From Candidatus Methanovirga procula (GTDB lineage Archaea > Methanobacteriota > Methanobacteria > Methanobacteriales > Methanobacteriaceae), in the NCBI GenBank assembly GCA_031280375.1, contig JAITGU010000065.1, forward strand, positions 1 to 32,582: a DNA stretch of 32,582 nt, read 5' to 3'. A program made the position numbers and the translations under genes. Below the pieces are notes generated by a model. It worked only from the letters and a program-made list of their open reading frames with translations, was not told where the DNA came from and did not search any database. Shown here piece by piece: positions 1 to 32,582 of this stretch. Every line of letters begins with the position of its first letter. Position 1 is the stretch's first letter.

Positions 1-263
1 TAATTTTAGAGGATGTATTAGATAGGCTATAAGATGAGAATAAAATCGAAACATTTATAAGATAATAAAATTATAGTGTATCATAGAGAATTTCCTGAGG
101 TTAATAGAAATTCTCTAAATATTATTGAGGTACTTATTGGCTAAAACTTTTTATTTCTTTTATTGAAAAATGTTCATGAATAATTTATGATGACCATTTA
201 ATTGTTTATTTAGAAGCATCTATTTTTCACTGAAAATATGCATATTTTAATCGTGTCCCATCC
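1..263. other. Non-coding left edge
   Basis: No gene is supported here. A short open stretch from position 3 to a TAA at 30-32 (ILEDVLDRL) could be the last codons of a gene lying to the left, but it is too short to judge. The rest is AT-rich and has stops in all frames. It contains the hairpin at 85-116 and the end of the minus-strand membrane-protein pseudogene at 264. Confidence 0.5.
85..116. repeat. Hairpin; left half of a 22-bp inverted repeat
   Basis: AGAGAATTT (85-93) and AAATTCTCT (108-116) form a 9-bp stem around a 14-nt loop. In addition, 95-116 is the inverted match of 1781-1802 (21 of 22 positions), so the two sit like terminal inverted repeats on either side of the DUF6056-like pseudogene. 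Both read CTGAGGTTAATAGAAA from the outside inward. Whether this is the edge of a mobile unit or a dispersed intergenic repeat cannot be decided from one copy. Confidence 0.55.
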
Positions 264-1601
264 TCACCGATAATTTTTTACTTTGCGAACTACTAATAGT
301 TTACTTAGCATTAAAAAGTTGATAATTGCCAATAAAAAATTAGGAATTATGAACCATCTATCTGCTGATGCCCATACTGTAGGAGAAAATCCCATTACTG
401 AAACAGAAATAAGGATTAAAAATAATAAAAGTAGTAATATCAGGCTAAACTTCCTTTGGCTGCTTTTATAAATATTATAAACACCAAATAAAACAGAAAT
501 AACTATTAAAAGATAGAAAATTCCACATATCAATAAGGTTTTCAAGTTATTTTCAAAAAACCCAAAATGATTAGCTCCATGAAAAATGAAGTTAGTATAA
601 GATGGCTTAAATAAACTTATTAAAAATAACAAACTAATGATTATCACTGGAATTGAAGCTATTAAAACTGTTTTAACTTTATTTTTCTTAAGAATAGGTG
701 TAAATGCCAAAATACTAAAAAACAGGAATGTAGAAATATCAAAACGTGTTAATAAATTATTTAACAGATTAGTTAAACCGAATGAAGCTTTATTTAAAAG
801 AGAAACAGATTTGTATTCTGGAAACCAAGTCATTATTTCTTTTTCATATCGATTGCTATTCCCAGGTGACAATAAAATATATGCCATACCTAAAATAGAA
901 ATTACAAAGAATATATATGCACATATGGGTATCTGCTTCTTCTTATATTTATAATAAAGAATTACACATAAATAAATTAGTATAAACAAAAGATTAATTA
1001 TTTCATTACTTATTGCAAATAGAATAGAAAAAATTAAAATAATATAAATTAAAACTTTTTTTGCAACTGAATTTTCCTTAAGAACAAAGGAATCTTTATT
1101 TGATATATAATTTTTTAAAATATAAAAATGAAGTAAACAAAAAAAATGGCCAAACATAATTAACTGTTGTTGGTATGTAACCTGCAGAAGATAAACCACT
1201 AAAAACAGCGAAAAAGCTAAATATCATAGAAATAGAGCTTATTAAGTTGAAAGTAAACTTTTTTTTATTTGAAACACCATTTAAATCTTTTTTATAAAAA
1301 TTCCTGGAATTAATACTGCCAAACCTGTTAAAAAAATTGAATCTAAAAATTGCCAAATTATTGGAGGCAATGTTGTTAAATAAACTAAAGTAAAGTCTAT
1401 TATGGTTCTTGAAGACCATTGAAAATATCTTTGCACTGCAAAATTTATGGCTTCTCCTAAGTTAGCAGGGGAAACATCGTGATAAAAAAGGTAATCTCCA
1501 TTTTCATAGGGTAAAAATAAGTGTAGAAGAAATACTCCTAAAAACAACAAAATAAAAGGAATATATGGATAAATTTCACTAAAAATGTTATTTAATCTCA
1601 T
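264..1601 (-). pseudogene. DUF6056-like multi-pass membrane protein, two frameshifts
   Basis: The gene reads leftward from ATG at 1601 to the stop at 264, about 445 codons if repaired. The frame breaks twice at homopolymers. Near 1290 an A-run appears one base short, so the first frame stops at 1281. Near 1110-1150 a T8 or A6 run appears one base long, which restores the first frame. The repaired product has an N-terminal hydrophobic segment, many further membrane segments, a TTVNYVWP stretch, and SPGNSNRY encoded at about 847-870. That combination, with long hydrophobic helices, is what I associate with DUF6056/wzy-like surface polysaccharide membrane proteins; this family call is from memory of motifs and is moderate. 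Function is unknown; a role in cell-surface glycan assembly is inference. The two shifts could be real decay, phase variation at homopolymers, or sequencing errors. It is flanked by inverted repeats at 95-116 and 1781-1802. Confidence 0.6.
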
Positions 1602-1780
1602 TGGAATCTAATGGTCAGTTTTTGAAATAAAAAATGTTCTTTATTAGAGAATGTTGTACAATTATTTCACACAAAAAATAAGGACACACAAGTATTTAAA
1701 TTAAAAATGGAACAAGATGTTTTTTATAAATCTGTATTGTTGGACAGCCTCTTAAAAATATTGAGTTTATAGATTATTTA

Positions 1781-1802
1781 AGAGAGTTTCTATTAACCTC
1801 AG
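1781..1802. repeat. Right half of 22-bp inverted repeat
   Basis: The reverse complement of 1781-1802 matches 95-116 at 21 of 22 bases. It lies about 180 bp upstream of the DUF6056-like start codon, so the pair brackets that gene. A 13-base fragment of the same motif (GAATTTCTATTAA) reappears at 25791-25803 beside the hairpin string that follows ehaH, which argues for a dispersed repeat family. Confidence 0.55.
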
Positions 1803-1902
1803 TTTGTTAATATCTATGAAATTAATATTTGTTAAAAATTCTTTACTTTAAAAACTTTAACTTTTAAATTTAAGAAAATACCAAAAAATTGGAAATTTTT
1901 CT

Positions 1903-2118
1903 AAGTTCCCTTATGGGAACCGAAGATTCGATCTGTGTTGCAAAATCATAGATTTTGCACAGTTAGAAAAAAGTTTTTTATTTTTTTCTTTATTTTAAAA
2001 GTTTTAGCTTTTAAAGTTAGAAAAAAGTTTTTTATTTTTTTCTTTAATTTAAATTTAAAGACCAAGTTAGAAAATTTAAAAACCTAAAATTTTAAAAATA
2101 TTTAGTTTATAGAATCTC
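1903..2118. repeat. Hairpin array; left copy of a long inverted repeat
   Basis: The array starts with a GTTCCC-TTAT-GGGAAC hairpin (1905-1920), a small CGAA-GA-TTCG stem (1921-1930) and a TGCAAAATC-ATA-GATTTTGCA hairpin (1939-1959). Then a 31-nt T-rich unit beginning GTTAGAAAAAAG occurs twice (1962-1992, 2016-2046; period 54), separated by a TTTAAAAG/CTTTTAAA stem. The last part (2041-2118) contains TTTAGTTTATAGAA. The reverse complement of the window's right end (32421-32582) matches this whole stretch apart from the 54-nt duplication, with 4 differences in the first 62 aligned bases. No ORF lies inside, so this looks like a non-autonomous, palindrome-rich intergenic element. Confidence 0.8.
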
Positions 2119-2701
2119 TCTTGAAGATTTAATTTTAAAAGTTGAATATAAAGTTATTGTAACATTCATTTATATATAATTATTATATTACATTTTAATT
2201 ATTATTTTAAGAGTTATTACTTCTTTTATTTATGAAATAAAATCTTTAGAAATTTGACAAAACAATCATAAATAAACCTTTTGATAGAAACATTTAAATA
2301 CTTATAGAATAAAAAATTTGTATAATATTCATTCATGATATTACATTTTTTTAATGTATAGTATTAATTATTAATCACTGAATTTTTAAAAGAATTTCAC
2401 GCTCCTTTGTTTGTTACTTCTAATATTCAATGGTTTATTAGGATTATATTCTTAATTTTAGTTTGTTGGATGTAACTGGAATTGTTTATGATACTTGTTA
2501 ATATTGAATTGAATATATAATCATTTTGGAATCGTAGCTGAAGCTGCAGTATTGTAATTGATATAATGCTCGTTTGTAACTTATTATTATTCATATTCAT
2601 GAATTTTTAATTATTGTTGGGAATTTTCATCGTTGGAATTTTTATTGTAGATAATTTTTAATTATCCATTGAGATAACTTACCCAGTGTAAATAACAATA
2701 T

Positions 2702-2710
2702 TTATATATA
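2702..2710 (+). promoter_or_regulatory. TATA box for the SPOUT methyltransferase gene
   Basis: TTATATATA is centred 26 bp upstream of the ATG at 2732. The usual archaeal TATA-to-start distance of about 25 bp puts the transcript start on or next to the initiation codon. There is no Shine-Dalgarno sequence before that ATG, so a leaderless mRNA is likely. Confidence 0.45.
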
Positions 2711-2731
2711 AATAGTTGTAAAGTATATTAA

Positions 2732-3721
2732 ATGAAAAATGCACAATTATCTGTTTTTTTACCAGATTCATTCTTAACAGAGACTAAAGATTTAAAGCTT
2801 AAAACCTCTAAAATAGGGATTATTGGAAGGGCTTTAGCTATTTTCAATGTAAATAAAGTTGTTATTTATAAGGATACAACTGAAAATCCTTTTTCTAATA
2901 CTAACTCTGATAGAAATAGCTTAAATAGAGATAATTTGAATAGATATAGATTGAGTAGAGATAGTTCTAATGGACATAGTCTTAATAGACATAGTTCGAA
3001 TAGAGATAATTTATATAAGGGTAATTCAGATAAAAACTATTTAAGTAGAAGTGTTTCTGATGGAGAACTTATCTCTAAACTTCTTAGATATATGGATACT
3101 CCCCAGTATCTTAGAAAAAATGTTTTTCCTATTGAATCTGATCTTAAACATGTGGGAATACTTCCTCCATTGCGAACTCCGAATCATCCTACTGGTGAAA
3201 ATTTTGGATTAGGTCAGTATAGGCAGGGATTAACTGTTAAGAGGAATAAGAAGGGAACATTTGTAGATATTGGACTTGATGAATTAGTTTTTTGTAAAGA
3301 ACAACTTACCGTTAATAAAGTTTTTAGTTTTAAAGTTGTTAAAATAGCTAAAGAGATATTAATAACTCCAGATACACCGACTGATCTGTATTGGGGTTAT
3401 GAGACAATATATGCAGAAAAAACTCTGAAAAACAGTTTAAAATTAGTTGATCCAGATTTTATTTTAGTCACAACAAGATATGGTGATAAAGTAAATTCTA
3501 TTTTTGATAATTTAAAACTTAAAGCTATTAATTCTAAAAGTATAGCATTAATATTTGGAGGACCTTATAATGGGATCCCTGAAAATGTTTGTGAAAGTAT
3601 TCGGACTTTCAAATCAGATGTTGTAGAGGTTAATATGGTTCCAAATCAAGGGACAGAGACAGTTAGAACTGAAGAAGCGTTAATTTCAACATTAGCTATT
3701 TTAAATGTAATGTTACAATAA
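2732..3721 (+). CDS. Putative RNA uridine-N3 SPOUT methyltransferase (MTH1 family)
   Basis: This is the 329-aa member of the archaeal family typified by M. thermautotrophicus MTH1: a SPOUT-fold, AdoMet-dependent methyltransferase with an inserted OB-like domain, thought to act on rRNA. Conserved stretches are SVFLPDSFLTETKDLK (7-22), YMDTPQYLR then VFP (about 120-133), GILPPLRTPNHPTGEN, YRQGLTVKR, the SPOUT-side LIFGGPYNGIP, and the C-terminal QGTETVRTEEA. Its place just before rpl3 is the usual one. The family is normally about 260-270 aa; the excess is a hydrophilic insert at residues 53-107 made of tandem pentapeptides (see 2918-3052). The ATG at 2732 gives the conserved N-terminus and has no SD, fitting a leaderless message. 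The family assignment is secure; the exact RNA target is unknown. Confidence 0.9.
   Translation: MKNAQLSVFLPDSFLTETKDLKLKTSKIGIIGRALAIFNVNKVVIYKDTTENPFSNTNSDRNSLNRDNLNRYRLSRDSSNGHSLNRHSSNRDNLYKGNSDKNYLSRSVSDGELISKLLRYMDTPQYLRKNVFPIESDLKHVGILPPLRTPNHPTGENFGLGQYRQGLTVKRNKKGTFVDIGLDELVFCKEQLTVNKVFSFKVVKIAKEILITPDTPTDLYWGYETIYAEKTLKNSLKLVDPDFILVTTRYGDKVNSIFDNLKLKAINSKSIALIFGGPYNGIPENVCESIRTFKSDVVEVNMVPNQGTETVRTEEALISTLAILNVMLQ
2918..3052 (+). repeat. Nine degenerate 15-nt tandem repeats in the methyltransferase gene
   Basis: Residues 63-107 divide into nine 5-residue units: SLNRD, NLNRY, RLSRD, SSNGH, SLNRH, SSNRD, NLYKG, NSDKN, YLSRS. The DNA consensus is near AGT-TTA-AAT-AGA-GAT. The units keep the reading frame because the period is a multiple of three. 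They fall in a loop between the first SPOUT strand (VVIYKD) and the conserved YMDTPQYLR segment. Confidence 0.85.
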
Positions 3722-4249
3722 CCAACAGTGAAAATTAAGATTTGTTAAAGATTAAACTTATTAAAAGTTAGATTTATTAAAATGTAAATTATTTTATTAG
3801 ATATATTGGATGAATCTAATATCTGATGAGATTATATAAAAATTTATACTTTCTAAGAATTCAACTTCCAAAAATTTACTTTCAATTTAGAAAGATTTAT
3901 ATATTTAAAAGATTAAATTGGGATGTTCTTTCTGAAAATTTAATTGTTATAAATAAAGGCATAATATTATTTATGGAAGTAATGAATTTGTCATGATAAT
4001 AGTTGTTTGTACAACTAATCGTTGTTTATATAACATAACCTTTGTATAATAGAATTTTATAGATGTTACGATGGATTTTTAGATTAATTTATAAATCATA
4101 TAGATTTATATTGTTGTAGAATTGTAAATATTAGGCTAACATAAACTAATAGTGTTTAATTAAGCTATATTTCAGATTTATATTTAATTATGTATAATAT
4201 GTTAAAATAATCGTTTAAGGATGTTTTTTAAAATTGAGGAGGTAAATGA
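3722..4249. other. 528-bp promoter region of the rpl3 operon
   Basis: No gene is seen. An imperfect hairpin at 3797-3826 (TTAGATAT... against ATATCTGA) lies 76 bp after the methyltransferase stop and may help end that transcript. A 6-bp stem AGTTGT-TTGT-ACAACT sits at 4001-4016. A TATA-like TTTATATTTA at 4177-4186 would start transcription near 4210, giving about 40 nt of leader with a strong SD (GAGGAGGT) before rpl3. Confidence 0.4.
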
Positions 4250-5260
4250 ATGACAAGACATCGTCAACCAAGAAAAGGATCTGTTGCTTATAGTCCACGA
4301 AAAAGGGCTGCTAAAGAGACACCAAGAATTAAATCTTGGGCACAAAATGATCAACCAAAAGTTCTGGGTTTTGCAGGTTATAAAGTTGGCATGACTCATT
4401 TGATGATAGTGGATAATGAAAAGAACTCACCTACTGAAGGAATGGAAATATCCACTGCTGTAACTGTTTTAGAAGTGCCACCTGTTGTTGTAATGGGTGT
4501 AAGAGCTTATGAGAAAGATACTAAAGGGCTAAAAGTTATAACTGAAGTAATAGCTGATGATTTGGATGAGACTCTTTCAAGGAAAATATCACTTCCTAAG
4601 AGTTACAATAAATCTGAAGCGATTGAAAAGATTAAAGGTGTTTTGGATTATACGGCTGAAGTGAAAATTTTAGTACACACTAATCCCAAACTAACAAGTG
4701 TGCCTAAGAAAAAACCTGAAATATTTGAATGTGGAATTGGCGGAAAAACCGTAGAAGAGAAATTGAATACAGGTATAGAATTATTAGGTAAGGAAGTTAG
4801 GGCAAAAGATGTTTTCTCAGAAGGTCAAGTTGTTGATTCAATTGCTGTTACTAAAGGTAAAGGGTTTCAAGGACCTGTTAAAAGGTTTGGAGTTAGAATT
4901 CAATATGGGAAGGCAGCAAGATCCAGTAAAGCAAGGCATGTTGGTTCAATAGGACCGTGGTCTCCTTCAAGGACTATGTGGACTGTTGCACAGGCAGGTC
5001 AAATGGGATACCATAAGAGAACAGAGTTCAACAAAAAAATTTTGAAAATTGGTGATGCTTCTCAAGTAAATGAAGTAAATCCTGACGGAGGATTTATTAA
5101 ATATGGTCTTCTTAAGAATGATTTTGTTTTAGTTAAAGGTTCTCTTCCAGGACCAAGTAAAAGACTGGTCGTCCTTAGAGAAGCTATAAGATACAATGGT
5201 AAATTAAATGAAGCACCTCAAATAAATTATATTAGTACAAAATCTAAACAAGGTGTTTAA
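4250..5260 (+). CDS. rpl3: 50S ribosomal protein L3 (uL3)
   Basis: The 336-aa product is a full-length archaeal/eukaryotic-type uL3, which folds early onto 23S rRNA and reaches the peptidyl-transferase centre. The N-terminus TRHRQPRKGSVAYSPRKRA and the segment GFAGYKVGMTH are typical, as is KGKGFQGPVKRFG followed by the GSIGPWSPSRT stretch and QMGYHKRTE. GAGGAGGT ahead of ATG 4250 is one of the best SDs in the window. It is the first gene of the ribosomal operon proper. The last 18 bp and the stop codon are tandemly duplicated (5241-5282), so a second, unused stop follows. Confidence 0.97.
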   Translation: MTRHRQPRKGSVAYSPRKRAAKETPRIKSWAQNDQPKVLGFAGYKVGMTHLMIVDNEKNSPTEGMEISTAVTVLEVPPVVVMGVRAYEKDTKGLKVITEVIADDLDETLSRKISLPKSYNKSEAIEKIKGVLDYTAEVKILVHTNPKLTSVPKKKPEIFECGIGGKTVEEKLNTGIELLGKEVRAKDVFSEGQVVDSIAVTKGKGFQGPVKRFGVRIQYGKAARSSKARHVGSIGPWSPSRTMWTVAQAGQMGYHKRTEFNKKILKIGDASQVNEVNPDGGFIKYGLLKNDFVLVKGSLPGPSKRLVVLREAIRYNGKLNEAPQINYISTKSKQGV

Positions 5261-5282
5261 TAATCTAAACAAAGTGTTTAGT
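5241..5282 (+). repeat. 21-bp tandem duplication across the rpl3 stop codon
   Basis: AATCTAAACAAGGTGTTTAA at 5241-5260 is followed by a near-identical copy from 5262 (period 21). The first copy encodes the L3 C-terminus (SKQGV, stop). The second would encode SKQSV and another stop but lies after the real stop, between rpl3 and rpl4. Confidence 0.85.
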
Positions 5283-5303
5283 TAATATTATAAATGTGAT
5301 AAA

Positions 5304-6068
5304 ATGAAAGTTAATGTTTATTCTATTGAAGGTGAAATTAAAGGAGAAATTGATTTACCTACTATTTTTAGTGAAGAGTTTAGACCAGATCTTATAAAAA
5401 GAGCGGTTATTTCTTCACAGACAGCGAGGATACAACCATGGGGTTCTGATCCTATGGCAGGTAAAAGGACAACTGCTAAATCCTGGGGTTCTGGTAGAGG
5501 GGCAGCTATGGTTCCAAGAATAAAAAATGGATCAAAAGCAGCATTTATTCCTCAAGCTGTAGGTGGTAGAAAAGCACATCCACCGAGACCTCAGAAGAAA
5601 TATAAAGAAAAAATTAATATTAAAGAAAGAAGGTTTGCCATAAGATCAGCTATTGCTGCAACTACAAATTCTGAACTTGTTGAAAATAGAGGACATAAAA
5701 TAGAAAATGTAGAACAAATACCTTTAGTTGTTGAGGATGAATTAGCTACTATTAAAAGGACTAAGGATACTCGTGAAATATTTCAGAAGTTAGGCATATA
5801 TACTGATGTAGAAAGAGCTAAAAAAGGTAGACACATTAAGGCTGGTAAAGGCAAAATGAGAGGAAGAAAATATAGGAATCCTAAAGGACCTTTAATAGTT
5901 GTGGCTGAAGATAAAGGTATAGGGCTTGGTGGAAGAAATCATGCTGGAGTTGATGTTGTGTCTGCTCGAAATTTAAATGCTGAGCTATTGGCACCTGGTA
6001 CTCAACCAGGAAGATTAACAGTCTTTACTTCTTCTGCAGTAGAGCAATTAGGAGGTTTATTCCAATAA
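5304..6068 (+). CDS. rpl4: 50S ribosomal protein L4 (uL4)
   Basis: The product is 254 aa, the normal size for archaeal uL4 (eukaryotic L4/L1 type). The protein binds 23S rRNA domain I and its long loop lines the exit tunnel. That loop is visible as the Gly/Arg-rich TTAKSWGSGRGAAMVPRIKNG (split here: TTAKSWGSGRG, AAMVPRIKNG) near residues 52-72. The C-terminal half has GKGKMRGRKYRNPKGPL and the closing TQPGRLTVFTSSAVEQLGG. Only a weak GTGAT lies before ATG 5304. It is 43 bp after rpl3; rpl23 follows after 111 bp. Confidence 0.97.
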   Translation: MKVNVYSIEGEIKGEIDLPTIFSEEFRPDLIKRAVISSQTARIQPWGSDPMAGKRTTAKSWGSGRGAAMVPRIKNGSKAAFIPQAVGGRKAHPPRPQKKYKEKINIKERRFAIRSAIAATTNSELVENRGHKIENVEQIPLVVEDELATIKRTKDTREIFQKLGIYTDVERAKKGRHIKAGKGKMRGRKYRNPKGPLIVVAEDKGIGLGGRNHAGVDVVSARNLNAELLAPGTQPGRLTVFTSSAVEQLGGLFQ

Positions 6069-6074
6069 CGATTG

Positions 6075-6100
6075 CACAGTGCTTTCACACAGTGCTTTTT
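6075..6100 (+). repeat. 13-bp tandem duplication just after the rpl4 stop
   Basis: CACAGTGCTTT occurs at 6075-6085 and again at 6088-6098 (period 13), 7 bp after the rpl4 TAA. With its T-run it could also affect transcript processing, but no strong stem is formed. Confidence 0.7.
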
Positions 6101-6179
6101 AGCTATTAAATTAGTTAAGCTGTTATTGAGTTTTTGTCTTAACAGTGTTTTTGGATAATTGTTACTAAAAGGTGAAGTT

Positions 6180-6440
6180 ATGGATTCATATTCAATCATG
6201 GTTAGACCTCATGTTACAGAAAAAACAATGAATCTAATCGACAAAAATAATGAAATTGCTTTTGTTGTTTTAAGAGAGAGTAATAAGAAAGAGATTAGAA
6301 AAGCTTTTAAACAGATGTTTGAAGAAGAAATTGAAAGTGTTAATACACATATAAATTCTAAAGGTTTAAAGATAGCTTTTATTAAACTTTCTGAGGAAGG
6401 CAAGGCAGAAGATATTGCTGTTAGAATGGGAGTATTCTAA
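6180..6440 (+). CDS. rpl23: 50S ribosomal protein L23 (uL23)
   Basis: The 86-aa archaeal uL23 sits at the tunnel exit and forms the docking site for SRP and nascent-chain factors. The N-terminus MDSYSIMVRPHVTEKTM and the NKKEIRKAFKQMF helix are diagnostic. The longer open frame begins 21 bp upstream, but AAAGGTGA ends 4-5 nt before ATG 6180 and the family starts at this Met, so that start is chosen. Confidence 0.95.
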   Translation: MDSYSIMVRPHVTEKTMNLIDKNNEIAFVVLRESNKKEIRKAFKQMFEEEIESVNTHINSKGLKIAFIKLSEEGKAEDIAVRMGVF

Positions 6441-6454
6441 TTGGAGGATTTTTC

Positions 6455-7180
6455 ATGGGAAAATGTTTAATACATCAAAGAAGAGGTAGAGGAACACCAC
6501 GGTATCGTAGTGCTTCTCATCGTTTTAGAGACAAGATAAAATATCGGATATATGATGAAATAGAAAGAGAAGGAGCTTTAAAAGGTAAGGTTGAAGCTAT
6601 TGTTCATGATCCTGGGAGAACTGCACCTCTTGCAGACATTAAATTTGAAAATGGTGAGAAAAGATATATATTGGCTCCAGAAAATATTCAAGTTGATGAT
6701 GATGTAGAATGTGGTGTTTCAGCTTCAATAAATTTAGGTAATACACTACCTTTAAGTGAAATTCCAGAGGGAACTCCAATATACAATATTGAAAATGTAC
6801 CTGGGGATGGAGGACGTTTTGTCAGATCTTCAGGGACTTATGCTTCTTTAATTACTCGTGATTCTGAGAAGGCTGTTGTTGATTTGCCTTCAGGTGAATT
6901 AAAATCCTTTAACCTTAATTGTAGGGCCACTATTGGCGTAGTTGCAGGTGGAGGAAGAAAAGAAAAACCATTCCTTAAAGCAGGAGCAAGATGGCACGCT
7001 TTTAAAGCTAAAGGTAAAGTTCCAATGACTGTTAGGGGAGTAGCTATGAATGCGGTTGACCACCCTCATGGTGGAGGAAATAGACAGCATCCTGGACGAC
7101 CAACAACCGTTTCAAGGCATACACCTCCAGGAAGAAAGGTAGGATCTATTGCAGCTAAAAGGACTGGAAAAAGGAGATAA
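6455..7180 (+). CDS. rpl2: 50S ribosomal protein L2 (uL2)
   Basis: The 241-aa product is full length. uL2 binds 23S rRNA beside the peptidyl-transferase centre and bridges the subunits. The archaeal N-terminus GKCLIHQRRGRGTPRYRSAS is clear, and the most conserved element, VDHPHGGGNRQHPGRP, lies at about residues 201-216 with the functionally important His in it. SD TTGGAGGAT precedes ATG 6455, 14 bp after rpl23. Confidence 0.97.
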   Translation: MGKCLIHQRRGRGTPRYRSASHRFRDKIKYRIYDEIEREGALKGKVEAIVHDPGRTAPLADIKFENGEKRYILAPENIQVDDDVECGVSASINLGNTLPLSEIPEGTPIYNIENVPGDGGRFVRSSGTYASLITRDSEKAVVDLPSGELKSFNLNCRATIGVVAGGGRKEKPFLKAGARWHAFKAKGKVPMTVRGVAMNAVDHPHGGGNRQHPGRPTTVSRHTPPGRKVGSIAAKRTGKRR

Positions 7181-7195
7181 TTAGGAGGTGACTTA

Positions 7196-7606
7196 TTGGC
7201 AAGGAAAATATTTAAATATAAAGGTTATAAATTAGAAGAACTTCAAAAAATGTCTTTAGATGAATTAGCTGAATTATTACCTGCAAGACAAAGAAGATCT
7301 TTAAAAAGAGGATTTTTACCAAGGCAACAAAATGTTCTTGATAAAATGAAGAAATTAAGTAAAAATCAGACGAAAGGTGGAAAACCTATAGTTATAAAAA
7401 CTCATTGTAGAGATATGATTGTACTTCCAGAGATGATAGGTACAACTTTTGGAATATATAATGGTAAAGAGTTTGTTCAGGTTACTTTTACTTCAGAAAT
7501 GATTGGATCTTATTTTGGAGAATTTGCACCTACGAGAGCAAGAGTTCAGCATGGTGATCCAGGAATGGGAGCTACAAGGTCTTCAATGTTTGTACCTCTT
7601 AAATAG
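7196..7606 (+). CDS. rps19: 30S ribosomal protein S19 (uS19)
   Basis: The 136-aa archaeal uS19 has an N-terminal extension compared with bacteria ([14 protein letters not shown], then [13 protein letters not shown]), then the core [15 protein letters not shown] and the end [16 protein letters not shown], a motif shared with eukaryotic S15. The protein sits in the small-subunit head near the A-site. The start is TTG at 7196, supported by AGGAGGTGA 5 nt upstream; no better ATG exists. Confidence 0.96.
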
Positions 7607-7622
7607 AATAGGAGATTAAATA

Positions 7623-8090
7623 ATGGGAAATAAATATGCTTATAATGGAGCCGATAATTCTAAGATAGCTCGTGCAATGGCAAAAACTCTTAAAATTTCT
7701 CCTAAACATTCTGTTGAGATTTGTAGAGAAATAAGAGGAATGAAACTTAGTAAAGCTAAAACTTATTTAGCGGATGTTATTGAGATGAAGAAGGCAGTAC
7801 CTTTTAAAAGACATAATAAGAAAGTTGGGCATAGGAAAGGCTTAAAAGGATGGGCTGCTGGAAGGTATCCTATTAAGGCTTCTAAAGCAATATTAAAAGT
7901 TTTAGAAAATGCTGAGGCAAATGCTGAATCCAAGGGATTAAATACTGAAAACTTATTCATTGAACATATCTCAAGTCATAGAGGAATGGTTATTAGAGGG
8001 TTCATTCCAAGAGCTTTTGGAAGATCAACAGCATTTAATACACCAACAACTCATATTCAAGTGGTTGTAATGGAGGAACAGGATGATTGA
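7623..8090 (+). CDS. rpl22: 50S ribosomal protein L22 (uL22)
   Basis: The 155-aa archaeal uL22 (L17e type) has an extended beta-loop that reaches into the exit tunnel. [25 protein letters not shown] and the C-terminal [20 protein letters not shown] are family hallmarks. SD is TAGGAGAT. The last 8 bp overlap rps3, consistent with translational coupling. Confidence 0.96.
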
Positions 8091-8916
8091 AAAAGATTTT
8101 GTCACAAAGGGTCTTAAAAGAACCAAAATTGATGAATATTTAGAAAGTAAGCTTGAAAGAGCTGGTTATGGTGGAATGAATGTTCAAGTTAATCCTCTCG
8201 GTACAATAATTGTTATTTATGCTGAAAGACCAGGTATGGTAATAGGAAGAGGTGGAAAAACAGTTCGTTCTATTACTCAAACTTTAAAAAATAATTTTAG
8301 TCTTGATAATCCTCAAGTTGAAGTTAAAGAAGTTGATGTTCCAGAACTTAATCCTAAAATTATGGCTCATAAGATTGCGTCTATGCTACAAAGAGGAATG
8401 CATTTTAGAAGAGTTGCTTATTCAACGATACGTAAAATAATGGGTGCTGGAGCACAAGGTGTAGAAGTCACTGTTTCTGGTAAAATAAGGGGTTCAAGAT
8501 CAGCCACTGCTAAGTTCATCGATGGATACATAAAAAAATGTGGTGAACCATCAATTAGATTAGTTAAGGAAGGTTTTGCAACTGTTCAGTTAAAACCTGG
8601 TGTTTTAGGGATATTTGTTAGAATTATGCCTCCAGATGCAGATTTACCTGATAAAGTTGATATCTTAGCTCCAAGAATTGAAGAAACTCAAGAAGTTGAT
8701 GAAGGTTTAGGTGTATCTTCACAATCTTTGAAAACTAAAGGACTTGAAAATTTAGAAGATCTTGATGATGAAGACTTTGAGGATATCGAAGAAGTAGAGG
8801 AACTTGTAGATTTAGATGATTCTAATAATATAATCTCTGATGATGAAGAATTTGAGGATATCGAAGAAGTTGATGTTGAAGAAATTAAAAAAGAGGTTGA
8901 AGAGATTATTGATTGA
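8083..8916 (+). CDS. rps3: 30S ribosomal protein S3 (uS3) with long acidic tail
   Basis: The 277-aa uS3 lies at the mRNA entry site. The KH-type domain is plain: [11 protein letters not shown] with the IGRGG loop at residues 54-58, followed by the S3 C domain ([25 protein letters not shown]). After about residue 205 comes a tail of about 70 residues rich in Asp and Glu, including a 25-codon-period duplication (see 8764-8870). Acidic S3 tails occur in several archaea, but the duplicated DNA shows this one is still growing or recently grew. The start overlaps rpl22 by 8 bp with GGAGGAACAGG as SD. Confidence 0.96.
8764..8870 (+). repeat. In-frame direct repeat in the S3 acidic tail
   Basis: A 32-nt unit at 8764-8795 recurs at 8839-8870 with one mismatch, giving [11 protein letters not shown] and [11 protein letters not shown]. 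The spacing of 75 bp is exactly 25 codons, so the repeat lengthens the tail without breaking the frame. Confidence 0.85.
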
Positions 8917-8932
8917 TTAAGAGGTATTTAAA

Positions 8933-9139
8933 ATGGCGATTTTACGAAGTAAGGATGTTTGGGAAATGGACATTGAAGATATTCAAGAAAAATTAGATGA
9001 ACTTAAGAAAGAATTAGCCAAGAATATCTCAAAAAGTTCTGCAGCTGGAGTTAATGAAAATCCTGGTAAAATAAGAGAGTTAAAAAGAACTATTGCTCGT
9101 GTTATTACAATAATGACTCAAAAACAGAAGGAGAGGTAA
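8933..9139 (+). CDS. rpl29: 50S ribosomal protein L29 (uL29)
   Basis: A 68-aa two-helix protein bordering the tunnel exit next to uL23. ILRSKDVWEMDIEDIQEKLDELKKEL matches archaeal uL29 in short blocks (LRSKDVWEM, EKLDELKKEL), and the second helix has NPGKIRELKRTIARV. SD AAGAGGT lies 8 nt before ATG 8933. Its stop TAA abuts the ATG of the aIF1 gene. Confidence 0.95.
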   Translation: MAILRSKDVWEMDIEDIQEKLDELKKELAKNISKSSAAGVNENPGKIRELKRTIARVITIMTQKQKER

Positions 9140-9475
9140 ATGAAAATTTGTGATGTTTGTGGTCTTCCAGAAGAGCTTTGCGTTTGCCAAGAAATTGCAA
9201 GAGAAGTTCAAACTGTTAAGGTATATACTGTAAGAAGACGATTTGGAAAGCTTATGACTATTGTAGAAGGTATTGATGAACATGATATTGATATAAAAGA
9301 CCTTACTAAGGAACTTAAAGCTCGTTGTGCGTGCGGTGGAACAGCCAAAAAAGGTCAAATTGAGCTCCAAGGAGATCATAAAAACAAAGTTAAAAGTGTT
9401 TTATCAGATATGGGATTTTCTTCTGATACAATTGAGATTAAAGAAAATAAAAGGTCCAATAAAAGAAAGAAATGA
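9140..9475 (+). CDS. yciH: Translation initiation factor aIF1 (SUI1/YciH family)
   Basis: The 111-aa product is archaeal IF1 of the SUI1 fold, which binds the 30S P-site region and checks start-codon selection. An N-terminal zinc knuckle is visible at C4, C7, C13 and C15 ([14 protein letters not shown]). The SUI1 core follows: [14 protein letters not shown], then [23 protein letters not shown] with the family-typical CGGT. The ATG directly follows the rpl29 stop and uses GGAGAGGTA at the end of rpl29 as SD. Presence at this place in the ribosomal operon is the methanobacterial arrangement. It ends this transcription block; 480 bp of non-coding DNA follows. Confidence 0.95.
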
Positions 9476-9955
9476 TTATCCTATTGTCATTATACAGTAA
9501 TAAGCTAAAAATTATTCTAAAAATTATTCTTAATAATTTATTAGTTTATATTCCAATTGTTATATTCACTAATTTATATTAAATAACCTATATGTCAGAA
9601 TAATTATATATTTACAATAAATAATAATTAATGTATATGTGTTTAATCAGTATTTAATTATTATAATTGTATGGTTTATAGTGTTTGCATGGTTATTAAT
9701 GTATTTTCCATTAATCTTCGTATGATTTTAGAATTATGAGACTTTGTGGATTAAAAATTAACTATTGTGGATATAAAAATTAAATTTATAAAATAGATTA
9801 ATATTCAATGTTTACTTGAAATATTTAGTGTGAGTATTAGTACTATAAGTGCTTAGCAGTAATTTATCTATAATGTTTAGATATTTATGAAAATATTTTT
9901 TTATAAGATAGTATGATAAGATACTGCTTGATTATAAACTTAAAATGCTGATATT
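9476..9955. other. 480-bp non-coding gap before rnp1
   Basis: No ORF, tRNA or stable hairpin is seen. The gap is about 80 percent A+T by eye and splits a gene series that is compact in related methanogens. A TATA-like TTATAAAC at 9932-9939 lies 17-24 bp before the rnp1 ATG, and GTATGATAAG at 9911-9920 is an alternative, so rnp1-rps17 and onward probably have their own promoter here. Confidence 0.4.
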
Positions 9956-10291
9956 ATGATAACTTCAAAAAATGTATTTCGTCATGAATTAATTGGATTA
10001 TATCTTGAAGTTGTAGATAGTTCTAATAAATCCTTAGTTGGGTTATGTGGAAATGTTGTAGATGAGACAAAAAAGACTTTATCTATTGATGTTAGTTGTC
10101 ACAATGAGTTGAATAGGAATAATTTAGATCAAAACTGTTCAGTTTCAAATAATCAAAAAATGATTCCTAAGATGAATTCAACTTTTCATTTTAAAATTCC
10201 AAATGGTAAATGGGTTGAGATTGAAGGAAAAATTTTGGTCAGCTCTCCAGAGGATAGAATTAAAAAAAAATTTAAAAAATATAGCTGGTGA
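9956..10291 (+). CDS. rnp1: Ribonuclease P protein component 1 (Rpp29/Pop4)
   Basis: This 111-aa protein is the archaeal Rpp29 subunit of RNase P, which pairs with Rpp21 and supports 5'-end maturation of t[18 protein letters not shown] (1-15), [14 protein letters not shown] (29-42), the Sm-like strand [16 protein letters not shown] and the end [12 protein letters not shown] match the family. Residues 48-68 are an Asn-rich insert ([12 protein letters not shown]...NNQK) in a loop that is short in relatives. There is no SD, so a leaderless or very short-leader message is likely. The 3' end holds the GGTGAT SD of rps17. Confidence 0.93.
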
Positions 10292-10295
10292 TAAA

Positions 10296-10622
10296 GTGAT
10301 TGGATTAGATGTTCCAGAACCAGAAAATAGATGTAATGATCCTAACTGTCCATTTCATGGGTCTTTATCTGTTAGAGGACAAATTCTTGAAGGTATTGTC
10401 ACTAATAATAAAGCAGATAGGACAATTACTATAGAAAGAAGTTACTATAAATTTATTCAAAAATATGAAAGATATGAAAAAAGAAAATCTAAGATTAGTG
10501 TTCATAAACCTGATTGTTTTAATGTTAATATTGGAGATTCTGTGAAAGTTGCGGAATGCAGACCTTTAAGCAAAACAAAACATTTTGTTTTAGTGGAAGT
10601 ATTAAAGGAGTTGAATAAATGA
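10296..10622 (+). CDS. rps17: 30S ribosomal protein S17 (uS17)
   Basis: The frame is open from 10203, but the first 31 codons only read rnp1 out of frame. GTG at 10296 with GGTGAT 4-5 nt upstream gives the family N-terminus (V/M)[21 protein letters not shown] in short blocks: [17 protein letters not shown]. The product is then 108 aa, normal for archaeal uS17, an OB-fold protein that organises 16S rRNA. C13, C18 and H21 are typical of archaeal members. [20 protein letters not shown] and [19 protein letters not shown] confirm the call. The stop overlaps the ATG of rpl14 (ATGA). Confidence 0.95.
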
Positions 10623-11017
10623 AGCCAATCAAATCAACTGTCTCAAAATCTCTGCCTATTGGAGCTAATCTTCAATGTGTTGATAATACTGGAGCTCGCG
10701 AGATCGAAATAATCGCAGTAAAAGGTTATAAAGGAGTTCGTAGACGTCTGGCTTCAGCAGGTGTTGGAGATTTAATTGTTGCTTCTGTTAAAAAAGGAAC
10801 AGCAGATATGAGGCGTGAAATAGTTAATGCTGTTGTTGTAAGACAGAAAAAAGAGTATAGACGTGTTGATGGTTTAAGAGTAAAATTTGAAGACAATGCT
10901 GCTGTTATTATAACTCCAGAAGGAGTTCTTAAAGGGTCTGAAATAAGAGGTCCAGTAGCTAAAGAAGCTGCTGATAGATGGCCGAGTGTTGGTAGTGTTG
11001 CAAGTATTTTAGTTTAA
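10619..11017 (+). CDS. rpl14: 50S ribosomal protein L14 (uL14)
   Basis: The 132-aa uL14 forms an intersubunit bridge and contacts the translational GTPase site. [17 protein letters not shown], the long basic loop [27 protein letters not shown] and the end [12 protein letters not shown] are characteristic. It overlaps rps17 by 4 bp, so the two are coupled; GGAG at 10608-10611 region serves as SD inside rps17. Confidence 0.96.
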
Positions 11018-11026
11018 GGTGATTCA

Positions 11027-11380
11027 ATGTCAAAACAACCGAGAAAACAAAGAAAAGCTCTTTATAATGCACCATTACACATTCGAAGAAAAAAAATGGG
11101 CGTTAATTTAAGTAAAGAGTTACAGGAAGATTATAATAGAAGATCTTTCCCTATTAAATCTGGAGACAAAGTCCAAGTAGTTCGTGGAGACTTTAGAGAT
11201 ATTGAAGGGAAAATTGAAAGAGTAGATTATAAAAACTATAGAGTTTTCATTGATAGTGTTAACAAGGTTAAATCAGATGGTACTTCTGTTCTTTTACCAG
11301 TGCATCCTTCAAATCTCATGATCATTGATGCTGATATGAATGACGATTTCAGAAATAAAATTATAGATAGGAAAGGGTAA
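11027..11380 (+). CDS. rpl24: 50S ribosomal protein L24 (uL24)
   Basis: The 117-aa archaeal uL24 (L26e type) is an assembly initiator near the tunnel exit. The N-terminus [17 protein letters not shown] followed by [20 protein letters not shown] is typical, and the KOW motif is visible at [28 protein letters not shown] is 4-5 nt before ATG 11027. Only one base separates it from rps4e. Confidence 0.96.
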
Positions 11381-11381
11381 T

Positions 11382-12110
11382 ATGGCTAATATGGGATCAA
11401 GAAGACATTTAAAAAGATTTAAAGCACCAAAAAACTGGAATATTCATCCAAAAGAGAAGAAATGGACTGTTAAACCATCTCCTGGTTCTCATTCTATTGA
11501 AAATTCGTTATCTTTATTAATTGTTGTAAGAGATTTATTAAAGTTAGCAGATAATGCAAGAGAAGCTAAAAGAATTATTAATACTGGTAATATTTTAGTT
11601 GATGGGAGAATTATTAAAAATTATAAGTTTCCTGTTGGTTTTATGGATGTAATTCAAATTCCAAAAACTGAAGAAGTTTTTAGGGTTCTTCCTGATTTAA
11701 AAGGTAGGCTAACTCTTCATCCTATTACTGCTGAAAATGCTAATTTTAAGTTATGTAAAGTCTCTGATAAAACCATATTAAAAAGAGGTTTGACTCAACT
11801 TAATTTACATGATGGTAGAAATATAACTTCTGATGAAAGTGTTGGTGTTGGAGATGTTATTAAATTACAAATTCCTAATCAAAAAATCTTAGAAGTTTTC
11901 AACTTTCAAGAAGATGCGATTGTTTTAGTGACTGATGGTAAGCATACTGGAGAAATAGCTTTTATTAAAGAGATTATAATTAATAAATCTTCTAATAAAA
12001 ATACTGCTTTGGTTGAAAATGAAATAAAAAAAGAATTTTTAACTTTAAAAGAGTATGCATTTGTTATAGGTAAGGATCATCCTGAAATTTTACTTCCTGG
12101 AGGTAATTAG
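11382..12110 (+). CDS. rps4e: 30S ribosomal protein S4e (eS4)
   Basis: eS4 is found in archaea and eukaryotes only. The 242-aa chain starts [18 protein letters not shown], has an S4-type RNA-binding domain ([18 protein letters not shown]) and a C-terminal KOW-like domain ([17 protein letters not shown]). [15 protein letters not shown] lies between them. It starts 1 bp after rpl24 with GGAAAGGGTAAT as SD and abuts rpl5 directly, so all three are translationally linked. Confidence 0.96.
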
Positions 12111-12617
12111 ATGAACCCTATGGAAAATGTTATTATATCTAAAACTACTTTAAATATTGGGGTAGGCGAATCTGGGGAAAGGTTATCAAGAGCAATTAAC
12201 TTGTTAGAGTCTTTAACTGGACAAAAACCAGTTAGAACTTTTTCTAAAGTTACTAATCCAGAGTTTGGTATTAGAAAACGTCAACCAATAGCATGTAAAG
12301 TGACCCTTCGAGGGAAAAAAGCGAATGATGCTATTAAATTGGTTTTAGATGGCATTGGGAATAATATAAAAAGATCACAATTTGATGATCAAGGAAATCT
12401 TTCTTTTGGAATTGCTGAACACATTGATATGCCAGGAATTAAATATGATCCAGATATAGGAATTTTTGGAATTAATGTTAATATTTCTTTTGAAAAACCA
12501 GGATATAGGGTTAAACGTAGGAAAATACAAAAAAGTAAGATTCCTGCAAGGCATACGGTTAAAAAAGGTCAAACCATTAAATATATGGAAGATAACTTTA
12601 ATGTTAATATTGAGTAA
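12111..12617 (+). CDS. rpl5: 50S ribosomal protein L5 (uL5)
   Basis: The 168-aa archaeal uL5 (L11e type) binds 5S rRNA in the central protuberance. [36 protein letters not shown] and [21 protein letters not shown] are diagnostic. ATG 12111 is adjacent to the rps4e stop (GGAGGTAATTAG provides the SD). A downstream ATG (ENVIISK begins after it) is possible but less well placed. A 167-bp gap with tandem repeats separates it from rps14. Confidence 0.95.
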
Positions 12618-12670
12618 TATTTAATAGTTAAATTATATTTATAATTGTTTAATAATATTATAATAACCAA

Positions 12671-12730
12671 TAAATGATTATTAAATTGTATAAATGATTG
12701 TTAATTTCATAAATGATTATTAATTGAATA
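12671..12730 (+). repeat. Three 20-bp tandem repeats upstream of rps14
   Basis: TAAATGATTATTAAATTGTA (12671-12690), TAAATGATTGTTAATTTCAT (12691-12710) and a third copy AAATGATTATTAATTGAATA (12711-12730) are in register at 20-21 bp. They lie between rpl5 and rps14, in one of the few non-coding gaps inside this part of the cluster. Two helical turns per repeat would suit a DNA-binding protein, but that is only a possibility. Confidence 0.7.
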
Positions 12731-12784
12731 ATTAAGAGGATATATTATAGTTAATTGATTGTAATGTATTCAAAAGGTGATATT

Positions 12785-12928
12785 TTGCCAAGAAAATATG
12801 GAAAAGCATCAAGAAAATGTAGTAGATGTGGGGATCACTCTGCAATGATAAGAAGATATAATCTTATGTTATGTCGGCAATGTTTTAGAGAACTTGCCCC
12901 AAAAATAGGATTTAAAAAATATAATTGA
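12785..12928 (+). CDS. rps14: 30S ribosomal protein S14 type Z (uS14)
   Basis: A 47-aa zinc-binding uS14 is encoded from TTG at 12785 to TGA at 12926-12928. The sequence reads [20 protein letters not shown], then [16 protein letters not shown] and ends GFKKYN. Four cysteines (12, 15, 30, 33) form the CxxC-CxxC zinc site. GGTGAT at 12776-12781 is the SD. Length and position between L5 and S8 are exactly those expected in archaea. The protein is part of the small-subunit head. Confidence 0.96.
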
Positions 12929-12937
12929 GGTGTATCT

Positions 12938-13330
12938 ATGACGCTTATGGATCCACTCGCCAATGCTCTTACCAATATCAGGAACAATGAATTACAGGTA
13001 AATAGTTCATGTACTATTGCTCCTGCTTCTAAACTTATTGGTCAAGTTTTAACCACGATGAAAGATGAAAATTATATTGGTGAGTTTGAATATATAGATG
13101 ATGGAAAGGCAGGAAAGTTCTTAGTTGAATTAGAAGGTAATATTAACCAATGTGGTGTTATTAAGCCTCGCCATTCTGTTAAGAAAGATGAATTTGAAAA
13201 ATTTGAAAAAAGATTTTTACCAGCGAAAAATTTTGGTGTATTGATTGTTACCACTCCTAAAGGGATAATGACTCATTCAAAAGCGAAAAAGATAGGGATT
13301 GGTGGTAGATTGCTTGTTTACATGTATTAA
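12938..13330 (+). CDS. rps8: 30S ribosomal protein S8 (uS8)
   Basis: The 130-aa archaeal uS8 (S15a type) binds helix 21 of 16S r[18 protein letters not shown], the variable middle, and the highly conserved end ([18 protein letters not shown] without its first residue: [29 protein letters not shown]) are clear. SD GAGGTGT precedes ATG 12938; the family also starts MTLMDP. Confidence 0.96.
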
Positions 13331-13339
13331 GGTGATAAA

Positions 13340-13876
13340 ATGGTATTAGCCGCAATTATTGAAGAACAAATTTCAATTCCTGATGGTATTGAAGTTAATA
13401 TAGAAAATACCAACATAATTATCAAGGGACCTAAAGGAGAAGTATCAAGAAAGTTTATTTATCCTAATGTCTCCATTGAAAAAAATGAAGATAGCTTATT
13501 TTTATCGACTCGATTTCCTAAAAAAGCAGATAAATCTATGATAGGTACAACTAAAGCACATTTATTAAATATGATAATTGGTGTAACTGAGGGATTTACA
13601 TACAATATGAAGATTGTTTTTGCTCATTTCCCTATGACTGTTAAGGTTGGAAATGATAAAGTTACTATTGAGAACTTCATCGGTGAAAGACACCCAAGAG
13701 TTGCTAAAATTGTCGGTTCTGCAAAAGTTGATGTTAAAGGAGATGAAGTGTTAGTTTTTGGCATCAACAAGGAGGATGTTGGTCAAACTATGGCTAATTT
13801 AGAACAAGCCACTAAAATTAAAGGAAAAGACCCTCGTGTTTTCCAAGATGGTATATATCTTGTAAGTAAAAATTAG
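13340..13876 (+). CDS. rpl6: 50S ribosomal protein L6 (uL6)
   Basis: The 178-aa archaeal uL6 (L9e type) has two similar alpha-beta domains and sits near the sarcin-ricin loop. IPDGIEVNIENTNIIIKGPKGEVSR in blocks (IPDGIEV, IIKGPKGEVSRKF), GVTEGFTYNMKIVFAHFP and VTIENFIGERHPRVAKIVG are signature segments. SD AAGGTGAT, 9 bp after rps8. Confidence 0.96.
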   Translation: MVLAAIIEEQISIPDGIEVNIENTNIIIKGPKGEVSRKFIYPNVSIEKNEDSLFLSTRFPKKADKSMIGTTKAHLLNMIIGVTEGFTYNMKIVFAHFPMTVKVGNDKVTIENFIGERHPRVAKIVGSAKVDVKGDEVLVFGINKEDVGQTMANLEQATKIKGKDPRVFQDGIYLVSKN

Positions 13877-13887
13877 GTGATGACACT

Positions 13888-14289
13888 ATGAATAAAAAAT
13901 TTAAAAGGCAAGAATATGCAAGATATAAAAAATTAGGTGTAAAATGGAGAAAACCAAGAGGGAAATCCAGTAAGATGAGAAGATACGAAGCTGGAAAGCC
14001 TGCAATGCCTTCTATTGGATATGGTTCTAATAGACTAACAAGAAATCTTCACCCATCTGGTTTTAAGGATGTGCTTGTTCATAATCTCAATGATTTAGAA
14101 AAATTGGATCCAATCACTGAAGCAGCAAGAGTTTCAGCTTCAGTTGGCAATAAAAAGAAATTTTCAATTGTCGAAAAAGCGAAAGAATTAGGTATTAAGG
14201 TATTGAATGGAAAGGCATTACCTAATAATCCTAAATCTGGAGTTTTAGAATCTTCTCAAGGATCTGATGTTGAGTATGAAGAAGACTAA
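13888..14289 (+). CDS. rpl32e: 50S ribosomal protein L32e (eL32)
   Basis: An archaeal/eukaryotic-only protein of the large-subunit surface, 133 aa. FKRQEYARYKKLGVKWRKPRGKSSKMRRYE in blocks (KKLGVKWRKPRG, SSKMRRYEAGKPAMPSIGYG) and LTRNLHPSGFKDVLVHN are typical. The last 10 residues are acidic (SDVEYEED). SD AGGTGATGA precedes ATG 13888. A 450-bp non-coding gap follows, where relatives go straight to L19e. Confidence 0.95.
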   Translation: MNKKFKRQEYARYKKLGVKWRKPRGKSSKMRRYEAGKPAMPSIGYGSNRLTRNLHPSGFKDVLVHNLNDLEKLDPITEAARVSASVGNKKKFSIVEKAKELGIKVLNGKALPNNPKSGVLESSQGSDVEYEED

Positions 14290-14741
14290 TAATTATATGA
14301 TTTGAATTATTATTGAAATTATATAGAGTTTATAAGCTTTATAGAATTTATAATATTATATAGAATTTATAAAAAATCTTACAAGGTTTATAAAAAAATT
14401 TTAATATTTTAGTTTAAGAATTTTAAAATCTATTCAAAGATGAACTATTAAAAGTATGAACTATTGAATTTTGTATATGCTTGACTATATGGTAAGAACA
14501 TGAAATATTTGTTGAATAGTTAAGTTTTATTTTTTTTATAGTTTATTTTATTTATCTATGGAATTGGTTTGTAATTGAATATATTAAATAATCACACATT
14601 ATATGGAATATTAATTTATTTTAATAGTCTATGTTTATTTTATAGTCAAATGAGATTATCATGATTATATATGTGTATTGTATAGGTGTGAATGATTGTT
14701 AATATATGGGTAATAATTTATATTTAATTGGAGTGATTTTT
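14290..14741. other. 452-bp gap with TATAGAATTTATAA-like repeats
   Basis: No gene is supported. Four imperfect units resembling TATAGAATTTATAA lie at about 14321-14335, 14339-14353, 14357-14372 and 14380-14393, then a T-rich stretch. Near the end, a TATA-like TTATATAT at 14664-14671 would give a transcript starting near 14695 and a leader of about 45 nt carrying GGAGTGAT (14730-14737) for rpl19e. Confidence 0.45.
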
Positions 14742-15188
14742 GTGAATCTCACAACTCAAAAAAGGTTAGCTGCAAGTATACTTAAGGTTGGGATTAATAG
14801 AGTCTGGATTAATCCAGAAAAAATCGAATTGGTATCTGGTGCTATGACTCGAGAAGATGTTAAGAAATTAATACTTTCAGATGTTATAAAAGCTAAACCT
14901 AAAAAGGGAATTAGTAGTTACAGATCTAAAAAATTGGCTGTTCAGAAGCAAAAGGGTCGAAGAAAAGGGAGAGGTAGTATTAAAGGGGCAAAAAATGCTC
15001 GTAATCCCAAAAAGAAAGCGTGGATGACAACTATCAGATCTTTAAGAAGAGATCTTAAATCTATGCGAGAATCTGAAGAAATTGATTCTACCACTTATCG
15101 TAAATTGTATAAAATGGCTAAAGGTGGTGCCTTTAGAAGTAAGTCTTACATGAAGACTTATGCTAAAGATCATGATTTGACTAAATAG
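14742..15188 (+). CDS. rpl19e: 50S ribosomal protein L19e (eL19)
   Basis: The frame is open from ATG 14706, but GTG 14742 is chosen: GGAGTGAT ends 4-5 nt before it and the family N-terminus NLTTQKRLAASIL begins there. The product is 148 aa, normal for archaea. GINRVWINPEKIELVSGAMTRED in blocks (GINRVWINP, GAMTREDVKKLI), KQKGRRKGRGSIKGAKNAR and TYRKLYKMAKGGAFRSK match eL19, which reaches toward the small subunit. Confidence 0.95.
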   Translation: MNLTTQKRLAASILKVGINRVWINPEKIELVSGAMTREDVKKLILSDVIKAKPKKGISSYRSKKLAVQKQKGRRKGRGSIKGAKNARNPKKKAWMTTIRSLRRDLKSMRESEEIDSTTYRKLYKMAKGGAFRSKSYMKTYAKDHDLTK

Positions 15189-15199
15189 GAGGAATTTAT

Positions 15200-15778
15200 T
15201 TGGCACATGGATCAAGGTATAAAGTACCATTTAGAAGAAGAAGAGAAGGGAAAACTGATTATGGTACAAGAATAAAATTAATAGATTTAGGTAAGCACAG
15301 GTTAGTAGTTAGAATTTCCAATGTTAATGTGATTGTACAGATAATAACTGTTGGAGAAAATGGGGATAAAACTATCGTATCCGCACATTCTAAAGAGTTA
15401 CAACGGTCAGGATGGCTTGGAGGAGCTAAAAATACAAGTGCTGCTTATTTAACTGCATATATTTGTGGTAAAAAAGCACTAAAAATGAATGTTAATGAAG
15501 CTGTATTGGATATAGGTTTAAAAAGAGCAGTTAAAAGTTCAAGAGTTTTTGCAGCACTTAAAGGAGCTGTTGATGCAGGATTGAATGTTCCTCACGGTGA
15601 ACTTATTTTGCCCGATGAAGATAGAATCTCTGGAAAGCACATTTCTGATTATGCTGAAAGTTTAAGTGGTGATGATTTAAAAAAGAAGTTCTCAAAATAC
15701 TTAGAAAGAGGATTAAAACCTGTTGATTTGCCTAAACATTTTGATGAAATTAAAAATAAAATCGATGAAGATTTTTAG
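15200..15778 (+). CDS. rpl18: 50S ribosomal protein L18 (uL18)
   Basis: The 192-aa archaeal uL18 (L5e type) binds 5S rRNA with uL5. The start is TTG 15200 with TAGGAGGAAT upstream. AHGSRYKVPFRRRREGKTDY, KHRLVVRISNVNVIVQI, GWLGGAKNTSAAYLTAYICG and AALKGAVDAGLNVPHGE are conserved. The C-terminal third carries the archaeal helix FSKYLERGLKPVDLPKHFDE. Confidence 0.96.
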   Translation: MAHGSRYKVPFRRRREGKTDYGTRIKLIDLGKHRLVVRISNVNVIVQIITVGENGDKTIVSAHSKELQRSGWLGGAKNTSAAYLTAYICGKKALKMNVNEAVLDIGLKRAVKSSRVFAALKGAVDAGLNVPHGELILPDEDRISGKHISDYAESLSGDDLKKKFSKYLERGLKPVDLPKHFDEIKNKIDEDF

Positions 15779-15793
15779 TTATGAGGTTATATT

Positions 15794-16435
15794 ATGAGTT
15801 TTAATATGGAAGATTGGGAACCTAAAACAAAACTTGGAAACATGGTTAAGGAAGGAACCATAACAGATATTGATGAAATTTTTGAAAAAGGTTTACCAAT
15901 AATGGAGTTAGGAATTATTGATGCATTACTTCCAGATTTAGAAGAAGAAGTTATGGATGTTAATCTTGTTCAAAGAATGCATAAATCTGGAAGAAAAGTT
16001 AATTTTAGGGTAATTGTTGCAGTTGGTAATAAAGATGGATATGTTGGGTTAGGTCAAGGCAAAGCTAAAGAAGTGGGTCCAGCTATTCGTAAGGCTGTTG
16101 ATAATGCAAAATATAATATTATTAAAGTCAAAAGAGGTTGTGGTGATTGGGGTTGTGTATGTGGTAAACATCATACAGTTCCTTTTAAAGTTAATGGTAA
16201 GACTGGTAGTGTGAAAGTTACTTTAATTCCTGCTCCAGCTGGTGTAGGCCTTGCTATAGGTAATGTTGGTAAAACCATTATGAAGCTTGCTGGATTCCAT
16301 GATTTATGGTCTCAAACAAGTGGTCAAACTCAAACAACTGTAAATTTTGCTAATGCTACCTTTGAAGCATTGAAAAATTTAAGCAAATTTAAATCAACTG
16401 AAAAAACAGTTAGGGATGCGGCTGCATTTTCATAG
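15794..16435 (+). CDS. rps5: 30S ribosomal protein S5 (uS5)
   Basis: The 213-aa archaeal uS5 (S2e type) works in decoding fidelity at the mRNA entry. [20 protein letters not shown] and [20 protein letters not shown] form the double-stranded-RNA-binding-like domain. The archaeal insert [19 protein letters not shown] (about residues 114-133) has the expected Cys/His residues. [15 protein letters not shown] follows. SD GAGGTTAT, 15 bp after rpl18. Confidence 0.96.
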
Positions 16436-16450
16436 AGGAGATGATTTAAA

Positions 16451-16909
16451 ATGTTTTTTGTTGTTAGAGTTAGAGGAACTACTGGTGTAAAGAAAGATAT
16501 TGCTAATACTTTAAATATGTTACATCTTAATAGAATAAATCATGGAATATTGGTTCAAGATAATCCAAGTTATAAAGGAATGCTTCAAAAAGCAAAAGAT
16601 TATATTACTTGGGGCGAAATTGACTCTAAAATGTTAGTTGATGTAATATCTAAAAGAGGTAAATTAGCTGGCAATGTGTCCATTAGTGAAGAATATCTTA
16701 AAGAAAATACCAATTATTCATCTATTGAAGAATTAGTGAATGCTTTGTTAAATGCCGAAATTAAAGTTGAAGATATTGATATGAAGCCAGTTTTTAGATT
16801 ACATCCTCCAAGAAAGGGGTACGAAGGAATTAGACAATCTTTTAATGAAGGAGGCTCTTTAGGATTTAGAGGAGATTCTATCAATATTCTTTTAAAGAAG
16901 ATGATTTGA
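16451..16909 (+). CDS. rpl30: 50S ribosomal protein L30 (uL30)
   Basis: The 152-aa archaeal uL30 (L7e type) begins [20 protein letters not shown] and contains [32 protein letters not shown] and the end [21 protein letters not shown], all signature parts of the long archaeal form. SD GAGGAGATGAT precedes ATG 16451. Its stop codon lies inside a 13-bp tandem duplication. Confidence 0.96.
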
Positions 16910-16933
16910 TGAAATGGTTTGATGAAATGGTTT
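16908..16933 (+). repeat. 13-bp tandem duplication across the rpl30 stop
   Basis: GATGAAATGGTTT occurs at 16908-16920 and 16921-16933, beginning inside the TGA of rpl30 (16907-16909). A partial third copy (GATG) leads into the GGTGAG SD of rpl15. The repeats create extra ATG codons upstream of the true rpl15 start. Confidence 0.85.
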
Positions 16934-16945
16934 GATGGTGAGAAA

Positions 16946-17383
16946 ATGATTAGAACTAAGCGTAAAATTAATAAATTAAGAGGTTCACGATCTAATGGTG
17001 GTGGGTGTACTAAAAAAAGAAGAGGAGCTGGTCATAAAGGTGGTAAAGGTAAAGCTGGTGGTAAAAAACATCATTGGTCTTGGATTGTTAAATTTGATCC
17101 TAAGCATTATGGTAAATATGGATTTAAAAGAAATAAAACCAGAGTTAATAATGTTAATCCTGTTAATTTAGATTTCTTAGATGAAAAATCTGAAAAGTTT
17201 TTAGTCAATGGCAAGGCTTCTAAAGAAGGAGATTCTATTGTTATTGATGTTACAGATTTAGGTTATAATAAGGTTTTAGGTAGTGGTAAATTGTTGAAGC
17301 CTTTGATTATTAAGTCTCCTTCTTTTTCAAAATCTGCTGAGGAAAAAATTGTTGAAGCTGGTGGAGAAGCTATAGTAATTTAA
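16946..17383 (+). CDS. rpl15: 50S ribosomal protein L15 (uL15)
   Basis: The 145-aa archaeal uL15 (L27a type) starts MIRTKRKINKLRGSR. The frame is open from 16919, but those first codons come from the tandem duplication; GGTGAG at 16937-16942 supports ATG 16946. The Gly/Lys-rich rRNA-binding extension GGGCTKKRRGAGHKGGKGKAGGKKHH (in part: RRGAGHKGGKGKAGG) and the fold core HYGKYGFKRNKTRVNNVNPVNL are clear. It closes the L19e-L15 run; 194 bp separate it from secY. Confidence 0.96.
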   Translation: MIRTKRKINKLRGSRSNGGGCTKKRRGAGHKGGKGKAGGKKHHWSWIVKFDPKHYGKYGFKRNKTRVNNVNPVNLDFLDEKSEKFLVNGKASKEGDSIVIDVTDLGYNKVLGSGKLLKPLIIKSPSFSKSAEEKIVEAGGEAIVI

Positions 17384-17469
17384 TTAATGATTAATTATAG
17401 GTGTGTAATTATTGATTAAGTGATTGATTTGAAAGGGTTATAAAGTGTTATAAAGACTTGTTAATGTTT

Positions 17470-17496
17470 ATCGTTTAATTATAATTATTTAACGAT
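17470..17496. repeat. AT-rich imperfect palindrome between rpl15 and secY
   Basis: ATCGTT (17470-17475) and AACGAT (17491-17496) bracket a partly symmetric AT core (27 bp overall). It could be an RNA hairpin near the rpl15 transcript end or a protein-binding site upstream of secY. A TATA-like TTTATAAT lies downstream at 17537-17544. Confidence 0.4.
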
Positions 17497-17577
17497 AATC
17501 ATATTTTAATTTATAATTATATTCATCGTTTGTATTGTTTATAATCATCACTTGGTCGTGAATTAGGGGAATAAAAA

Positions 17578-18936
17578 ATGTTTTTGGAGAAGTTTAAACC
17601 TTTGTTTTCTTTAATACCTCAAGTTAAGGTACCTATACATAGGCAAGGGTTTAAAGATAAACTTAAATGGACAGCGATTGTTCTGGTACTATATTTCTTT
17701 TTATGCCAAATAAAGTTATATGGATTAAGTCCGCAGGCTATTGACAACTTTGCAAGTTTAAGATCAGTTATGGCAGGTAGTTTTCAATCTATAATGTCGT
17801 TGGGTATTGGACCTATTGTTACTTCATCTATTGTTCTGCAAGTTCTTGTTGGAACTAAAATGTTAAATTTAGATCTTTCAAAACATGAAGATAAATCTTT
17901 GTTTCAAAGTACACAGAAAATTTTAACATTAATTATTACAGTTTTTGAAGCCACTGTTTTAGTTATAACTGGAAATTTACCTCCTATAAATGGAAGTTAC
18001 CAGTGGGTAATGATACTTCAACTTGTGATAGGTTCTATTTTAATTTTATACTTGGATGAAGTTGTTTCAAAATGGGGTTTTGGAAGTGGTGTAGGTTTAT
18101 TCATTGCAGCTGGTGTTTCTCAAGAAATAGTTACAAATTCTTTGAACATTTTGCCTGCTACAGCCTCTTCAGGACAGATGCCAGGAATGATTCCAGGATT
18201 TATCCAATCCATTATTTCAGGGTCTCCAGATCCATCCTTGCTTTTACCTTTGGTTGCAACTATTCTTGTATTTTTAGTTGCAGTATATGGTGAAAGTATG
18301 AGAATAGAGATCCCTATTTCTCATGGTAGTGTGAGAAATCATGGTAGAGTTCGTGGTAATGTAAGTAAGTATCCTCTTAAATTCATATATGCAAGTAATA
18401 TGCCAGTTATATTGACCAGTGCATTATTGGTGAATGTGTCTCTTCTTGCAAATGTCTTTCAAAAAATTGGGTTTCCTATTTTGGGACATGTTAGTAAAGG
18501 ACAAGCTATTGATGGTTTCGCTTATTATTTGCTAACTCCAAGAATTGATGTTTTGTTTACTAATCCATTGAGGGTATTGGTTTATGGTTTATTTTTCATG
18601 ACTTGCTGTATAATTTTCTCTATTTTATGGGTAGAAATTGGTGGGTTAGGTGCTAATAAAATAGCTGAGCAGCTTCATAGTTCAGGTATTCAGATACCTG
18701 GTTTTAGGAGCAGTAAAACTCAGCTTAGAAAACTTTTAAATAGGTATGTCCCTGCTTTAACTGTTTTAGGTGGAGCATTTGTAGGTTTACTTGCTTTTGG
18801 TGCAGATTTAACATCTGCTACTGGTGGAGGTACTGGTGTTTTACTTACAGTAGGTATAGTCTATAAACTTTATGAAGAAATTGCTCAAGATCAACTTATG
18901 GACATGCATCCAATGTTGAAGAGGTTCTTAGAATAA
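17578..18936 (+). CDS. secY: Protein translocase subunit SecY
   Basis: The 452-aa product is the pore subunit of the Sec61/SecY channel in the cytoplasmic membrane, with ten predicted membrane helices. Archaeal signatures: IPQVKVPIHRQGFKDKLKWT at the start, the helix-2a plug region ASLRSVMAGSFQSIMSLGIGP in blocks (SVMAGSFQSI, MSLGIGPIVTSSIVLQ), GFGSGVGLFIAAGVSQ, the basic loop SHGSVRNHGRVRGNVSKYPLK that docks ribosomes (about residues 243-263), and the C-terminal loop QIPGFRSSKTQLRKLLNRYVP. AGGGGA at 17565-17570 is the SD. Conserved position after L15. Confidence 0.97.
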   Translation: MFLEKFKPLFSLIPQVKVPIHRQGFKDKLKWTAIVLVLYFFLCQIKLYGLSPQAIDNFASLRSVMAGSFQSIMSLGIGPIVTSSIVLQVLVGTKMLNLDLSKHEDKSLFQSTQKILTLIITVFEATVLVITGNLPPINGSYQWVMILQLVIGSILILYLDEVVSKWGFGSGVGLFIAAGVSQEIVTNSLNILPATASSGQMPGMIPGFIQSIISGSPDPSLLLPLVATILVFLVAVYGESMRIEIPISHGSVRNHGRVRGNVSKYPLKFIYASNMPVILTSALLVNVSLLANVFQKIGFPILGHVSKGQAIDGFAYYLLTPRIDVLFTNPLRVLVYGLFFMTCCIIFSILWVEIGGLGANKIAEQLHSSGIQIPGFRSSKTQLRKLLNRYVPALTVLGGAFVGLLAFGADLTSATGGGTGVLLTVGIVYKLYEEIAQDQLMDMHPMLKRFLE

Positions 18937-19045
18937 ATTTATTCATAATATCATATATTTTATTTAAACTTAAATTTTGTTAAACTTATATTTTATTTTA
19001 AATTGATAGCTCAATGATAAATAGAAATTTTGTGGGAGGACTAAT

Positions 19046-19606
19046 ATGAAGTTAGTAGTTTTAACTGGAATTCCAGGGTCTGGAAGCACGACTGTTCTTA
19101 ATAAAACTTTAGAAGAGGTTAATTATCTTCATATAAATTATGGGGATATGATGGTAGAAATAGCTAAAGAAAAAAATATGGTTGATCATAGAGATGAACT
19201 TAGAAAGTTGTCTCCAGATGTTCAAAAGGAGCTTCAACTTCTTGCAGCAAAGAAAATTAAAGAAAAATCAGAAAGTGAGAATGTTATTGTAGATACTCAT
19301 TGTACTATAAACACTCCTGCGGGTTTTCTTCCAGGACTTCCTGAATGGATTTTAAGAGAATTAAAACCAAATATCTTTATAATTGTTGAAGCCAATCCTG
19401 ATGAAATTTTAATTAGAAGATTATCTGATGAAACAAGAGATCGTGATAAAGAAATGACGAAAATTATTGCAATGCATCAAGAAATCAATAGAGCAACTGC
19501 AATGACTTATGCCACATTAACTGGTGCAACGGTTAAAATATTAGAGAATCATGATAATGAACTCGATATAATCGTTTCTAAGATGGTGGAAACATTAAAT
19601 TTCTGA
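19046..19606 (+). CDS. adkA: Archaeal adenylate kinase (AdkA)
   Basis: The 186-aa archaeal-type adenylate kinase converts ATP and AMP to two ADP. The P-loop is GIPGSGSTT (residues 8-16), the archaeal variant of GxPGxGKT with Ser in place of the usual Lys position. GDMMVEIAKEKNMV, DTHCTINTPAGFLPGLP and the lid segment RRLSDETRDRDKE are typical of AdkA. SD TGGGAGGA sits 8 nt before ATG 19046. It follows secY as in most archaea and many bacteria. Confidence 0.95.
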   Translation: MKLVVLTGIPGSGSTTVLNKTLEEVNYLHINYGDMMVEIAKEKNMVDHRDELRKLSPDVQKELQLLAAKKIKEKSESENVIVDTHCTINTPAGFLPGLPEWILRELKPNIFIIVEANPDEILIRRLSDETRDRDKEMTKIIAMHQEINRATAMTYATLTGATVKILENHDNELDIIVSKMVETLNF

Positions 19607-19643
19607 ATTCCACATTCTTAAACTTAAATTATAAGGTGATCTA

Positions 19644-20249
19644 ATGTTTGATATTTTAGGATCGATTTTCAGTTCTTTTGATCAAATTTTTAATCCGATA
19701 ATTGCTTTAGATCCTAATCCAAAGAACCCTTTGTTGGTCATATTCCTCATAGCATTTTTGTTATCTATTCTCACAAATCTTGCTCAAAAATATTTGTTGG
19801 ATCATGAAAAAATGGATGATATGAGAGAAAAATCTGCTGAGTTTCAGAAAAAAATGAATGCCGTTCGTAAATCTGGTGATGCTAAGGCAATGAATAAATT
19901 ACAAGCAGAACAACAAGAGTTTATGAAAGATCAAAGTGAAATAATGATGATGCAGTTTAAACCTATGCTTGTTACTATTGTTCCATTTTTACTGATTTGG
20001 GGGTGGATGAGAGCTTCTCCACTTGCTCATATTTATGTTTCATTTCCAATGTTTCCATATTGGGCTGTTTTAACTCCTCTTTGGCATTCAATAGGTATAT
20101 ATGGTGGAGCTCCTGATCCAAATGTAGTATTTAGTTTTATTGGTTATCATTTACCTAATGCTGTAGGATTGCTTGGTTGGTATATACTATGTAATTTTGC
20201 ACTATCTCAAGTTGTTAGAAAGTTAGTTGGTTTAAAATCAATGTTTTAG
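19644..20249 (+). CDS. DUF106/EMC3-like YidC-Oxa1 family membrane insertase
   Basis: The 201-aa protein belongs to the archaeal Oxa1-superfamily (DUF106, relatives of EMC3, GET1 and TMCO1) that helps insert membrane proteins next to the Sec channel. It has a membrane segment at about 28-50, a charged helical pair at about 51-100 (HEKMDDMREKSAEFQKKMNA), then a second segment at about 104-122 ending in WGWMRAS and a third near 165-190. The basic C-terminus is VVRKLVGLKSMF. The secY-adkA-DUF106 order is the conserved archaeal one. SD AAGGTGATCT. Family call is strong; function is by homology. Confidence 0.9.
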   Translation: MFDILGSIFSSFDQIFNPIIALDPNPKNPLLVIFLIAFLLSILTNLAQKYLLDHEKMDDMREKSAEFQKKMNAVRKSGDAKAMNKLQAEQQEFMKDQSEIMMMQFKPMLVTIVPFLLIWGWMRASPLAHIYVSFPMFPYWAVLTPLWHSIGIYGGAPDPNVVFSFIGYHLPNAVGLLGWYILCNFALSQVVRKLVGLKSMF

Positions 20250-20544
20250 AAAGTGTATCAATTATGAATCGTTGCTTCATAAATCATTGCAGTTATATCA
20301 ATATTTGATTGTTCAACATTTAGTTTTATTAATAAATTAAAATTAGTTTATAATTTAATAATTATTAATAATAATCATTTATAGTAATTAAAATAAATTT
20401 ATTAATATGAAAAATAATCATGATAAAAAATAATTTATATATGATTAAAAAGAAATTGAAGAGATAAAATTAAATAATTTACTAAAAAATATTAAAAAAA
20501 TAATTAATTAAAAAATAATTAATGTTTATAAAAGAGGTGACATA
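20250..20544. other. 295-bp AT-rich gap before rpl34e
   Basis: No gene is seen. The stretch is almost all A and T. TATA-like TTATATATGA near 20433 or TTTATAAAAG just before the SD could start an rpl34e-cmk-rpl14e transcript. Confidence 0.35.
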
Positions 20545-20811
20545 ATGCCACAACCAAGGTATAGATCAAGATCATATAAAAGAACTTTTAAAAGGACTCC
20601 TGGTGGGGTCACTGTTTTAAGATATAAAAAGAAGAAACCAAGTAAGCATGTTTGTGCTGAATGTGGTAAAATTTTGCATGGTGTTCCAAGGGGGAGACCA
20701 TATCAAATAAATAAATTAGCAAAGTCTAAAAAGAGACCTAATAGACCATTTGGTGGCTATTTATGTTCAGAATGCACCAGAAGGGTCTTCAAATCTGAGG
20801 CAAGAACATAA
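20545..20811 (+). CDS. rpl34e: 50S ribosomal protein L34e (eL34)
   Basis: The 88-aa archaeal/eukaryotic eL34 begins [20 protein letters not shown] and has a zinc ribbon with C37, C40, C74 and C77 ([15 protein letters not shown]... then [12 protein letters not shown]). SD AGAGGTGAC is 4-5 nt before ATG 20545. The last base of its TAA is the first base of the cmk ATG. Confidence 0.96.
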
Positions 20812-21329
20812 TGATTATTACTATCGGTGGATTAGCAGGAACTGGAACTACTACAGCTGCAGAACTATTATCTAAAAAACTTGATATTCCATTTATTTCT
20901 GCAGGAGATATTTTTAGACAAATGGCTAAAGAATCTGAAATGTCTATTTTAGAATTTGGTGAATTTGCTGAGAATAATATTGATGTAGATATTGAAATAG
21001 ATAATAGACAGAAGAAATTAGCTGAAAACTCTGAAAATCTTATTATAGAAGGTAGACTTTCAGCTTATTTTATTGAAGCAGATTTAAAAATTTGGATGAT
21101 TACTCCATTTGATGTTAGAGTTCAGAGGATCTGTGGGAGAGAATCAAAATCTTTTGATTTAGCCTCTAAAGAAGTTAAAATCCGTGAAGATAGTGAAGCT
21201 AAAAGATATTTGGATATACATAAAATTGATATTAATAATTTAAATATTTATGATTTAATATTGAATACTAACAGTTTTAATCCTGATAGTATAACTGAAA
21301 TTATAATTTCAACATTAAAGGTGATATAA
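20811..21329 (+). CDS. cmk: Cytidylate kinase (archaeal type)
   Basis: The 172-aa product phosphorylates CMP/dCMP with ATP. The P-loop is GGLAGTGTTT (residues 6-15), an archaeal CMP-kinase form. ISAGDIFRQMAKESEMS and IEGRLSAYFI are family segments, and RVQRICGRES belongs to the lid. It overlaps rpl34e by one base and rpl14e starts at the next base after its stop, so the three genes form one tightly coupled transcript. The gene order rpl34e-cmk-rpl14e is standard in Methanobacteriales. Confidence 0.95.
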   Translation: MIITIGGLAGTGTTTAAELLSKKLDIPFISAGDIFRQMAKESEMSILEFGEFAENNIDVDIEIDNRQKKLAENSENLIIEGRLSAYFIEADLKIWMITPFDVRVQRICGRESKSFDLASKEVKIREDSEAKRYLDIHKIDINNLNIYDLILNTNSFNPDSITEIIISTLKVI

Positions 21330-21551
21330 ATGGCATCAATTGAAATAGGAAGAGTTTGTGTTAAGACTGCTGGAAGAGAAGCAGGAAAAAAATGTGTAAT
21401 ATTGGATGTAGTTGATAAAAGTTTTGTAGAAGTTGTAGGAACTTCTGTTAAAAATAGAAGATGTAACATAAATCATTTAGAACCTACCCATAAAACTTTA
21501 GAAGTTTCTGATGATTTAGAAATTGTTAAAAGATCTTTAGAAACTTTATAA
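21330..21551 (+). CDS. rpl14e: 50S ribosomal protein L14e (eL14)
   Basis: The 73-aa KOW-type eL14 starts ASIEIGRVCVKTAGREAGKKCVI and has VVGTSVKNRRCNINHLEPT, diagnostic of the short archaeal form. SD AAAGGTGATAT lies in the end of cmk. In M. thermautotrophicus the next gene is the tRNA/rRNA pseudouridine synthase cbf5; here it is not, and the conserved cluster ends. Confidence 0.95.
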   Translation: MASIEIGRVCVKTAGREAGKKCVILDVVDKSFVEVVGTSVKNRRCNINHLEPTHKTLEVSDDLEIVKRSLETL

Positions 21552-21630
21552 ATAATAGTTTTTAAATATCTACTTTTCTATTATTTTATAATCTGTTTTA
21601 ACTTCTTTGAAATTTTTCAGAGAGCTCAAA

Positions 21631-21639
21631 TTTTTTTTT
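21631..21639 (+). terminator. T-tract terminator after rpl14e
   Basis: A run of nine T's 80 bp after the rpl14e stop, followed by more T-rich DNA. Archaeal RNA polymerase terminates at such T-tracts without a hairpin. The assignment rests on position and composition alone. Confidence 0.35.
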
Positions 21640-21960
21640 GATTTTCTATTATTCAAACATTTAACTTATAAAAAGATTATTTTATTCTATTTCTATTTTC
21701 AATTTTAAAGACTTTATTCTTTGACTTTTAATAATTTAATAAATTTTAATCTAAATTAAAAATTTAAGATTTTAGTAATTAACTTATAATTATTCTTTTT
21801 TTAATATAAACAATTTCAATTTTTTTTATTTATACCATTTAAGAGATTTTTATTTGTATTTAAAGATGTAAGATATAGTATTTTATGTGATATTGCTTAT
21901 CAAGTAATATAATCCTATATTTTAAACTTAAACTTGGTATAAAACTTAAAAATAGTAAAA

Positions 21961-21970
21961 TTATATATAT
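21961..21970 (+). promoter_or_regulatory. TATA box of the eha operon
   Basis: TTATATATAT is centred about 28 bp before the ehaA ATG at 21994, with AAAAATAGTAAAA upstream as a possible BRE. Transcription would begin 0-3 nt before the start codon, and the codon has no SD (preceded by TTCACCTT), so the first gene is probably read from a near-leaderless mRNA. Confidence 0.5.
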
Positions 21971-21993
21971 TAAGTAAAACATATATTCACCTT

Positions 21994-22311
21994 ATGGTAA
22001 GTAATATAACAGAAACATTTATACTATTAAATTATTTAATAGCTATTACCCTATCCATAGTAGTGGCTCTCTTATTAAAGTTGCCCTTTGTTCCAGAAAA
22101 GCCAATACGATTTTCTTGGACCAAATCTGCCTTATTTCCAACTCCAATTTTTGCCATTGGAATTTTAGCTATTTTTTATTCAGTGAATTTCTACTGGTTT
22201 TATGATGGTATTATTTTAGCTGTTATTATAGCTATTCTATCTGGATTATTTGTGAAATATCTTTTTGACTATGTATTTCCTAAACCTAATACTGGTGAGT
22301 ATAATGAATGA
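21994..22311 (+). CDS. ehaA: Energy-converting hydrogenase A subunit A (EhaA)
   Basis: This 105-aa protein is a small subunit of Eha, a membrane [NiFe]-hydrogenase that uses the ion gradient to drive reduction of low-potential ferredoxin by H2. Three hydrophobic segments are visible (about 10-28, 44-62, 68-92), with [22 protein letters not shown] between the first two. Identification rests on this pattern plus the following ehaB-H order. It is first in the operon and overlaps ehaB by 8 bp. Confidence 0.82.
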
Positions 22312-22804
22312 AATTATTGGCGTAATTCTTGCATCCATAATTTCTTGGATAAATTTTGTAGTAATTGATACATATTTTGGATTGCCAGAGGCACCTGGTG
22401 TTAAAGGAGCCAATATTGTAGGAGATTCTATAAAAAATAGGGGAGGAAATTTATCTGGAGGTTTTTTTCAAGGGAATATTTTGTGTTCTCCTGATGCTTC
22501 AGCAGGAACATTACTTGCTTCAATGGGAGTTATGGTTTTAGGTTTTCAAGGCGGTTTAATAGCTGCTTTTATGGTATATATTGGTAATAGATTGTGTGCT
22601 GATCCAGGATATGCTGGAACAATAGGTGCATTAACAACAACAGTCATTATATTTTCATGTTCATTTCTTGGTTTCACACATATAATGTTTGTAATTGGCA
22701 TGGTAATAGCTATTACCACTATTCAAGGTTTAAATCATTCATATTCATCTAAACTTTTAGGTTTAATAGCTAAAAAATTAAATAGAGAAACTAAATTAGA
22801 ATAA
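22304..22804 (+). CDS. ehaB: Energy-converting hydrogenase A subunit B (EhaB)
   Basis: The 166-aa integral membrane subunit has [20 protein letters not shown] in its N-terminal third and several hydrophobic segments after it, with [13 protein letters not shown] near the end. The frame is open from 22265, but ATG 22304 has GGTGAG at 22294-22299 and overlaps the ehaA stop (ATGAATGA), so that start is preferred. No catalytic motif is present; it is a structural part of the Eha membrane arm. Confidence 0.83.
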
Positions 22805-22821
22805 ATGCGGTGATTTTTTTG

Positions 22822-23070
22822 ATGGAGAAAATAATTGGCATGATAATTGTTCTAATGGCTTTAAGAGCTTTTATAACTAAAAATCGAGTTGAAAAAATTC
22901 TTTATATGAATGTTATAGATTTTGGTCTCTCAGCACTAATAGCTATTTATATTGATACTCCATTTGGATTTATTGTAGGGTCTACCTTTTTCATAACATC
23001 CACAATTTCATCTAATGCCATCGCATACACTTTTAAACTTTTAGAAGTGGAAAATCAGAAATTTTCTTAA
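22822..23070 (+). CDS. ehaC: Energy-converting hydrogenase A subunit C (EhaC)
   Basis: An 82-aa membrane protein with three hydrophobic segments and the family-like [26 protein letters not shown] at 22809-22814 is the SD, so the start is ATG 22822 (8 nt away); a TTG at 22819 is possible, while the GTG at 22810 would lie in the SD itself. It follows ehaB by 17 bp. Confidence 0.8.
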
Positions 23071-23112
23071 ATTTGAATAATGAGAATGAACCGTTAATTT
23101 TCAGGTAATAAA

Positions 23113-23388
23113 ATGAATATATTAGATTTTATAACTCTAACAAATATTTCAATAAGTTTAATGGTAATTGGAGCATTAGGGATAATGTTTTTAATCAAAC
23201 CATTAGATAAAATAATAATGTTGTCTTTATTGGAAGCTGGTTTGTTTGGAGCTGTTGTTTCATTTAAATATCTTGATGTGGCTTTTATTATGGCTCTTTT
23301 GAGTCCAATTTCCATAATTGTCTTTTTACTTTCTCTTATTAAAATCAATGAGATAAGAACTAAAAAGGAAAAGGGTAATAATGTTTGA
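23113..23388 (+). CDS. ehaD: Energy-converting hydrogenase A subunit D (EhaD)
   Basis: The 91-aa protein has three membrane helices and resembles the NuoK/MrpC class of small antiporter-like subunits; LLEAGLFGAVVSFKYLDVA in the second helix carries an acidic residue in a membrane segment, as in NuoK. SD AGGTAAT. It overlaps ehaE by 8 bp (ATGTTTGA). Confidence 0.82.
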   Translation: MNILDFITLTNISISLMVIGALGIMFLIKPLDKIIMLSLLEAGLFGAVVSFKYLDVAFIMALLSPISIIVFLLSLIKINEIRTKKEKGNNV

Positions 23389-23650
23389 ATTAACTATTTG
23401 GTTTTATGTGGGTTGCATTCTAACTATAGTTGGAAGTTTAGCAACTGTGTGGGGTCCTGGAGTTAGTGATCCTATTGTTAGAACTTTAAATACCGAAGTT
23501 CCAAGTATTGGAATATCATTAATTCTTTTAACCTATAATCACATGCTTGCTCTTTTGACTTTTGTCGCAACAAGTGTGTTTATTTCATTGATTTTACTTA
23601 GAGCTATCACTCGTTTAAAAGAGATTGGATCTGATTATAATGGAGGTTAG
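23381..23650 (+). CDS. ehaE: Energy-converting hydrogenase A subunit E (EhaE)
   Basis: The 89-aa subunit resembles MrpG/MnhG-type small membrane proteins: a first helix WFYVGCILTIVGSLATVWG followed by DPIVRTLNTEVPSIGIS and two more hydrophobic segments. It starts within ehaD and SD AAGGGTAAT lies in ehaD. Its final 27 bp plus stop are tandemly duplicated into the spacer before ehaF. Confidence 0.82.
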   Translation: MFELTIWFYVGCILTIVGSLATVWGPGVSDPIVRTLNTEVPSIGISLILLTYNHMLALLTFVATSVFISLILLRAITRLKEIGSDYNGG

Positions 23651-23679
23651 AGATTGGATCTGAATTATAACGGAGGTTA
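23621..23679 (+). repeat. 29/30-bp tandem duplication across the ehaE stop
   Basis: GAGATTGGATCTGATTATAA plus TGGAGGTTA (23621-23649) is repeated at 23650-23679 with one inserted A and one T-to-C change. The first copy encodes the ehaE C-terminus and contains the stop region; the second supplies the GGAGGT SD that sits 6 nt before ehaF. The duplication thus separated ehaE from ehaF while keeping an SD for ehaF. Confidence 0.9.
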
Positions 23680-23683
23680 AATT

Positions 23684-24193
23684 ATGGATTTAGGTGAACT
23701 TTGGAATAAATTATCAAATCCTGATAGGATCCCAAGAATTTTTTCATTAGTCTTAGCATTGTTTTTATTGGTTGGACTGATTGTACCTTTTGCTTTGAAT
23801 AATGATCAAATTTATCCACGGCCAGCTCCTCAAGAACAAATGCTTGCTGGTGATAGGGTTGCACCTTATGATAGGGGAGGAGATATATTAGAGACACCAG
23901 GAATTACAGTTGCTCAATATCCACAGTATAGTAAAAAGATTGGTATGATAAATTCATATATGTCCCCAATAGCTTACAATATTAAAGAAAGTTCGCCATA
24001 CTTTGGGACATCAATCTATTCTTCTCCTGGTGGTTTAATAGATGAAATATTGTATTATACCAGAGGGTTTGATACAATATTAGAATCAAGCATTTTAATG
24101 ATGTCTTTTGTTATCGCTTCTTGGTTAGCTCTGAATTTTACTATGCGAGACAAAGATAAAAATGAAGATGAAGAATCTGAAGATAATGATTAG
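23684..24193 (+). CDS. ehaF: Energy-converting hydrogenase A subunit F (EhaF)
   Basis: The 169-aa subunit has a membrane helix at about 19-40, a roughly 95-residue loop with PYDRGGDILETPGITVAQYP that should lie outside the membrane, a second helix at about 137-153, and a very acidic tail (DKNEDEESEDND). It has no cofactor motif. SD GGAGGT from the second duplication copy supports ATG 23684. Assignment rests on size, topology and order. Confidence 0.83.
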   Translation: MDLGELWNKLSNPDRIPRIFSLVLALFLLVGLIVPFALNNDQIYPRPAPQEQMLAGDRVAPYDRGGDILETPGITVAQYPQYSKKIGMINSYMSPIAYNIKESSPYFGTSIYSSPGGLIDEILYYTRGFDTILESSILMMSFVIASWLALNFTMRDKDKNEDEESEDND

Positions 24194-24214
24194 ATTTATT
24201 AGGAGAAAAATTAA

Positions 24215-24883
24215 ATGTTAGTACCTGAGTTTGTTCCAGAGATATTCTGCTCATTGTATTTGCCTGCAATTTACACAGGTTTCATTGTAGGATTTATTGG
24301 ACTTATAGGAATAGCCATTAATAAAAATGATATTCATGTCTTAATACTTACAGATATTGTTGGTTTAGCAATGTTAATAATTGTTGGTGCAGTTGGAACA
24401 GATTTAGCTGAAGCATTAATATTACCTGGTTTGGTTGTTGAGCTTGCAGAGATAATGGCAATATCTGAGATTTTAATCTCACGAGAAATGAGGAAAAAAG
24501 GAAAAAATACTTCACTACTTCCAATGCCATTGGTTTTTGACATGGAAATTATGACAACCGCCCCTAACTTCTTATCATTAATTTTAATTGGATATGGAAT
24601 ATTTTTAACTGGTTTTACTGGTGGAGCAGTAGCTGGTGGAGGTATATTGTTATACATACTGTCAAGAAAAGCAAGAGGGTTACCAATTCTTGTTATCAAC
24701 GGTCTTGGAGCTATTTCAGGAATTGCATGGTGTTTGTGGATAGTTGGTTTCTTACTATTCTTTGTAAATCCAGATTTTTGGCTCTTAAGTTTATTTTTAT
24801 CTGCATGTGGATTACTTCTTAAAGTCGCTTCTAAAATGGGATTAATAGGAACATTAATGAGAGAAGAATTTAAAAGAGAATAA
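24215..24883 (+). CDS. ehaG: Energy-converting hydrogenase A subunit G (EhaG)
   Basis: A 222-aa multi-pass membrane protein (about six or seven hydrophobic segments). The central block [20 protein letters not shown] includes acidic residues inside a hydrophobic segment, and SREMRKKG marks a cytoplasmic loop. SD TAGGAGAA lies 9 nt before ATG 24215; 15 bp separate it from ehaH. Identified by context and by matching the expected Eha length order (F about 165, G about 220, H about 220 residues). Confidence 0.82.
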
Positions 24884-24898
24884 AAAGGAAATGATTAA

Positions 24899-25570
24899 AT
24901 GGATATTGGAAGTTTAGGTGGAAATTTACTTGGTATTATACCCTTAGGAGACATTGTTCTATATCTAACTCCTCTACATATATTCATGTTTATAGTGATA
25001 CTATTGTTCACCTTCTTAATAGCTATTAGTAGAACTGAAACCCAAGTTGAAGCAAGTTTTGGAAGTTTGAAAGATAACAAAATAGCTGTTGGATTATCTG
25101 AATTTAAAGCCAGAAGATTTTTAGCTATTGTTTGTGGAATAGCAACAGCAGGAGCTATGATTACAGGTGATTTATTTAACTTTATACTATTCGTTGCCTT
25201 AACTGGAATAGTTAATATTGGTATAGTTTCAGCTGTTAAACAAATAGATGTTTTAAATGCAGCATTTCAGTATGGTTTAATAGCTATGATATCATCATTA
25301 CCTTTATTCGGTGGAGGTGCGATAATTTTAGCAGCAACAGGAACTTTAAGTTTTTTTGAGCTGGCTAAGATCGTACCAAGTCCAATGACTCTATTTGGAT
25401 CAATATTACTATTAATTGGTGTGGCTGGAGAAACAGGTGTAGCTCCATTTTTTGCTACTAAAGCAGAAATGTTTAGAACTCCAGGTTCACCATTCATATT
25501 AATAATCCATTTAAGTTCATTATTTATAATAATCAGAGCAATAGAGATCCTTTTAACTATTCTCACATAA
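24899..25570 (+). CDS. ehaH: Energy-converting hydrogenase A subunit H (EhaH), NuoL/M-like
   Basis: The 223-aa membrane protein resembles half of a NuoL/M/N-MrpD ion-translocating subunit: [27 protein letters not shown] corresponds in place to the conserved GxDLFxFFxFWE-type helix (blocks: [19 protein letters not shown]), and [25 protein letters not shown] matches the conserved loop with a Lys in the membrane. SD GGAAATGA. It is the last eha gene present: no ehaI or ehaJ follows, and 628 bp of non-coding DNA leads to the restriction genes. Confidence 0.83.
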
Positions 25571-26198
25571 TTTAATGTTGTATTTATTCAAATTCTATTC
25601 ATATTTTTATATTTTTAAGTGTTTTCAACTTTTAGTTTTAGTATAATTTTGTAAATTTATTGTAGTGTTTTGCAAAATTAATTATTTTGAACTTAAATTA
25701 CCAAAAATTACCAAAAATTGCTTTGCAATTTTTGTAATTATGAAAATCCAAAGGATTTTCAGTAATCTCCGATTTTCAGTAATAAAAATGGAATTTCTAT
25801 TAATTTTTTTAACTTGATTAAAAATTGTTAAATTTCATTTTAAATTATTAAAATTACATTATTTTTTGTAAATAATACTTATTAAAATTAATTTAATAAA
25901 ATAGACTTATTGATAATGTTTAATTTATATTTTAAGATTAATTATTAAATTTTTTTTATATTATTAAATTCCAAAAGTTTATTTAAAAATAGTTGAATAT
26001 CCAAAAATAGATATACAATTCACTATAAATTTACAAATCAAATATATTTTAGAGGTATGTATAAATAAAATAAGATAATGTAAATATATTGAAGTATTTT
26101 TTATGAGAAATGTATTAATAGTTTAATAAAGCTAATGGTGTGGAGATATTATAATCTATCACTTACTATATGAATATAAAAAGCATTAAGGTGTAATA
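25571..26198. other. 628-bp gap at the break of the eha operon
   Basis: No gene or gene remnant is seen where ehaI should begin. The first 100 bp are T-rich and could terminate the eha transcript. A string of hairpins lies at 25712-25783 and a fragment of the 22-bp inverted-repeat motif at 25791-25803. The last 150 bp must hold the mod promoter; CTATATGAA at about 26166-26174 is a TATA candidate close to the start, and AAATATATTG near 26083-26092 is another. Confidence 0.55.
25712..25783. repeat. Tandem hairpin string downstream of ehaH
   Basis: CAAAAATTGC-TTT-GCAATTTTTG (25712-25734, 10-bp stem) is followed by TGAAAATCC-AAA-GGATTTTCA (25741-25761, 9-bp stem), and GATTTTCAGTAAT occurs at 25754-25766 and 25771-25783. 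A short direct repeat AATTACCAAAA precedes it. The architecture (9-10 bp stems, 3-nt loops, in series) is the same as in the arrays at 1903 and 32421 although the stem sequences differ. Confidence 0.75.
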
Positions 26199-28196
26199 TT
26201 GAACGGTTTCAATCAGAAGTTAAAAGATATTTTAAGAACAAACAAGGAATATGTTGATGAAGATAATAATTTATTAAAAGAAAAAATCGTCGATGATTCA
26301 TTAAAACAAGCAAAAAAACTTATCAAGTTATTAATTAAAGATGATGAATTTTTAAATGTTTTTTTTGAAGATGTTGAAGGATATAAAGTTTTTAATTATA
26401 ATAAATTCAATGATTATATAGATAAGAAAAACTTTTTAAGTAATTCATATACTCAATTTAAGAATAGGGTTGGTTTAAACATAAATAACAGATATTTAGA
26501 TGAAGTTGATAATGTTTCTCTTGTATGGCCTTTTAAAGATTGTATTTTGGAAGGAGGAATGAATAAAGAAGATATGAAAAGAAATGAGATATTTTTCAAT
26601 GAAACATTGGCACGAGATGAAATTGATAGGCTATTTGATGAAAAAGTTTTAAACAACTTCAAAAAAATAAGTTCAAAAGGAGAGGAAAGTTTAGAGAAAT
26701 TTAGAAAAGATAATGGAAATATTATCAAAGATAATTTGATAATAAACGGAAACAATTTATTAGCTTTAAGTTCTATTAAAAATCAATTTAAAAGGAAAAT
26801 AAAATTAATTTATATAGATCCTCCATTTAATACAGACAACGATTCATTTAGATATAATGATTCTTTTAATCATTCAACATGGTTAACTTTCATGAAAAAT
26901 AGATTAAATATTTCTAAAGAGTTATTAAGAGAAGATGGTCTAATATTTGTTCATATTGACAATAATGAAGAAGCATATTTAAAAGTTTTAATGGATGAAA
27001 TTTTTGGTAGAGATAATTTCATTAATATAATCTCTGTAAAGTCATCATCACCAAGTGGAGTTAAAACAAGTCATAGGGATAGAACGATTTTAAAATCACA
27101 GGACTTTATTCTGGTTTATGCGATAAATAAAGAGAATATAATTTTAAAGCCACAGTATATGAAAAAAGAAAAATGGGATACTCATTATTGTTTTTTCATT
27201 GAAAAAACTATTCATGGGTTTGAATTAATCAAGCTAAAAGATAAATTGATAGATGAAAATTTACTAAATATTGATGAAAGCTTAAATAATTTTGATATAA
27301 ACAATAAAAAACATAGAAAATTTTATATTGATAATGGAAATTGTATTGTAAGGAAAAGCACACATGATAATAAAGAAATAAAGAAAAAATGTGAAAAAGA
27401 ATATAAAGATCAAATATATGATCAAGATGGAAATTTTTATTTAAATAAAGATATGTTACAACCAGTTTCAAAATCTTTTCAAATAGTGTTGGATGGGCTT
27501 GAAATTAGAAAAGATTTATCTAATCTTTTATGCGATATGTGGACAGATATTGACTTTCAAAATACACAAAATCAAGGTAATGTAAGTTTTCCTAAAGGTA
27601 AAAAACCAGAACAATTATTATATAGAATTATTGACATGGCAACAAATGAAAATGATATAATCTTGGATTTTTATTCAGGTTCTGGAACAGCAGCAGCAGT
27701 AGCTCATAAAATGAAGAGACAATATATAACTATTGAGCAAATGGATTATGGAGAAAATAGTGCCATGATAAGGTTAAAAAAAGTTATTGGGGATGAAAAA
27801 AATGGAAAAATCGTTAATTATGATAATAAAGGAATGTCAGAATCATTGAATTGGAAAGGTGGAGGAAGTTTTATTTATTTTGAGCTAATGAAATACAATG
27901 AAGATGTCATTTCTAAAATTCAAAGTGCGAAAAGTAATGAAGATTTGCTTAATTTATGGGAGGAAATGTGTGAAAATTATTTTTTAAACTATGATGTGGA
28001 GATAAATAAATTTAATGAAAATACAGACGATTTTAGAAAGCTGAAATTAAAAGAACAAAAAAATTTACTGTGTGAAATGTTAAATAAAAATCAACTATAT
28101 GTAAATCTTTCAGAAATTGACGATGCTGAATTCAATATAAGTGATGAAGTAAAAAATTTAAATAAAAGCTTTTACGATGATTATAATGTTGAATAA
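26199..28196 (+). CDS. mod: Type III restriction-modification DNA methyltransferase (Mod)
   Basis: The 665-aa protein is a beta-class N6-adenine DNA methyltransferase of the type III Mod kind. The catalytic motif DPPF is at 207-210 (LIYIDPPFNTDND) and precedes the AdoMet-binding motif DFYSGSGT at 490-497, the order expected of this class. The region between (about 270-470) should hold the target-recognition domain. The start is TTG 26199 with TAAGGTG 5 nt upstream; no ATG fits better. No frameshift or simple-sequence tract is visible, so the gene looks intact. It overlaps res, and together they form a restriction system protecting against incoming DNA. The recognition sequence cannot be read from the protein. 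Confidence 0.92.
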   Translation: MNGFNQKLKDILRTNKEYVDEDNNLLKEKIVDDSLKQAKKLIKLLIKDDEFLNVFFEDVEGYKVFNYNKFNDYIDKKNFLSNSYTQFKNRVGLNINNRYLDEVDNVSLVWPFKDCILEGGMNKEDMKRNEIFFNETLARDEIDRLFDEKVLNNFKKISSKGEESLEKFRKDNGNIIKDNLIINGNNLLALSSIKNQFKRKIKLIYIDPPFNTDNDSFRYNDSFNHSTWLTFMKNRLNISKELLREDGLIFVHIDNNEEAYLKVLMDEIFGRDNFINIISVKSSSPSGVKTSHRDRTILKSQDFILVYAINKENIILKPQYMKKEKWDTHYCFFIEKTIHGFELIKLKDKLIDENLLNIDESLNNFDINNKKHRKFYIDNGNCIVRKSTHDNKEIKKKCEKEYKDQIYDQDGNFYLNKDMLQPVSKSFQIVLDGLEIRKDLSNLLCDMWTDIDFQNTQNQGNVSFPKGKKPEQLLYRIIDMATNENDIILDFYSGSGTAAAVAHKMKRQYITIEQMDYGENSAMIRLKKVIGDEKNGKIVNYDNKGMSESLNWKGGGSFIYFELMKYNEDVISKIQSAKSNEDLLNLWEEMCENYFLNYDVEINKFNENTDDFRKLKLKEQKNLLCEMLNKNQLYVNLSEIDDAEFNISDEVKNLNKSFYDDYNVE

Positions 28197-30804
28197 TAAA
28201 TTTCTATATGAAAAATTAGATTCAGAAATAGGTAAAAGAACCATTGAAAGGTTAGATATTGATGATGAAGTATTGTCCAATCTAAATCCTAAGTTTATCT
28301 TAAGAGATTATCAAAAATCTGCTTTTAGATACTTTAAAACTTATTTTGAAGATAATGAAATTGATTTTAAAGAATGTCCTATATCTGTTCTTTTCAACAT
28401 GGCTACGGGTTCTGGAAAAACATTAATAATGGCAGGATTGATATTATATCTTTATAAAAAAGGATACAACAATTTTTTATTTTTTGTTAATTCAAACAAT
28501 ATAATCGAAAAAACTAAAGACAATTTTCTAAATTCTCTCTCTAATAAATACCTTTTCAATGAAAAAATATCTTTTATGGATAGGAATGTTAACATTAATG
28601 AAGTTAATAACTTTGAAGGAATCAATAAAGAAGATATTAATATATGTTTTACAACAATCCAGAAATTACATTCAGATTTAAACAATGAAAAAGAAAATAG
28701 TATAACCTTTGAAGATTTCTCAAATAATAAAATTGTTTTGATATCAGATGAGGCACATCATGGACAAAGTAAAACTAAGCAGAAAACTATTTCAAATAAA
28801 CCAAATTGGGAAAATACTGTTGAAAAAATATTGAAGGTAAATAAAGAACATGTATTATTAGAATTTACAGCTACTATGGGATTAGAATCAAACGAAGAAA
28901 TTTATAAAAAATATCTGAAACGATTGTTGTATAAATATGATTTAAAAAGTTATGTTGATGATAGGTACTCTAAAAATATTGAGATTTTTAAAGTCGATGG
29001 CACCGTTGAGTATAGGATGCTATTGGCTGTTTTAATAAATCAATATAGACAGGATCTTGCAATTAAACATGGTATTAAAAATTTTAAACCAGTTATACTA
29101 TTCAAAGCAGTTAAAGAAATTAAGGAGTCTCATGAAAATCATGAGATATTTAGAAATTTAATTGATAACCTTAAAAAATATGATGTTGAGGAGATCAAAG
29201 AGAAAATAGATGACCAGTTAATTAAGAAAATTTTTCTTTTTTATGAATATGAAGACTTATCAATTGATAACTTAATAAGAAAAATTCAGATTAATTTTTC
29301 AGAGGAAAGATGCATAAATGTCAATGAAGGAAATTTAGATCTTAAAAAAATTCAAAACAACAAATCTGAAAAGAAAGAACTGATCAGGCAGCAGAGTATA
29401 CTCAACAATTTAGAAAGTAAAAATAATAGTATTAGAGTTATTTTCGCCGTTAAAAAGTTAAATGAAGGTTGGGATGTTTTAAATCTTTTTGATATTGTAA
29501 AAATATCTCCTGATGCACCATTGGCTAAAAACAAAATACATCCATCCACAGTTTCAGAAGCACAGTTAATCGGTAGAGGTGCAAGATATTATCCTTTTAA
29601 AATTAATGATTCCGATGAAAAATACAAAAGAAAATTTGATAAAGATTTAAATAATGATTTAAGGATATTAGAAGAGTTGTACTTCCATAGTTATGATGAA
29701 TCAAAATATATTAATGATTTAAAAAAGGCATTGGTTGAAGAAGGATTAATCAACGAAGAAATAGGGCAGCAAAAACTTGTATTAAAAAATGATTTTAAAG
29801 AAACTGAATTGTATAACGAAGGAAATATTTTTATCAATACCAAAAAGGAAAAGAAGAACTATGGTCTAAAATCATTTGAATCAGTGAAGTATTTTAGTGA
29901 ACCATCTACATATAATATACTTTCTGGTAAGGCAGAGAGTATAAATGCATTGGATGAAAAAAAAGAAATTTCAAAAACAAGATCCACCATTATTAAAGGA
30001 TTAAGTGATATGGAGAAACATATTATAAAAAATGCAATCTCTAAGATTGATTTTTATAGATTCAATAACATTAAGAAGTATTTTCCAGATATTAATTCAA
30101 TAAACGAAATTATCGATAACGATAAATTTTTAAATAAAATGAATATTAAATTAAAGGGTGATGAAAACGATTTAATTAATTTAACCAATAAAAATAAGTT
30201 AGATGCTATCTATAATCTGTTAAATCTATTAAAAGATGAAATCATAAATTCAGTATATGATTACTCTGGAACGAAATTCTTTGAAAAGCCAATCCATGAA
30301 ATATTCCATGATAAGGAGTTAAATATAGATAAAACAGCTGAAAGGTATAATGGAATGGAAGAGTACTTAAGAGATAAGGATTGGTATGTATTTAATGCTA
30401 ATTATGGAACTGATGAGGAAAAAGCTTGTGTGGAATTCATTGAATCAATAATGAAAGATTTAAATAAGAGGTTCAGTGAGATCTATCTTATCGGAAATGA
30501 AGAATTTTTTAAAATTTATAATTGTAAAGATGGTAGAGCATTTGCCCCAGATTTTGTTTTATTCATGAAAGATGGAAATGGAGAATCCATTAACTATCAA
30601 TTATTTATAGAACCCAAAGGAAATCATCTTAAAGCTTATGATTCATGGAAAGAAGAATTTTTAGAGTCACTTTGTTTCAATAAAAAACTTTTCAAGTATG
30701 ATGGGAGAGAAAATGAATATAAAATTATGGGGATGCCTTTTTTTAACAAAATGAATGAAAATAAGTTTAAAAATGATTTATTTGAAAAATTAGAAATTAA
30801 GTAA
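28177..30804 (+). CDS. res: Type III restriction endonuclease (Res), DEAD/DEAH helicase-nuclease
   Basis: The 875-aa protein has an SF2 translocase followed by a nuclease domain. Motif I is ATGSGKT (Lys 81), motif II DEAH at 191-194 (LISDEAHHG), motif III region FTATMG, and motif VI QLIGRGARYYPF near 463-474. The C-terminal PD-(D/E)xK endonuclease shows PDF at 791-793 and EPK at 812-814 (FIEPKGNH). All catalytic residues are present and the length is normal for Res. It cuts DNA after ATP-driven communication between Mod-bound sites. ATG 28177 overlaps mod by 20 bp; ATG 28186 would give an 11-bp overlap and is an alternative. Neither has a strong SD, suggesting coupling to mod. Confidence 0.93.
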   Translation: MIIMLNNKFLYEKLDSEIGKRTIERLDIDDEVLSNLNPKFILRDYQKSAFRYFKTYFEDNEIDFKECPISVLFNMATGSGKTLIMAGLILYLYKKGYNNFLFFVNSNNIIEKTKDNFLNSLSNKYLFNEKISFMDRNVNINEVNNFEGINKEDINICFTTIQKLHSDLNNEKENSITFEDFSNNKIVLISDEAHHGQSKTKQKTISNKPNWENTVEKILKVNKEHVLLEFTATMGLESNEEIYKKYLKRLLYKYDLKSYVDDRYSKNIEIFKVDGTVEYRMLLAVLINQYRQDLAIKHGIKNFKPVILFKAVKEIKESHENHEIFRNLIDNLKKYDVEEIKEKIDDQLIKKIFLFYEYEDLSIDNLIRKIQINFSEERCINVNEGNLDLKKIQNNKSEKKELIRQQSILNNLESKNNSIRVIFAVKKLNEGWDVLNLFDIVKISPDAPLAKNKIHPSTVSEAQLIGRGARYYPFKINDSDEKYKRKFDKDLNNDLRILEELYFHSYDESKYINDLKKALVEEGLINEEIGQQKLVLKNDFKETELYNEGNIFINTKKEKKNYGLKSFESVKYFSEPSTYNILSGKAESINALDEKKEISKTRSTIIKGLSDMEKHIIKNAISKIDFYRFNNIKKYFPDINSINEIIDNDKFLNKMNIKLKGDENDLINLTNKNKLDAIYNLLNLLKDEIINSVYDYSGTKFFEKPIHEIFHDKELNIDKTAERYNGMEEYLRDKDWYVFNANYGTDEEKACVEFIESIMKDLNKRFSEIYLIGNEEFFKIYNCKDGRAFAPDFVLFMKDGNGESINYQLFIEPKGNHLKAYDSWKEEFLESLCFNKKLFKYDGRENEYKIMGMPFFNKMNENKFKNDLFEKLEIK

Positions 30805-30971
30805 TTGTTTATTATTTCATGCCCTTAGGATCAGCATGTTTTAATTATTGTTTTTAATAAATAATTGTAGTGTAAGATAAAATTTTTTGCATTTTTTGGT
30901 TAAAAATGTTCAATTTTGTGATATTATACCAAAGATTTTGGACACAGTCCATTTGATAGTAGAGTGTTAAT

Positions 30972-31070
30972 ATGGGAGAATTAGATATTAATCCATTGAT
31001 TAAAGCATGTGAATCTTTATCTAAAGCACTTGAATTTGCTAAAATATTAGAATCAGAATTTTCTACAGTA
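30972..31070 (+). pseudogene. 5' fragment of HEPN/HI0074-type nucleotidyltransferase-partner gene
   Basis: From ATG 30972 the frame reads MGELDINPLIKACESLSKAL then EFAKILESEF and, after about 31070, enters unrelated sequence, stopping at 31121. The N-terminus fits the HI0074 family ('nucleotidyltransferase substrate-binding' HEPN proteins, toxins of the HEPN-MNT pair), which begin with a helix of the LxxLxKAxxSLxxALE kind. Only about 33 residues remain of an expected 130-140. The junction with tnpB lies near 31064-31075. The call rests on a short segment, supported by the MNT-like remnant on the other side of tnpB. Confidence 0.5.
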
Positions 31071-31865
31071 TTAAGAATGTTACATTCACTAAAGTACATA
31101 ATGATTATTATTGTAGTTTAAATTATGATGATGGTAGAGGAAAACCAGAACCTGTAGTTCCAAATAGTATTATTGGTTTGGATTTGAGTCCTAAGAACCT
31201 CTACACAGATAATAATAAAAATGTGGGTTATAATCTTGGTGATGCGGGTGATAAGCTTGTGGAGAGAGTAATCCGATTAAATAAAGTTTTAAGTAAAAAA
31301 ATAGGTTCTAAAAAGTTTCAGAAGAAAAGTAGTAATTATCTCAAACTCAATATGAAATTGACTAAATTATATGATAAAGTCAAGAATAAAAGGAAAGATA
31401 ACTTGCATAAGCAGAGCACGGACATCATAGGGCAGTACGATATTGTTTGTGTAAGATCTAAACCTAAAAGAATTGGTTGTTAATGACAAGAATAAAAAAT
31501 ATAATTTTAAATCTTTGCGGAAAAGCATCTTAAATAGTAGTGCTGGAGAATTCTTCCGAATGTTAGAGTATAAAGCTCGAAGGCTGGGAAACATTTTGTC
31601 AAAGTTGATAAAAGATTTCCTAGTACTCAAATGTGTCATAAGTGTGGTTCGTAGGAATAAAAAAACTAAGGATTTGAGTGTTAGATCATATGTTTGTCCT
31701 GATTGTGGCACGGAGCATGATCGTGATGTTAATGCTGCGAGGAACATTGTTTTTCGTGGTTTGCGATTGTTTAAATCGCCTGTGGGACATGGATTAAAAG
31801 CTTTGAGATTGGATGCACAAGTTATGTCTTCTAATGATAAGATCTATGGACTCCCAAGTCCATAG
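31064..31865 (+). pseudogene. tnpB: tnpB (IS200/IS605 family RNA-guided nuclease), truncated and frameshifted
   Basis: The N-terminal part (roughly the first 150 residues) is missing. The first readable frame gives NVTFTKVHNDYYCSL and the RuvC-I motif IIGLDLSPKNLYTD (Asp codon at 31181), then the helix LNKVLSKKIGSKKFQKKS and KNKRKDNLHKQST, as in TnpB. A one-base loss near 31451 puts a stop where the catalytic Glu of the ED(L) motif should be; the next frame continues DLNLKELVVNDKNKKYNF. A second shift near 31580 gives GKHFVKVDKRFPSTQMCHKCGS and a TAG; a third frame restores SYVCPDCGTEHDRDVNAARN with the last RuvC motif. The two CxxC halves of the zinc finger (31634-31645, 31695-31706) are thus in different frames. 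No tnpA is present. The element is inactive. Confidence 0.88.
31844..31865 (+). repeat. Right-end hairpin of the tnpB element
   Basis: CTATGGACT-CCCA-AGTCCATAG is a perfect 9-bp stem with a 4-nt loop that contains the tnpB stop TAG. IS200/IS605 elements carry a subterminal hairpin at the right end, and the guide (omega/re) RNA of TnpB is made from this side. TTCAA follows at 31869-31873; TCAA is the right cleavage tetranucleotide of IS608, so the element probably ends at 31873. Confidence 0.65.
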
Positions 31866-31873
31866 TAGTTCAA

Positions 31874-31973
31874 GATTCTAATTTGCCTTATAATGTAGAT
31901 GTTGTGGATTACAATAGAGCTTCAGAAAATTTTTAAAAAAATTATTGATAGTAATAGTGTCAAGACAAAATAA
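31874..31973 (+). pseudogene. 3' fragment of MNT-type nucleotidyltransferase gene
   Basis: Starting exactly after the putative right end of the tnpB element, the frame reads DSNLPYNVDVVDYNRASENF and stops at TAA 31934. Dropping one T from the T5 run at 30-34 of that line (31930-31934) continues it as KKIIDSNSVKTK to a TAA at 31971-31973. LPY-VDVVDxN-xSExFKKII is how MNT-domain (HI0073-type) antitoxin nucleotidyltransferases end. It is therefore the likely partner of the HEPN fragment at 30972, with the middle of both genes lost. Moderate confidence because the remnant is short and shifted. Confidence 0.5.
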
Positions 31974-32420
31974 TTTAGTAAAATTTTAAAAATGAGTTTT
32001 CAGGAAATCAAAGGATTATCCAGTTGAAATTTCACTAAATACGATTCTAATGAAAAATTATCAATAATAAAATCAATACTAAAATGGAAAGAATAAATTT
32101 GTCATGACAATAGTAAGAAAATTTTTGGATAGAACAAATTCAAAAATATAATTTCATGATACTATTTTTATAAATTAAATTATTAATATAGTCATTTTGT
32201 AAAATTATAAAACTTGGATATTTAATAATATTTAATATAGATTATTTAAATTTAATTTAAAGATGTTTTTATAAGATATAATTAAATTAATTGATAAACA
32301 GGACTATAAAACGATTTTAACTAAAAAATCAATTTTCTAACTTAAAAATTAAAATTTTTAATAGAAAGTTATTAAAATTAAAAATTCCTCTTAAATTATA
32401 ATAAAATTTAATAAACTATG
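31974..32420. other. Non-coding right-hand region
   Basis: No gene is supported. One short stretch (31991-32096) reads MSFQEIKGLSS, stop, NFTKYDSNEKLSIIKS and could be a worn remnant of a small gene, but nothing identifies it. The remainder is AT-rich with no tRNA or clear hairpin, and leads into the repeat at 32421. Confidence 0.4.
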
Positions 32421-32582
32421 GAGAGCTTCTATAAACTAAATATTTTTAAAATTTTAGGTTTTCAAATTTTCTAATTTGGACTTTAAATTTAAATTAAAGA
32501 AAAAATAAAAAATTTTTTCTGACTGTGCAAAATCAAAGATTTTGCAACACAGGTCGAATCTTCGGTTCCCATAAGGGAACTT
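32421..32582. repeat. Hairpin array; right (inverted) copy of the long repeat
   Basis: This is the reverse complement of the array at 1903-2118 and runs to the window edge, so it may continue. Hairpins TGCAAAATC-AAA-GATTTTGCA (32526-32546) and GTTCCC-ATAA-GGGAAC (32565-32580) correspond to those at 1939-1959 and 1905-1920. The left copy's 54-bp internal duplication is absent here. Arms differ in loop bases but keep the stems, as expected for selected or structure-bearing repeats. Confidence 0.8.

Follow-up and report, generated by a model that had tools for sequence, protein, structure and literature searches.

A tandem-repeat lengthened and probably passive loop in a SPOUT RNA methyltransferase of Candidatus Methanovirga

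The window analysed in this work is the whole stretch of 32,582 nucleotides of Candidatus Methanovirga procula, and it encodes a SPOUT RNA methyltransferase in which one loop contains tandem 15-bp repeats. The question raised by this locus is whether the repeats have given a conserved enzyme a new hold on RNA, whether they form an array that still changes in length, or whether they are growth that the enzyme tolerates. The findings in this work are best described as a loop-lengthened version of a known enzyme family in which the added loop is probably passive.

The methyltransferase and its 15-bp array

The gene of the COG2106/PF02598 SPOUT RNA methyltransferase was identified from the ORF list at 2732..3721 (+), with the stop codon within these coordinates, and encodes 329 amino acids. 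The ORF matched PF02598 with 187.8 bits (cut-off 27) over residues 6-324. The nearest solved relative by sequence in phmmer is 1k3r (MT0001, also MTH1, of Methanothermobacter) at E 8e-82, and human SPOUT1/C9orf114 (4rg1, 8qsu, and 8qsw) is also among the nearest solved relatives. The N-terminal half of the SPOUT domain (2732..2875, +; residues 1-48) consists of strand 1, helix 1 with Arg33, and strand 2. The rest of the methyltransferase (3065..3718, +) was aligned with 1k3r residues 54-262 and consists of the YMDTPQYLR helix, an inserted OB-like domain, the SAM-binding knot, and the C-terminal helix.

The AlphaFold model was built on a 28-row alignment (A1), of which only two rows bear the insert, and has a mean pLDDT of 79.7. 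The model aligned with 1k3r at Z 32.2 (261 of 262 residues, 51% identity) and with human SPOUT1 at Z of about 27, and RsmE-type and other SPOUT enzymes followed at Z 15.5 and below. The assignment of the host to the MTH1 family, made in the preliminary description, is borne out by the Pfam, phmmer, and model alignments. A SPOUT domain interrupted by an OB-fold domain is a reported family feature (PMC1829167), and in the model the inserted domain is occupied by strands 163-213. Arg33 of MT1 is conserved and reportedly corresponds to the catalytic Arg of 2'-O-methyltransferases (PMC1829167). It is present in 28/28 rows of A1, where all invariant residues are located in the core. The frame has no internal stop in the six Methanovirga genomes (6/6). 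Since the family residues are kept and the fold resembles 1k3r, the window methyltransferase is an ordinary and apparently complete family member.

In a published prediction, the archaeal m3U at position 2619 of 23S rRNA (H. marismortui; 2584 in E. coli), a base of the peptidyl-transferase loop, is attributed to COG2106, partly on the grounds that its gene stands among ribosomal-protein genes (PMC2584109). The downstream neighbour in the window is rpl3 (ribosomal protein L3; 4250..5260, +), the start of a ribosomal-protein cluster. An rpl3 match was identified downstream on the same strand in 5/6 Methanovirga genomes (the exception is G001, whose locus is not long enough) and also at most of the other loci checked. 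For the target base, m3U4530 is reportedly described in the literature.

Three other features of the window were noted. Upstream of the methyltransferase gene, a DUF6056 membrane protein (264-1601, -) is split over overlapping frames; 264-1199 covers profile positions 160-337, 1281-1601 covers 9-98, and 1096-1419 lies between them. This gene has the appearance of a pseudogene broken by a frameshift, which would fit an eroding genome. A 30-bp direct repeat (23620-23679, +; 2 copies, 93%) ends in GGAGGTTA, and the DUF2106 gene at 23684 is thereby preceded by a duplicated ribosome-binding region. Downstream of ribosomal and other conserved genes, a DNA methylase (PF01555) and the ResIII helicase ORF that follows it with a 17-base overlap make up a type III-like restriction-modification pair (26559-30801, +).

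The lengthened loop consists of residues 50-111 (2879..3064, +), in which 62 residues separate VVIYKD from YMDTPQYLR. It is genus-specific in loop length, rich in Asn, Ser, Arg, and Asp, and predicted to be disordered. Within it, an imperfect 15-bp tandem array of ten units was identified at 2909..3058 (+) using TRF, codon shuffles, and a unit matrix; the first seven units are clear and the last three (8-10) are degenerate. The nine in-frame pentapeptide units described earlier at 2918-3052 were recovered by reading frame, TRF, and codon shuffles, and from 2918 they read SLNRD, NLNRY, RLSRD, SSNGH, SLNRH, SSNRD, NLYKG, NSDKN, and YLSRS. TRF reported 2910-3012 with period 15, 6.9 copies, 72% matches, no indels, and a score of 94.

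The lag-15 nucleotide identity of codons 50-111 is 0.614 compared with 0.370 +/- 0.034 when shuffled, and 0/20,000 codon shuffles match it, so that the description of the insert as a coding tandem array stands. The protein lag-5 identity of the insert is 0.246 versus 0.118 and is reached by 65/20,000 shuffles. In a scan of the window in 10,799 stretches of 186 bp, the best lag-15 identity away from the locus is 0.497. The periodicity of the array is far beyond chance. The lag-30 identity is 0.615, equal to that at lag 15, which hints at a ten-residue higher-order unit.

The pentapeptide repeat family PF00805 is known by the motif A(D/N)LXX. A fold of this family was considered for the array and ruled out, as only PF02598 and SpoU_methylase matched Pfam up to E 1. 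The 57-aa insert was searched in 6 genomes and was found at this locus only, in three of them (G000, which is the window's genome, G002, and G001), besides two weak unrelated matches (E 0.24 and 0.4). The unit DNA pattern alone shows nothing, since a reversed control pattern gave about as many matches.

The pLDDT of the model is below 50 only at residues 55-106, within the insert, and the core blocks are mostly at 80-95. The loop is thus predicted to be disordered, as the preliminary description had proposed. A weak helix at residues 55-69 was given no weight because the model confidence is low there. The loop starts at the C-terminal end of strand 2. In the SPOUT fold, this edge bears the cofactor site, and the fold topology therefore makes it likely that the loop is near the active site.

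Loop length and its growth within the genus

The loop length was counted from the Tyr of VIY to PQYLR. The loop is 77 residues in the window enzyme, 77 in G002, 57 in G001, 51 in G003, 44 in G004, and 33 in G005, and outside Methanovirga it is 20-30 residues in all 59 loci read. These 59 loci, in which a few species are present twice under two locus numbers, do not include 11 loci without a gap value and 2 without an ORF; the loops of L025 and L036 (26 residues) were read from sequence. The loop that was expected to be short and acidic elsewhere in the family is indeed short and mostly acidic there, with a net charge of 0 to -4 in 10 outside loci. The enzyme is called a variant since the loop joining strand 2 to helix 2 has 77 residues instead of the usual 20-30, and a short loop is usual in the family, not defining.

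A second (profile) search in 151 genomes identified 115 full-length matches. Counted by hand from the match listing, the 6/6 Methanovirga matches span 276-322 codons and the 109 matches from other genera span 274 codons at most. The insert is also absent from the more distant archaeal rows of alignment A1. The window protein is 88% identical over all 329 residues to the protein of Candidatus Methanovirga australis (L034, whose sequence reads as G002, the genome that corresponds to this record), which places the window in Candidatus Methanovirga. The genome collections hold one genome per species, so that all length comparisons are between species. In phmmer alignments the loop to PQYLR is 20 residues in 1k3r and 36 in human SPOUT1, and the site thus accepts length in other lineages too.

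The core tree, from which L018 was omitted for its ambiguous letters, joins the window and G002 at 100/100 and the five species with longer loops at 99/99. G005, with the shortest loop, is located outside the other five, and the support for this fork is only 83/70.

The repeats differ among the species. The G001 loop has three perfect copies of one 15-mer, with an exact lag-15 run of 30 nt that was reached by 0/5,000 shuffles. The G003 loop (L005) has seven-residue (21-bp) units with a peak at lag 21, reached by 8/3,000 shuffles after choice of the best lag. The periodicity of the inserts of G004 and G005 is not significant when the best lag is chosen (339/3,000 and 442/3,000 shuffles). The refuting case named in the preliminary description, in which all close relatives share one conserved, non-repetitive insert, did not arise. 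The inserts of the genus differ in both length and period. Because the repeat periods differ among lineages, several separate tandem duplications at one site are implied, which points to more than one origin of the loop lengthening in the genus.

The window and G002 both have 10 units in equal order and without any indel, across a dS of about 0.165. Unit-by-unit identity between them is 87% on average, compared with 61% among the window units and 67% among the G002 units. Since the units match those of the sister species better than they match each other, the ten units predate the split and their number has not changed since. On this comparison the window array is old and decaying.

This bears on the suggestion, made in the preliminary description, that the array may vary in length between strains. 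An array of this kind would be a live coding minisatellite or contingency locus. The units are in frame at 15 bp, the length varies among species, and the three perfect copies of G001 imply a fairly recent expansion there. However, the window units are diverged and the sister species matches them unit by unit, and the equal number and order imply that turnover has been absent since the split. The closest relatives compared, at species level, have 10 units each, and the array lies in a housekeeping gene next to rpl3 and not in one for a surface protein. We consider ongoing length change quite improbable in the window array, and the earlier suggestion is not upheld for the nearest species.

An assembly or sequencing artefact is scarcely credible. 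The sequences come exclusively from metagenome assemblies or draft genomes, in which repeats can be assembled wrongly. However, the array is only about 150 bp long and keeps the frame, and its unit order recurs in the separate genome of G002.

Selection on the loop and the two main readings

Between the window and G002, the core has a dN/dS of 0.20, compared with 0.84 in the insert (residues 50-111) and 1.23 when the array is taken by itself. The synonymous divergence is equal (pS 0.146 in the insert and 0.148 in the core), and the non-synonymous divergence is about fourfold greater in the insert (pN 0.125 versus 0.032). Non-synonymous and synonymous differences are 19:5 in the insert versus 20:26 in the core (Fisher p 0.005; per non-synonymous site p 2e-5). 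Protein change in the loop is thus nearly unconstrained. In a polar-class test, 16/19 loop changes stay polar compared with 13.6 (72%) expected, which is not significant (p 0.17; p 0.054 when mutation is assumed to be AT-biased). A constraint on the loop to remain polar is possible.

The window insert has 10 K+R and 7 D+E, a net charge of +3 in 62 residues, and the inserts of the six Methanovirga species range from -2 to +5. The positive bias that the preliminary description attributed to the loop is therefore weak.

The main alternative is that the loop is a selected flexible tether that contacts RNA, in which the disordered Arg/Asn/Ser-rich repeats, near the edge of the domain with the active site, hold pre-rRNA and were extended stepwise to strengthen or retune binding. 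Several observations are in its favour. The loop is lengthened in 6/6 Methanovirga genomes, Arg or Lys occupies unit position 2 in 9/10 units of the window and 10/10 of the sister species, and the net charge is between 0 and +5 in five of the six inserts while the ancestral-type loop is mostly acidic. The connection of the human homologue is also longer at the same site. However, the protein evolution of the loop is near neutral and its net charge is small; one species (G005) has only 33 residues and a net charge of -2; and no invariant residue of A1 is located in the insert, as judged from the two rows that bear it. We regard such a tether as unlikely, and the tuning of RNA binding that was proposed earlier is not supported by a loop that evolves near neutrality. 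A related reading, somewhat more doubtful, is that in protist-dwelling Methanovirga a disordered, repeat-built arm evolved repeatedly and independently beside the active-site edge as an adaptable RNA tether, with its length set by 15-bp duplications. This would be convergent tuning at one loop of an enzyme proposed to modify the peptidyl-transferase centre, and the site is also the one at which the human homologue is longer.

The explanation that we favour, and hold to be probable, is that a permissive loop grew by tandem duplication and that this growth was tolerated because selection is relaxed in a lineage whose genomes are eroding, while the enzyme was kept. The loop between strand 2 and helix 2 would have grown from about 20-30 to 77 residues via duplicated 15-bp units coding for Asn, Ser, Arg, and Asp. 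The repeats may have arisen through slippage or unequal recombination, in a genome that is AT-rich. Their persistence may be due to a surface loop that accepts extra residues and to weak purifying selection in this lineage of facultative protist endosymbionts. The enzyme reaction (the proposed m3U at 23S position 2584, E. coli numbering) would be unchanged and the loop would be largely a passive spacer.

Several observations stand against a passive loop. The loops of all six species are longer than those of every locus read outside the genus, and selection for length could be the cause. Free slippage would alter the unit number, yet 10 units were kept in the window and its sister over a dS of about 0.165. 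The 16/19 changes that preserve polarity are above expectation, though not significantly. Coding arrays are not enriched in the sampled stretches of the window's genome, and two of the six inserts (G004 and G005) have no significant periodicity. A passive loop is nevertheless likelier than an RNA-binding loop.

Lineage background and comparison with known systems

Candidatus Methanovirga has been reported from lower termites, partly inside gut flagellates (PMC10684969, PMC11287868, PMC13135261). Endosymbiotic Methanovirga are described with lower coding density and more numerous pseudogenes than their relatives (PMC13135261), and raised pseudogene counts are reported for the genus together with intracellular life in flagellates (PMC11287868, PMC13135261). 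These many reported pseudogenes, and the broken-looking gene upstream in the window, would agree with a methyltransferase gene that is being lost, with loop growth as a symptom of a decaying enzyme. However, the frame is open in 6/6 genomes, the core dN/dS is 0.20, and the conserved family residues are present, which makes the loss of the gene very improbable.

In the sampled stretches, 267 tandem arrays were identified in 141.7 kb of non-ORF DNA of the window's genome (G000) compared with 25 in 49.9 kb of the control genome (G042). In-ORF arrays were counted where the period is divisible by 3 with at least 3 copies, in mechanical ORFs of at least 100 aa. A genome-wide outbreak of coding arrays was not supported by this count, with 2.35 rows per 100 kb of ORF in G000, 3.29 in G002, and 2.28 in the control. 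Period 15 accounts for 3/7 of these rows in G000 (the window array included), 2/4 in G002 (both in one ORF), and 0/8 in G042; an excess of period 15 in Methanovirga coding arrays is suggestive, and the rows are too few to claim it.

Two other 15-bp arrays were observed elsewhere. A coding array with a 15-bp period (L118 4811-4908, G000:C3), rich in Asn, Gln, and Ser, is located in a linker of a gene matching DNA_pol_E_B, which we read as the small subunit of archaeal DNA polymerase D (PolD). It was rejected as a parallel genus-specific insert, as the frame length varies widely, also outside the genus. A near-perfect 15-bp array with AATAGAAATTTTAAT units is located at about 738-863 of G004:C241 (L074 region), elsewhere in the G004 genome.

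Thirty window ORFs were matched to the ribosomal-protein cluster of G042. The sole large insertion among them is in the methyltransferase (56 gap columns), and the next-largest insertions have 18 and 14 gap columns. A lineage effect alone therefore does not explain why this gene has grown. We infer that the lineage background favours such growth and that a permissive loop sets its place.

In the six species, a single loop of a single enzyme forms a graded natural series (33, 44, 51, 57, 77, and 77 residues) within one genus, and the series displays steps of tandem duplication together with a measured loss of constraint. It is a clean case of a disordered insert growing within a conserved housekeeping protein, seen in a lineage of archaea that is entering endosymbiosis. 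If the loop binds RNA, the series would let the effect on rRNA modification be measured against length. It is likelier that the loop does not, and the series would then represent ordinary, tolerated low-complexity growth. Among the papers listed in literature searches on such inserts in archaea and endosymbionts, none concerned the loop of this enzyme, which is not proof of absence.

Compared with known systems, the window enzyme shares with MT0001/MTH1 (1k3r) the whole fold, including the inserted OB-like domain, and the invariant residues. The COG2106 family is otherwise described as encoded beside ribosomal-protein genes, as is the window gene (PMC2584109). The difference is the loop after strand 2, which has 20 residues to PQYLR in MT0001/MTH1 and 77 in the window enzyme. 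Human SPOUT1 (CENP-32, C9orf114; 4rg1, 8qsu-8qsw) has the same fold, with the connection lengthened at the same place. However, the human connection is of unrelated sequence and is not repetitive in the alignment, and the core identity to the window enzyme is 31-32%.

Yeast Upa1 (YGR283C) and Upa2 (YMR310C) are paralogues in the methyltransferase's family and are described as bound to the earliest pre-60S particle (PMC8994135). They form a eukaryotic heterodimer, whereas a homodimer is expected for the archaeal protein. The Asn-rich inserts described in Plasmodium falciparum are likewise low-complexity sequences coded by AT-rich DNA, located within or between the domains of conserved proteins (PMC7534687). 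Unlike the inserts described there, the window insert has a periodic five-residue unit of Asn, Ser, Arg, and Asp without homopeptide runs, and it is archaeal and was found at one site in one genus.
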